A DNA stretch of 64,000 bases, from contig NC_063013.1 in NCBI RefSeq assembly GCF_020509005.1, positions 4,650,001-4,714,000 of the forward strand, read 5' to 3'. The notes below the pieces were generated by a model. It made no database searches. It was given only the letters and a program-made list of their open reading frames with translations, and was not told where the DNA came from. This DNA comes from Fulvia fulva (taxonomy: Eukaryota; Ascomycota; Dothideomycetes; Mycosphaerellales; Mycosphaerellaceae). Every line of letters starts with the position of its first letter. Within the stretch, counting starts at the first letter, position 1. The translations under genes were made by a program, and so were the position numbers. Positions 1 to 64,000 of the stretch are shown piece by piece.

Positions 1-3000
1 GGCGGGGGCGATATTACCTCCCTCTACGTAGGTAGTACCTAGATATACAACCTATATATATAACCGCTAGCCTCGAGGTCTAGCCGCGACCTTAGGGTCT
101 ATAGACACCTAGATAGTACGCTTAAGAGACAAGGGTACCACATCGTAGTAGGAGACTTTAATATATACTACCCTTTCTAGGAAAGCCTTATATAGCCGTA
201 CCCTATAGCCAACGAAGTAATCGACTTAATAGCGAGTAACGTAATTACCCTTAATACCCTAAAGTACCTAGGTACCTAGAAGAGAGGGGGACTCTAAGGC
301 ACGATCGACCTCTCCTAGATCTTAGATAGCTACTACTATATAGTAACCTACTATAGGATCGAATATAAACTCGAGGCGTCGTTAGACTATATACTAGTTA
401 GGACCTCTATTACGATATAGATATAACGTATACTAGCGAGAATCCCTAAGCTAAACTAGGGAAAGGCCTACTAGGCTAATATCTAGGCGTACCTCGATAA
501 CTCCGAGAGGCTAGTCTAGATCGCGTAGTAGTAATACAATAGTAAAGACGAGATAGACGAGGCAGTCTAAGGGTTAATAGACGAAATAAGAAAAGCGACC
601 TTACTTTACGTTCCGCTTACCTAACTAACGATATAGTCTAAACTATACTAGACGCCGAAGTACACTACGGTAGTAAGAGAAGTAAGGAGAGCCCGCCGGG
701 TATAGACGAGCAGCTATAGCGAGGAGGCCTAAAACGTATATAGGGAGGCATACTAATAGAAGAAAGCTATAATACGGAGGGAGAAAGTAGTCGGCTAGAG
801 GGCTATAGTAGAAGAAATCGCTAGCAAGCTAGCGAGGATATAGAAGCTAGCGAAATGGGCCCGATAGGACCCTATATAGGGCCCCTCCTTCTCTATCCTA
901 GCGCTATAATCGCCTAGTAGTCCGGTTAGCGACCCCGAGGCTAAGGCGCGTCTACTAGCTAGCAAGTTCTTCCCGCCCCTAGTCGAGGCTAATCTAAGCG
1001 ACATAAACAGCTCTACTCCCCTAGCCCCTAGTATCGCGGTCCGATAGGAGGTGTCCGAGGGAGAAGTTGCCGCTATACTTAGGAAGTTACCGGCGAAGAA
1101 AGCCCCGGGGCCGGATAGGATCCCAAACGAGCTACTAAAGAAGTGTAGAGATCAACTAGCCCTAGTAGTTATAGCGATCTTTAAAGCCTGCCTATAGACC
1201 GGATACTACCCGATAGTATTTAAACAATCGACGATAGTGGTCCTACGTAAGCCGTAAAAGGAAGACTATACGTAGGTAAAGTCGTACCGCCTAATTACGC
1301 TCCTTAATACTCTTAGGAAGGCGCTTAAGAAGCTAGTTATAACGAGACTCTCCGAGGCGGTAGAGAAATACTCCCTACTCCTAGATACCTAGATAGGTAC
1401 GCGCCTATAGCGATCGACGCTATCCGCGATAGAACTTATTACCTCTTAGGTAAAGGCTATCTAGTATAAGAATAGGGACAAGGTAGCTTCCTTGCTTAGC
1501 CTAGACATATTAGGAGCCTTCGACTACGTATTATACCCGCGGCTACTCTATATCCTAAGGTCGAAAGGACTCCCTAAGTGGCTTATTAACTTCGTACGGT
1601 CCTACCTCCAAAACCGTAGCACGTCGATCTTAGTCGGCTAGTATAGAAGCCTATTTTAAGTAGTCTATACTAAAATCCCGTAAGGCTTAACGCTAGCACC
1701 TATTCTGTTCCTCTTCTTTATAGCGATGCTACTCCTAGCCCTAGAATCCTAGAACACCGCTACGAGCGGCTTTATAGACGATATAAATATCCTAGCGTAG
1801 TCTTTCTCGACTAAGGAGAACTATAGGCTACTAGAAGAGAAGCACAAGATCTACGAGGACTAGGCCTAGAGGTACGGGGCTCGGTTTGCCCTAGAAAAGT
1901 ACAATCTAATACACTTTACGCGCCGGCTACGGTTCTATAATATGTAAGCTTCTATCTAGATATAGGGGTATACGACTAACCCGGTAAATTAGCTTAGGAT
2001 CCTCGGACTATAGGTAGACCCGGCGCTACGGTAGAGGAAGTACGTATAGGCAATATTACGGAAAGCTAAACAGAATATAGCATTATGCTAGAGGCTTACT
2101 ATGTCTATATAGGGGGCGGACTTCCGGTAGTTACGACTTCTATATACGGCTATTATACGGCTAGTCCTTACCTATAGTAGCTAAGTATAGTCCTTAGGCG
2201 AGAGGGCCTACCTATCGAAGGGACTCGTCGCGCCGCTAGCGAAGATCTAAAACTAATGCCTAAGGAAGGTCACCGGGGCATATAAGTCGACGCTAATAAG
2301 GATGCTTAAGTACGAGACCGCTATACCGCCGATCGACCTATACATCTAGGGACTACGGACCTCCTACTTAGGTAAGTCGGCATAGTACCTAGTATAGAAG
2401 GTTATCGCTAGTATAGTCGTAAGGGCCCGCGAATCAGTACTAGCGTATAAGGGCATTCGACCCGGAAACGCGCCGAACTACCGGGTAAGGGACGAATAGC
2501 TAGTAATACGGTAGGAAGGTAAGAAGCCGTTTATAGAGCAACTATAGAAAGAGAGGTAGAACAACTAGGGTGTAGGGTATAGTGGACGCCCTTAGCTAGC
2601 GGGACAACCTAAGGAATAGTTAGCTATAAAATCCGCGGTCAAGTACCCCCCGAAGCTTATCTACTACCGCCTTACGAGGGTATAGAGTAGTATAGCAACC
2701 TAACTACAAAGCGAACACATCGGCCTCTAGGGGTACCTATTATAGAGGAAGGTTCTAGGATACACGAATACTAGCTACCCCTACGGCTATCGCTCCTAGA
2801 ACGTACGGTACGTACTCCTCGTCTGTCCGAGGTGGTCGCTAGGAAGGGGGGAGTAGATAGCAAAGGCGAGGAACCGGACGATTAGGGCACTTCTTAATAA
2901 CGCTAAGGACCTACGACGTATTACGAACTAGATACTAGAGAAGGGCTAGCTAGAACAGTACCGCCTAGTAGGAGTAGTGTAGGAAGAGAGGGTACGACGT

Positions 3001-3141
3001 AGCGCGAGAAGACCGGCTCGGAGCGGGGGCTAACGGGGTAGTGACATAGACTACGCACGTTCAGGGGGAAAGCTAATCTAGATAAGGGGTAGTCGGGGGC
3101 GGGAAGGGTTTTCACTTATTTGGGTTTCCCTTTGTATATAA
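1..3141 (+). pseudogene. LINE-A ORF2 remnant: endonuclease, reverse transcriptase, C-terminal Cys/His motif
   Basis: ORF2 makes the nicking endonuclease and reverse transcriptase used in target-primed reverse transcription. Read in one frame through the stops, roughly 1-700 is endonuclease. RT begins near 1050 with a lysine-rich block followed by PGPDRI, the usual region before RT motif A. The catalytic block near 1770 reads FIDD, against FVDD in the less mutated copy A6. A conserved stretch ending in CPRW near 2830 resembles the C-terminal zinc-binding motif of Tad/I-type LINEs, although upstream Cys and His codons are lost. The frame ends at TAA 3139-3141. I saw no clear RNase H domain. The frame holds dozens of stops, nearly all TAG at expected Gln or Trp positions, so the gene is dead. 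Confidence 0.88.
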
Positions 3142-3196
3142 CAATAGATATATACCTATATAGGCCGGATAGGGTCCTAGAACAGGGGAATAACAA

Positions 3197-3220
3197 ATCT
3201 ATCTATCTATCTATCTATCT
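3197..3220 (+). repeat. (ATCT)n tail of LINE-A copy A1
   Basis: A tetranucleotide ATCT run ends the LINE in place of poly(A). The same short tail ends the other LINE families here, reading GATA where the LINE lies on the minus strand. Confidence 0.9.
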
Positions 3221-3266
3221 ATAATTCGCCGTCTTCTACTACTACGTAACTCGTACCTATTCAATA
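3221..3266 (+). repeat. Remnant of the 5' LTR of copia element G
   Basis: These 46 bp match the last 46 bp of the LTR at 12849-13082 apart from RIP-type transitions. They are followed at once by a candidate primer-binding site (GGTTATAAGCCCGGG). The same PBS-like sequence follows the 5' LTR of copia H on the minus strand near 29635-29651. The rest of this LTR probably lies left of LINE A1, outside the window. Confidence 0.85.
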
Positions 3267-3289
3267 GGTTATAAGCCCGGGTTAGTAAC

Positions 3290-6200
3290 TCGGTGTTTTA
3301 CCCTTAACAAAGTCGTATTAGAGTTATTCCTCTTTAGAACAAAAGAAAGATAGACTAGAGGCCGTACCCGCCTTATATAGGAAGCTATAGCCGTGCTATA
3401 GGTATATATAAGACGTAAAAGAGCCTAGTAAGGCACTATTAGACTCCGAGTTAGGGAGCCTATACTAATACCTTAGATAAGTAGGCGAGCTTACTAAGAA
3501 GAGTCGCTCTCCGGACATCGCGTTCGTATCGACTAACTATTTATTCTAAGAGAGCCGTAGTGTCTTAGAAACCCCCTCTACTAAGAGAGTTATGCTATAG
3601 TGTCTTAGTACTAATACGATCCTTACCGACCGACTTTCCTCCTCTTCCCGGCGGATAGCTATCCTCTCTGCTATTAACCTCGCGTTCGGTTTATTCTATT
3701 TCGATCCGATCGCGTACGGCCGAATATATCCTTTTACCTAAGGGTAGCTAACCTATCCCTTAACTTACAAAAATTAGAGAACGAGACTAGGTTTATAAGA
3801 AAGAGAGTAGCACCTATTCTAATAAGAGAGAACTACGAAATATAGTTCAAGCTAATAAGAATACACCTAGTATTAAACTAGGTTGACTAGGTCCTCGAAG
3901 ACATTATTACGGACATTCCCGCTATAACCCTATCTATAGCGACACCCTCTATATTATCGGAGTCATCCCTTCCTTTAGATTAAGCGATAAGGAAGGTATT
4001 ATATAGACGGCTGAATGTAACGGCCCTATATAAGATGTATATCTGTCTGTCGACAGATAATTAAGAGATGATATACGAGATCCGGTTTACGAAGGAGTTA
4101 TAGGATTAGGCTAAAGCTAAATATAAGAGAAGACTTCTCGCTACTAGAAGAAGTTTGCTTTAGCAATATACCAATTTCGTAATAACAGAGGACTAGTCAA
4201 TAGATGACGCCTAGTAGGAGCTTAGCTTAATTATAAGGAGGGCTGTTTTAATCTCGCCTTAGTTCTAAGACATTAAGACTAAGGACAGAAAGATCTAGTA
4301 ACTCTTAGTAGCTCTACTAGACTTATTTGGCTCAATTCGCGATGTAATTAATGCCTAGGTGAATCTCTTACTATAAGACATTCTTGTAATTCTTAGGGAG
4401 AAGCAAGAATTAATAATTTATTAAGGGATAGCTATGTTCGCTAAAAAGGGTTTCTAGGGCAAGCTTACGTACTATCTCTACGGTAGTAACTATTATATAA
4501 GCAAGTGCCTACACCTTTCTATAGCTTAGTAGGCTATTAGAAACAAGGACAAACTAGCTAGGGTTACCTAACCTACTAAGAGACAACCGTTACTACCTCG
4601 TAGGAGGTCATTATTACTAAACCTTCGTAATATCCTTAAGGTAATAACGGACCTTATAAAGTAGATAAAGGAGAGCCGTAAGCTAAAGGCCTCCTCTAGT
4701 AAGAAGCCTATAAGGGCCTATACGACCTAGGAAGACGTATTAGACTCTGAGATACTATTAGAAGATGATGATGTTAATAAGGTTGCCTATTCTACTATAG
4801 AAGCTAAAGGTAAGTACCCCTTGTCCGAGTGGTTGCTTAACTCTTATGCTTTATTACATATAACTAACTAAGATTCACTATTTAGGACACTAAAGCCTCT
4901 TTAAAAGAGGAAGTAGATCAAGGTTAGGGGTGGCTATCTACAAGCTATATATATAGGAAGTGTAGTAATAGGTAGTCCTTCTAGAAAGTAAATTGTCTTA
5001 GAAAATGTCCTATTTGTTCCTAGCCTTAGAGTTAGTCTTGTTTCGTAGAATTAGTTTAGCTAATAGTTTACTATCTAACTACCTAGTTTGACCCTAAAAT
5101 CCTTGTCTAGTAAACCCGTTGTCTAGACTAAACTTCGAGGCGGAGTACCGTTTATCTACTCGATCTCGGAAATTCTTAAGCTATAGTATACTAGTATACT
5201 CTCTTAAGAACGTGACGGCACCGCTATAGCTAATACTAACTCCGAAGATCAGTAGGAGCTATAGTATAGAAGATATATACACCTTAGTAAGGGACTACTA
5301 AGAAACCTTTATAGAGTTACTAATAAGAAAGATCCTATCCCTATTCCTTCTAAACACCTAAGTTATAAGGTATGCTCCCTTACTAATATAAGGAAGTTTA
5401 AGGGACCTACTATAGAGAGAAAAGGAGAAAGGCTAGCCCTTATCTCTATTAATATCTATAGGCCTTTTTAGGGCGTAGTCTCTAAGCTAGGATATAAATA
5501 TTGGCTTGAGATTATAGACAACTTCTCTAGGAAGAAGTAGGTAATCCCTTTAAAGGCTAGGAGCGACGCTCCTATAGCCCTACGGGATTAGAAGGTCTAG
5601 GCAGATCGGTAGTTAAGGTGCTTTCTGTCTACGATCCGTAGTAATAGTACAAAGGAAATTCTCGCCTTACTAAAAGAGTAGGAGAAGGAGTTTAGTACTT
5701 AGATAGACATAACTAATGCCTATAACTCCCTTCAAAATGGACCTATAGAAAGGTCAATTTAAGCCTCTAAGAACATAGTCCGGGCTATACTTGAAGACTC
5801 TAGTATACTAGTTAAGTTCTAGCTAGAAGCTTTATAAGTATAGACTATAATCAGAAATAGACTACCTAATAGTCCGATCATTAATAGTATTGCTCTTTTA
5901 CTAGAAGAAGCCTTTACTAGCTAAGTACCGTTAGTCGACCATTTCCGCGTCTAGGGATATAAAGCTATAGTCTATATAGACCTAAGAGCCTAACCTTAAG
6001 GCTTAAGGAGAGACAAGTGAATAAACCGAGGAAAAGAAGCCGTATTTATAGGCTACTCAGAAAATACTACAAAACAATAGCTGTTCTAGGATCCCGATAT
6101 AAAAGCTATAAAAGCATATAGTCACGTCGACTAGTTTAAGAATAAGAAGGGGGGAGATATAGATCTTGGTATCACCTTTACTAACTAGCCGAGTCGAGCG

Positions 6201-7182
6201 CTATAGCATAATCCTATTAGGAGGAAGCCCTTACTGTTAGGCAGGCTATAGCCTATTAGTAGGAAGTACTAATCCTAAAGTCCTATAAGGTAGCCGTAGG
6301 AGACCCCGAATAGGGATATATATAGAGAGAGGCAATCGAGAACGAACTTATTGCCTTAGTAAGCAATAACACCTAGGAAGTAGTTGTACCGCTAAAGGGT
6401 ACGAATCTAATTACTTCTAGGTAGGTCTTTAATATAAAAAGAATGATTAGTAAAGCTATTAAGAAGTTTAAGGCAAGACTAGTTATAAGAGGGTTTTTAT
6501 AGAAATATAGGGTTGACTTCGAAGAGACCTTTATACCTACTATTAGACATAATACTCTCCGAGTATTTATAGTAGTAGTGTATAAGAGAGATCTCGAGAT
6601 ATACCTAGTAGATATGAATAATGCTTTTACCTAAAGTAGCCTTCTTAAAGACATCTATATAATCCTACCCCTAGGAGTTAAAGCACCTCTAAACATAGTG
6701 TTCAAGGTCCTACGAAGCCTTTATAGGCTTAAGCAAGTAGCTAGAGACTAGAACAAGCTCTGTGTTACAAAGCTAGAGAAGATTAGATTTACCTAGTCCT
6801 AAGTAGATCTATACCTACTTATCTATACGGATAGAGACCTTATAGTCCTTACCTATATAGATGACATACCTATTATAGCTCCGAAGCTATTAGATATTCA
6901 GTAGTTTAAGGCTAAGCTTAGAAAAGTGTTTAAGATTAAAGATTTTAGTAAACCTACGAAGATCCTTAGAATAAGGATTATAAGAGACAGGTCCTAAGGC
7001 ACTTTAAAGCTTGATTAAGGACACTATGTCCACGCTAACTTAGCCAAGATGAACATAGCTAGAGAGAAGGCTACTCTAACCTACTTACCTATAGAGAGCT
7101 ACGAGCATTTAGTACCTACGGTACCTATAGATAAGAGGTGTAATCAACAGGATTACTAGAGCTATAATAGTACCTAGATATA
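3290..7182 (+). pseudogene. Copia G gag-protease-integrase-RT polyprotein, 5' part (RIP-killed)
   Basis: The single polyprotein frame of a Ty1/copia element. Near 4465-4510 is a decayed zinc knuckle: spacing is kept, but the Cys and His codons have become Tyr, with a final KC. The protease active site follows near 4830-4870. A GAG-pre-integrase segment lies near 5250-5400 and an integrase core near 5430-6000. RT follows, with the catalytic YIDD at 6854-6865 intact at residue level. The frame is broken by many TAG/TAA codons, mostly at Gln or Trp positions, and stops at the LINE-F insertion. Copia order (integrase before RT) separates it from the gypsy elements here. Confidence 0.88.
7167..7182. 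repeat. Left target-site duplication of LINE-F
   Basis: ATAGTACCTAGATATA occurs here and at 12111-12126, flanking LINE-F inside copia G. The exact edge is blurred by one or two bases because the LINE tail is itself GATA-rich. Confidence 0.85.
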
Positions 7183-7192
7183 GATAGATAGA

Positions 7193-10100
7193 TTATTCAT
7201 TCGCCTGTTTTAGTGCCCTATGGCCTATGCAGGTCTCTCGCTATTTAGGTCTATTTGTGTAGGTAGGAAACCCGATTAACGGATGAAAACCTCCTCGTCT
7301 TTGCCCTCCTCGTTCTTTCCTGTCTTGTCCTTTCGTTCTCCTTCCTTTAGGGTACGCTAGTGTCATAGTTGTTACCCTATAACTACCTTGCCCGTAACCC
7401 TAGTAATGTCCTCCTCTTGATTCCCTTTCTCCCTTCTGTTTCCCCGGCTCTTCTCTCTCTCTCCCTCCTCTCTATCCACCTTTCCGTTTCTACTGCTAGG
7501 GAGAATTGCTCTAGGTAGTCCTCGTTAAGGATCCATCTTGTCACTCTCCTTATATCTTGTCTGTCCTAGATGATGGCCTAGTATTGCCTGTCTCTTGCCT
7601 TCGCCCTCCACTGGCTTCTCCCTTTTACCTACTTAGTACAGTTCAGCACTATGTGCTCCGGGTTTTGGGATAGGTAGCCACAGGGGCAACGTTTGGAATC
7701 GTATCCTAGGACTCTTCTTTAGTGCAAGTATGCTCTTAGCCTAATGTGCTTAGAGCGAATCTAGATAGCTATGCTTGCTTCCGCCCTCTTCAGGTCTTTA
7801 TAGATAAGGTAGTTATACCTCCCGAAGGTCCTAGCCGCTAGTAGGGCTCCTGGCCTTACCGGTTTTTGGTTCTAACGCGTTTCCTATAGGTGACCTACGA
7901 TCCTTTCTACTTGGCTTTGCTTCTTTTTCCCTTTGTCCCCTGTGTTAGCTTGCTCCCTCAGAGCTTCTCTCTGTTCAAGGGCTGCTAGGATTTCCTGTGA
8001 TGTTTTTAGGTCTGCTTCCTTCTATAGGATTATGTGTGGCCGGTTGGGTCTTCTCCTCCTCTCCTACTAGGTTCTTATCCTTTGAGTAGCTGCTTAGATA
8101 GTTCCCTAGGCTGGGTATGCTGATGTCTTCTCTACGTATTGACACCTTATACCCTAGAGGTACTCCCTAATAGGGGCTGTACCTGATTCCATTTCCATTG
8201 TCCTATAAGGGGTTGACTTGTATGCCCCTAGTATTCTCTTTAGGTAGGCTGCCTACGCTCTGTTAAGGGGGTCCTCAATTCTCTTCGGGATGTGTTTTTC
8301 CGCTGCCTAAATTGCTGCTCTATATAGTATTACGGGCTTGACAATGGCCTTGTACATAGTCTAGGCCTTTATAAAGGTCGCCCTCTAGGTTAACGTAGTA
8401 AGTCTCTCGATTAATTGTCTGTTAGTGTCCGCTCTCGCTTACGCCTTCTTCACTTATAGTCCCTAGCTAAGTTTCGGGTCTAGCTATATCCTAAGGACTC
8501 TAAGTTCCCTTATAGGATAGGTCTCGAACCCCTAGATTTTTACTAGTGCTACTAAGTTATGTTTTGTCTTTGCCTTACTAAAATGGATAAGTTAGTACTT
8601 GTCCGGTACGAATTTTGCCCTATGCTCTCTTGCCTACTTTTCGCATTGTCTATGTCTCTCCTCTAGGAGTGCGCAGTTTTCCTCTATAGACCCCGACCAC
8701 GCTAGGATATTTGTGTTATCTACGAACCCCGATACTAAGGTGTTTACTGTTTCTAGGAGTAGGGTCAGGTCGGCTATAAAGAGGAGGAACAGAATCGGGG
8801 AGAGTGTAGAGCCCTATAGGATGCCCGTGTTCGTAATTAGGGTCTACGGGGCTTTAAAGGACCCTAGGAGGATCTAGGTTGTTCTGTCCTTAAGGAATGA
8901 CTATATAAAGTGTACTATCTAGGCTAGGATGCTTTTTATTCTAAGGATATATAGGAGCCTTACGTAGGACACATTATCGAAAGCCCCTAATATGTCTAGT
9001 AAAAGCAGTGAGGCTACCTTGTTATTACTATAGTGCCAGATATGTCTGATTTGCTCTATGATCAGTTCGACTACTATAAGGGTAGATCTCTTTTGTCTCC
9101 CCCCTATTTACGTTGCCGGGAGGAGGTTATGTTCTTCTACTATTCCGGTGAGCCTTATAGCCACGACCTTCTCTAGGAGCTTCCCTAGTATATTTAGCAA
9201 CGTAATTGGTCTGTATGACTTTAACTTAGTATAGTCTTCCTTTTAGGGTTTCCTTAGGACGCAAGTTAGTAATTGCCTAAAGGCCTTTAGGCAATACCCC
9301 TACTTTATGCACTAGGTAAAGATTGGCGTAAGCACTAGAGTAATAAGGCTACTACTAGCTTTTAGGTAACAGTTAGGGATCTTATCTAGGCCTAGGGCTT
9401 TGTTACCCTTCAGTTTCTTAATAATATTTCCGATCTCTATAGTAGACACTTACTAGTTAGCCTCCCTTAGCGGAGGAATGTATGTTCCTAGGATGTTGCT
9501 TAGGTCTGCCTCTACCTAAGTCCCGAAGAAGTAGTCTACGAATGCTTTCGCTTTCCCTATCGGAGTGGTTTGCGTTTCCCCGTCTTAGTCCTATATTAAG
9601 GGAAACTAGGGCGGGGAGTTTTGTTCCTCGTCTAGTTTCCTAGCCCATTCTACTAGTCTCTAGATTTGTTCCGGGTGTTCTATAATCATCCCTACAGTTG
9701 ACCTCCACTCCTACGTCTTGTCTCTTCTGATCTACGCCTTCTTTACTTTATACGCGTTGTTATAGGCTTCCTAGTTTGCTTAGGTACGTCGTTACTCCTA
9801 TCTCCTTCTTGCTCTCCTTACCTCCTTGACTTTGGCTATGTACTCTAGTGTCTAGTATAGCTTCTGGTATAGCGACTATCTCTTCTCAGGTATATAGGCC
9901 TAGGCTGCCCTTTGTATAGCTTCTATCAGCTGCTCTACTGCTTAGTTAATCCCCTCCGTTATATATATATTGTCAATGTTCACCTGTTCTAGTTCGCCTT
10001 CTAGCCGCTACTATACTAGTGTCCACTCGGCCTGCTTCTAGCAGAGCCTCCTCTCAGGTTCCCTCTCCTCCTCAATTGTGAGTTAGATGTCGGTTTGGAT

Positions 10101-10784
10101 TGGATAGTGGTCTAATAAGGACTCTAGTTAGTCATTAACTATACAGCTTTCTACCCGTCGTATTAAGGCGTAGGACATAAAGTATAGGTCTAGCGTGCTA
10201 GAACTGTTGTTTCTAGCCTAAGTTTCTGTTCCCTTTAGCGTGATCAAGTCCATTTAGGCTGTTTCTATCTAACTAATAAGCCTCCCTACTAAGAAGTAGT
10301 GTGCTAGGGTGAAGTCCGATCCCTACTTTAGGTAGTAGAGGTTGAAATCTCCTATTACGATGTTGTAGTTTTGTTAGTCTATTGCTTCCGGGAGCCTTCC
10401 TAGCGTGTATAGTTATGTGCTGCTTCTGGACTCTAGAGGTGGGTTGTATACGCTATAGATTAGGACTTGGCCTTAAGTTGTTTTGAGCTATACTATAGTG
10501 ATATCCCTATCGGTTCTCGGCTAGGCCTACTAGTCCTCTACTAGTACCTTCTTACTAACATAGATACAAGTTCGTAGGACTCCCTCGGTTCTGTTTATTA
10601 CTACGTAGTATCTCGGGTCTCGTATAGTTAATAGAATCCTAGAGTGTAGGTTGATCTATAGTTCCTATATTGCTATAATGTGGTGTTCCTCCGGGTCTAA
10701 GGCTTATAGAAAGCTCCTTTAGACCTTGTCTTTGCTTCTGTTCACATTATACTGAATGATTGATAGTCTATTAGTGTGAGGCAT
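7193..10784 (-). pseudogene. LINE-F ORF2 (endonuclease and reverse transcriptase)
   Basis: The minus-strand start at 10784 opens MPHTNRLSIIQYNVN, the usual first strand of an AP-type LINE endonuclease. RT occupies about 9700-8500. The catalytic FVDD box reads FVDN at 8715-8726, a GAC to AAC change of the RIP type that would abolish polymerase activity. Long stretches between the stops remain open and are readable as LINE RT. The C-terminus ends in a segment similar to the LINE-A C-terminus and a TAA at 7195-7193. With the active-site change and scattered stops this copy should not be autonomous. It is still the most complete LINE in the window. Confidence 0.86.
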
Positions 10785-10859
10785 TAGGATATGTTTGTGT
10801 CTAGGTCCGTTTAGTCTTACTATTAGTCTTGCTGTTAGTTTTCCCGTCCCTCCTCCTGT

Positions 10860-12076
10860 TCTTCCCTTTAGGGTTGGCTCCCTATCATTTGGTTGATTCT
10901 TATTTGTCTATTGCTCTACGCTACCTTGTATAAGAACGTTAGTCTCCCTATTACTAGCACTATTTATAGCTCCTCTTGTGGCCGGGGTCTCTTATTCGGG
11001 TGGGTGGTTCTCTCTAGTTGTTTCTGTTCACCTACTAGGAACCTAGTTAGTGTTATTACCCTTGCTTCCCGCGCTCTCCACTAGGCTGATAGTCTAACTA
11101 GGCATTGGTTTGACTATACCGGGTGTTTTCTCCTATATACTACGCATCTTATGTCCTCCTTCCGTTTTTGGCACTCTTAGGTCGCGTGATTACTAGTACA
11201 GTATAAGTAGACTAGTGTAGCTTTGCTACACTTTAGGGCAATATGTCCGTACTGTTGATAGTTAAAACATTAAAGGATTCTGTAGTTGCTCTAATAGATT
11301 TCTATATCTAGCCTCTTAAAGTCCTAGTACAACCCTTAGTCTAAGACCTTGTTCGCTTACTCTAGTGTTACAACTTATAAGATTAGCGAGGAGGCCCTCT
11401 TGCCCTCCTCTATCTTCTTCTTGACCTACGCTGTCTTTGTGATCTGTAGTCCTAGTGCTGTTACCTAGTTTTGCCTCTAGAGGTTTAGTATATCCCTTTA
11501 TATATTAAAGGTTCGTAGGACCCTATACGCAATTACTATGTACTGTTAATAGGAGACTTTCGCTGTGCTCCCGATCTTCAGTGTCTACTCCTTGTTTATT
11601 TCGAGGGCCTTCTTGTCCTATACGTGTGCTATAAACAGCTTGACCCCTTTGTTGTCTACCCTTACCCCTACTATTCCCTTTACTCCGATCTTCTCGACTA
11701 TCTCCCTCCCGGTCATCTTTCCTATCTCTTCCTTCTCTTTCTGGTCCGTAATATAGACTCGTAGTACTATACTTTAAGGGGGGGTGGGTTGGCTCGCGAT
11801 TGTTACCTAGGTCGTTAGGCCCTAGGTCTGTCTCGGGTCTCTTTAAGGGTTGTTTCTTGCGTTTCGTATTGCTGCCTCGATTGCTATGTTGATCGTAGTG
11901 CTTGTTTATCGTTTGAGCGCCTTTAGTCCCCCGAGCAGTTCGCTTATTACTCCTTTTAGTGCTCTCTCCGGAAACCTCCCTTCTTCTACCGCTACCATCT
12001 CTTCCGCCTTCTTACAGAGCGTCCTCCACTCGTCTCCCCCTTGCTCTCGGTCGTCTACTGCCGTCGTCGTCGCCAT
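10860..12076 (-). pseudogene. LINE-F ORF1 (Gag-like, CCHC zinc knuckles)
   Basis: ORF1 of Tad1-clade LINEs makes a nucleic-acid-binding Gag-like protein that coats the RNA. The start codon used is the minus-strand ATG at 12076, opening MATTTAVDDREQ, only about 35 bp from the element's 5' end. Zinc-knuckle sequence lies at about 11130-11280 and includes CFNYQQYGHIALKC, where the second Cys has become Tyr, followed by further Cys/His clusters. Several TAG/TAA codons interrupt the frame at expected Gln or Trp positions. The end near 10860 is approximate. It sits just upstream of ORF2. Confidence 0.82.
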
Positions 12077-12110
12077 TTTTCAATCCGTTAAGTAGGTATC
12101 ACTAAGATAT

Positions 12111-12126
12111 ATAGTACCTAGATATA
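12111..12126. repeat. Right target-site duplication of LINE-F
   Basis: Second copy of ATAGTACCTAGATATA. Copia G sequence resumes directly after it. Confidence 0.85.
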
Positions 12127-12848
12127 GCTAGTGATAATAATAAGGCCAGACTTAGCATTCCCCCTTAGAAGAATTAGCTCATATATTACTCATCCCTCGT
12201 AGTAGTCTATAAAGGCTTTAAAGAAGCTCTCCCGATATCTACGGTCGTACCTAGACCTAGGTCTTATATATAGAAAGGGAGGAGGCAATCTCTAGGGATA
12301 CTCGGACTCTAACTACGCTATAGACAAAGTAGATAGAGTCTTAATTTTAGGATACGTATAGTTCCTTTATAGATCACCTATGTCCTAGATAAGTAGGAAG
12401 TAGAAGTCTATTGTAACATTAATAACAGAAGCTAAGTTTATAGCTATAAACGTAGCCGCAAAGCAGTCACAATTTCTTGCTACTATCCTTAGGGAAATGG
12501 GGTGCCTAGAACTAGTGGGAAAGAGCTCTTTCTAGCCGAGTGTAAGGGTAAGCAAGGGCACTATTAACGAGCTAAGGCTAGTCAAGCTTATAGGTAATAA
12601 CTAAGCCGCTTTAATACTTATTAAAGATGCCTATATATATATAAAAGGTCAAAGCATATTAATGTTGTATATAACTTTGTTAGACATCTCTAGTAGTAGA
12701 AGAAGATTGTAGTGGACTACTACTATATAAAGGACATAGCTACTAATAGGTTAATAAAGCCCCTTAATAGCTAGTAGTTTCAAAACTTTATAAGGTAGCT
12801 CTAGCTTACGTAAAGGGATTGTAGAAGACTATATAGCCTAAGTAGGAG
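12127..12848 (+). pseudogene. Copia G pol, 3' part (end of RT and RNase H)
   Basis: This continues the copia G polyprotein after LINE-F. The readable block GYSDSNYAIDK near 12297-12330, followed by a conserved segment holding TEAKF near 12425, is the copia RNase H signature, which ancestrally has an Asp-rich GYxDADYA start and a TEAE block. Many TAG/TAA codons interrupt it. The frame runs to the 3' LTR at 12849. Confidence 0.85.
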
Positions 12849-13082
12849 TGTTAAGAACATATAGGCCGTAGGACAAGTATGTAGGTGTAGGTGTGTTATA
12901 TAACTAGATCACGTGACTAGGGTTTACTAGCCTATAGGCTAGTAAACATCCGGACACCTAGCATCTATCTATACTAATACCGGCGATACTATATATAGAT
13001 ACACGCTATCCTATTAGGTCCTTCTTCGTCTTTCGTATAATCCGCCGTCTTCTACTACTACGTAACTCGTATCTATTTAATA
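12849..13082 (+). repeat. 3' LTR of copia element G
   Basis: A 234-bp LTR starting TGTTAAGAAC and ending in TA (CA after RIP). Its last 46 bp match the remnant at 3221-3266. It shares the TGTTAAGA start with the 235-bp LTR of copia H but is otherwise different, so these are two copia families. Confidence 0.85.
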
Positions 13083-16000
13083 CTATATTCTATTTAGCTT
13101 TCCGTAATATTACCTATATATACTTCCTCTACCGTAGCGCCGGGTCTACCTATAGTCCGAGGATCCTAAGCTAATTTACCGGATTAGTCGTATACTCCTA
13201 TATCTAGATAGAAGCTTATATATTATAGAACCGTAGCCGGCGCGTAAACTATATTAGATTGTACTTTTCTAGGGCAAACCGAGCCCTATACCTCCTAGCC
13301 TAGTCCTCGTAGATCTTGTGCTTCTCTTCTAGTAGCCTATAGTTCTTCTTAGTCGAGAAAGACTTCGCTAGGATGTTTATATCGTCTACGAAGCCGCTCG
13401 TAGCGGTGTTCTAGGATTCTAGGGCTAGGAGTAGCGTCGCTATAAAGAAGAGGAATAGGATAGGTACTAGCGTTTAGCCTTACGGGATTCTAGTATAGAC
13501 TACTTGAAATAAGCTTTTATACTAACCGACTAGGATCGAGGTGCTACGGTTTTAGAGGTAGGACCGTACGAAGTTAATAAGCCACTTAGGGAGTCCTTTC
13601 GACCTTAGGATATAGAGTAGCCGCGGGTATAATACGTAGTCGAAGGCTCCCGATATATCTAGACTAAGTAGGGATACTACCTTATCCCTATTCTTATACT
13701 AGATAGCCTTTACCTAAGAGTTAATAAGTTCTATCGCGGATAGCGTCGATCGCTATAGGCGCGTACCTATCTAGGTGTCCGGGAGTAGGGAGTATTCCTC
13801 TACCGCCTCGGAGAGTCTCGTTATAACTAGCTTCTAAAGCGCCTTCCTAAGAGTATTAAGGAGCGTAATTAGGCGGTACGACTTTACCTACGTATAGTCT
13901 TCCTTTTACGGCTTACGTAGGGCTACTATCGTCGATTGTTTAAATACTATCGGGTAGTATCCGGTCTATAGGTAGGCGTTAAAGATCGCTACGACTACTA
14001 GGGCTAGTTGATCTCTATACTTCTTTAGTAGCTCGTTTAGGATCCTATCCGGCCCCGGGGGTTTCTTCGCCGGTAACTTCCTAAGTATAGCGGCAACTTC
14101 TCCCTCGGACACCTCCTATTAGACCGCGATACTAGGGGCTAGCCGAGTAGAGCTGTTTATGTCGCTTAGATTAGCCTCGACTAGGGGCGGGAAGAACTTA
14201 CTAGCTAGTAGACGCGCCTTAGCCTCGGGGTCGCTAACCGGACTACTAGGCGATTATAGCGCTAGGATAGAGAAGGAGGGGCCCTATATAGGGTCCTATC
14301 GGGCCCATTTCGCTAGCTTCTATATCCTCGCTAGCTTGCTAGCGATTTCTTCTACTATAGCCCTCTAGCCGACTACTTTCTCCCTCCGTATTATAGCTTT
14401 CTTCTATTAGTATGCCTCCCTATATACGTTTTAGGCCTCCTCGCTATAGCTGCTCGTCTATACCCGGCGGGCTCTCCTTACTTCTCTTACTACCGTAGTG
14501 TACTTCGGCGTCTAGTATAGTTTAGACTATATCGTTAGTTAGGTAAGCGGAACGTAAAGTAAGGTCGCTTTTCTTATTTCGTCTATTAACCCTTAGACTG
14601 CCTCGTCTATCTCGTCTTTACTATTGTATTACTACTACGCAATCTAGACTAGCCTCTCGGAGTTATCGAGGTACGCCTAGATATTAGCCTAGTAGGCCTT
14701 TCCCTAGTTTAGCTTAGGGATTCTCGCTAGTATACGTTATATCTATATCGTAATAGAGGTCCTAACTAGTATATAGTCTAACGACGCCTCGAGTTTATAT
14801 TCGATCCTATAGTAGGTTACTATATAGTAGTAGCTATCTAAGATCTAGGAGAGGTCGATCGTGCCTTAGAGTCCCCCTCTCTTCTAGGTACCTAGGTACT
14901 TTAGGGTATTAAGGGTAATTACGTTACTCGCTATTAAGTCGATTACTTCGTCGGCTATAGGGTACGGCTATATAAGGCTTTCCTAGAAAGGGTAGTATAT
15001 ATTAAAGTCTCCTACTACGATGTGGTACCCTTGTCTCTTAAGCGTACTATCTAGGTGTCTATAGACCCTAAGGTCGCGGCTAGACCTCGAGGCTAGCGGT
15101 TATATATATAGGTTGTGTATCTAGGTACTACCTACGTAGAGGGAGGTAATATCGCCCCCGCCTTCTTCGTCTACGTAGTATACTACCTCCTAGTCGGATC
15201 CTAGTATGTCCTTACTAATATAGAAGTACGTACGGGGTCTACCGTCGCCTCGTAGGTATATCGTATAGCCTAGTAACTTATAGGTCGTTAGTCTCTTATA
15301 GTACGGGCTAATCTATAGCTCCTAGATTACTAGGACGTAGTAGACGTACCGGTCCGCCTCGTATAGGAAATGGTTCTAGACTATATCCTTGCTATAGTTA
15401 ATGTTATACTAGATAATACTAAGCGTGTCGAGGCTAGTTATCGTTATTAACAATTATTTCCTCTATAATATTGAATATCCTACTACCTTATACGTCCTAG
15501 TCTACGCCTATTAGCTATATACTAAAGGGGAGCCGGGCCTAGTTAGATTCCCTCGCCGTAGCTAGTAGAGTACGTAGCCTCCCGTACACCCTAGGCTACG
15601 TATCCTTAATATTATTCTCGGCCCTAGGGCGCTTATACCCGACCGCCGCTAGCTAGTTCCGATATAGACTAGCCTTACGGTCGCCGTAGAATCTTAGGGC
15701 GACGGTTCTATTTATGATTGCCTTGTTTTTCGCTAGTTTCCGCTATAGGCATTCCGGGCTATACGATAGGTAGTACCCCGGATAGTTCGCGTACCGCCTC
15801 GTAGCCAATATATAGTCCCTAGATATATAGTCTCCTATATAGTTCTAGTAGGCCTACTTGTTTATATACGTATAGGTTTAGTGTTTATACTATTAGCATT
15901 TGAAGTATTAGAGGACACGAAAGGATAGGGAGTACTTTTCTACTATCTTAAGGCTATATTACTAGATCAGGCCTTGTTCTATCGCTAGATCCGCCGCTTT

Positions 16001-16607
16001 CGCGTCTTATAGCTATACTATTAGCGCCGAGGCCTTCTTACCTTCTAGCCATTTCCTATAGAGCTAAGTCGCCTTCTAGATTAGAGAGTTAAGAGTGACC
16101 GGGTTGTCCTCTTAGAGAGCCCGTAGGTGACCTTAGTTAGTTAGGTCGAACTCTTTAGGTATATCGTAGACTAGGATCGTAAATTACTTCGTTAAGACCT
16201 TCGCTAATACCGCAACCTTAGATGCCTACTATAGCTATACCTCTAGGTGCCTCCTAGTAGTAGTAGAGCTAGTATAGATCTATAGAGTACCGTTAGACTA
16301 TTAGTTCACTACAACTACCCCTAGTTAATTAATTCGCTAGGCGAGCTCCTTATTCGATAGCTTCGTAGCTTCGGCCTAGTCTTCCTTTACTATAATACGG
16401 ATCGTAACTATATCGTACGTTAGGCGGGGGCCTAGTATCGATACCGCGACCGATACCTAGCTATAGGGGTATTGATTCCGGGTAGCCTTATTAATCGCCT
16501 AAGACGTCGTCCTTATTTCTTATTACCCTCTATAATACGACAGTATAAGCGCCGTACGTAGCTAAGTAATTATTACCTATAGAGACCGGTATAGGAGCTA
16601 ATCGTTA

Positions 16608-16612
16608 GTTTC
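16608..16612. repeat. Left 5-bp target duplication of solo LTR
   Basis: GTTTC, repeated at 16848-16852. The empty site with a single GTTTC is present in LINE-A copies A3 (near 36112) and A7 (near 63335, reverse complement). Confidence 0.9.
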
Positions 16613-16847
16613 TGTTAAGATATAGTATCTTAAAGGGAGTCAATAATTAGGAAGTAATCTAGTAGCCTAAGGTATCTACGATAACTTAGCTTATAGGGAG
16701 ATACCTTCTCTCCCCTTTAGCTTAGATAGACATCTAATATAATCAATATATTGGTTCCTAATATATTGCTATATACTCGTGCTATTAGTTGGTTAAAGAT
16801 TGATCTCTTACTCTACTCCGCTACTATCTACCCGTACCTATTTAATA
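16613..16847 (+). repeat. Solo LTR of the copia H family inside LINE A2
   Basis: A 235-bp LTR starting TGTTAAGATATAG and ending TTTAATA, with no internal retroelement sequence and a 5-bp duplication (GTTTC) on each side. It is the product of LTR-LTR recombination of a full copia H-type element. The same family forms the two LTRs at 23625-23859 and 29652-29886 and the solo LTR at 47965-48199. Confidence 0.93.
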
Positions 16848-17171
16848 GTTTCTATACTTTTTACGTCCTCTATAAGTTACTACTAGTTGTCTTAGGGGAG
16901 CTTCGCCTATAGAGCCGTAGGCGCCGGTAGTACCGTAGCCTAGGCTACTATTGCCTAGGAGTTACCTAATGTAGCTAGGCACCTCCGCGGCGTTTAGAGC
17001 TAAAGAAATAGGGTGAAGAGAACTTTAAGCTATCTAAATTAAATAAGGTAGAACTCCCCTAATTCTAGGGGCAGTGGCCTACTTTATAGATCGTTAGAAT
17101 AGCCTTGATAAGAGCTTTCGAATATGTCGTGTTTAGCGATATAAGGCGAAAATCTATTCGAAGTCTTGATT

Positions 17172-17278
17172 ACTTTCTAGTAATATATAATCGGCTTATA
17201 TATAGCCTCGGCGTACCTCGCGCTCCTCGTTCCTACGTACCTAGCTACTCTATATTAATACGGCTATAAACCGCTATA
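17172..17278 (+). repeat. Partial 5' LTR of gypsy C
   Basis: About 107 bp match the right part of the 3' LTR at 31756-31916, including the shared CGGCGTACCTCGCGCTCCTC and the end ACCGCTATA. The left part is missing where LINE A2 sits. The first dozen bases are only loosely alignable. Confidence 0.75.
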
Positions 17279-17299
17279 CTTAGCTAGGTCTCTATATCC

Positions 17300-20200
17300 G
17301 TAGAAGAGCTACGACGGGATCTATAAGTATATAGATTATTAATAACCATAATATGACATTATAGCGTACGTTAGAGAAAACGTACGACTCGGTATAAGAG
17401 ACTACTATCTTAGGCTAAGTAGTACCTAACGTAGTACGCCCTTAAGGATAACGAGGCTTACTACTAGCTATACGACTAGTAGTATAGCGCGAGTCTATAT
17501 ATAATATATAGACTCTAGGATAGATATAGTAGTAGTAGTAAACTACCGACAACGCCTTATAGTATAAACTCGAGAGCTTATAGCGACTAGTTACTTTACT
17601 ACCGCCTAAGTTTAACCTATACGACCTTCTTTCCGATAACGAGATCTAGAATGTCGATAGTATAGCTACGGCGGTAGTTAACTACGACGACGACGGCGCT
17701 ACTAAAGAAGGCAAAGGAGAGGAAGGTAAGACATAATAACAAGTCGCGAAGACCCTCTAAATCCCCGTTAACGACCTCCTATAACTCGATACCGATTGAC
17801 TCGTTAAGCTCGTATAGGAGCCTAAGAGGGCCGCGGCTATCTACTTTATCCTACGACGTACCGAGTAAGAGTATAGGAATATAGTATAAATAGCGACTAT
17901 ACTCTACGAGTAATTAGATAAAGTAGGGTAAGAGCTTAGGAGATAGAAGAGTCACAATTAGTAGATACGTAACGAGTACGATATACTAGTTAAGAATCGC
18001 AATATATAGAAGATATAGAAGGAGGATGCTATAAAGTACTGCGACACTTTCTAGAAGGACCTAGGTACGGTACGAGGAGAAATAGATTAGGCTAAGTAAT
18101 AGCTTACTTAGGTCTAGTAGGAACTCGATAACCTAAAGGCCTAACCTAGAGTATCCTTAAGTATAGTAATGACCGCCGAGATTAGGTTACTTACTATAAA
18201 GAACGACACCCTAAAGAAGTAAGCGAAGGAGGCACTTTAGTAGTTGTCTAATAACGACTCGAAGATCAAGGCCCTCGAATCTGACCTTAATATATATAGA
18301 TAGATAGATTATTTATTCGCCTGTTTTAGTACCCTATAGCCTATATAGGTCTCTCGCTATTTAGGTCTATTTATATAGGTAGGAAACCTAATTAACGGAT
18401 AAAAACCTCCTCGTCTTCCTTAATATATATAAGACAGAAGCCTAGACCTATTAGAGCGATATCGAGTAGCTTAATAAGTCGTAGTAAACTTAGGTAGATA
18501 ACCTTAAGAAGTAACTCGACGATTGCCGAGGCCGCTCTCGAGTACGATCCTTACTATATCGCGCTATATTATAGCGCCGTGCCCTATAAAACGGCCGGAC
18601 CCTATCTAAGGACAAGAATGATAATAGTAGAGCTAGTAGAGCTAGTAATAAGGACCGCGGTAATAAGTACGAGGATAAGGTAGCTCGCCGTACTACTAGA
18701 AAGAAAGCTAAGAAGTCTATACGTAAGCTAGATAATAGTAACGACTCCGATCTATTATCTAACGAGTTAGAGGAGGCCTCGGAGTCGGATAGTAATACTC
18801 GTACTTATCGCCGCTCTTCTAAGAAGAAGCTAGTCTACGACTTCGAGTCTCTAGTTAAGTATAATCCGGACCTTAGCTAGCCCTTTAAGACTTAGCGTAG
18901 TATAGATAAGCCTAAGAAGTTTATCGGTACTATTAATAGTAAGCTATCTAGACCCTCCCTTAAGAAGTTCTTCTCTGAGTTAGAGACTATTATCGACTAT
19001 ATAGTCTTCCGTAATAAGAAGGTAGTACTTAAGTTTATATACGACTTACTAGCCTCGCTAGGTAACGCCTAGGATTTAGTTAGACCTAAGATCCCTACTA
19101 TCTTAGGAAGCCTAACTAGTAGTAAGAAGACGTATAAGGGCCTTAACGTCCTAATTTAGGAACTTGCTAAGCAATATAGAGACCGTAACCTAGTCGGTAG
19201 GGCTCGTAACCGCCTAAACTATCTTAAGATAGATAATAAGGATAGCTTCTAGACCTTCTTCTCTAAGTAGCGCTAGAATGCTAACATCCTAGGCCTTAAG
19301 GGTAAAGATGTAATAGATAATCTATAACGTAAGCTAACTGTCCGCTACCTTAATAAGTATCTTAACTTCCGACCCTTATCGATAACTTAGATAATCGATA
19401 ACCTCTATTAAGTAGACGAAGACTTCAAGATTCTCGACGCCCTATACCCGCGCTCCGAGAAGCTAAAGGACGATAAGAAGGATAATAAGAATAAGGACGA
19501 TAAGCTAGTAGGCCTAGGCTCGGGCTTAGACTCTAATAAGCTAACCTATAAGGCCTAGTCTACCCGTCCTAAACCTTTTAAGAGTAATCTCGGCGAGACT
19601 ATAGACGAAGCTAAGAATACTCGTTATATACGTAAGAACCTCTATAAGAAATGTCGTAAGCCCGGTTACCGTCTATAGTAGCATACTTAAGAACTCTTTA
19701 AATACGAGATACTAGTACGTCCTAGTACTAACGCTAGCGGTACTACCGTTATACTACCGGCGGAAAATGCCTAGTCCGCTATTTAAGCGTAATAAGTAGT
19801 AGACATAAAGAGGAGAAGATACGATACGAGGAAGTACTACTAGTAGAGCTACTATAAGGGCTTGAGCTATTATTATATATTCTTAGAATAGTAGAAATAG
19901 AACATAACCCTATTATCGGCTTATACCTTATAATACTAGGGATAGCTAATAGGTAATATACATTTACTTTCCTTAATAATAGTACTAACTATAAATATAT
20001 CGACTTCTCCTATATATAAAAACATAATCTACCTCTAATTAAGCTTAATAACTTACTAACTCTCGAGTTAGTAAATAGATTAATAGCTAAAGAAATAATA
20101 GAATACCGTATAAACCTAGAACTTATACTTAGTAACGGTTATATAGAGATAAGAACTTTCTAGGTAACTTATCTTAAATACGATATCGTGCTCGGAAGGC

Positions 20201-20863
20201 CCTAGTACGACGAATACTAACTAGGTATCCACTTTGCCTCTAGTATAATAATACTTAACTCGAAGTACTATAAGGAATATTACCTATAGGATAGCAAGCC
20301 ATTTTAGGCCTAAAGTGTTAATAATAGAGGATAAGAGCCTATAGTTACTACGTAGAAGTTCGAGACTATATTACTAGTACGACTACCCTTCCGAGCTACT
20401 ATAGAGGAAGATAATAAAGGAGATCTAGTATAGATAATGACCTCCGGTACAATTATAAAGCCGCGTCCGCGCCTACGTACTTACTTAATATCGCCGTCGA
20501 CTACGCTACCCGCTAATAAAGTAACTATACCGATACTACCGGATATTAATATCTAGGAAGTTAGCGCGGAAGCGATCGAGAAGATAGCTAAGCGAAAGGG
20601 AGCCAAAGCCTATATAATGTTTATATTCGATAAGAATAAACCTTAGTAACTAGGGGATCTACGTATAATAGACCCTCTAGAAGCTTATACGATAAGTACT
20701 CGGAATATACGTAATGTCGTAACCTATATACCTAATACCGGCTATAGGATACTATCTAATAACAAGACTACTAAGCGGCTAGATATACGTATAGCGGCGT
20801 TTATACTAGTAGCGTAGCGCGTTAGTCCGATACTTTCCGCCTATAAGATATATACGTAGTCCG
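17300..20863 (+). pseudogene. Gypsy C gag and protease region
   Basis: A decayed gag. The charged, Lys/Glu-rich region at 17700-18300 continues after the LINE-F tail. The core capsid-like region lies at about 18840-19420. A zinc-knuckle remnant near 19640-19665 reads KCRKPGY, consistent with an original C-x2-C-x4-H-x4-C box. A protease-like region follows at about 19960-20300. TAG/TAA codons are frequent. LINE-I interrupts the frame at 20874, and the RT domain resumes at 22039 in the same frame: the join reads SDIDRFIEKK across the insertion. Confidence 0.78.
18285..18431 (-). mobile_element. 119-bp LINE-F 3' tail with 14-bp target duplication
   Basis: 18299-18417 is the reverse complement of the last 119 bp of LINE-F and matches 7183-7301 apart from RIP transitions. 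CCTTAATATATATA flanks it at 18285-18298 and 18418-18431. It is a severely 5'-truncated insertion in gypsy C gag. Confidence 0.92.
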
Positions 20864-20873
20864 ATATAGATAG

Positions 20874-22028
20874 ATAGATAGATATTTTATTAAGCTGTTA
20901 TAGTACCCTTTGGCCTATATAGCTATACTATCTTGTTTTCGTATATATAGAGGGGAAACCGTATTAGTAAAAACCCCTCCTGCTTCTCGCCTATCTTTTC
21001 CCCCTAGTTATCGTCTTAGATTTCCCTTATTAAGGGTACGCTAGTGTTATAGGCCTGCCCTAATAACTACCCTATCTACAACCCCCCTAGCTTCCGCCTC
21101 TTATCTATCTACTCCTCCGTCTCGCTAGCGAGGCTAAACTACTAGAGGTATCCCTACTATAGTATCTACTAAGAGATTCAGCGAATGTTACCTTTGTCCC
21201 TAATAATTCACTTATAGTCTCTCCTTCCCGCTTAGTGCCTCTAATTTCCCCTACCTCTCGCCTACTACGGGTATTGTAGTAGTATATATTCTAGGTTTTG
21301 CGATAGGTAGCTATACTAGTAGGCTAGGCTTTAGATATCTAGTACGCGTCTCCTAAATAGGTAGGACCTTAATCTAATATATTCGCACCTAATTTAGATC
21401 GCTATACTTGCTTCGGCCCTTATTAGGTCCCTATATAGCTAGTAATTATGTCTCTAGAAGGCTCGGAGTACTATCGGGCCTATTATCTTAGGGGGCTTCC
21501 TTTTCTAGTCCTACTCCTATAGGTAGTAAGGTTATCCTCTTTTTAGCTTGTCCTATATCCGGCCCCTCTCCGGTAGCGGCTTTCTATCTTATTCTTTACC
21601 TCCTAGATCGTAGTTTATACTAGGTAATCTATCGTCTTTACCGCGTATTAAATTTTTATTCCCTAGATATATTAGCTAATTAGTAGTATTCCCGTCTCTA
21701 TTTCTACCGTACTTATTAACATTGTCTTATATATGCCTAGTATCCTACGTAGGTTACCTACCTATGTCCTGTTTAGGGGTTACGCTATCCGTTTTAGGAT
21801 CGGCTTACCTACGCCTCCTATTCCCTAAATCTATGCCCCGTATAATATAGCTAGTCTAACGATCGCCTTATATACTTACCCTTACCTTATCGAATATTAC
21901 TCCCTATATAGACGCCGTAAGCCTCTTTATCGAGGCTTCGTTAACTTGCGCTCGACTCTAGGCTTTCTTAATCTATACGTTCTAGCTTAGCTTCGGGTCG
22001 AGCTAGATCCCTAGTACTCGTAGCTCTA
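20874..22028 (-). mobile_element. LINE-I fragment (5'-truncated Tad1-like LINE)
   Basis: The 3' part of a LINE family related to but distinct from A and F. The minus strand reads the region downstream of the RT catalytic box (ELRVLGIQLDPKLSQ near 21985-22030), and a 3' UTR with a GATA tail lies at the left end. ATATAGATAG flanks it at 20864-20873 and 22029-22038. Edges are uncertain by a few bases because the tail resembles the target. The same family occurs at 41033-42495 plus 45919-46000. Confidence 0.85.
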
Positions 22029-22038
22029 ATATAGATAG

Positions 22039-23619
22039 GTTTATAGAGAAGAAGGCGGAAGTTATCGATCTAAAGGATCACCTCCTACCTATCTGTTATA
22101 ACTTCGCGTATTGCTTCTTAAAGCAAGACGCGAAGGAGCTTCTACCTTACCGGCTAGGTATAGATTACGAGATTAAGCTTAAACCTAGCGCGACTCCTCT
22201 ATTTAGTAGACTATACCGTACATCAAACTAAGAAGATAAGATCATCGCCTATTAGGTCAACGAACAGCTTGCCTAGAAGGGTATACGCCGTTACTAAGGT
22301 AGAGTAGATGCCTCTTTACTAATCCTTATCGTCAAGAAACCCGGTAGAGGCCTACGAGTATATATCGACTATCGTAGTATAAACGAACGTACTATTAAGT
22401 CAAGATATCCGATTCCCCTTATATAGAATACTCTTAACCGTATCGTAGTAAAGAAGTACTTTACTAAACTCGATGTTATCGTAGCCTTTAATCGTATATA
22501 GATTACTAAAGGCTTAGAATAGCTAATAGCTTTTACTACGAGATATAGGTAGTTTAAATGCCTTATAATACCATTTAGTCTATATAACGCCCTAGGGACG
22601 TTTTAGTCTTATATTAACGATACCTTAAGGGAGTTCTTAGATAACTTCGCCTCGGTATACCTCGACGACATCTTAATATTTAGTGATACCTTAGAAGAAC
22701 ATGTCGAATATATAAAGAAGGTGCTCTAGAAATACGGCGAGGCCGGCCTACAACTCGACATTACTAAGTACGAGTTTTATACCTAATCTACTAAGTACTT
22801 AGGTCTTATTATTAGTAAGTACGGAGTCTTAATAGATCTAGCTAAGGTATAAGCGATACGAGAATAGGGTATACCGGCTAATATTAAAGATATCCTTACA
22901 TTTAATAGCTTCTCCGGTTTTTATCGGCGCTTTATTAAGGACTATAGTAAGATAGTACTACCTATAGTAAAGCTAACTAAGAAAGATACACCTTAGTAGT
23001 AGACCGAAGAGTGTTAAAAGGCCTTCGATAGGCTAAAGTAAGCGTTTACTAATATAGAAGGTACTGTCCTTATAATGTTCGTTCTAGGGCGTAGAACCGT
23101 CCTTAAAACAGATACTAGCGACTTCGTTACTACGGCGGTACTGTCTTAATACGATAAGAATAATATCTTAAGACCTATCGTATACTTATCTAAGAAAACA
23201 AGCCCGTAAGAATATAATTACGATATCTATAATAAGGAGATACTTACTATTATTAAAGCTTTCGAAGAATAGAAACCTAAGCTTATAGTAGGTAACATCG
23301 ATAAAGAATCCGACTTCAAAAACCTATAAGACCCGAGCGGCCGCCCTATACTCGTATATAGCGACTATAAGAACCTCGAGTACTTTATAAGTTCGAAATA
23401 GCTAAATCGTCGACAAGCGAGATAGGCCGAGTTCCTATTACAATTCTTCTTTAAGATCGTGTATAGACTAGGCGTATAAGGGGCAAAGCTAGATAGTCTT
23501 ATACGACGCTCTTAGGATATAATTCTATAAGATAAGTCCGACCCGAGGTATACTTAATAGGACCGGATCCTACTAAAACTGGAGCACTTCCTTTTAGTCT
23601 CTATAAGTACGATTCTTCG
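22039..23619 (+). pseudogene. Gypsy C reverse transcriptase and RNase H
   Basis: A well preserved gypsy RT. The YIDYRSINE block near 22358 and the catalytic YLDDILIF at 22658-22681 are intact. A polymerase thumb and the connection FYRRFIKDYSKI follow near 22918-22955. RNase H starts with a TDTSDF block near 23109. Stops are scattered at Gln or Trp positions. The region ends where copia H inserted, at the duplicated ACTAT (23620-23624). It would copy the retroelement RNA into cDNA inside the particle. Confidence 0.88.
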
Positions 23620-23624
23620 ACTAT
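23620..23624. repeat. Left 5-bp target duplication of copia H
   Basis: ACTAT, repeated at 29887-29891 directly after the other LTR. Gypsy C coding resumes there. Confidence 0.93.
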
Positions 23625-23859
23625 TATTAAATAGGTACGGGTGGATAGTAGCGGAGTAGAGTAAGAGATCAATCTTTAACTAACTAATAGCACAAGTATA
23701 TAGCAATATATCAGGAACTAATATGTTGATTATGTTGGATGTCTATCTAAGCTAAAGGGGAGAGAAGGTATCTCCCTATAAGCTGAGTCATCGTGGATAC
23801 CTCAGGCTACTAGATCACTTCCTAATTGTTGACTCCCTTTAAGATGCTACATCTTAACA
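23625..23859 (-). repeat. 3' LTR of copia H
   Basis: 235 bp; on the minus strand it starts TGTTAAGATGTAGC and ends in TATTTAATA. It differs from the partner LTR at 29652-29886 mainly by C/T and G/A transitions. Confidence 0.93.
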
Positions 23860-23869
23860 CTCCTACTTA

Positions 23870-26800
23870 TCTCGTATAGGAGGTTATAGTCTACTCACTT
23901 CCTGTCAATAGTACTTAGACCTTTTTATAACAGGTTAAGCTAGCTTATAAACCTCTAGAAGTATAGACTAGTCTTTAGTTTTATAAACCCGTCTATAACT
24001 ATCTTAGAGGTTAGGGTGTACTTAACAGTAATAAGCCTCCTCTACTAAAGTTTCCTAATAGCGTTATAGGCAATGTCAATGTGCTTCGACTTATTATGAA
24101 CATGTATATCTTTTACTAGGGTGAGGGCAGCTTGATTGTCACCTCTTAATTAGACTAGTCTCAAATTTGATATAGTCTCCTAGTTTCTAGTAATTCTTAG
24201 TTAATAGGAACAGTCTCCTACTAACTCTAGACAATCTATTTCTCTTAGTAGTAAAGCTAGGAATTGGGACTACTTTATATATACATTTATAGCTATATAT
24301 TCAGCCTCTATTATAGATGTTACTACAGACTTTTGCTTCTTACTTATCTAAGAAACTGGTGCCCTATAGAGGAAGAAGACATACCTAAGGATTAAGACTC
24401 TATCTACTTTGTCTATAGTATAATTAGAATTATAGTATCTAATAAGGTGTCCTTTTCTAGACTTTAAGAACTAAAGTCCTAGATCGGGGTATAATCTTAG
24501 GTACCTAGTAATCTTCTTCAAAGCCTTTATATAGTAGGTAGATAGGTTACTTACAAATGAGCTCATCCTTCCTAGGGCAAAAGCAATGTCTAGCCTTGTA
24601 ATTGTTACTAGCTACATCTAAGTACTATTAATACTCTAGTACTCTGCCTTATCATACCTCTCATCTATATAGCTTAAAGGTTTAAGGGCCTTATAGCTAT
24701 CTATAGGTAAGTATGTAGGTGCTACCTTCTTATAGTTCATTCCTATCTTAGCTAGGCTATCCCTAACAAAGTGTCCTTAGTCAAGTTTTAGGATTCCTCT
24801 CTTCCTGTCCCTTATAACTCTTATACTAAGGATCTTTTTAGGTTCACCTAGATCTTTAATCTTAAAGATCTTACTAAGTTCTCTTTTGAACTAGAGAACA
24901 TCTATTGACTTTAGTGTAGTAATTAGAATGTTATCTATATATATAAGGATTGTAGGGCATAGTAGACGCCCTTAGCTAGCGGGACAACCTAAGGAATAGT
25001 CAGCTACGAAATCCGCGGTCAAGCACCCCCCGAAGCTTATCTACTACCGCCTTACGAGGGTATAGAGTAGTATAGCAACCTAACTACAAAGCGAACATAT
25101 CGGCCTCTAGGGGTACCTATTATAGAGGAAGGTTCTAGGATACACGAACACTAGCTACCCCTACGGCTATCGCTCCTAGAACGTACGGCACGTACTCCTC
25201 GTCTATCCGAGGTGGTCGCTAGGAAGGGGGGAGTAGATAGTAAAGGCGAGGAACCGGACGATTAGGGCACTTCTTAATAACGCTAAGGACCTACGGCGTA
25301 TTACGAACTAGATACTAGAGAAGGGCTGGCTAGAACAGTACCGCCTAGTAGGAGTAGTGTAGGAAGAGAGGACACGACGTAGCGTAACGAGACCGGCTAG
25401 GAGCGGGGGCTAACGGGGTAGTGATATAGACTACGTACGTTTAGAGGGAAAGCTAATCTAGATAAGGAGTAGTCGGGGGCGGGAAGGGTTTTCACCTATT
25501 CGGGTTTCCCTTTATATATAATAATAGATATATACCTATATAGGCCGGATAGGGTCCTAGAATAGGGGAATGACAAATCTATCTATCTATATATAAGGAT
25601 TATAATCTCCCTCTTCTTATAGATAAGTAGGAATAGATCCACTTCTGACTATATGAATCTAATCTCTCTAAGCTTTAATATATAGAGTTAATTCCAATCT
25701 CTAGCCGCTTACTTAAGTCTATATAAGCTTTTGAGGATTTTGAACACTATGTTTAGTAGAAGCTCAACTCCTAGTAGTAGTAACATAAAGATGTCTTTAT
25801 AGAGGGTGCTTTCTATGAATACATTGTTCACATCTACTTGGTGAAGATGAAGATCCTTCTTATACATAATAGCCATAAACACCCTAAGGGTGTCCTGTCT
25901 TACTATAGGTGCAAATGTCTCTATAAAGTCAACACCAAACTTCTGTAAGAAGCCCCTTACAACTAGTCTAGCCTTGAACTTTTCAATAGCTCTACTAATG
26001 CTTCTCTTAATATCAAAGACCTATCTTGATATAACCAGATTTGCTCCTTTTGGTAGAACAGAATTTTCCTAGGTATTGTTACTCTATAGAGCATCTAGTT
26101 CCTTTTGGATTGCTTCCTTCTAAAGATGTCCCCATTTCTTATTATTTACAGCATCCTTATAGGATTTTAGAATTAGGACCTCTTGCTTATATATAATAGC
26201 TTCTACAGTTGCTATAAAGGCCATTTCCTCAACTTCTTCTAGGAATTCGCTATCCTATAGTATTGAACTGTCTACTGATTATATAGCTATAAAGAAAGCT
26301 TAGTAAAAAGTAGCAAGGTTCTCTAAGAGGTCTATTGCTTCTCCTACTTCAGTAGTTAGTTCGGGCTTAGGGACTATAGATTTTAGGGCTTTCTGTTTCA
26401 TGTCATAGCCCTCAATATCATAGTCAGCCTTTCCCTTTCTAAGGGATGATTTAGGGACTGTCACTTATGACCTAGTAACGTCTATTTCCTAGGGATCTAG
26501 GGAGCTTCTCTCAATTAGCTGATCGATTTTCTGAAATTCCCCTACGTTCTCCGGAGGTTAGGGAAGTTGTACAAACAGCTTTCTCGGCTAAGCGACTTTA
26601 GGGCTCTTAATTGGCTGATCTATTTCGGGGGAGCTCTAATAGACGCCTAAATAGTAGGTAGATTGTCCTAAGGATACGTTCTTCCTCGGCCTTCCTAAGG
26701 GCTTCCTAGCTAGTATACTGCTTAGTAGATTCAATGTTAGAATATTGAGACCTATATCACCTCTAGGCTGGTCCTTAAAGAAGTCTGCATATATGTGTTG

Positions 26801-26900
26801 TTTAACAGCTCTTATGTCTAGTTCCCAAAAGAGCTAGGCTTTAGCTATGTTTTCAACATACCTAATAAACACTACTTCTTTACCCCTATTTATTAGCTTG
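23870..26900 (-). pseudogene. Copia H reverse transcriptase and RNase H (interrupted)
   Basis: The minus strand reads copia RT, with its catalytic YxDD box as YIDN at 24930-24941, a GAC to AAC change of RIP type. A LINE-A tail inserted directly beside that box at 24952. RNase H follows at about 24400-23900. The frame contains TAG/TAA stops and is not functional. The plus-strand frame at 25890-26072 is an antisense shadow of RT. Confidence 0.85.
24938..25601 (+). mobile_element. LINE-A copy A8: 636-bp 3' tail in copia H
   Basis: 24952-25587 matches the LINE-A 3' end (compare 2569-3215 of A1): the ORF2 C-terminus, 3' UTR and ATCT tail. The 14-bp duplication TATATATAAGGATT flanks it at 24938-24951 and 25588-25601. 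It is a typical 5'-truncated LINE insertion and interrupts copia H RT next to its catalytic box. Confidence 0.94.
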
Positions 26901-28100
26901 TCACTTCTTGCCCATTGAGGTTAGGATCTTGTGTCTATATAGACAACAGCTTTGCATCCCCAAACTTTCAAATGGTTGATGGTCGGTTTGATACCATTAA
27001 AAGCCTCATCTAGTGAAACCTTGAACCTATCGTAATCTGGGCCATTTGGCAGTTTGTTCCTTATATAAGTTTGGGCCTCTAGTGCTTCAGGCCAAAATTC
27101 AACCGGCATTTTAGCCTCTTCAAGCATTGCCCTTATAGAGTCCTCTGAGGTTTGTATTGACCTCTTAACTAGTCCATTCTGTAGAGAGTTGTATGCCTCA
27201 GTCGGCTCGACCCTAATCCCTAAATCCTTCTCCCACTGCTTCACTAATGTAATAAGTTCTTTTGCATTATCAAGTCTTACTGCTTTCAGCTGCGCTGATG
27301 ATTTCCTCTCTGCTTTGATCTTCTAGTTCTAGAGAGCAACTGGAGCATCTTCTCTTTTCCTAAGAGGAAAGGTCCACTTCTTCCTAGAGAAGTTGTCAAC
27401 AATCTCAAGCTAGTATTTGAATCCTAGTCTTGAGATTGGTAGTGGGCCACATATGTCAATAGATACAAGGGCAAGTCTTTCAGGTCTTCTCTCTATAACT
27501 TTGCCTTTGTACTTCTTCATCTTTGCTATTGAGCATACTCTGCACTGGTGAAAGCTATCCTTAGGGATAGGAATGGGTTCTTTCAAGTCTATTACCTTGT
27601 AAAGATTCTGGAGCAAATTCTTCCTAAAGTGTGCAAATCTTCTATGCCAAAGCTCCTACTGCTTCAGGTCGGTCTCTGATTAAGCAGTCACAAAGGCATT
27701 CTCTATTAGTGGTGCACATGATGAGTAATGTGCCCGTTCTTGTAGGAGAGGAGAAATCTTATCAATGAATAGAACCCCCCTAAGGAGCTTTGTCTAGACA
27801 ACAGTCTCACCAGAGGGGGAAACAAGAGAAAATGATAGAGGTTGCACACCAAACTGCTTGCTAAACTGGTTCCATAAAACCAGGTTCACTCCTAGCTTAG
27901 GTACAAGCAGGACATCTTCTAAAACAACTTTTCTGCCAGCTCTCCTACTCATCTCTGCATTCCCAATATGAGTGGCCAATAAAAACCCACCTCCCACTTT
28001 GATCCATTTCTTCCTTGTCAAGGGAGTCATAGATCTAAAGAGGCAGCTTTGGTCAGTCATATAGGATGAAGCACAGGAGTCAAGTAACCACTCTGACGAG
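26901..28100 (-). pseudogene. Copia H protease and integrase (low RIP)
   Basis: Three long open stretches remain on the minus strand. At 28060-27794 is the segment after the protease active site. At 27616-27410 is the GAG-pre-integrase/HHCC region, with CRVC downstream of a His and the integrase-start block SIDICGPL. At 27244-26921 is the C-terminal half of the integrase core, containing EAYNSLQNGLVKRSIQ, whose second catalytic region follows the usual NG-x-ER pattern with ER changed to KR. Frames are separated by a few TAG/TAA stops. Integrase inserts the cDNA into chromosomes. This copy is inactive but close to intact. Confidence 0.88.
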
Positions 28101-29206
28101 GGGAACTTGCCTTAGACTTCTACAGTTGAGTGAGCCACTTCATCATACTCATCATCATCAGACATTGTCTCTGGGGATGAGCTGTATGGTGACTCTTGGG
28201 CGGAGAAACCTTTTCCAGTCTTCTTTGCTTTAGAGGTATAAGACTGGGCCTAGTTCTTCTAGAGTGACAGCATGTCAGAGCTGAGTTTCTTCACCATTTT
28301 CTTAAGTTCTTCTATAGAGGACTTCTCTCTTAGTGTCCTCCTTGAAGTGGGTGGTGGAGTTCTCTTCTTCTTGATATGTGTTGTATTCTGGGAAGATGGT
28401 GGTTAGGAATGAGATCTAAGGACCTTTCTTGCCTCAGGCAAACTAGGGCAGTCCTTGATCAGATGATCCTTCTCACAGAGAAGGCAGGAGAGTGGTCTTG
28501 CTAGACCTGAGGGCTTGACCCAGGTGGCTGCTATGCCATACTCAGCCTTAGAGGGATCCAACCTGGCTTCTTGAGCTTCAAGGATCTTTAAGGTCCTTTC
28601 ATGATCCATCTTTAGCTGAGCCATGATAGTATCCCTGGCTACATAGTAGTTAGGTGGCAGTGAGCTTAAGAGCTAGGTCATCCTCACATCAGCTTTCCTG
28701 TAATGCTGACCCTCTAGGTCAACATCAGCAATCCTTTTTCTAAGAGAAACTAGGTGTGTCTATACAGATCTGATGGTGAACTCTTCACTCATCTTAAAGG
28801 TCACAAATTGCTTTGTGAGCTCATGTGTATAGGTTGGTAGCACCTGGCTATACTTGTTCCAGAGATACACCCACTTCTTAGCAGCTCTTCCAGATTCACA
28901 TGAGCCCTTAAGCTCAAATTCATCTTCTTCTGTAATCCTACTAAGGATACTGAAGTTACATACTGCATTGTGTCTTGTCTATGTTGGCGTATTAAGGATC
29001 TCTTTGGTTGTAGCCTCTTCTTAGAGTTTCAGAGTCTTGCCCTTGATGTTGTCAAAAGACACTTCTATTAGGTCATCAATTGCAAAGAATGCTGATTAGC
29101 TCTCTATCTTGTATCTCTGAAGGTTGAACCATCTCTTCCAATTGTCCCTCCCAAAAATTGGGATTTTGCCTCCCTTCTCCTCTGTCTTCTCTTAGTATAG
29201 ATCCAT
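28101..29206 (-). pseudogene. Copia H gag with CCHC zinc knuckle (low RIP)
   Basis: Gag starts at the minus-strand ATG at 29206 and opens with a GGKIPIFGRDNWKRWF segment typical of copia-type Gag (UBN2/DUF4219-like). The open stretch at 28624-28403 contains the zinc knuckle CLLCEKDHLIKDC, an intact C-x2-C-x4-H-x4-C except for one residue of spacing. Only a handful of stops interrupt it, for example one at the fifth codon. It precedes the protease in the same frame, as expected for a copia polyprotein. Confidence 0.85.
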
Positions 29207-29651
29207 AATAAATTGGATGTAATAAAACAAGGTGTGTATGTTCCAAAGTAGTGGCTCAGATCCTGCTGAGGCTTCTAGTATAGAATAGGAAAGTTCGTAG
29301 GTATGGATACTAAGGCCCGCTTAGTAAAGTAAAGGAGCGGTATGAGGTCTCGGGGCTAGGACACAGGTCTGTCTCTCCTAGTAGAGCTTCAAATGACTTA
29401 CTTAAAGTCCTTCTTGATAGTATCTCGATGTAGTTCTGCCTATAGAGTATCTTCAAGGTATTGGCTTTAAGTAAGCCGCATAGAGTCCTTGTCTAGGTTA
29501 CCTATTACTTAGTATCGAACTAAGCTCCTTAATAGGATAGACGGGGTAGACTTCTGATTCCTAGATGTTTTCTACTACGATAGTAAGGGATATAAGTAAC
29601 CTATACTGATATAGGTTGCTCTTATCCCTATATAAACCCGGGCTTATAACC
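29207..29651 (-). other. Copia H untranslated leader and PBS
   Basis: This lies between gag and the 5' LTR. The PBS-like GGTTATAAGCCCGGG directly follows the LTR on the minus strand and matches that of copia G at 3267-3281. The rest shows no coding signal. Confidence 0.7.
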
Positions 29652-29886
29652 TATTAAATAGGTACGGGTGGATAGTAGCGGAGTGGAGTAAGAAATTAAT
29701 CTTCAACTAACTAATAGCACGAGCATGTAGCAATATATTAGGAACCAATATGTTGATTGTGTTGGATGTCTATCTAAGCTAAAGGGGAGAGAAGGTATCT
29801 CCCTATAAGCTAAGTTATCGTAGATACCTTAGGCTACTAGATCACTTCCTAATTGTTAACTCCCTTTAAGATACTACATCTTAACA
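29652..29886 (-). repeat. 5' LTR of copia H
   Basis: 235 bp, starting TGTTAAGATGTAG on the minus strand, followed on the plus-strand right by the target duplication ACTAT (29887-29891). Confidence 0.93.
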
Positions 29887-29891
29887 ACTAT

Positions 29892-31755
29892 CTTCCTTAG
29901 AAGTAGGAGCAGTCGTAGATAAATAACTAGCTACTAATATTAGTAAGTTATATAAACAAGAAGATACAATAGAGGCTACGACTTAGCTAGTAGCCGGTAA
30001 GCCCGTTAAGCTCCTTCGTAAGAACAAGATCGACGACAAATATATAATACTAATCGATAGTATAATCTATATTAAGAACCGATATAGCGGATATAGCCTT
30101 TTTATCCCGCCTATAGACAATAAAGAGAACACTATCTATATATATATTATTAAAGCCTTCTACGATACGCTAGTAGCGGGATACCTAGGGAAGACTACTT
30201 CGAGTAGATTAGTATTACGGTACTATATATAGTCTCGAATAACTCGTTTTATTAGGTCCTTCGTACGCGCCTATTAGATATACCGTAATAGCTATAGTAT
30301 TAATAAACCTTAATACGGGCTACTTATACCGCTACTAGTTCTATTCGATACTTAGGACGATGTCGTAATAGACTTTATAGTCGATCTACCCCTAGCGAGG
30401 TATACGGTAGATAGCTAGATCTATAAGAACGTACTTATAGTTACGGACCGCTTAGGGAAGGAGCGATATTACATTCCTATCCTCGAGATAATAGCCGAAT
30501 ATATTACCTATATCTATATTAAGTATTTCTTTCTACGCTACGGCCTACCGAAGACAATTATATTAGACCGCGGGCCTTAGTAGATCTCCGCCTTTTAGGG
30601 GCGGCTCTATAAGCTACTATAGATTAAACGTAAGATCTTAACGGGTTACTATCCGGAGACCGATAGTAAAAGCGAAAATACGAATAAGATAATAGAACAG
30701 TATTTACGCGTATTTATTAGCTATATATAGGACGATTAGCTAGATTAGTTACCTCTCGTAGAGTTTACCGCTAACGACTACGTCTCTAAGACTATAGGAG
30801 TAAGCCCGTTTATAGTAAATATCGGTAAGAACCTACAATACGCTAATACTAAACTTAACCTACTATAAGTATTACTACTATATAAGTAACGGCTCGACGT
30901 ATAATCTACCGACGTATTCGCTCGCTATATAACTAACCTAAGATATAGACTTCGGGATTTAATAGAAATAGTATAAGTAAGCTAGGTAGATTATACTAAC
31001 GATTACCGTACGATTATACTACGATACGAGGTCGGCGATCTAGTCTACCTTAGTACGCGTAACTAGCGAACGAAGCGACTATTAAAGAAGCTCGACTACC
31101 GCTACGTAGGGCTATACGCGATTATAGAAGTCCTACCGTACGATACGTATCGTCTAGACCTACTACGCTCCCTTAGTAATCTCTATAACGGGTTTTATAC
31201 TAATCTACTCTAACTAGCCTACGCGCTAGTCTCTAGTTGAGTTTAGTTACCGCCTACCCCGATTAAAGTAGAGGACGATAATAGTAATAAGAGCGCGTAA
31301 TAGGTGTTAGACGAGGTACTAGACATTAGGAGCTCGCTACCGCTAGGCCTAGTACCTCGTAGTAGGAGGAAAGAGCGAAGATATAAATACCTAGTATAAT
31401 AGGTAGGTTATAGTAAGCCTACTTAGGAGCCCGCTAAGGAGTTAATAGATACTACCGCCGCCTCTATCGCGGACTTCTACTATAACTATCCTACGAAGGA
31501 TAGGCTAGCCGGCTTTACGCCGCTACTAGGGTAGATTCCTAATAAGGATATACCCGAAGACGTCGTGAACGCTTCGTTAATAACTACGACTAACCTAGTA
31601 ACTATAGGAGGGCTACGCGAATTAATTATATACCGGACTAACGAAGGAGACGGATAAGATAGAAGATATAGAGGACGATATAGAATATAATATCGTATTC
31701 GTAGCGGTAATAATACGAGCTTAAGGGACTAAGTACGATTTAAGAGGGGGGGTAG
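29892..31755 (+). pseudogene. Gypsy C integrase and chromodomain-like tail
   Basis: Gypsy pol continues after copia H. The HHCC zinc region is near 30150-30290. The integrase core has FIVDLPLARYT near 30375, LDRGPQQ near 30565-30590, and a STAYHPETDGQ-like block seen as GYYPETDSKSE near 30640-30675. A C-terminal DLVYLSTRN block follows near 31035. At about 31300-31500 is a chromodomain-like stretch containing YKYLVQQVGYSKPTQEPA, consistent with a chromovirus whose integrase is guided to heterochromatin. TAG/TAA stops are frequent. A purine tract (AAGAGGGGGGG, about 31742-31752) precedes the LTR. Confidence 0.85.
31742..31755 (+). other. Polypurine tract of gypsy C
   Basis: AAGAGGGGGGGTAG directly before the 3' LTR, the expected plus-strand primer for reverse transcription. 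Confidence 0.8.
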
Positions 31756-31916
31756 TATTACGGCCCTAGGCCTAGTAAATAGATAGCTAGTACGTAGGTT
31801 ATATAACCGCGCGTACTAGCGTAACACCTCGGCTTGTATATAGCCTCGGCGTACCTCGCGCTCCTCTTTCCTACGTACCTAGCTACTCTATATTAATACG
31901 ACTATAAACCGCTATA
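31756..31916 (+). repeat. 3' LTR of gypsy C
   Basis: About 161 bp, starting TATTACGG (TGTTACGG before RIP) and ending ACCGCTATA, as in the partial 5' LTR at 17172-17278. LINE-E sequence follows at once. Confidence 0.82.
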
Positions 31917-33780
31917 CCCTTTAGGGTTACGAGCTCTATATCCCTACTTTCCGTAATCTCTAGGAGCTTACCCCCTAGATATACGTAAGGGGGGGGTGAG
32001 TTCTAGACTCTACGTTAGGTAGTAGAGGTTAAAGTCGCCTAGGAGGATATAGCTTATATCCCCTTAGTCGAGTACCTAGTTAAGTCGCGCTAGCGTACCG
32101 AGGTCTCTACTCGTTCTTCCCTAAGGAGGAGGGTTATAGACGTTATATATCTAGATAGGTCCTTGACTCGTAGTGATTTAGATTGTCGTAATGTCTCCTT
32201 AACTCCCTTCCGGATACGAGATTACCTTCTAGGCGTCCGTACGTAATGCTTTACTAACGTATATATATATCCTTAGGGTATAGCCTATACCTCCCTCGAT
32301 AGCTATATAGTACCGTAGGTCGGTATAGGTAGTAGGTCTCCGAGTATATAGGTTTATCTATAGCTCTTATATCGCTACGATATAATGCCTTTAGTCGTCG
32401 AGTTCCTAGAGGAAGTAGAGCTAAACCTTATCCTTACTTTTATTAACGTTATACTATATAATAGTAAGGTTAGCTTATGTTAGTATTACGGACTAGCTAG
32501 GATAAGGTCTATTAGGGCGCTCGTTAGCTATATCGCTCCTTTATTTATCGCGCTATCCTATTTACTTAGTTAGCGTTCGGTCGTTAGGGGGTACCCGAAG
32601 ATTCGTATCTATCTAGCTTTATTTACCGCCCTCTATAGCCCCCTTAGGCGTCCCGGTAGCGGGTAAGTACTCTACTATATATTTTGTATCGCTTTGTCTA
32701 TCCTTTTCCTCTTTACGGCCTCGAATCCTCTATACTAGGAATTACCGAGCGTTAGTATAGAGTACCTCGCTAGGGTTATTACCCTAGCCTAGCGGGCCTT
32801 TTCTTACGCTACTATCCTTATAGGGTATTAGTTCGAGTATACCGGGTATTTACGGCCGTAGTACGCGTACCTCGATTCCTCCCGTAGATATTATTTCTCC
32901 TAATACGGTCCTACGTAGTATAGGTACTTAGGGGTCTTCTTGGTATACTTTAGCGCGATATAGCCGTATTATTAGTAGTTAAAGCATTAGAGTACTCTAT
33001 AGCTACTCTTGTATATCTCCGTATTAAGGCGTTTATATTACTAGAATAGTCCTCCTTCTAGGACCTAGTTTGCTTATTCTACGGTAGCTATCTAGATAAT
33101 TAGAGAGGAGTACGTCTAAGTAGCTTCGACGTTCTTATTTAGCTACGCTACTTTAGTAAAGCGTACTCCCGGTAAGGTGTTCTAGTTCTATATCTAGAGT
33201 AGGGTAAGGTCGTTCTCTACCCTAAAGGTCCTTAGTACCCTATAGGCTATTACCGTAAACTACTAGTAAGAGACCTTTACCGACCTTGCTACCTTAACTA
33301 TCTAGTCCTTAAGGGTCTCGAGCTTTTATTAGTCTGTCTCCTATACTATAAAGAGGCGTATTACTCCTCTAGGCTCGATTTTAGCTCCTACTATCTCCTT
33401 CTAGCTAATCCTATCTACTAGCTCCTTACTTATTAGGCCCTCTAGCTCTCGCTTCTCCTCCGGGTCCGTAACGTATACCCTAATAGCGTTGTTTGTCCTT
33501 TAGGTCTATAGGTTAGGGGAGTTAGCTACTACGTTTGTCTATATAGGAGTATACTAGGTAGTAGCTTTCTATATTGTCTACTAGATTACTCTCGGGATCT
33601 AGTATTCGAGTACCTTAAGGGCTCCGAGGAGTTAGGCGATCGTGTTCTTATATACCCTAGCTAGGCGCTTATCTACTTCAAGTATCTCTTAAGCCTCTTT
33701 ATAGAGGTCCTTCTATATAGAGGTTTAGTTAACCCGGAGGGGTGGCTTACTCTATATTTATAGTCGCGGTTACTATAGCT
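31917..33780 (-). mobile_element. LINE-E fragment: ORF1 and endonuclease (Tad1-like, related to LINE-F)
   Basis: The minus strand parallels LINE-F from about 12076 to 10240. ORF1 lies at about 33750-32500 with a decayed zinc-knuckle region at about 32830-33000. The start of an endonuclease near 32460 reads a YNVNKSKDKV-like block, and a VAIQEL block near 32360 contains the catalytic Glu. The element is cut in mid-endonuclease at 31917 by the LTR of gypsy C, so its RT is missing. RIP is heavy. The 5' limit near 33780 is approximate. Confidence 0.8.
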
Positions 33781-34314
33781 ATTACTAGTTTAGCTATTGT
33801 TACTAGCTATACTATTACTAGCTTAGTAGTAGTATATTTTGTATCTATTTTTAGTAGGCGTAGGTTTCCCTTATAAGTTACTTAATACTCGCTAGCTAGG
33901 CTTCTAGTCTAGAGTCTATGTCTCTAGTTCGCCTTCTCCTTTTCGGGAGGACTAGCGGGCGGCCGTTTAGGTTATAGCGTAAGGTCTTGTAAGTATTCTA
34001 TATATTACGCGAGCTGTATACGTTAAGGGTATATAGTAGGTTTGTAGTAAATTACTAGTATAGCTTATAATCTAAGTTAGGTGATGTTCTAGCTAAGTTC
34101 CGGCTAGTCTAGAAGAGGGCTTAGGGCCGTAGCTAAGCTATAGAAATAGGGTAACTAGAACCTCAAAACAGACTAGCTTTAGAGCTATATATCTCGATAG
34201 GTATCCGGTACGGACAGTTACTTTATACGTTCCTAAGTTACTCTTAATACGCGCTATCGAATACGCCGTATTTTTATCGGGCGTATATAGCCTTAAGCTA
34301 TAAAGACCGCTAAG
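33781..34314. other. Unassigned RIP-mutated sequence
   Basis: 534 bp between LINE-E and LINE A3. It shows the same TpA-rich, CpG-sparing mutation as its neighbours, so it is probably a repeat. I could not read a recognisable protein on either strand and saw no terminal repeats. Confidence 0.6.
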
Positions 34315-36417
34315 GTAGGTTACTATATAGTAGTAGCTATCTAAGATCTAGGAGAGGTCGATCGTGCCTTAGAGTCCCCCTCTCTTCTAGGTACCTAGGT
34401 ACTTTAGGGTATTAAGGGTAATTACGTTACTCGCTATTAAGTCGATTACTTCGTCGGCTATAGGGTACGGCTATATAAGGCTTTCCTAGAAAGGGTAGTA
34501 TATATTAAAGTCTCCTACTACGATGTGGTACCCTTGTCTCTTAAGCGTACTATCTAGGTGTCTATAGACCCTAAGGTCGCGGCTAGACCTCGAGGCTAGC
34601 GGTTATATATATAGGTTGTGTATCTAGGTACTACCTACGTAGAGGGAGGTAATATCGCCCCCGCCTTCTTCGTCTACGTAGTATACTACCTCCTAGTCGG
34701 ATCCTAGTATGTCCTTACTAATATAGAAGTACGTACGGGGTCTACCGTCGCCTCGTAGGTATATTATATAGCCTAGTAACTTATAGGTCGTTAGTCTCTT
34801 ATAGTACGGGTTAATCTATAGCTCCTAGATTACTAGGACGTAGTAGACGTACCGGTCCACCTCGTATAGGAAATGGTTCTAGACTATATCCTTGCTATAG
34901 TTAATGTTATACTAGATAATACTAAGCGTGTCGAGGCTAGTTATCGTTATCGACAATTATTTCCTCTATAATATTAAATATCCTACTACCTTATACGTCC
35001 TAGTCTACGCCTATCGGCTATATACTAAAGGGGAGCCGGGCCTAGTTAGATTCCCTCGCCGTAGCTAGTAGAGTACGTAGCCTCCCGTACGCCCTAGGCT
35101 ACGTATCCCTAATATTATTCTCGGCCCTAGGGCGCTTATACCCGACCGCCGCTAGCTAGTTCCGATATAGACTAGCCTTACGGTCGCCGTAGAATCTTAG
35201 GGCGACGGTTCTATTTATAATTGCCTTGTTTTTCGCTAGTTTCCGCTATAGGAATTCCGCGCTATACGATAGGTAGTACCCCGGACAGTTCGCGTACCGC
35301 CTCGTAGCCGATATATAGTCCCTAGATATATAGTCTCCTATATAGTTCGAGCAGGCCTACTTGTTTATATACGTATAGGTTTAGTGTCTATACTATTAGC
35401 ATTTAAAGTATTAGAGGACACAAAAGGATAAGGAGTACTTTTCTACTATCTTAAGGCTATATTACTAGATTAGGCCTTGTTCTATTGCTAGATCCGCCGC
35501 TTTTACGTCTTATAGCTATACTATTAGCGCCGAGGCCTTCTTACCTTCTAGCTATTTCCTATAGAGCTAAGTTGCCTTCTAGATTAGAGAGTTAAGAGTG
35601 ACCGGGTTGTCCTCTTAGAGAGTACGTAGGTGACCTTAGTTAGTTAGGTCGAACTCTTTAGGTATATCGTAGACTAGGATCGTAAATTACTTCGTTAAGA
35701 CCTTCGCTAATACCGTAACCTTAGATACCTACTATAGCTATACCTCTAGGTGCCTCCTAGTAGTAGTAGAGCTAGTATAGATCTATAGAGTACCGTTAGA
35801 CTATTAGTTCACTACAACTACCCCTAGTTAATTAATTCGCTAGGCGAGCTCCTTATTCGATAGCTTCGTAGCTTCGGCCTAGTCTTCCTTTACTATAATA
35901 CGGATCGTAACTATATCGTACGTTAGGCGGGGACCTAGTATCGAAGCCGCGACCGATACCTAGCTATAGGGATATTGATTCCGGGTAGCCTTATTAATCG
36001 CCTAAGACGTCGTCCTTATTTCTTATTACCCTCGGTAATACTATAGTACTAGCGCCGTGCGTAACTAAGTAATTATTACCTATAGAGATCGGTATAGGAG
36101 CTAATTATTAGTTTCTATACTTTTTACGTCTTCTATAAGTTACTACTAGTTATCTTAGGGGAGCTTCGCCTATAGAGCCGTAGGCGCCGGTAGTACTATA
36201 GCCTAGGCTACTATTACCTAGGAGTTACCTAATGAAGCTAGGCACCTCCGCGGCGTTCGGAGCTAAAGAAATAGGGTAAAGAGAACTTTAAGCTATCTAA
36301 ATTAAATAAGGTAGAACTCCCTTAATTCTAGGGGTAGTGGCCTGCTTTATAGATCGTTAGAATAGCCTTAATAAGAGCTTTCGAATATATCGTATTTAGC
36401 GATATAAGGCGAAAATC
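34315..36417 (-). mobile_element. LINE-A copy A3: 5' end through endonuclease
   Basis: Nearly identical to 14810-17154 of A2 except that the solo LTR is absent: the insertion site near 36112 is empty, with one GTTTC. It contains the 5' leader, ORF1 with Cys/His zinc-knuckle region (about 35250-35430) and the endonuclease N-terminal part. It is truncated inside ORF2 at 34315, so it has no RT. It abuts the LTR of gypsy D on the right. RIP is heavy. Confidence 0.88.
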
Positions 36418-36705
36418 ACTCTAATTACTATTATATAGTAGTTATAACTTAACGTAAACAAAAGTAGGGACAAAGTCTAGTACTACTTATAATAAGAGCT
36501 AAACCCGCTACGGTATTACGTTATTACGTTATAGGTATAAGGGAGCCGTTCTTAATATAGGGTAAATAACGAAATTGTTAGATAGGCTATCTAAGAGAAG
36601 TACGAGGTACGGAAAGTGAATATATAAGCCGGGGTATACGGGCCGGCCCGTACCGAGTTACGTAACCGACTACTATTTACTAGACGTCCGCCTAGGCCCG
36701 TAATA
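36418..36705 (-). repeat. 3' LTR of gypsy D (possibly truncated)
   Basis: On the minus strand it starts TATTACGGGCC (TGTTACGG before RIP) right after a purine tract GGAGGGGGGG at 36707-36717. Its other end is taken to be the start of LINE A3 at 36417. With no partner LTR in the window, the true end is unknown. Confidence 0.75.
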
Positions 36706-36719
36706 CTACCCCCCCTCCA

Positions 36720-39700
36720 AAAATCGGCCTGTCCTTAGTACTATTCTTCCTTATAACGTAGGCCTATACGAAGGTCCTATCGTCCTCTAGATTATCGGCT
36801 TTATTATCTATCGCGTTATTATCTATTACTTCGTCCTCTATAACGTCGTCTTCGTTGTTAGTCGTTAATTCGTCTATCGCTACGCTCTTACGCTTTACTA
36901 TACTATTATTATCCTCGCTATATCGGATACCGAGAGAGTCGTAGCGATTTATAAAGTCTACGAAGGCCTCCGTTATAGGCGCTATTATATAAGTATCTAA
37001 AGAGCTATAGGACCTAATACTATTCGAAGATAGCGGTACCGTTAAGATTATAGAGTTATAGGAAGCTTCCTATTCGTATTAACGTATATTACTCGTATTC
37101 CTACTATCGGTCGCTTTTCTCGGGTCCGTACTATACGGGTCTTTGTCTAAAGCTACTATTACTATTAGACTAATATAGTCATCTACCTTATATAGGAGAG
37201 CTATAGGCGCTGTTTCTACCTAAAGGTAGTGCCTACCTATAGTTACTACTTTAGCTATAACTAATACTAACGCGGAGGGGTTCGCTTTATTCACTACCTA
37301 TCCTTCTAGTACTATAAAGCCGGTAGGTATTAGTTTCCTTAGGCTGTTATAGTAGAAGTCTATAATAGAGGCGGCGGCTATCTCTATTATATCCTCCGCT
37401 AGCTCCTATATTAGATCCTCGTCGTCTCCTACCTAACTAACTAGATACTTATACTACCTATACTTCCTCCGTATATTTAGGATCTTGTCTATATACTAGA
37501 ACTAATTAATTCCCCCTTCGTTCTCTACCTCGATCGGCGGTAGGGTTAGTTCTACTTAGCTAGATAACGCTTTATATATAGGGAGTAAGAGGTTCGTATA
37601 GAATCCGTTTTATAGGTTCCCTAGTAACCGCGGTAGGCTTAGGTAATACGTATCGTTTGGCAGTACTTCTATTATTACGTAGGGGCCTACGTAGCGATAG
37701 TTAAGCTTCTTAGATAGCCGAGCTATACGCTAGTTACGGGTACTTAAGTAGACTTTATCGCCTACCTCGTACGTAGGTACTAGCGTACGATATTAATTAG
37801 CGAAGTCGGCTTATAAGTCTTATACTATATATATTACTTCGTATAGATACTCCTATATATCGCTTATTCTCTTTATAAAAGCGTCGGCCGATTATACGTT
37901 AAGCTTCTACTTAGCGGGTATCGCTTAGATCGGAAGGTCTAGCTCGACGTCTACGTATCGCGGTAGTTTACCGTAGTTAGCTATAAATAGTAACACTCCC
38001 GTACTTTTAGATACTCTATTATTAGCTATAAATTCTACTAGCGGTAGCTAATCCGGCTAGTCGTCCTAGGTATAGTTAATAAAAGCTCGGAGGTACTTTT
38101 CTATTTCATTATTTATGTTCTCGCTCTATCTATCGGTCTCGGGGTAGTATCTAGTAGATAACTTTCGCTTAATCTATAGTAACTCGTAGAGGCGTTACTA
38201 GAATACTAATAACTATTACGGACCGCGATTAGACGTAATCGACTTTAGTAGCCCGTACCTACTAAATACGTACTTAATATAGATATACGCGATATACTCG
38301 GCCTTTATACTTAGTACTAGGATTAGGTGCCTCTCCTTACCTAGTCTATTAGTTACTATTAGAACGTTCTAATAGGTCTAGCTATCGGTAGTATAGCGTC
38401 CTTCGGGTAGCTCGACTACGAAGTCTATAGCTACGTCTTCCTAGGTATCGAATAGAATTAGTATTAGTTATAGTAGGCTATATAGCTTTTTAGTTAAAGT
38501 CGTAGTATTTATATATACTCGATAACTACGGTAGAAAGTACGAACGGTACGCGCTATCCTCGGCTATACGTAGTATTAGGTAACCTTCTTATACGTCTTA
38601 GCTCTTCCTAGATATCCGGTAGTAGGTATATCGTAGAAGGACTTAATAATTCGGCTATAGACCGTATAATACTTATCTTCGGACGGTAGTACGAATAGTC
38701 TAAGCCCGCTAAGCCGGTTCTTTATATAGATTATATCGTTAATAATAATAGCGTCGCGGTCGTTAAGCTTACTACTACGGAGTAAAGTTACCTTCTATTT
38801 GTCGCGGAGTTACTATAGAGCTTCTTAGGCGTTGTCTTAGTTATATAGATTCCGGATATCGGTCTCGAGGCCCTAGTCGATAACTATACTAGTATTTATA
38901 GTCGTAGCTATAGATATAATCCTACTAGCTAAGAGACTTAGAGCCTTAGAGGCGGAGACGTTTATTCCCGCTATACTAAGGAATTGTTTAGGGCCGAGTA
39001 GTACGCGGTTTTAGTGTTATTAGCGTAGGTCATTAGTATTATACCGCTCCGGTAGGTCCTATATCCGTCGTATTAGGCTATCGGGCTTTCTACCTTATTT
39101 ACCCGGTCGATATATAATCTTAAAGAAGAACTAGGAGAGGAATTCGGCCTAGCGTACTTAGCGTCGGTTTAGCTCTTTCGTAGTTATAAACTACTCTAGG
39201 TTTTTATAGTCGGAGTAGACGAGTACCGGCTTGCCGCTATCTTATAGGTTCTTAAAGTAGCCTTCCTCGCTATCTATATCTCCGGCTATAAGCTCCGGTC
39301 GCTATTCTTCGAAGGCCTTAACGATCGTAAGTAGTTCCTTATCGTAGATATTATAATTATATTCCTAGGGGGACATCTTCTTAGAAAGGTAAGCGACAGG
39401 CCGTAGTACGCCGTCTTTATCTCGCTAGCTAAGTATAGTAGCCGTTACGAAGTTAGATATATTACTTTCGAGTACTATCTCTCTTCCGGGTTTAAATATA
39501 GCTAATACGACACCTTCGGCGTCCGTAAGTACCTATTTAAGTCCCTCGAATACGGATTGACATTCTAGGGACTAAATAAACACTACGTCCTTCTTAGTAA
39601 GCCTGACTAGCGGTAGGACGATCTTACTATAGTTCTTAATAAATTTTCGGTAAAAGCCTACGAATCCGTTAAACGCGAGGATATCCTTAGCCGACTACGG

Positions 39701-39870
39701 CGTAGCCTAGTCTTATATAGCCTATACTTTAGCTAGGTCTATAGACACGCCGTTCTTACTAATAATAAGGCCTAGGTACTTCGTAGATTATATATAGAAC
39801 TCGTACTTAGAGAAGTCTAGTTATAATCCCGCGTCTTAAATCTTCTAAAAGACCTTCTTTATATATTCTA
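36720..39870 (-). pseudogene. Gypsy D pol remnant (RT end, RNase H, integrase)
   Basis: Reading the minus strand leftwards: an RT-thumb block [18 protein letters not shown] near 39660-39610, RNase H with SPQEYNYNIYDKE near 39380-39330 and a PVLVYSDYKN block near 39230-39195, an integrase core with YGLLKSITSNRGP near 38265-38220 (DRGP before RIP) and TRYYPETDR near 38150-38120, and an integrase C-terminal GDKVYLSTRN block near 37765-37735. The C-terminal tail at 37100-36720 is acidic and not clearly a chromodomain. TAG/TAA stops interrupt all of these. Confidence 0.85.
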
Positions 39871-40150
39871 TAACTTGCTTTACTACCGAGCGGGCTATAC
39901 TACCGAGCGGGCTACTTTTGCTAAGAACTATACTACTTCTACTTTAATTACGACGGTATCTTAACACGACGACATCCTATAGAATCGTTACTAGGAGGAC
40001 AATTCCTCTTTAGATTCTTCGCTATCTAGTAAGTCTACTTAATAGGTACGTACGTTATGCCCTAACTTACTATATCGCTTATAGTATCGTAGCCTTAGTA
40101 CTAGCCGAACACTATCTAGCGACTCTCTACTCACTTCCTACCTCCTAGTA
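39871..40150 (-). repeat. 280-bp copy of the pogo-like transposon end plus 7-bp flank
   Basis: Repeated directly at 46003-46282 with only RIP-type and a few other differences. It contains the left terminal inverted repeat from 39878, with its doubled 17-bp unit, and the 3' end of the transposase gene, and it extends 7 bp (TAACTTG, TAACTTA in the other copy) beyond the transposon end. After 40150 the sequence changes to unit X, whereas the other copy continues into transposase. Confidence 0.88.
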
Positions 40151-41032
40151 AGTCCCTCTTCCTTCTACGTATAAGAAGGGCGCGGAACCGTAGCCTATAC
40201 GCTCGATAGGACACCTCTAGTATAAGTATAGAATTTTTACCTCCGGAGACCGTAAACCGAGCGGGCCGAGCGACGAATATTAGACGAGCGGACTATAGAA
40301 TAATAACTAAGCGGACTATACGACGGCGTCGAGCGGACTACGAAACAATCTAGTATTTACTAGCGGGTAATACGGAGGGTAGGTAGATACGCGACGAAGC
40401 CTATAAGGGCCTATTAAGTACCCGGTATAGGAACGAGGGTTTTACCTAAGGTACTACCTATTCCGCTACATAACGTACCTAGTCTAATATAGTAGATTAC
40501 AACGAGGAAAAGATGATAGCCTAAGTAAGGAAAAGACGGCTATTAGGACGGGGAAAAGACGTATAATACGAGTAGATTAGTTCTATAATTAGGGAGGATC
40601 GAGGGTAGGGTAATAAGGAACTTTATATTAGTTAGTAGGTAGAAACGTAAGGAGTATGCTACCCGGCGTAGTATATGCCCCGAGTAAACCTACGAGGTAT
40701 AGACGGCCGCTTTCTAGAGATAGGCTACGGTAACGCGAAGGGCGTTAAACCCTAGGGCGTAGTATATACTAGTAGCGACGGCTAATACTATCTATATAGC
40801 CCGAGAGGACGGATACGTATATCGGTTAATAGAGAGCACTAAAGGGCCTAGGCCTATAGAGGTAGATATTAGCTTAAGGAGTAAATAGGGAGGGAGGGCG
40901 TAGAGGGAAGCTTTTGCTCCGGGCTAACCTCTCGAAACGAGGCTATACGGTAGTACTAGATAAGTAGGAAAGCGCGGTTAAGACTTATTACCTTATCTCG
41001 TAGCTAGCTTACTAAATAAGATTCCTTTCTTA
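40151..41032 (+). repeat. Unit X, arm 1 (882 bp)
   Basis: A non-coding unit of unknown class that recurs in reverse complement at 44843-45724, also 882 bp, with matching ends (AGTCCCTCTTC and ATTCCTTTCTTA). It contains four GAGCGG-type boxes at 40258-40265, 40284-40293, 40310-40319 and 40331-40340, similar to the GAGCGGGCTA core of the pogo-like inverted repeats next door. No protein, LTR or TG..CA ends were seen. Here it lies between the transposon end and a truncated LINE-I. Confidence 0.8.
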
Positions 41033-41039
41033 ACCCCTA

Positions 41040-42489
41040 CTTACCTCTCCGTAAACCTTAGTATCGGGATTCGTAGACGATATAAACATTCTAGCCTAGT
41101 TAGACTCGATAGAGGAGAACTGTCGCCTCCTTAAAGATAGGCACAAGAAATACGAGGAGTAGGCAAAGAAGTATAGTGCCCGGTTCGCCCCTAAAAAGTA
41201 CTAACTTATACACTTTAGTAAAGCGAGAACATACTATAATATAAAGGCGGCGGTAAGAATCTAAGGCTACGAGACTAAGCTATTAGTAGAGCTACGAGTA
41301 CTAGGGATCTAGCTCGACCCGAAGCTAAGCTAGAATATATAGATTAAGAAAGCCTAGAGTCGAGCGTAAGTTAATAAAGCCTCGATAAAGAGCCTTACGG
41401 CGTCTATATAGGGAGTAATATTCGATAAGATAAGAGTAATATATAAGGCGATCGTTAGACTAGCTATATTATATAGGGCATAGATTTAGGGAATAGGAGG
41501 CGTAGGTAATCCGATCCCGAAACGGATAGAGCAACCCCTAAATAGGATATAGATAGGTAACCTACGTAGGATACTAGGCATATATAAGACAACGTTAATA
41601 AGTACGGTAGAAATAGAGACGGGAACACTACTAATCGGCTAATATATCCGGGGAATAAGAATTTAATACGCGGTAAAGACAATAGATTACCTAGTACAAA
41701 CTACGATCTAGGAGGTAAAGAATAAGATAGAAAGCCGCTACCGGAGAGGGGCCGGACATTAGATAAGTTAAAAAGAGGATAACCTTACTACCTTTACGGC
41801 CGTATAAATAAGCACTTAATAGCTAGTATAAAAAGAGGAGGAGCGTAGGGCTCGCTAGGCCGACGGGAGTAAGGCTAAGACCTAAAGCCTAGCGGAATAG
41901 ATAGTAAGCTACCTATAGGAGTAGGACTAGAAAAGGAAGCCCCCTAAGATAATAGGCCCGATAGTACTCCGAGCCTTCTAGAGACATAATTACTAGCTAT
42001 ATAGGGACCTAATAAGGGCCGAAGTAAGTATAGCGATCTGAATTAGGTCCGAATATATTAGATTAAGGGCCTACCTATTTAGGAGACGCGTACTAGATAT
42101 CTAAAGCCTAGCCTACTAGTATAGCTATCTATCGTAAAACCTAGAATATATACTACTACGATACCCGTAGTAGGCGAGTAGTAGGGAAAGTTAGAGGCAC
42201 TAAGCGGAGAGGAGAGACTATAAGTCAATTATTAGGGACAAAGGTAACATTCGCTAAATCTTTTAGTAGATACTATAGTAGGGATATCTCTAGTAGTTTA
42301 GCCTAGCTAGTAAGACGGAGGAGTAGATAGATAAGAGGCGGAAGCTAGAGGGGCTATAGAGAGGGTAGTTTTTAGGGTAGGCCTATAATACTAGCGTACT
42401 CTTAATAAGGGAAATCTAAGACGAGAACGAGGGGGAAAAGATAGGCGGGAAGAAGGAGGGGTTTTTACTAATACGGTTTCCCCTCTATA
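41040..42489 (+). pseudogene. LINE-I ORF2 C-terminal part
   Basis: This encodes the end of RT (FVDD box) and the C-terminal region of a Tad1-like ORF2. The readable frame includes RYQLIHFSKA-type and ELRVLGIQLDPKLSQ blocks (about 41205-41330) and the final GFLLIRFPLYI near 42455-42489, similar to the LINE-A and LINE-F C-termini. Stops are TAG/TAA at expected Gln codons. It is not functional. Confidence 0.8.
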
Positions 42490-42495
42490 TATATA
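42480..42495. repeat. Left target duplication of the chimeric LINE-A4/X insertion
   Basis: CCCCTCTATATATATA, repeated at 45919-45934. LINE-I 3' UTR sequence is continuous when the insert is removed. Confidence 0.87.
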
Positions 42496-42569
42496 GATAG
42501 ATAGATTTGTTATTCCCCTATTCTAGGACCCTATCCGGCCTATATAGGTATATATCTATTGTTATATAT

Positions 42570-44842
42570 AAAGGGAAACCCAAATAGGTGAAAACCCTTC
42601 CCGCCCCTAACTTCTCCTTATCTAGATTAGCTTTCCCTCTAAACGTACGTAGTCTATATTACTACCCCGTTAGCCCCCGCTCCTAGCCGGTCTCGTCGCG
42701 CTACGTCGTGTCCTCTCTTTCTATACTGCTCCTACTAGGCGGTACTATTCTAGCCAGCCCTTCTCTAGTATCTAGTTTGTAATACGCCGTAGGTCCTTAG
42801 CGTTGTTAAGAAGTGCCCTAATCTTCCGGTTCCTCGCCTTTACTATCTACTCCCCCCTTCCTAGTAACTACCTCGGATAGACGAGGAGTGTATACCGTAC
42901 GTTCTAGGAGCGATAGCCGTAGGGGTAGCTAGTATTCGTATATCCTAGAACCTTCCTCTATAATAGGTACCCCTAGAGGCCGATGTGTTCGCTTCGTAGT
43001 TAGGTGACTATACTACTCTATGCCCTCGTAAGGCGGTAGTAGATAAGCTTCGGGGGGTGCTTAACCGCGGATTTTGTAGCTAACTATTCCTTAGGTTATC
43101 CCGCTAGCTAAGGGCGTCTACTATACCCTACAACCTAGTTGTTCTACCTCTCTTTCTATAGTTGCTCTACAAATGATTTCTTACCTTCCTATTATATTAC
43201 TAGCTGTTCGTCCCTTACCCGGTAGTTCGGCTCGTTTCCGGGTCGAATGCCCCTATACGCTAGTACTAATTCGCGGGCCCTTACGACTGTACTAGCGATG
43301 ACCTTCTATACTAGGTACTATGCCGACTTGCCTAAGTAGGAGGTCCGTAGTCCCTAGATATATAGGTCGATCGGCGGTATAGCGGTCTCGTACTTAAGTA
43401 TCCTCGTTAGTATCGACTTATATACCCCGGTGACCTTCCTTAGGCATTAGTTTTAGATCTTTGCTAGCGGCGCGACGAGTCCCTTCGATAGGTAGGCCCT
43501 CTCGCCTAAGGACTATACTTAGCTACTATAGGTAAGGACTAGCCGTATAATAGCCGTATATAGAAGTCGTGACTACCGGAAGTCCGCCCCCTATATAGAC
43601 GTAGTGAGCCTCTAGTATAATGCTATATTCTGTTCAGCTTTCCGTAATATTGCCTATACGTACTTCCTCTACCGTAGCGCCGGGTCCACCTATAGTCCGA
43701 GGATCCTAAGCTAATTTGCCGAGTTAGTTATATACCCTTATATCTAGATAGAAGCTTGTATATTATAGAACCGTGGCCGGCGCGTAAAGTGTATCAGATT
43801 GTACTTTTCTAGGGCAAACCGAGCCCCGTGCCTTCTAGCCTAGTCCTCGTAGATCTTATACTTCTCTTCTAGTAGCCTATAGTTCTCCTTAGTCGAGGAA
43901 GACTACGCTAGGATGTTTATATCGTCTATAAAGCCGCTCGTAGCGGTGTTCTAGGATTCTAGGGCTAGGAGTAGCGTCGCTATAAAGAAGAGGAATAGAA
44001 TAGGTACTAGCGTTAAGCCTTACGGGATTCTAGTATAGACTACTTAAAATAGGCTTCTATACTAGCCGACTAGGATCGACGTACTACGGTTTTAGAGGTA
44101 GGACCGTACGAAGTTAACAAGCTACTTAGGGAGTCCTTTCGACCTTAGGATATAGAGTAGCCGCGGGTATAACACGTAGTCGAAGGCTCCCGATATATCT
44201 AGGCTAAGTAAGGAAGCCACCTTGTCCCTATTCTTATACTAGATAGCCTTTACCTAAGAGGTGATAAGTTCTATCGCGGATAGCGTCGATCGCTATAGGC
44301 GCGCACCTATCTAGGTGTCCGGGAGTAGGGAGTGTTCCTCTACCGCCTCGGAGAGTCTCGTTATAACCAGCTTCTTAAGCGCCTTCCTAAGAGTATTAAG
44401 GAGCGCAATTAGGCGGTACGACTTCACCTACGTATAGTCTTCCTTCTACGGCTTACGTAGGACCACTATCGTCGATTGTTTAAAAGCTATCGGGTGGTAT
44501 CCGGTCTGTAGGTAGGCGTTAAAGATCGCTATAACTACTAGGGCTAGTTGATCTCTACACTTCTTTAGTAGCTCGTTTAGGATCCTATCCGGCCCCGGGG
44601 CTTTCTTCGCCGGTAACTTCCTTAGTATAGCGGCAACTTCTCCCTCGGACACCTCCTATTAGACCGCGATACTAGGGGCTAGGGGAGTAGAGCTATTTAT
44701 ATTGCTTAGATTAGCCTCGACTAGGGGCGGGAAGAACTTGCTAGCTAGTAGACGCGCCTTGGCCTCGGGGTCGCTAACCGGGCTACTAGGCGATTATAGC
44801 GCTAGGATAGAGAAGGAGGGGCCCTGTATAGGGTCCTGTCGG
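42570..44842 (-). pseudogene. LINE-A4 ORF2 (RT to C-terminus), moderately mutated
   Basis: On the minus strand the segment at 44652-44446 is open and reads the RT entry region with a LPAKKAPGPDRI block. The catalytic box near 43932-43920 reads FIDD followed by INILA. The C-terminal CPRW block is near 42865-42855. More CA/TG dinucleotides survive than in A1. The frame is interrupted by several TAG/TAA stops and lacks the endonuclease. Confidence 0.83.
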
Positions 44843-45724
44843 TAAGGAAGGAATCGTATTTAGTAAGCTAGCTACGAGATAAGGTAACAAGTCTTAACCG
44901 CGCTTTCCTACTTATCTAGTACTACCGTATAGCCTCGTTTCGAGAGGTTAGCCCGGAGCAAAAGCTTCCCTCTACGCCCTCCCTCCCTATTTGTACCTTA
45001 AGCTAATATCCACCTCTATAGGCCTAAGCCCTTTAGTGCTCTCTATTGACCGATATACGTATCCGTCCTCTCGGGCTATATAGATAGTGTTAGCCGTCGC
45101 TACTAGTATATACTACGCCCTAGGTTTTGACGCCCTTCGCGTTACCGTAGCCTATCTCTAGAAAGCGGCCGTCTATACCTCGTAGGTTTGCTCGGGGCAT
45201 ACACTACGCCGGGTAGCGTACTCCTTACGTTTCTACCTACTAACTAATATAAAGTTCCTTATCGCCCTACCCTCGATCCTCCCCGATTATAGAACTAATC
45301 TACTTGTATTATACGTCTTTTCCCCGTCCTAATAGCCGTCTTTTCCTTGCTTAGGCTATCGTCTTTTCCTCGTCGTAATCTACTATATTAGACTAGGTAC
45401 GTTATGTAGCGGGATAGGTAGTGCCTTAGGCAAAACCCTCGTTCCTATACCGGGTGTTTAATAGGCCCTTATAGGCTTCGTCGCGTGTCCACCTACCTAC
45501 CGTATTGCCCGCTAGTAAACACTAGATTGTTTCGTAGTCCGCTCGATGCCGTTATATAGTCCGCTTAGTTATTATTCTGTAGTCCGCTCGTCTAATGTTC
45601 GTCGCTTAGCCCGCTCGGTTTATGGTCTCCGGAGGTAAAAATTCTATACTTATACTAGAGGTGTCCTATCGAGCGTATAGGCCACGGTTCCGCGCCCTTC
45701 TTATACGTAGAAAGAAGAGGGACT
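44843..45724 (-). repeat. Unit X, arm 2 (882 bp, inverted copy)
   Basis: Reverse complement of 40151-41032, the same length and the same ends. Here it forms the 5' extension of LINE-A4. The GAGCGG-type boxes appear as CCGCTC at about 45535-45620. Arm 2 keeps more CA/TG than arm 1, so it is the less mutated copy. The plus-strand open frame at 45622-45840 has no recognisable product and crosses the arm boundary, so I do not call it a gene. Confidence 0.85.
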
Positions 45725-45918
45725 CGCTCCCGACACGAGTACACGCTCGTCGGATAGTTTTTATACCCGTTTTACTAGTAGTCCTCTATTCGCTACGGCT
45801 TCGCCTACGTTACGCGCCCGTCGCGCCTACGACGCTCTAGCGTAAGAATACTTGGCTCTCTCGTAGCTAGACGAGAGGTTCGTAGCCGACACTACGTATA
45901 GGTGATTCTCATCGTCGA
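45725..45918. other. 194-bp unassigned outer end of the chimeric insertion
   Basis: Not found elsewhere in the window. It contains a small inverted repeat, CTCTCGT-6 bp-ACGAGAG at 45858-45877. It would be the 5' end of the chimeric RNA if the insertion arose by template switching. Confidence 0.6.
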
Positions 45919-46000
45919 CCCCTCTATATATATATAAGATAGTATAGCTATATAGGCTAGAGGGCACTATAATAGCTTAATAAAATATCTATCTATCTAT
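45919..46000 (+). mobile_element. LINE-I 3' UTR, remaining part with ATCT tail
   Basis: Continues the LINE-I 3' UTR after the second copy of CCCCTCTATATATATA (45919-45934). It matches the complement of 20880-20945 and ends in an ATCT run at about 45987-46000. Confidence 0.88.
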
Positions 46001-46009
46001 ATTAACTTA

Positions 46010-47132
46010 CTTTACTACCGAGCGGGCTATACTACCGAGTGGGCTACTTTTACTAAGAACTATACTACTTCTACTTTAATCACGACGGTATCTTAACACG
46101 ACGACATCCTATAGAATCGTTACTAGGAGGACAATTCCTCTTTAGATTCTTCGCTATCTAGCGAGTCTACTTAATAGGTACGTACGTTATACCCCGACTC
46201 GCTATATCGCTTATAGCGTCGTAGCCTTAGTACTAGCCGAACACTATCTAGCGACTCTCTACTCACTTCCTACCTCCTAGTATCCTCTAGAGGTATTAAT
46301 TACGACGCCTTATCGAAGGTTAGAGACCCTCTAGACTAAATCTACTTACCCTTTCGTGCTTTCCGCTATATAAGGGCCTCGTTAGACTTACGTAGCTTAC
46401 TAATCTCGCTTTGTATAAGAGCTATCTAATACGCTATCTCTCTACTCCCTCTCTATTACCCTATTAAACGACCTTCCTCTTTCTACTACGCCTTTCTAAA
46501 CCCGTAACGACGCTCTAAGACGTAATAACACCTATTATAAACCCTGTCTCATTGAAGTTCTAGGTGTCCTAGTTAAGGATGCTATACTTCTCCTTTATAT
46601 TACGTATAAGTAAGAACTACCTCTCGATAACGTCTAGATCTTCTATTAGGGCTCGCTAACGATCGTATCTACGTGTTATACGAACCTTTAGCTCACGATG
46701 CCGCCTAATAAACCTGTCTGTCTAATTAAGACTAGCGGGCTTAAGACCCTTCTCTTATAGTAATAAATCGGCTATTACTCGTATACTAGCCTTTAATAGC
46801 GGGAACCCTCTAAGATCTAGCTCGAGTATATACTTAAGTATCACCCTCTCTTCTAGCTCTATAAGCTTCTTCGAACTAGGCTCGTAGTCACCCCGAGGAG
46901 GTTGTCTATTCAATCGATACCCTAGTGTAGTTCGAGACGCGTCGTATACCTTTATAGTAAGTCGATTCGTAATTATCGCGTCGCGTTTCGTGGCCTAGAT
47001 AGCTAAGGTTAGTTTGGCCTCGTTTAAAGACAATATACGCTATAATAGTAGTTATATAGCTATATCTATAGAAGTAGTACAGTTCTTAGCAAAAGTAGCC
47101 CGCTCGGTAGTATAGCCCGCTCGGTAGTAAAG
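46010..47132 (-). mobile_element. pogo/Fot1-like Tc1-mariner transposon, internally deleted
   Basis: The ends are inverted repeats of about 60 bp starting CTTTACTACCGAGCGGGCTA (left) and its complement (right, up to 47132). TA follows the right end (47133-47134) and precedes the left end (46008-46009), the expected target duplication. Each inverted repeat contains a tandem 17-bp unit (TACTACCGAGCGGGCTA twice), a likely transposase-binding site. At 1.12 kb it is shorter than usual for Fot1-type elements (about 1.8-2 kb) because the middle of the gene is missing. RIP is moderate to heavy. Confidence 0.9.
46290..47060 (-). pseudogene. pogo/Fot1-like transposase, catalytic centre deleted
   Basis: The minus strand reads an N-terminal helix-turn-helix region, with RQPPRGDYEPSSKKL near 46915-46870. 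A Tc5/CENP-B-type HTH region containing WTDRFIRRH-like sequence follows (TDRFIRRHRELKVRITRRY near 46720-46665). The first catalytic block NFNETGF lies at 46559-46539, where NFDETGF is the ancestral form and the catalytic Asp has become Asn. After a SERRSRKRK-like block and GNRE near 46450, the frame jumps to the C-terminal KLRKSNEALIQRKARKGK region near 46400-46345. The second and third Asp of the DDE/DDD triad are absent, so it cannot catalyse transposition. Confidence 0.85.
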
Positions 47133-47134
47133 TA

Positions 47135-47677
47135 CGTTATTATTTATCGTATTATCTAGTTAAACCGCGCTTATACTACTTCCCTAGAGGAAGAGATATT
47201 ATAATATAAGGGTACTTAATAGAACTATTAGTAAGTAGCGTATTAGATATAGTAGTAGAGAAGGATAGTTAAATAGTAGTAATATTAATAATATCTAGAG
47301 AGTAGTTAGGGCGTAATACGCTCGTAACTTATAAGGCTACGCTAAGTATAGACGCTACTAAGAGATATCTTAGATCTCTCTTCTAAGACTCTATAATTCT
47401 CGATATATTAACTTTACCTCCTTATACTTTACCTATCTAATATAACGTAGTAATCCCTGATTATCTATAGTAATATATCTAGTACTAGCTTCTATAAATT
47501 AATAGGCCTATAGGTCTTTAGAAAGATCGTAAATATACTAGCTTACTAATATTGTCTAGAGTAGACTTTCTAGTACTACCTTTAGCCCGAGGCTATAACG
47601 CCGCTTATCTATATATTCTATTAAAGATCCTTCGTATTCTCGGAATCGGTGTCTATATTATCGTCTAAAGTCTCTCG
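47135..47677. other. Unassigned RIP-mutated sequence
   Basis: 543 bp between the pogo-like element and LINE A5. It shows the same mutation style. The minus strand gives a partly readable frame from 47670 with TAG/TAA stops at possible Gln positions, but no family I recognise. It does not read as the missing upstream part of gypsy D RT. Confidence 0.6.
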
Positions 47678-47964
47678 AAACACGACATATTCGAAAGCTC
47701 TTATTAAGGCTATTCTTACGATCTATAAAGTAGGCTACTGTCCCTAGAATTAAGAGAGTTCTACCTTATTCAATTTAGATAGCTTAAAATTCTCTTTACC
47801 CTATTTCTTTAGCTCTAAACGCCGCGGAGGTGCCTAGCTACATTAGGTAACTCCTAGGTAATAGTAGCTTAGGCTACGGTACTACCGGCGCCTACGGCTC
47901 TATAGGCGAAGCTCCCCTAAGACAACTAGTAGTAACTTATAGAGGACGTAAAAAGTATAGAAAC

Positions 47965-48199
47965 TATTAAATAGGTACGGGTAGATAGTAGCGGAGTAGA
48001 GTAAGAGATCAATCTTTAACTAACTAATAGTACGAGTATATAGCAATATATTAGGAACCAATATATTGATTATATTAGATGTCTATCTAAGCTAAAGGGG
48101 AGAGAAGGTATCTCCCTATAAGCTAAGTCATCGTAGATACCTTAGGCTACTAGATTACTTCCTAATTATTGACTCCCTTTAAGATACTATATCTTGACA
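47965..48199 (-). repeat. Solo LTR of the copia H family inside LINE A5
   Basis: A 235-bp LTR, minus strand, ending TGTTAAGA-like (TGTCAAGATATAG on the minus strand). It is flanked by GAAAC at 47960-47964 and 48200-48204, and its orientation relative to the LINE is the same as in A2. Confidence 0.93.
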
Positions 48200-48224
48200 G
48201 AAACTAACGATTAGCTCCTATACC

Positions 48225-49330
48225 GGTCTCTATAGGTAATAATTACTTAGCTACGTACGGCGCTTATACTATCGTATTACCGAGGGTAATAAGAAATAAG
48301 GACGACGTCTTAGGCGATTAATAAGGCTACCCGGAATCAATACCCCTATAGCTAGGTATCGGTCGCGGTATCGATACTAGGCCCCCGCCTAACGTACGAT
48401 ATAGTTACGATCCGTATTATAGTAAAGGAAGACTAGGCCGAAGCTACGAAGCTATCGAATAAGGAGCTCGCCTAGCGAATTAATTAACTAGGGGTAGTTG
48501 TAGTAAACTAATAGTCTAACGGTACTCTATAGATCTATACTACCTCTACTACTACTAGGAGGCACCTAGAGGTATAGCTATAGTAGGCATCTAAGGTTAC
48601 GGTATTAGCGAAGGTCTTAACGAAGCAATTTACGATCCTAGTCTACGATATACCTAAGGAGTTCGACCTAACTAACTAAGGTCACCTACGGGCTCTCTAA
48701 GAGGACAACCCGGTCACTCTTAACTCTCTAATCTAGAGGGCGACTTAGCTCTATAGGAAATGGCTAGAAGGTAAGAAGGCCTCGGCGCTAATAGTATAGC
48801 TATAAGACGCGAAAGCGGCGGATCTAGCGATAGAACAAGGCCTAATCTAGTAATATAGCCTTAAGATAGTAGAAAAGTACTCCCTATCCTCTCGTGTCCT
48901 CTAATACTTCAAATGCTAATAGTATAAACACTAAACCTATACGTATATAAACAAGTAGGCCTACTAGAACTATATAGGAGACTATATATCTAGGGACTAT
49001 ATATCGGCTACGAGGCGGTACGCGAACTATCCGGGGTACTACCTATCGTATAGCGCGGAATGCCTATAGCGGAAACTAGCGAAAAACAAGGCAATTATAA
49101 ATAGAACCGTCGCCCTAAGATTCTACGGCGACCGTAAGGCTAGTCTATATCGGAACTAGCTAGCGGCGGTTAGGTATAAGCGCCCTAGGGCCGAGAATAA
49201 TATTAAGGATACGTAGCCTAGAGTGTACGGGAGGCTACGTACTCTACTAGCTACGGCGAGGGAATCTAACTAGGCCCGGCTCCCCTTTAGTATATAGCCG
49301 ATAGGCGTAGACTAGGACGTATAAGGTAGT
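48225..49330 (+). pseudogene. LINE-A5 ORF1 (Gag-like, zinc knuckles)
   Basis: ORF1 of the Tad1-like element, RNA-binding in the family. Readable blocks run from about 48280. A Cys/His region at about 48905-49080 begins YFKC and continues with several Cys-x2-Cys-like and Cys-His remnants spaced like the triple CCHC knuckles of Tad1 ORF1, with many Cys changed to Tyr by RIP. TAG and TAA stops fall at Gln positions. The start codon could not be fixed because ATG codons are mutated to ATA. Confidence 0.75.
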
Positions 49331-49344
49331 AGGATATTTAATAT

Positions 49345-52300
49345 TATAGAGGAAATAATTGTCGATAACGATAACTAGCCTCGACACGCTTAGTATTATC
49401 TAGTATAACATTAACTATAGCAAGGATATAGTCTAGAACCATTTCCTATACGAGGTGGACCGGTACGTCTACTACGTCCTAGTAATCTAGGAGCTATAGA
49501 TTAACCCGTACTATAAGAGACTAACGACCTATAAGTTACTAGGCTATATAATATACCTACGAGGCGACGGTAGACCCCGTACGTACTTCTATATTAGTAA
49601 GGACATACTAGGATCCGACTAGGAGGTAGTATACTACGTAGACGAAGAAGGCGGGGGCGATATTACCTCCCTCTACGTAGGTAGTACCTAGATACACAAC
49701 CTATATATATAACCGCTAGCCTCGAGGTCTAGCCGCGACCTTAGGGTCTATAGACACCTAGATAGTACGCTTAAGAGACAAGGGTACCACATCGTAGTAG
49801 GAGACTTTAATATATACTACCCTTTCTAGGAAAGCCTTATATAGCCGTACCCTATAGCCGACGAAGTAATCGACTTAATAGCGAGTAACGTAATTACCCT
49901 TAATACCCTAAAGTACCTAGGTACCTAGAAGAGAGGGGGACTCTAAGGCACGATCGACCTCTCCTAGATCTTAGATAGCTACTACTATATAGTAACCTAC
50001 TATAGGATCGAATATAAACTCGAGGCGTCGTTAGACTATATACTAGTTAGGACCTCTATTACGATATAGATATAACGTATACTAGCGAGAATCCCTAAGC
50101 TAAACTAGGGAAAGGCCTACTAGGCTAATATCTAGGCGTACCTCGATAACTCCGAGAGGCTAGTCTAGATCGCGTAGTAGTAATACAATAGTAAAGACGA
50201 GATAGACGAGGCAGTCTAAGGGTTAATAGACGAAATAAGAAAAGCGACCTTACTTTACGTTCCGCTTACCTAACTAACGATATAGTCTAAACTATACTAG
50301 ACGCCGAAGTACACTACGGTAGTAAGAGAAGTAAGGAGAGCCCGCCGGGTATAGACGAGCAGCTATAGCGAGGAGGCCTAAAACGTATATAGGGAGGCAT
50401 ACTAATAGAAGAAAGCTATAATACGGAGGGAGAAAGTAGTCGGCTAGAGGGCTATAGTAGAAGAAATTGCTAGCAAGCTAGCGAGGATATAGAAGCTAGC
50501 GAAATGGGCCCGATAGGACCCTATATAGGGCCTCTCCTTCTCTATCCTAGCGCTATAATCGCCTAGTAGCCCGGTTAGCGACCCCGAGGCTAAGGCGCGT
50601 CTACTAGCTAGCAAGTTCTTCCCGCCCCTAGTCGAGGCTAATCTAAGCGATATAAACAGCTCTACTCCCCTAGCCCCTAGTATCGCGGTCCGATAGGAGG
50701 TGTCCGAGGGAGAAGTTACCGCTATACTAAGGAAGTTGCCGGCGAAGAAAGCCCCGGGGCCGGATAGGATCCTAAACGAGCTACTAAAGAAGTGTAGAGA
50801 TCAACTAGCCCTAGCAGTTATAGCGATCTTTAACGCCTACCTATAGACCGGGTACTACCCGATAGCTTTTAAACAATCGACGACAGTGGTCCTACGTAAG
50901 CCGTAGAAGGAAGACTATACGTAGGTAAAGTCGTACCGCCTAATTGCGCTCTTTAATACTCTTAGGAAGGCACTTAAGAAGCTAGTTATAACGAGACTCT
51001 CCGAGGCGGTAGAGGAATACTCCCTACTCCCGGACACCTAGATAGGTACGCGCCTATAGCGATCGACGCTATCCGCGATAGAACTTATTACCTCTTAGGT
51101 AAAGGCTATCTAGTATAAGAATAGGGACAAGGTAGTATCCTTACTTAGTCTAGGTATATCGGGAGCCTTCGACTACGTATTATACCCGCGGCTACTCTAT
51201 ATCCTAAGGTCGAAAGGACTCCCTAAGTAGCTTATTAACTTCGTATAGTCCTACCTCTAAGACCGTAGTACGTCGATCCTAGTCGGTTAGTACATAAGCC
51301 TATTTTAAGTAGTCTATACTAGAATCCTATAAGGCTTAACGCTAGTACCTATCCTATTCCTCTTCTTTATAGCGACGCTACTCCTAGCCCTAGAATCCTA
51401 GAACACCGCTACGAGCGGCTTCGTAGACGATACGAATATCCTAGCGAAGTCTTCCTCGACTAAGGAGAACTATAGGCTACTAGAAGAGAAGTACAAGATC
51501 TACGAGGACTAGGCTAGGAGGTATAGGGCTCGGTTTGCCCTAGAAAAGTACAATCTAATATACTTTACGCGCCGGCCACGGTTCTATAATATATAAGCTT
51601 CTATCTAGATATAGGAGTATACGACTAACCCGGCAAATTAGCTTAGGATCCTCGTACTATAGGTAGACCCGGCGCTACGGTAGAGGAAGTACGTATAGGT
51701 AATATTACGGAAAGCTAAACAGAATATAGTATTATACTAGAGGCTTACTACGTCTATATAGGGGGCGGACCTCCGGTAGTTACGACTTCTATATACGGCT
51801 ATTATACGGCTAGTCCTTACCTATAGTAGCCAAGTATAGTCCTTAGGCGAGAGGGCCTACCTATCGAAGGGACTCGTCGCGCCGCTAGCGAAGATCTAAA
51901 ACTAATGCCTAAGGAAGGTTACCGGGGTATATAAGTCGATACTAACGAGGATACTTAAGTACGAGACCGCTATACCGCCGATCGACCTATATATCTAGGG
52001 ACTACGGACCTCCTACTTAGGCAAGTCGGTATAGTACCTAGTATAGAAGGTTATCGCTAGTATAGTCGTAAGGGCCCGCGAATCAGTACTAGCGTATAAG
52101 GGCATTCGACCCGGAAACGAGCCGAACTACCGGGTAAGGGACGAATAGCTAGTAATTTAATAGGAGGGTAAGAAATCGTTTATAGAGTAACTATAGAAAG
52201 AGAGGCAGATCAACTAGGTTATAGGGTATAGTAGACGCCCTTAGCTAGCGGGACAACCTAAGGAATAGTTACCTACGAAATCCGCGGTTAAGTAACCCCC

Positions 52301-52491
52301 GAAGCTTATCTACTACCGCCTTATAAGGGTATAGAGTAGTATAGTAACCTAACTACGAAGCGAATATATTGGCCTCTAGGGGTACCTATTAGAGAGGAAG
52401 GTTCTAGAATATATAAATACTAGCTACCCCTACGGCTATTACTCCTAGAACGTACGGTACGTACTCCTCGTCTATCCGAGGTAGTCGCTAG
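49345..52491 (+). pseudogene. LINE-A5 ORF2 (endonuclease, reverse transcriptase)
   Basis: The endonuclease begins near 49375 with a SIIQYNINYSKD block. The VIQEL segment near 49480 contains the catalytic Glu of the AP-endonuclease fold. Domain sequence continues through the stretch shared with the window start (49650 onward equals position 1 onward). RT starts near 50700 and its catalytic box at about 51419-51430 reads FVDD, intact. Dozens of stops interrupt the frame. It is truncated by the gypsy B LTR near the C-terminal CPRW block. Confidence 0.87.
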
Positions 52492-52762
52492 TATTACGGT
52501 ACAGCCCTACGGCCTACGGCCTTCGGGTCACGTGACTTCGTGAACATAACGTAACGCCTCGGCTCGGCGAACGTCGCGCTTATCTTCGATACGCGCCTTA
52601 GCTAGAACTTCTCTCCTCCGTAGAACTTATTTAATTACTTAGCTACGATACCCTTTTACCTACCGAGAGTAGCCTAGACCCGTATTATTAAGTTCTACTA
52701 CTCTAAATCCCTCTATAGTAAGTACGCGTATTATCGGCGATATTACCGACCGGTTTATAACA
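52492..52762 (+). repeat. 5' LTR of gypsy B
   Basis: About 271 bp, starting TATTACGGTAC (TGTTACGG before RIP) and ending TTATAACA before the presumed primer-binding site. The start is fixed by the break in LINE A5. The end is inferred from the CA terminus and the gag frame that follows, because the partner LTR is not in the window. Confidence 0.75.
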
Positions 52763-52769
52763 CTTTAGT

Positions 52770-55020
52770 AGAAGTTAGCGAACAAGACCCCGAGTTCGAG
52801 GCGGATTATAGTAGTATAATCGGGTGTCCTATATACGTAGGAAGTATATAGAAGAGGAGGATACGACATAGTTAGTCGTAGACACTTTCGTAGGAGTTCG
52901 TCGAGATACGTAGGATTAATATTAATATCCGCCGAACCGTCGAGGATTTAAGATAGCCGCGACTATAGCTACCGATAATCACGAACCGTAACCGTAGTAG
53001 ACCTAATAGAATAATAGAAGTTAGACTATAGTCGATAGCTAAGATTAGACCTACTAGATACGATAAGCGACGGCGGGTTAATAGTAGAAGACGGAAATTA
53101 CGTATACGACTCTTAAGACTAAGTACGACCGGCGTAAGCGTATTTACTAATAAGATAGAGGATAGGGTACATCGTCGAGAGTAGATAGGTAGGGAGGCTA
53201 GTACGCGCCGCTCGACCTATCGTATACTATACCCCTAGATCCTATAGAAGATAGTAAAGGCGCTTAGTTCCGATACGATCTATAAGCATTCAAGCTATAT
53301 ACCTACGAAGAGTTAGCGGCGTTACTTAAGAAGAGACCTAAAGCTTAGCTTAATGTCCTCGACTTTAGGATATAGATATATACTTATAGTAAGGCCTTAC
53401 TTAAGAACTCTCGCGACCGAGTTATTAACCTAACGGGTAAGAAAGTCAACCTCGAGGTAGCCCTTTAGTAAGAAAAGGAGGACTCGGAAGAAGCGGCGGG
53501 CATTATTAAAGGTCTAACCGTTTAGAACGAGGAAAAGGATAGGCGAATTTAAGAACTAGAAGCTAAGGTATAGACTAAGGACGGCGATACGGAAGATGCT
53601 ATAGTAGAAATCGAGAGCCTATAAGAGGATAATAACACTTAGCGTAGATTGGTCGAGAGTCTAAAGTAGCGTATTAAGGAGCTCGAAGTACTTTAGAAGT
53701 AATAGTAATAGCCGGAGAGACTAACGACACTAGCTTGCTAGCCCTCTAAGCTACGCGCCCTCCTAGATTTATAAAAGAAGGACGTAGGAAACACTCTAGG
53801 TGTTCGCGTCAATATATATATAGAGAAAGTCCTACTACGAGGGCTCGGAACTACGCTACTATAACGTACGGCTAGCGCGCTAGGCGGGCGTAGGTAAGAA
53901 GTCGAATTTATAGGTATTAATAACTTCGAGACCGCTTACGACGATAGCATCCGTAATATACGTATATCGACTCTATACTAGTTTATATTAGGGGGTCTCG
54001 GTAGGTTCGGCGACGCTAATAATACGCCTAATCTATACGCGCGTCCTTTTACCCCTACCCTAACTCTAGGTACGTAGTCTATAAAGTCTATTAATATATC
54101 TTAGAAGAACCCTATTAAGGTTCTACCTGTCTTCTACGCCGACCTAAAGGAAGACAAGGTCAGCTATATTAAGTAGCGTAAGAAGGTTAGTAAGTACCTA
54201 CTTATAGAACCTAATCGATCGGATACTAAATTGTATATTATGTTCTACGGCCTAGTAGGTACGAACGCTCTCGGCCGTATTCGACCTTATAAGCCTACTA
54301 TTAAGCATTGGAATAAGGCTCTCGAGATCCTCGACTTATCGTATAGCGACTACTTCGAGAAGCGTCGTTACCGTAAGGCCTTTTACGAACTCGAATAGAA
54401 GTAGGGTAAGAAGTTTAACCTCTTCTATACGAAGTTTTCCGAGTATACGTACTACCTTAGGAAGTATACTACTAAGGACGGGCGCGAAGAACTAATAGAG
54501 AACCTTAAGGAGAAGATTCTTCTACGTCTACGCGCGAAGATCGCGGGTATATAGTTTAGGAGCCTAATTGAGATAGAAGATACTCTCCGTAATATCGAGA
54601 TCGACCTCGACGATATACCGCGCTAGTAGTAGTAACCACCCGGTAAGAAGCTAAGTAGAGGAGGCCAGACCGGTAGCTAAGGCAACGCGCGACTAGGTTC
54701 CTCCGGTAGTACTAGAGGCGGCGGCGGCGGTCGAGGACCTATAGGTAAGCCGCGTAGCGAGCGTATAGACGAGAAGGTGTACTAATAGTACGACATAGTA
54801 GCCGCTAAGCGTACTGGCTTAACATATCGTAAGCTTACGAAGGATAAAGCGGCGTACTAGAAGGATAAGACGTTCTACTACGTATATAAGAGCCCGGACT
54901 ATAACTAGTAGTACCGATCTTACGAATAGTTCTAGTTCCGTAAGGGTAATACTAGAGGTAACGTAGCTACTACGGTCGACTAGAACCTTATCGACTTTAA
55001 ACCCTAATAATAGGGAAACG
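52770..55020 (+). pseudogene. Gypsy B gag
   Basis: A decayed Gag frame beginning near EVSEQDPEFEADYSS (about 52770-52815). It has a long charged region at 53400-53720 and a capsid-like region at about 54050-54600 (FYADLKEDKVSYIKQRK near 54135 onward). A zinc-knuckle remnant near 54873-54925 reads YYVYKSPDYN, where the C-x2-C-x4-H pattern is preserved in spacing but Cys and His have become Tyr. TAG/TAA stops occur at Gln or Trp positions throughout. Confidence 0.78.
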
Positions 55021-55239
55021 GGGTAACTCTAGACTAAGGCGTATAGTTCAGAGTGTAGCTATTATTACTATACCTAATATTACGCCTAGTAAGGATCCTC
55101 CTAAGAATATCTACGAGTACCTTATATTAGAAGAACCGAGTATATATCCGTTAGGTAAAGGCCCGCTAAGGATATTAGAACCTACGCCGATACCCTAGTA
55201 ACGAAACAAAAAGGTCAACCTACTATAGCGGTAGACTTC

Positions 55240-57984
55240 GGAGGTAGATATGCCTAAGGTTATAGATATCGAGACTATAAAGGTCGGAGTAATTAAAGTC
55301 GATATCCCGCTACGTAGTAATCGTCTTATTATATACGGTACCGTTAAAGGCAAGCCTACTAGATGCCTAGTAGATCTAGGCGTATAGTCGATCTTTTGTA
55401 GTACGAAGTTTATAAAGGATTGTGATTAGACAAAGCTACCTACTCTATTTAGAATCGGTATAGTAGACCCGTCTAAGAAGAACGAAGCTACGGAGTACGT
55501 AAAAGCGACTCTAGACCTAAACGGTTACGTCGAAGAATTGAACTACTTTGTTACCGGCATTAAGTATAACTTTATTCTTAGTATACCGTAGGTATAGAAG
55601 CACCTACTAGACTTTAGGAACTAGACGAACACCGTTACGTTCACGTCTTACTATAGAGACTATTACGAAAGAATACTAACGACGGTACGCTATTAACTAG
55701 AAAAACAAGCTCGGTAGTAATAGCGTACCGATCGGACAGACGTAGCGGCAATTATAGGCATTAACATCTCGTCTATAAGTACTACGGAGGCCGTAGAATG
55801 TCTAGAAGATTAGCTTAAAGAGGGCTAATAACTATAAGAAGGCTACCTAATTTAGGAGTAGAATAACGACGCGCTACCTATAACTAAGGAGGAGGCTATA
55901 GAAGAAGTTAGTGTATAGCTCAGCGCTATAGTAGCGTCCGACTTCTAATAATATATAAAAGGCAAAGACGAAGTAGACCTAGATATATCACTTCCGCGTA
56001 AATTTAAGTCGCGACGTAAGGCCTTCGTTCTACGTATAGGAGACGATACCTTACCTCCTTATCGTAAAGGAGACGACCTCGCTATCGACTTTGACCTAGG
56101 GACTAAGCTGCCTTTCGCTCGACTATATCTAATGAGCCTATAGGAGCTCGAAGTCGTAAAGAAGTATATCGACGACTTAAAGACGAAAGGTAAAATTAGA
56201 GAAAGTACGTCACGTATTATATCGCTAGTCATTATTATTAGAAAGCTAGGTAGTGGACTACGCGTCTACGTAGACTATAGAGTAGTTAACGCTATTACGA
56301 TTAAGAACCGATACCCTATCCCGTAGGTCGAGAGACACTATAGCGAATAAGCGGGTATTAATACTTTACCGTACTCGATATCGTTACTACCTTTAATGAA
56401 CTACGTATCCGAGTAGGCGACGAATAGAAGACTATATTCACCTTACGGTATAGGACCTTTAAGTACCTAGTAGTGCCCTTCGGATTATATAACGCTCCTA
56501 GCGTCTTCTAGGCCTACATTAATAAAGCCCTAAGGCCTTACCTTAACGACTTCGTTACCGTATACCTTAATAATACGATCGTCTTTAGCAGTATAAGAGA
56601 GGAGTATATAGAATATATACTTAAGGTACTAGACTACTTCATCGATACTAAACTACTATTAGACATCGCGAAGAGCAAGTTTTTCTAGAAGGAAGTCAAG
56701 TACCTTAGTCTAATTATTACTACCGAAGGTATTAAGATAGACCTAAAGAAGATTAAGACGATCCTCGAGTATAAGACACCTAGAAGCGTAAAGGACGTCC
56801 TTTCCTTCCTCGGCCTCGCGAACTTCTAACGAAGGTTCGTAGAAGGCTTCTCGAACATCGTACTACCTATAACTACTCTTACGAAGGGGGTCGGTAGTAA
56901 GGACAAGTCAAAGCGACCTACGAAATATACTTAGAACTAGATACTAGAGTACTAGTAAGCTTTTAATAGGCTTAAGGCGGAGTTTACGAAGCAACTAGTA
57001 CTATAGTACTTTGACCTAAGTAAGCCTTACGTTGTCGAATACGACGCCTCTAATAGATATACCGGTAGCGTTCTTTTATAGATCGGAGAAGACGGACAGC
57101 TTTACCTAGTTATATACTATTCGTAGAAGATAGATCTAGCCGAGTATAACTATAAGATCTACGACAAGGAGCTTATAGCTATCGTTCGAGCTTTTAAGGA
57201 ATAGCGGCTAGAGCTAATAGGTAGTAAGACTAGGGTGTTGTCTAATTACCGCGGTCTATAATACTTTATAACTACTAAGTAGCTAAATCGCCGATAAGCA
57301 CGATAGAGTAAATTCTTGTCCGGGTTCGATTTCTAGATCGAATACCGACTAGGTAAGCTAGGCGGTAAGCCTAATACCCTAACACGCCGTACTTAGGACA
57401 TAGACGTAATAGACGATATTAAGAACAGATAATAAACGGTCTTAAAGGAACGCAACCTCGCCCCTAAAGTATAGGAGTCTCTTAGAGTATTAGTAATAAT
57501 AACGTATACGAACGCTCGCGACTAATGTTAGCTTGCGCTTACCGTACTTAACGCGAACGAGGCGTCTATTAAGGAAGAGATCTAGAACGCCTACGATTAG
57601 GACGAGCTCGTAGTAGTAATTAAGAAAGGCCTATAAGCTAGCGATAGTCGGCTACCGTAGAAATTAAATACGTATATTAATCTAAGCGAGTACGAACTAG
57701 AGCACGACCTGATTTATATTTAAGGCCGCCTCTACGTACCTAATAGTAGTAATATCCGCGAAGAACTTATAGCCGCTTATTATAATGCCCCTATAGCCGG
57801 CTACCCGGGGCGCGAGAAGATATATAAGCTAATAACTCGTACGTACTATTAGCCTAGTATATAGGCTAACATCGCACGATATATAAAGAACTGTTATATA
57901 TATACTAGAACCAAGGCTTTCTATAATACGTACTAGGGCAACCTTAAGCAAATCCTAATACCTAACGGTATATTCGAGGAAGTG
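55240..57984 (+). pseudogene. Gypsy B pol, first part (protease, RT, RNase H, integrase zinc region)
   Basis: The protease lies near 55340-55410 with an LVDLGVQS block (ancestrally LVDSGA). RT runs from about 56090. The block GLRVYVDYRVVN is near 56260, then the frame appears shifted by a small indel near 56330-56360, and the catalytic box reads YLNN at 56563-56574 (both Asp to Asn, GAC to AAC). RNase H contains VEYDASNRYTGSVL near 57035-57075. An integrase HHCC-like region with GYPGREKIYKLITRTYY is near 57800-57850. The frame stops at the TR-GAG-like insertion at 57985. Confidence 0.85.
57980..57984. repeat. Left 5-bp target duplication of the TR-GAG-like element
   Basis: AAGTG, repeated at 60367-60371. 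Joining the two sides restores the gypsy B integrase frame. Confidence 0.95.
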
Positions 57985-58311
57985 TGTTAGGAACCGCTGT
58001 ACGTTATCCTAACCGGGCTTGGATCTTTGCAGTGATGTCTCTGACTCGTTGAGAAGGTAGTGGTCCCAAACAGTATATGGTGTATACTTAAAATGAGTTG
58101 AGCACGAGGCTCCTATCTACTTGCAAAGGAGCGTCGTCTATATAGTACTATGTCTTGGCGCGGTCACCTCGCTCACGAGTGACCTAAGTGACCCTGAGTC
58201 ACCTCGTTCACGAGTGACCCAAGTGACTCCAATACACTGGCTGCCTAGTGATCTCCCCTCGTTCTTCGCTTGTCTGACAAATGAGCTTCTCCCACCTTTC
58301 AGACCGTAACA
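57985..58311 (-). repeat. 3' LTR of the TR-GAG-like element (element sense)
   Basis: 327 bp, TG..CA ends in both orientations. It contains the 35-bp tandem duplication at 58163-58232 and a TATATAG box near 58139-58146 that reads as TATATAG on the minus strand too. In the plus direction it lies just upstream of the Zn2Cys6-like frame, so it could act as that gene's promoter. The open frame at 58121-58309, identical in the other LTR, is LTR sequence and not a gene. Confidence 0.95.
58163..58232. promoter_or_regulatory. Two 35-bp tandem units with GTCAC/GTGAC half-sites in LTR
   Basis: Units 58163-58197 and 58198-58232 (period 35) each contain GTCACCTCG, a TCACGAGTGAC palindrome and AAGTGAC, giving six GTCAC/GTGAC half-sites in all. 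In element sense they lie upstream of the TATATAG box, the place of a U3 enhancer. Repeated in the other LTR at 60218-60287. A regulatory role is inferred from position and symmetry. Confidence 0.6.
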
Positions 58312-58328
58312 CCATCCCCCTCCCCAGG
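58312..58328 (-). other. Polypurine tract of the TR-GAG-like element
   Basis: The minus strand reads CCTGGGGAGGGGGATGG directly against the LTR. This is the expected primer for plus-strand synthesis and fixes the element's orientation as minus. Confidence 0.85.
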
Positions 58329-58395
58329 ATCGGTGTCCCAACGATCACGTGTCATGATGATATAAGCGAATGTCCCATCATTTTCATTCCTCAGC

Positions 58396-58908
58396 TTGTC
58401 CAAAATGTCTTCCTCCTCGTCACAGAAACGCGAACTTCGTGCCTCCCGCATCGAGCGACAGAATCACCTGGCCGAGTCCCCCTGCGAGAACTGTTGTTCG
58501 AAGTTGCGTCTGTGTTTCGTCATGCCTGGCTCCGACTCGCGGTGTTCCGAGTGTGTCCGTAGAGGTCGCGCCTGTGTCCGTACGTCGTGGGCCGCCATAG
58601 ATCGGACCGAAGCATCCATAAAAAGAGAAATCGAGCTGGCGGAGCAACAACAGGAATCGCTCCTGCAGCAACTGGAGCAGGTCCGGGCGATCCTCACCAG
58701 GAAGCGCCAAGTACTCGAGCAGAACCGTGCCCGTGAAGAAGAAAAACTCCGTTGCTTGGATCGTGAGCTCGCCGCCGAGGGAGACGATACTCGGGTCGTC
58801 CACCTGTCCGCATCCGAGCTGGAGAAGAGCCTCCAAAGCGTCGGTGTAGCGTCCCCTTTCTCCTGGTCTGGTTTTTGTTCTGATCCTCCTCCCGAGGCGC
58901 CTTCGTAA
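58396..58908 (+). CDS. Zn(II)2Cys6-like protein with coiled coil, antisense to its host retrotransposon
   Basis: An intact 170-codon frame. Cys 30, 33, 40, 50, 53 and 60 follow C-x2-C-x6-C-x9-C-x2-C-x6-C, the spacing of the fungal GAL4-type binuclear zinc cluster. An extra Cys at 34 and a basic run (RRGR, 55-58) lie within it. Residues about 72-128 form a Glu/Gln/Arg/Leu-rich heptad-like helix, probably a coiled coil for dimerisation, followed by a Ser/Pro-rich tail. The start may be Met1 or Met4 (58405). The frame begins 84 bp downstream of the LTR and runs opposite to gag, the two converging. In GAL4-type factors this layout binds DNA. Here the usual lysines between the cysteines are few and the domain may instead be a Gag-like or RNA-binding module. 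No RIP stops are present. Function is unknown. Confidence 0.75.
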   Translation: MSKMSSSSSQKRELRASRIERQNHLAESPCENCCSKLRLCFVMPGSDSRCSECVRRGRACVRTSWAAIDRTEASIKREIELAEQQQESLLQQLEQVRAILTRKRQVLEQNRAREEEKLRCLDRELAAEGDDTRVVHLSASELEKSLQSVGVASPFSWSGFCSDPPPEAPS

Positions 58909-59014
58909 GTCGTGTTCCAGTAGTCGTTTATCCGTGTCGTTGTGTTGACTTCTAGTCCTTAGGTCATCAAATCAAGAAGCCGCTGTTTGATGCCTTGTCG
59001 TCAGGTCGTTTCTG
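58909..59014. other. Short spacer between the two convergent frames
   Basis: 106 bp between the antisense frame and the end of gag. I could not identify a terminator or any protease sequence. Confidence 0.6.
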
Positions 59015-60013
59015 CTAAGCAGATTTCGAGAAGAAGTTCTCGCATTCCTGGTATGTCTTCTCTTCGCGAATTATTGCGTTGAACTCGCGGCTAACCATAT
59101 TCTTCTTCTTGCAGTTTTTTGCAAAGTGGCCTTGCTCGCCACATACGTAGCAGGTGGAACCTTTGCTCTTCAGCCCCCTTCCTGTCCTACGATCCGTTAC
59201 GTCCAATTCCATTGGGTCTCCGTAACTAGGGTCCTGACTTCTGGCCTTGAAGCCCCCTCTTCCGCTCGCGGCGGGTCTCTGGTATCCAGGCTGTACGTGT
59301 CGGTCGTACCTCAAATCCTGGAGCCTTTCGTCGATCTCCTTTGCTGCCTTGATCATCGCCCCTAGCGTCACAACGCTGGCGTTTCGGGATAGTTCGGCTT
59401 TAACGTTGTCCTCCAGCCCGAGGTAGAACTGCGATCGCAATGCTGCGTCGTTCCATTCTAGGTCGGCGGCATATCCTTGGAATTCTGAGGCGTACAGCGC
59501 TACAGAAGTGGTCTGTCGAAGTTGTCGGATATGTCGGTCGGCGTATACCTCCTCATTCGGTATCCCGTATAGATCATCGAGTTTCGTCTCAAACTCGTCG
59601 TAGTCGTGGAAAATTTTTCGAGTTTCCGTCTTCGGTGTCCCCCCCTCACCCTGGTTGTGGAGCCAGTCCTTGAGGTATGGTCGGAATCCTCTAGCTGCTT
59701 TTCCTCGTAGGAAGGATGCGGCGTACAAGACCTTGCTGGCCTCGCCTTGAAACTGGTGTGCGTTGAAGTGAAGGTACAACTGAACCTGCAGTTGAAAAGC
59801 CTCCAGTTTGTCCTTGGTCCCGTCGAACGTCTCCGGCGTAGACACCTTAGGTGCACGGTGGTGGTCCTGTGAGTTCAGCATACTCATAGGAGCGTTGTTG
59901 TTCTTGCTGCTTCCTGTAATCGACATTTCGCTCATTCGTTCCGTAATGCCAGTTGACTGTGGCGTTCCTTGTCTTGACGGACTCCGGGTAGCGTCTCTCC
60001 CAGACATATGCAA
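59015..60013 (-). CDS. Gag protein of the TR-GAG-like element
   Basis: An intact 332-residue retrotransposon Gag. The N-terminal 60 residues are Ser/Thr/Pro-rich and likely disordered. A Retrotrans_gag-type capsid region covers about 65-235, with landmarks TFDGTKDKLEAF (62-73), ASFLRGKAARGF (99-110) and SQFYLGLEDNVKAEL (194-208). One intact zinc knuckle CYVCGEQGHFAKNC lies at 288-301 (C-x2-C-x4-H-x4-C), followed by a short basic and acidic tail. The start lies only 26 bp inside the 5' LTR boundary, so the leader is very short. Gag would package the element RNA into particles. Without pol, reverse transcription must come from another element, most plausibly a gypsy relative. The frames on the other strand within it are shadows. 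Confidence 0.93.
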   Translation of the reverse strand: MHMSGRDATRSPSRQGTPQSTGITERMSEMSITGSSKNNNAPMSMLNSQDHHRAPKVSTPETFDGTKDKLEAFQLQVQLYLHFNAHQFQGEASKVLYAASFLRGKAARGFRPYLKDWLHNQGEGGTPKTETRKIFHDYDEFETKLDDLYGIPNEEVYADRHIRQLRQTTSVALYASEFQGYAADLEWNDAALRSQFYLGLEDNVKAELSRNASVVTLGAMIKAAKEIDERLQDLRYDRHVQPGYQRPAASGRGGFKARSQDPSYGDPMELDVTDRRTGRGLKSKGSTCYVCGEQGHFAKNCKKKNMVSREFNAIIREEKTYQECENFFSKSA

Positions 60014-60039
60014 AGGGCCCTGGTGGTGGTGCTCAAAGT
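60014..60039 (-). other. Leader / expected primer-binding site of the TR-GAG-like element
   Basis: In element sense the LTR is followed by ACTTTGAGCACCACCACC. This does not begin with the TGG that pairs with a tRNA CCA end, so the priming tRNA, or another priming mode, is not evident. Confidence 0.5.
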
Positions 60040-60366
60040 TGTTAGGAACCGCTGTACGTTATCCCAACCGGGCTTGGATCTTTGCAGTGATGTCTCTGAC
60101 TCGTTGAGAAGGTAGTGGTCCCAAACAGTATATGGTGTATACTTAAAATGAGTTGAGCACGAGGCTCCTATCTACTTGCAAAGGAGCGTCGTCTATATAG
60201 TACTATGTCTTGGCGCGGTCACCTCGCTCACGAGTGACCTAAGTGACCCTGAGTCACCTCGTTCACGAGTGACCCAAGTGACTCCAATACACTGGCTGCC
60301 TAGTGATCTCCCCTCGTTCTTCGCTTGTCTGACAAATGAGCTTCTCCCACCTTTCAGACCGTAACA
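60040..60366 (-). repeat. 5' LTR of the TR-GAG-like element (element sense)
   Basis: 327 bp, matching 57985-58311 except C for T at 60065 as read by eye. In element sense it drives gag, with the tandem GTCAC-rich units at 60218-60287 followed by a TATATAG box near 60194-60201. Confidence 0.95.
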
Positions 60367-60371
60367 AAGTG

Positions 60372-60968
60372 GCCCTAGACTATATTATAGCACTTCTAGA
60401 CAGCTATAGCCCGGAGGGCGTTAAGTATAACAACATCCTTACCTTAATATATCGTCTTATAAAGCGTAAGTACCTTATACTAGTCGTCGACATAGAGCCC
60501 GAGATAGCTATAGATATAATTATCCGCTACGTTATTAAGGATCAAGGCCTATTCCGCTCTATCTACTTAGACCGCGGCTCGTAGTAGGTGAGTCGCTTCT
60601 AGAAGACGCTTTACGAACGCCTAGGCATTAAGTATAAGATGTCGACGGTATAGTACCCTTAGACCGATAGTTAGTCTAAACGTACGAACTAAATTATAGA
60701 GTAGTACCTACGTATATATATTAATTACGCCTAAGACAACTAGTACGACTAGCTACTAATATTGGAGTTTGCTTTAAATAATATAAAAAGTACTACCGGC
60801 GTGTTATCGTTCTTCGTAACCTTAGGAAGAAACCTAAGAATAGAAGTTCTTAGTAGACCTACCCGTATAGACGTACTACTAGCTACGTAGAAAATTAGCT
60901 AGTAAGATATAGACGCTTTCGTAACTTATATAAGCTATATATACACACATTGTATTAACTAGCTTAAG
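60372..60968 (+). pseudogene. Gypsy B integrase core, second part
   Basis: Continues the integrase from VALDYI. The open stretch at 60336-60584 reads the core with LIYRLIKRKYLI and YLDRGS (SDRGS before mutation) near 60565-60580. STVQYPQTDSQSKRTNQ lies near 60640-60690 (the HPQTDGQSER block of gypsy integrases), and later sequence includes EFALNNIKSTTGV near 60762-60800. The region ends at the LINE A6 insertion. Stops are TAG at Gln or Trp codons. Confidence 0.88.
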
Positions 60969-60983
60969 TATATATAAGTATAG
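60969..60983. repeat. Left 15-bp target duplication of LINE A6
   Basis: TATATATAAGTATAG, repeated at 63015-63029 after the ATCT tail. Confidence 0.94.
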
Positions 60984-62948
60984 ATCTTCAACGCCTGCCT
61001 ACAGACCGGATACCACCCGATAGCTTTTAAACAATCGACGACAGTGGTCCTACGCAAGCCGCAGAAGGAAGACTATACGCAGGTGAAGTCGTACCGCCCA
61101 ATTGCGCTCCTTAACACTCTTAGGAAGGCGCTTGAGAAGCTGGTTGCAACGAGACTCTCCGAGGCGGCAGAGGAACACTCCCTACTCCCGGACACCTAGA
61201 TAGGTGCGCGCCTATAGCGATCGACGCTATCCGCGATGGAACTTATCACCTCTCAGGTAAAGGCCATCTGGTATAAGAATAGGGACAAGGTGGCTTCCTT
61301 ACTTAGCCTAGACATATCGGGAGCCTTCGACTACGTGTCACACCCGCGGCTTCTCTACATCCTAAGGTCGAAAGGACTCCCTAAGTGGCTTGTCAACTTC
61401 GTACGGTCCTACCTCCAAAACCGCAGTACGTCGATCCTAGTCGGCCAGTACAGAAGCCCATTTCAAGCAGTCTATACTAGAATCCCGCAAGGCTCAACGC
61501 TAGCACCTATTCTGTTCCTCTTCTTTATAGCGACGCTGCTCCTAGCCCTAGAATCCCAGAACACCGCTGCGAGCGGCTTCGTAGACGACACAAACATCCT
61601 AGCGTGGTCTTCCTCGACTGAGGAGAACTATAGGCTACTAGAAGAGAAGCACAAGATCTGCGAGGACTGGGCTAGGAGGCACGGGGCTCGGTTTGCCCTA
61701 GAAAAGTACAATCTGATACACTTTACGCGCCGGCTACGGTTCCACAATATGCAAGCTTCTATCTAGATATAGGGGCACACGACTAACCCGGCAAATCAGC
61801 TCAGGATCCTCGGACTATAGGTGGACCCGGCGCTACGGTGGAGGAAGTACGTATAGGCAATATTACGGAAAGCTGAACAGAATATAGCATTATGCCAGAG
61901 GCTCACTACGTCTATATAGGGGGCGGACTTCCGGCAGTCACGACTTCTATATACGGCTATTGTACGGCCAGTCCTTACCTATAGCAGCCAAGTGTGGTCC
62001 TTAGGCGAGAGGGCCTGCCTATCGAAGGGACTCGTCGCGCCGCTAGCGAAGATCAAAAACCAATGCCTAAGGAAGGTCACCGGGGCATATAAGTCGACAC
62101 TAACGAGGATGCTTAAGCACGAGACCGCTATACCGCCGATCGACCTATACATCCAGGGACTACGGACCTCCTACTTAGGCAAGTCGGCACAGTACCTAGT
62201 ATAGAAGGTCATCGCTAGTGCAGTCGCAAGGGCCCGCGAATCAGTACTAGCGTATAAGGGCATTCGACCCGGAAACGAGCCGAACTACCGGGCAAGGGAC
62301 GAACAGCTAGTAACACAATAGGAAGGTGAGAAATCGTTTGTAGAGCAACTATGGAAAGAGAGGTGGAACAACTAGGTTGTAGGGCATAGTGGACGCCCTT
62401 AGCCAGCGGGACAACCTAAGGAATGGTCAGCTACAAAATCCGCGGTCAAGCACCCCCCGAAGCTCATCTACTACCGCCTTACGAGGGCATAGAGTAGCAT
62501 AGCAACCCAACTGCGAAGCGAACACATCGGCCTCCAGGGGTACCTATCATAGAGGAAGGTCCTAGGATACACGAATACTAGCTACCCCTACGGCTATCGC
62601 TCCTAGAACGTACGGTACGCACTCCTCGTCTGTCCGAGGTGGTCGCTAGGAAGGGGGGAGTAGATGGCAAAGGCGAGGAACCGGACGATTAGGGCACTTC
62701 TTAACAACGCTGAAGACCTACGGCGCATTACGAACTAGATACTAGAGAAGGGCTGGCTAGAACAGTACCGCCTAGTAGGAGTAGTGCAGGAAGAGAGGAC
62801 ACGACGCAGCGCGACGAGACCGGCTAGGAGCGGGGGCTAACGGGGTAGTGACATGGACTACGTACGTTCAGAGGGAAAGCTAATCTAGACAAGGAGTAGT
62901 CGGGGGCGGGAAGGGTTTTCACCTATTCGGGTTTCCCTTTGTACATAA
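60984..62948 (+). pseudogene. LINE-A6 ORF2 C-terminal two-thirds (RT core intact)
   Basis: The open stretch 61236-61766 (176 residues) contains RT motif A (SLDISGAFDYV, about 61303-61335), the motif B region (IPQGSTLAPILF, about 61484-61520) and catalytic FVDD at 61578-61589, all intact. Another open stretch at 61992-62204 covers the post-RT thumb/connection. The C-terminal block ending CPRW near 62640 precedes the stop TAA 62946-62948. Stops upstream of 61236 and at 61764 sit at Gln/Trp-type positions. 5' truncation removes the endonuclease and RT entry, so it is not autonomous. Confidence 0.9.
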
Positions 62949-63014
62949 CAATAGATATATACCTATATAGGCCGGATAGGGTCCTAGAACAGGGGAATGA
63001 CAAATCTATCTATC
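60984..63014 (+). mobile_element. LINE-A copy A6, 5'-truncated, lightly mutated
   Basis: About 2.03 kb from inside RT to the ATCT tail, flanked by TATATATAAGTATAG. It keeps far more CA/TG dinucleotides and longer frames than the other LINE-A copies, so it is the best guide to the ancestral LINE-A sequence. It lies in the gypsy B integrase, about 20 bp left of another LINE-A insertion (A7). Confidence 0.95.
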
Positions 63015-63049
63015 TATATATAAGTATAGGTGCTATCGATCTCTACGCC
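63015..63049. other. Right duplication of A6 and short gypsy B remnant
   Basis: 63015-63029 is the second copy of TATATATAAGTATAG. The next 20 bp continue the gypsy B integrase frame (QVQVLSISTP) up to the start of LINE A7. Confidence 0.75.
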
Positions 63050-64000
63050 AAAACAAGACACATTCGAAAGCTCTTATTAAGGCCATTCTAACGATATATA
63101 AAGCAGGCCACTGCCCCTAGGACTAAGGGAGTTCTACCTTATTTAATCTGGACAGCTTGAAGCTCTCTTCACCCTGTTTCTTCAGCTCCAAACGCCGCGG
63201 AGGTGCCTAGCTACATTAGGCAACTCCTAGGCAATAGTAGCCTAGGCTACGGTACTAACGGCGCCTACGGCCCTATAGGCGAAGCCCCCCTAAGACAACT
63301 AGTAGCAACTTATAGAGGACGTAAAAAGTATAGAAACTAACGATCAGCTCCCTTACCGGTCTCTATAGGTAATAATCACTTAGCTACGTACGGCGCTTAT
63401 ACTATCGTATTACCGAGGGCAACAAGAAATGAGGACGACGTCCTAGGCGATTAGTAAGGCCACCCGGAATCAACACCCCTATAGCTAGGTATCGGTCGCG
63501 GCATCGATACTAGGCCCCCGCCTAACGTACGATATAGTTACGATCCGTATTATAGCAAAGGAAGACTAGGCCGAAGTTACGAAGCTATCAAACAAGGAGC
63601 TCGCCTAACAAATTAACTAACTAGGGGTGGTCGTAGTGAACTAATAGTCTAACGGCACTCTATAGATCTATACTAGCTCTACTACTACTAGGAGGCACCT
63701 AGAGGTATAGCTATAGTAGGCATCTAAGGTTACGGTATTAGCGAAGGTCTTAACGAAACAATTCACGATCCTAGTCCACGATATGCCTAAGGAGTTTGAC
63801 CTAACTAACTAGGGTCACCTACGCGCTCTCTAAGAGGACAACCCGGTCACTCTTAACTCTCTAATCTAGAAGGCGACTTGGCTCTATAGGAAATGGCTAG
63901 AAGGCAAGAAGGCCTCGGCGCTAATAGTATAGCTATAAGACGCGAAAGCGGCGGATCTAGTAATAGAACAAGGCCTAGTCTAGTAATATAGCCTCAAGAT
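63050..64000 (+). mobile_element. LINE-A copy A7, 5' end and ORF1 start, runs off window
   Basis: The 5' end of LINE-A in the plus direction, matching 47678 onward of A5 but without the solo LTR: the site near 63335 has a single GAAAC. It includes the leader and the first part of ORF1 (from about 63430). Mutation is intermediate: more CA/TG survive than in A5, but TAG/TAA stops are present. The element continues beyond 64000. Confidence 0.9.

What the first reader, a model, noticed from the sequence alone, without database searches (positions are those of the whole stretch)
57985..60366. Gag-only LTR retrotransposon carrying an antisense Zn2Cys6-like gene
The sequence shows two near-identical 327-bp LTRs, an AAGTG target duplication, a polypurine tract, an intact gag on the minus strand and an intact plus-strand frame with exact C-x2-C-x6-C-x9-C-x2-C-x6-C spacing plus a heptad-rich helix. 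TR-GAG elements (LTRs plus gag, no pol) are described in plants. A fungal one with an antisense binuclear-zinc-cluster-like gene is not something I can place. Inference: the second protein may regulate the element's own LTR or assist Gag, and the element is mobilised in trans. Of everything in the window this is the best candidate for an undescribed system.
Basis: partly seen in the sequence, partly recalled or inferred. Interest (0 to 1): 0.88.

Follow-up and report, generated by a model that had tools for sequence, protein, structure and literature searches.

The report
Swappable antisense regulator in fungal retrotransposons
A short fungal jumping element whose only retroviral-type gene is the shell-protein gene also carries a gene on the opposite strand that likely encodes a DNA-binding switch for the element's own promoter, and relatives with nearly identical backbones carry very different versions of that gene together with different promoter sequences.

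Summary
In detail: 57985-60366 is an LTR element (327-bp LTRs, 1 mismatch; TSD AAGTG) with an intact minus-strand gag, no pol, and an intact 167-codon plus-strand gene with exact Zn2Cys6-type spacing. It is one of 19 full-length copies found in its genome; 17 of 19 keep both genes open. The antisense gene is not peculiar to it. Seven families in this genome carry a homologue at the same place: three gag-only and four complete gag-pol (Ty3/gypsy; chromodomain in both pols scanned). A profile search found 233 homologous database proteins; the named ones listed are from Dothideomycetes. Structure models match Zn2Cys6 DNA-binding domains, but weakly; Pfam Zn_clus is not reached. An antisense gene at this place was reported for Botrytis Boty elements (brtn, 2011). 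What looks new: backbones 90-95% identical carry antisense genes from different branches of the family tree, together with different upstream U3s, which hold short repeat arrays in 5 of 7 families. I infer a self-encoded LTR transcription factor exchanged together with its target sites, and gag-only elements mobilised in trans. DNA binding, antisense transcription and mobilisation are untested.

The parts
57980..57984 (.). target site duplication, left (AAGTG)
   Evidence: sequence
57985..58311 (-). 3' LTR (gag sense), 327 bp
   Evidence: 1 mismatch to the other LTR
58162..58219 (.). U3 repeat array in the 3' LTR (dyads such as GGTCAC-N11-GTGACC), upstream of the antisense gene; other copies have one or two more units of 26 bp
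58312..58325 (-). polypurine tract before the 3' LTR (ends GGGGATGG, shared by all 7 families)
58328..58346 (.). dyad with GGGAC in its loop, 28 nt from the LTR; the other 6 families have a dyad round GGGAC at 28-29 nt
   Evidence: alone not significant here (226 of 1000 shuffles have as good a stem)
58405..58908 (+). antisense gene, 167 aa: zinc-cluster-like module, long helix, acidic tail
58483..58575 (+). six-cysteine module (residues 27-57)
58588..58788 (+). predicted long helix (residues 62-128), coiled-coil-like
59015..60007 (-). gag, 330 aa, capsid domain and CCHC knuckle
60024..60039 (-). primer binding site; TTGAGCAC in it is complementary to the predicted 5' end of the element's own RNA (self-priming)
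60040..60366 (-). 5' LTR (gag sense)
60040..60160 (-). predicted R-U5, 99-100% identical to the two other gag-only families
60193..60200 (-). TATA-like CTATATAG, 33-40 nt upstream of the predicted RNA start
   Evidence: position; role inferred
60217..60274 (.). the same U3 array in the 5' LTR, upstream of gag
60367..60371 (.). target site duplication, right (AAGTG)

Best explanation
57985-60366 is a gag-only LTR retrotransposon with near-identical LTRs, related to complete Ty3/gypsy elements of the same genome, whose antisense gene likely encodes a zinc-cluster, coiled-coil transcription factor that would bind the repeat array in the element's own U3 and switch on both gag and itself, and whose movement likely comes in trans from the pol-bearing relatives. 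Shown: the element, its 18 sister copies, the antisense gene at the same place in seven families, and different antisense genes with different upstream U3s in elements that are otherwise 90-95% identical. Predicted: the fold, and a self-primed reverse transcription. Inferred: (1) the U3 array of the 3' LTR lies 186 bp upstream of the antisense start codon and the same array in the 5' LTR lies upstream of gag, so one dimeric protein can serve both promoters; (2) gene and target sites travel together because they are neighbours across the polypurine tract, so template switching between co-packaged RNAs exchanges both at once and keeps each factor with its own sites; (3) retention of the gene in three pol-less families argues for a positive (activator) role, since a parasite would profit from losing a repressor; (4) RT and integrase are supplied by the gag-pol families, which share the LTR tips, polypurine tract and self-priming layout.
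For: Copies: 19 full-length, antisense frame open in 17 of 19, gag open in 17 of 19. Other families, fetched copies: antisense frame full length in 12 of 12 B (sixth Cys changed in 2), 7 of 8 E, 7 of 7 F, 12 of 12 G, 4 of 4 H; by search, open in 6 of 6 C and 23 of 23 B matches. Complete relatives C and H: RT, RNase H, integrase, Tf2-type SH3 and chromodomain. Protein: all six Cys invariant in the 49 chosen database proteins of A4; five invariant, the sixth at 90% or more in the 55 rows of A2; profile comparison with 12 Zn2Cys6 domains of the same genome scores 23.3 against at most 11.3 in 30 column shuffles; Foldseek rows are Zn2Cys6 proteins in 5 of 5 and 3 of 3 (6gys_B named so from recall); VIA-align, which only re-aligns Foldseek's own candidates, in 8 of 8 and 10 of 11 rows; long helix; K+R only 1 in the last 55 residues in 6 of 7 families (5 in A). 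Exchange: C and F are 94% identical over 5.6 kb, gag dS 0.026, yet the antisense genes are near synonymous saturation (pS 0.73); B-E gag dS 0.12 against pS 0.79. In a tree of 128 antisense proteins C lies with A (100/99) while F and G lie with H and most database rows on the other side. U3 8-mer repetition above all 500 shuffles in 5 of 7 families, R-U5 in 0 of 7. A's antisense protein goes with C (BLAST E 3.4e-19 against 9.6e-6 or weaker for the other families; tree) and shares U3 words with C, while its R-U5 and gag go with B and E. Self-priming: TTGAGCAC/GTGCTCAA in A, B, E and TTGAACGCC/GGCGTTCAA in C, F, G, H, a matched change on both sides. LTR tips TGTTACGG...TAACA and GGGGATGG before the 3' LTR shared by 7 of 7.
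Confidence: 0.5

Rival explanations
1. The antisense protein is a copy-number brake: a nuclear repressor that binds the LTR or counters an activator and limits transcription, as HTLV-1 HBZ opposes Tax (recalled).
For: Same side of the element and same orientation as HBZ and as the antisense genes of plant Grande and Retand elements (PMC7264820, PMC11963269, passages); a cysteine module plus coiled coil fits either sign.
Against: Kept open in three pol-less families (17 of 19 in A), which would gain by losing a brake; the acidic tail looks more like an activation region.
Confidence: 0.22
2. The protein acts in the particle: a Gag helper or nucleic-acid chaperone, or a nuclear import or targeting factor for the integration complex.
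For: Zinc-binding modules also serve nucleocapsids (recalled); a plant antisense protein is nuclear and an import role has been suggested (PMC7264820).
Against: Gag already has a CCHC knuckle; this rival predicts no link between antisense gene type and U3 type, although their adjacency could give the link.
Confidence: 0.13
3. The antisense message matters as RNA (silencing or attenuation by convergent transcription) and the protein is secondary.
For: The two genes converge; PMC7264820 names dsRNA as a possible role.
Against: The cysteines are kept in divergent homologues, third codon positions differ most in 21 of 21 family pairs, while blastn finds almost no DNA similarity of the gene between sister elements.
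Confidence: 0.08
4. The antisense gene diverges fast in place (arms race) rather than being exchanged.
For: A, F and G are on long branches.
Against: Synonymous sites are near saturation while gag dS is 0.026-0.32; C, F and G, near-identical in gag-pol, sit in different parts of the tree; B, C, E and H each have closer relatives among database proteins (63-83%, not counting identical entries) than among the other families here.
Confidence: 0.07

Closest known systems
Boty-like elements with antisense gene brtn (Botrytis, Sclerotinia; Zhao et al. 2011)
   Same: Gypsy element with chromodomain and an extra antisense gene between pol and the 3' LTR (PMC7264820, PMC4227169, passages).
   Different: Those are gag-pol elements; the window element has no pol. 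Whether BRTN is homologous to this protein or has the cysteine module could not be tested: the paper is not held.
TR-GAG elements of plants
   Same: LTRs, gag, no pol, presumed mobilisation in trans (papers seen only as a listing with abstract starts; definition recalled).
   Different: Fungal, carries a second, antisense gene, three families in one genome.
Retand, Grande and RIRE2 elements of plants
   Same: Antisense gene between pol and 3' LTR; in Retand kept in nearly all clusters and predicted to bind DNA, in Grande nuclear (PMC11963269, PMC7264820, passages).
   Different: Different protein (TRP28 domain in Retand), Retand is not a chromovirus; no exchange of gene plus U3 in the passages read.
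HTLV-1 HBZ
   Same: Antisense gene read from the 3' LTR side (named in PMC7264820 and PMC11963269); nuclear regulator with a coiled-coil dimer (recalled in part).
   Different: bZIP (recalled), not zinc cluster; exogenous retrovirus.
Tf1/sushi-type self-primed elements
   Same: Primer binding site complementary to the 5' end of the element's own RNA (PMC4600332, passages); Tf2-type SH3 and chromodomain in the gag-pol relatives C and H.
   Different: 8-9 nt complementarity here, 11 nt in Tf1 (recalled); no antisense gene in Tf1 (recalled).
Gal4/Leu3/Pho7-type Zn2Cys6 transcription factors
   Same: Six-cysteine spacing, following helix, predicted fold.
   Different: 167-235 aa, no Pfam Zn_clus match above cut-off, longer first loop in families B and E.

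Membership tests
TR-GAG (gag-only LTR element) | two LTRs with target site duplication | tested here: met
   16 of 17 copies checked have identical 5-bp duplications
TR-GAG (gag-only LTR element) | gag present, pol absent | tested here: met
   the frames of 50 aa or more hold gag and the antisense gene, no pol-sized frame
TR-GAG (gag-only LTR element) | primer binding site and polypurine tract | tested here: met
TR-GAG (gag-only LTR element) | mobilised in trans | not testable with these tools
   inferred from recent copies without pol and shared LTR tips
Self-primed Tf1/sushi-type chromovirus (the gag-pol relatives) | RT, RNase H, integrase and chromodomain | tested here: met
   2 of 2 pol proteins scanned, C and H; F and G not scanned
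Self-primed Tf1/sushi-type chromovirus (the gag-pol relatives) | primer site complementary to own 5' RNA end | tested here: inconclusive
   8-9 nt complementarity to an LTR stretch in 7 of 7 families with matched changes; the RNA start itself is not known
brtn of Boty elements | antisense gene between pol and 3' LTR | tested here: met
   L048-L051; in the window element it lies between gag and the 3' LTR
brtn of Boty elements | protein homologous to BRTN | not tested
   no BRTN sequence at hand; paper not held
Zn2Cys6 binuclear cluster | cysteine spacing C-x2-C-x6-C-x5..12-C-x2-C-x6..8-C (recalled pattern) | tested here: met
   window protein and 4 of the 6 other families; B and E have x14 in the first loop
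Zn2Cys6 binuclear cluster | Pfam Zn_clus above its cut-off | tested here: not met
Zn2Cys6 binuclear cluster | fold | tested here: inconclusive
Zn2Cys6 binuclear cluster | binds two zinc ions and DNA | not testable with these tools
   needs protein

The most novel reading that the evidence does not exclude
A lineage of fungal retrotransposons carries an interchangeable identity cassette: a self-encoded zinc-cluster transcription factor together with its own U3 target array, exchanged as a unit by template switching, so that elements with almost the same backbone run on private, mutually orthogonal promoters; gag-only parasites keep their own cassette and are packaged and copied by the complete elements.
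Probability: 0.35. Interest if true: 0.82.

Novelty: new variant of a known kind. Interest (0 to 1): 0.64.

Why it matters
The function of antisense genes at the 3' end of LTR retrotransposons is an open question (PMC7264820, PMC11963269, passages). Here the protein looks like a compact DNA-binding factor, its candidate target sites lie beside it, and sister elements offer seven natural gene-plus-promoter pairs, so the question becomes a set of simple binding tests. If the pairs are specific, it would be a case of a mobile element changing its regulatory identity by exchanging a factor together with its sites. It also gives a fungal gag-only lineage that lives beside complete relatives.

Tried and rejected
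Decay or chance frame: rejected, 17 of 19 copies open and homologues elsewhere. Decayed relatives exist too: L026 is truncated, L027 has neither gene open, and one search lists further gag relics full of stops. Antisense frame as the mirror of a coding frame: rejected, it does not overlap gag in the window, and in the gag-pol families it overlaps pol not at all (C) or only tail to tail (F, G, H). Antisense gene as a feature of all fungal gypsy elements: one gypsy family with a different gag (L052, 1 copy read) has no frame of 100 aa or more with the module; its pol frame runs into the 3' LTR. Viral contig scan with P0003: 10 pattern matches, none confirmed. Rfam on 57500-60900: no match. RNA folding of the 5' region (173 nt): not above shuffles; single-sequence folds of the dyad region: z from +0.04 to -1.53 in 7, none clear. 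A TATA box upstream of the antisense start: 2 of 7 families only. Heptad pattern of the helix, shuffles of 2000 that reach it: F 4, E 6, A 55, B 89, C 96, H 157, G 391. Within-family polymorphism as a test of selection: uninformative or against constraint. One of 11 VIA rows for the second model is not a Zn2Cys6 protein. Species of the window: not determined.
Full report
What is there. The window is part of a 67.2-Mb, 14-contig fungal assembly. At 57985-60366 lies an LTR element written on the minus strand: LTRs of 327 bp with one mismatch, target duplication AAGTG, TG...CA ends, gag at 59015-60007 with a Retrotrans_gag domain and a CCHC knuckle, no pol, and a 167-codon plus-strand gene at 58405-58908. 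The two genes converge and do not overlap; the antisense gene sits between gag and the 3' LTR. The flanks are RIP-like (TpA/ApT 2.05 and 1.90 in 1.5 kb on the two sides), the element is not (0.96).

Copies. The element has 19 full-length copies in the genome (a lower bound, 40 of 77 candidates were scored). The antisense frame is open in 17 of 19 and gag in 17 of 19; the two exceptions are a tandem pair sharing an LTR (L010) with stops in both genes. In the 17 others, 16 have identical 5-bp target duplications, 11 LTR pairs of equal length differ by 0-5 bases, and 6 pairs differ in length by 26 or 52 bp, whole units of a 26-bp U3 repeat. So the family has moved recently without a pol of its own.

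A lineage, not an oddity. The gag search (121 of 584 candidates scored) found two further gag-only families (here B and E; gag 77% identical to A) and a set of longer elements. I read one element of each of four types in full: L048 (C), L049 (F), L050 (G), L051 (H). All four have LTRs, gag of 665-751 aa, pol and an intact antisense gene between pol and the 3' LTR; two pol proteins scanned (C, H) carry RT, RNase H, integrase, a Tf2-type SH3 and a chromodomain. Twenty more copies, read only at the 3' end, all have the antisense gene open (6 F, 11 G, 3 H), so that 7 of 7 F, 12 of 15 G and 4 of 5 H copies listed were looked at; C is open in 6 of 6 by search. Among the fetched copies of B and E the frame is full length in 12 of 12 and 7 of 8; two B copies have the sixth cysteine changed to arginine. 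One gypsy family with another gag (L052) has no such gene.

Constraint. Between families the third codon position differs most in 21 of 21 pairs for the antisense gene; synonymous sites are near saturation, so the ratios that can be computed (0.17-0.66) are rough, and the pairs are not independent. Among young copies changes are few and not biased against amino-acid change.

The exchanged cassette. Elements C and F are 94% identical over 5.6 kb from the core promoter through gag and pol to the end of the chromodomain, C-G 91%, F-G 90%; B and E are 95% identical over 1.26 kb. In each pair the similarity stops before, or within 40 nt of, the 3' end of the antisense gene and resumes only at the core promoter, apart from a stretch round the polypurine tract and LTR tip (49, 43, 120 and 70 nt; the F-G one, 74% identical, reaches into the start of the antisense gene). 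Gag dS is 0.026 (C-F), 0.12 (B-E), 0.31-0.32 (C-G, F-G), while antisense pS is 0.65-0.79 in these pairs. In a tree of the 7 antisense proteins and 121 database proteins, C lies with A and two database rows (100/99), B and E in a second group (100/96), F, G and H in a third with 104 database rows (98/92); the seven families are scattered (7 changes). The bootstrap had not quite settled, and A, F and G are long branches. B, C, E and H have closer relatives among database proteins (63-83%, identical entries left out) than among the other families here. So the antisense gene plus upstream U3 were exchanged, rather than having diverged in place. The window element A itself looks recombinant: R-U5 99-100% and gag 77% identical to B and E, but its antisense protein goes with that of the complete element C by BLAST, MAFFT identity (38% against 32% for B) and tree; plain global identity says B 39%, C 36%.

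The U3. Upstream of the core promoter five U3s hold short repeats: dyads of GGTCAC...GTGACC in A, TCACTCGCTCACC in C, ACTGATCA in B and H, AGGCACTC in F; 8-mer repetition exceeds all 500 shuffles in these five, not in E and G, and in no R-U5. B and H share 18 8-mers (shuffle maximum 8), A and C share 7 (shuffle maximum 7). A-C agrees with protein kinship, B-H does not. The array of the 3' LTR lies 186 bp upstream of the antisense start codon; the same array in the 5' LTR lies upstream of the TATA-like box that would serve gag. In 19 of the 20 extra 3' ends the LTR start was found, and there U3 type and antisense type agree within family, as near-identical copies must.

Reverse transcription and trans supply. 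The primer site is complementary to a stretch of the LTR, in A 33-40 nt downstream of the TATA-like box: TTGAGCAC/GTGCTCAA in A, B, E and TTGAACGCC/GGCGTTCAA in C, F, G, H. The matched change supports self-priming of the Tf1 kind (PMC4600332, passages). LTR tips and the end of the polypurine tract are shared by all seven families. A search with the short Gag found 28 proteins; 21 are 252-338 aa and 49-80% identical, 10 of these 21 on contigs of at most 2.0-3.1 kb, one named Hortaea (the search is limited to similar lengths, so this does not show that those elements lack pol).

Prior work. PMC7264820 and PMC8365987 (passages) cite Zhao et al. 2011 for an antisense gene, brtn, in Boty elements of Botrytis and Sclerotinia; that paper is not held and I could not compare sequences. 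Antisense genes at this place are known in plant Retand, Grande and RIRE2 elements (PMC11963269 and PMC7264820, passages). The survey of fungal LTR elements PMC3248453 has no occurrence of 'antisense' or 'zinc' in its main text. I found no paper describing a zinc-cluster antisense protein, a fungal gag-only element with one, or a gene-plus-U3 exchange in the listings of searches; the library holds only open-licence papers, and I looked into eight of the listed papers.

Verdict. Real, intact and part of a wider lineage. As an antisense-gene retrotransposon it is a known kind; as a gag-only member with a zinc-cluster-like factor, and as evidence that factor and U3 are exchanged together, it is a new variant.

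Noticed in passing
window 58328-58346 and the same place in L028, L041, L048, L049, L050, L051: A dyad round GGGAC, 28-29 nt from the 3' LTR in 7 of 7 families, with perfect stems of 5-6 bases and five different stem sequences; a possible RNA hairpin or protein site next to the polypurine tract. Alone it is weak (shuffles of 1000 with as good a stem: 9-64 in six families, 226 in the window element).
   Followed up: partly
L048 5283-5286, L049 3082-3085, L051 5775-5778: gag and pol overlap by four bases (stop-start) in three complete elements; suggests coupled termination and reinitiation rather than a frameshift.
   Followed up: no
L010: Tandem pair of A copies sharing one LTR, both with stops in gag and antisense gene, as RIP of a close duplicate would give.
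   Followed up: no
A copies L011-L014, L018, L025: The two LTRs of one copy differ by whole 26-bp units (327, 353, 379 bp), so unit number changes between or during rounds of copying.
   Followed up: no
G000:C1:11152769-11160927: Four B copies in a row at 2,161-bp spacing, i.e. probably sharing LTRs head to tail (positions).
   Followed up: no
window 56485-57979 and 60372-61871: The element sits in RIP-like sequence; it looks like a mutated gypsy relic, which was not tested.
   Followed up: no
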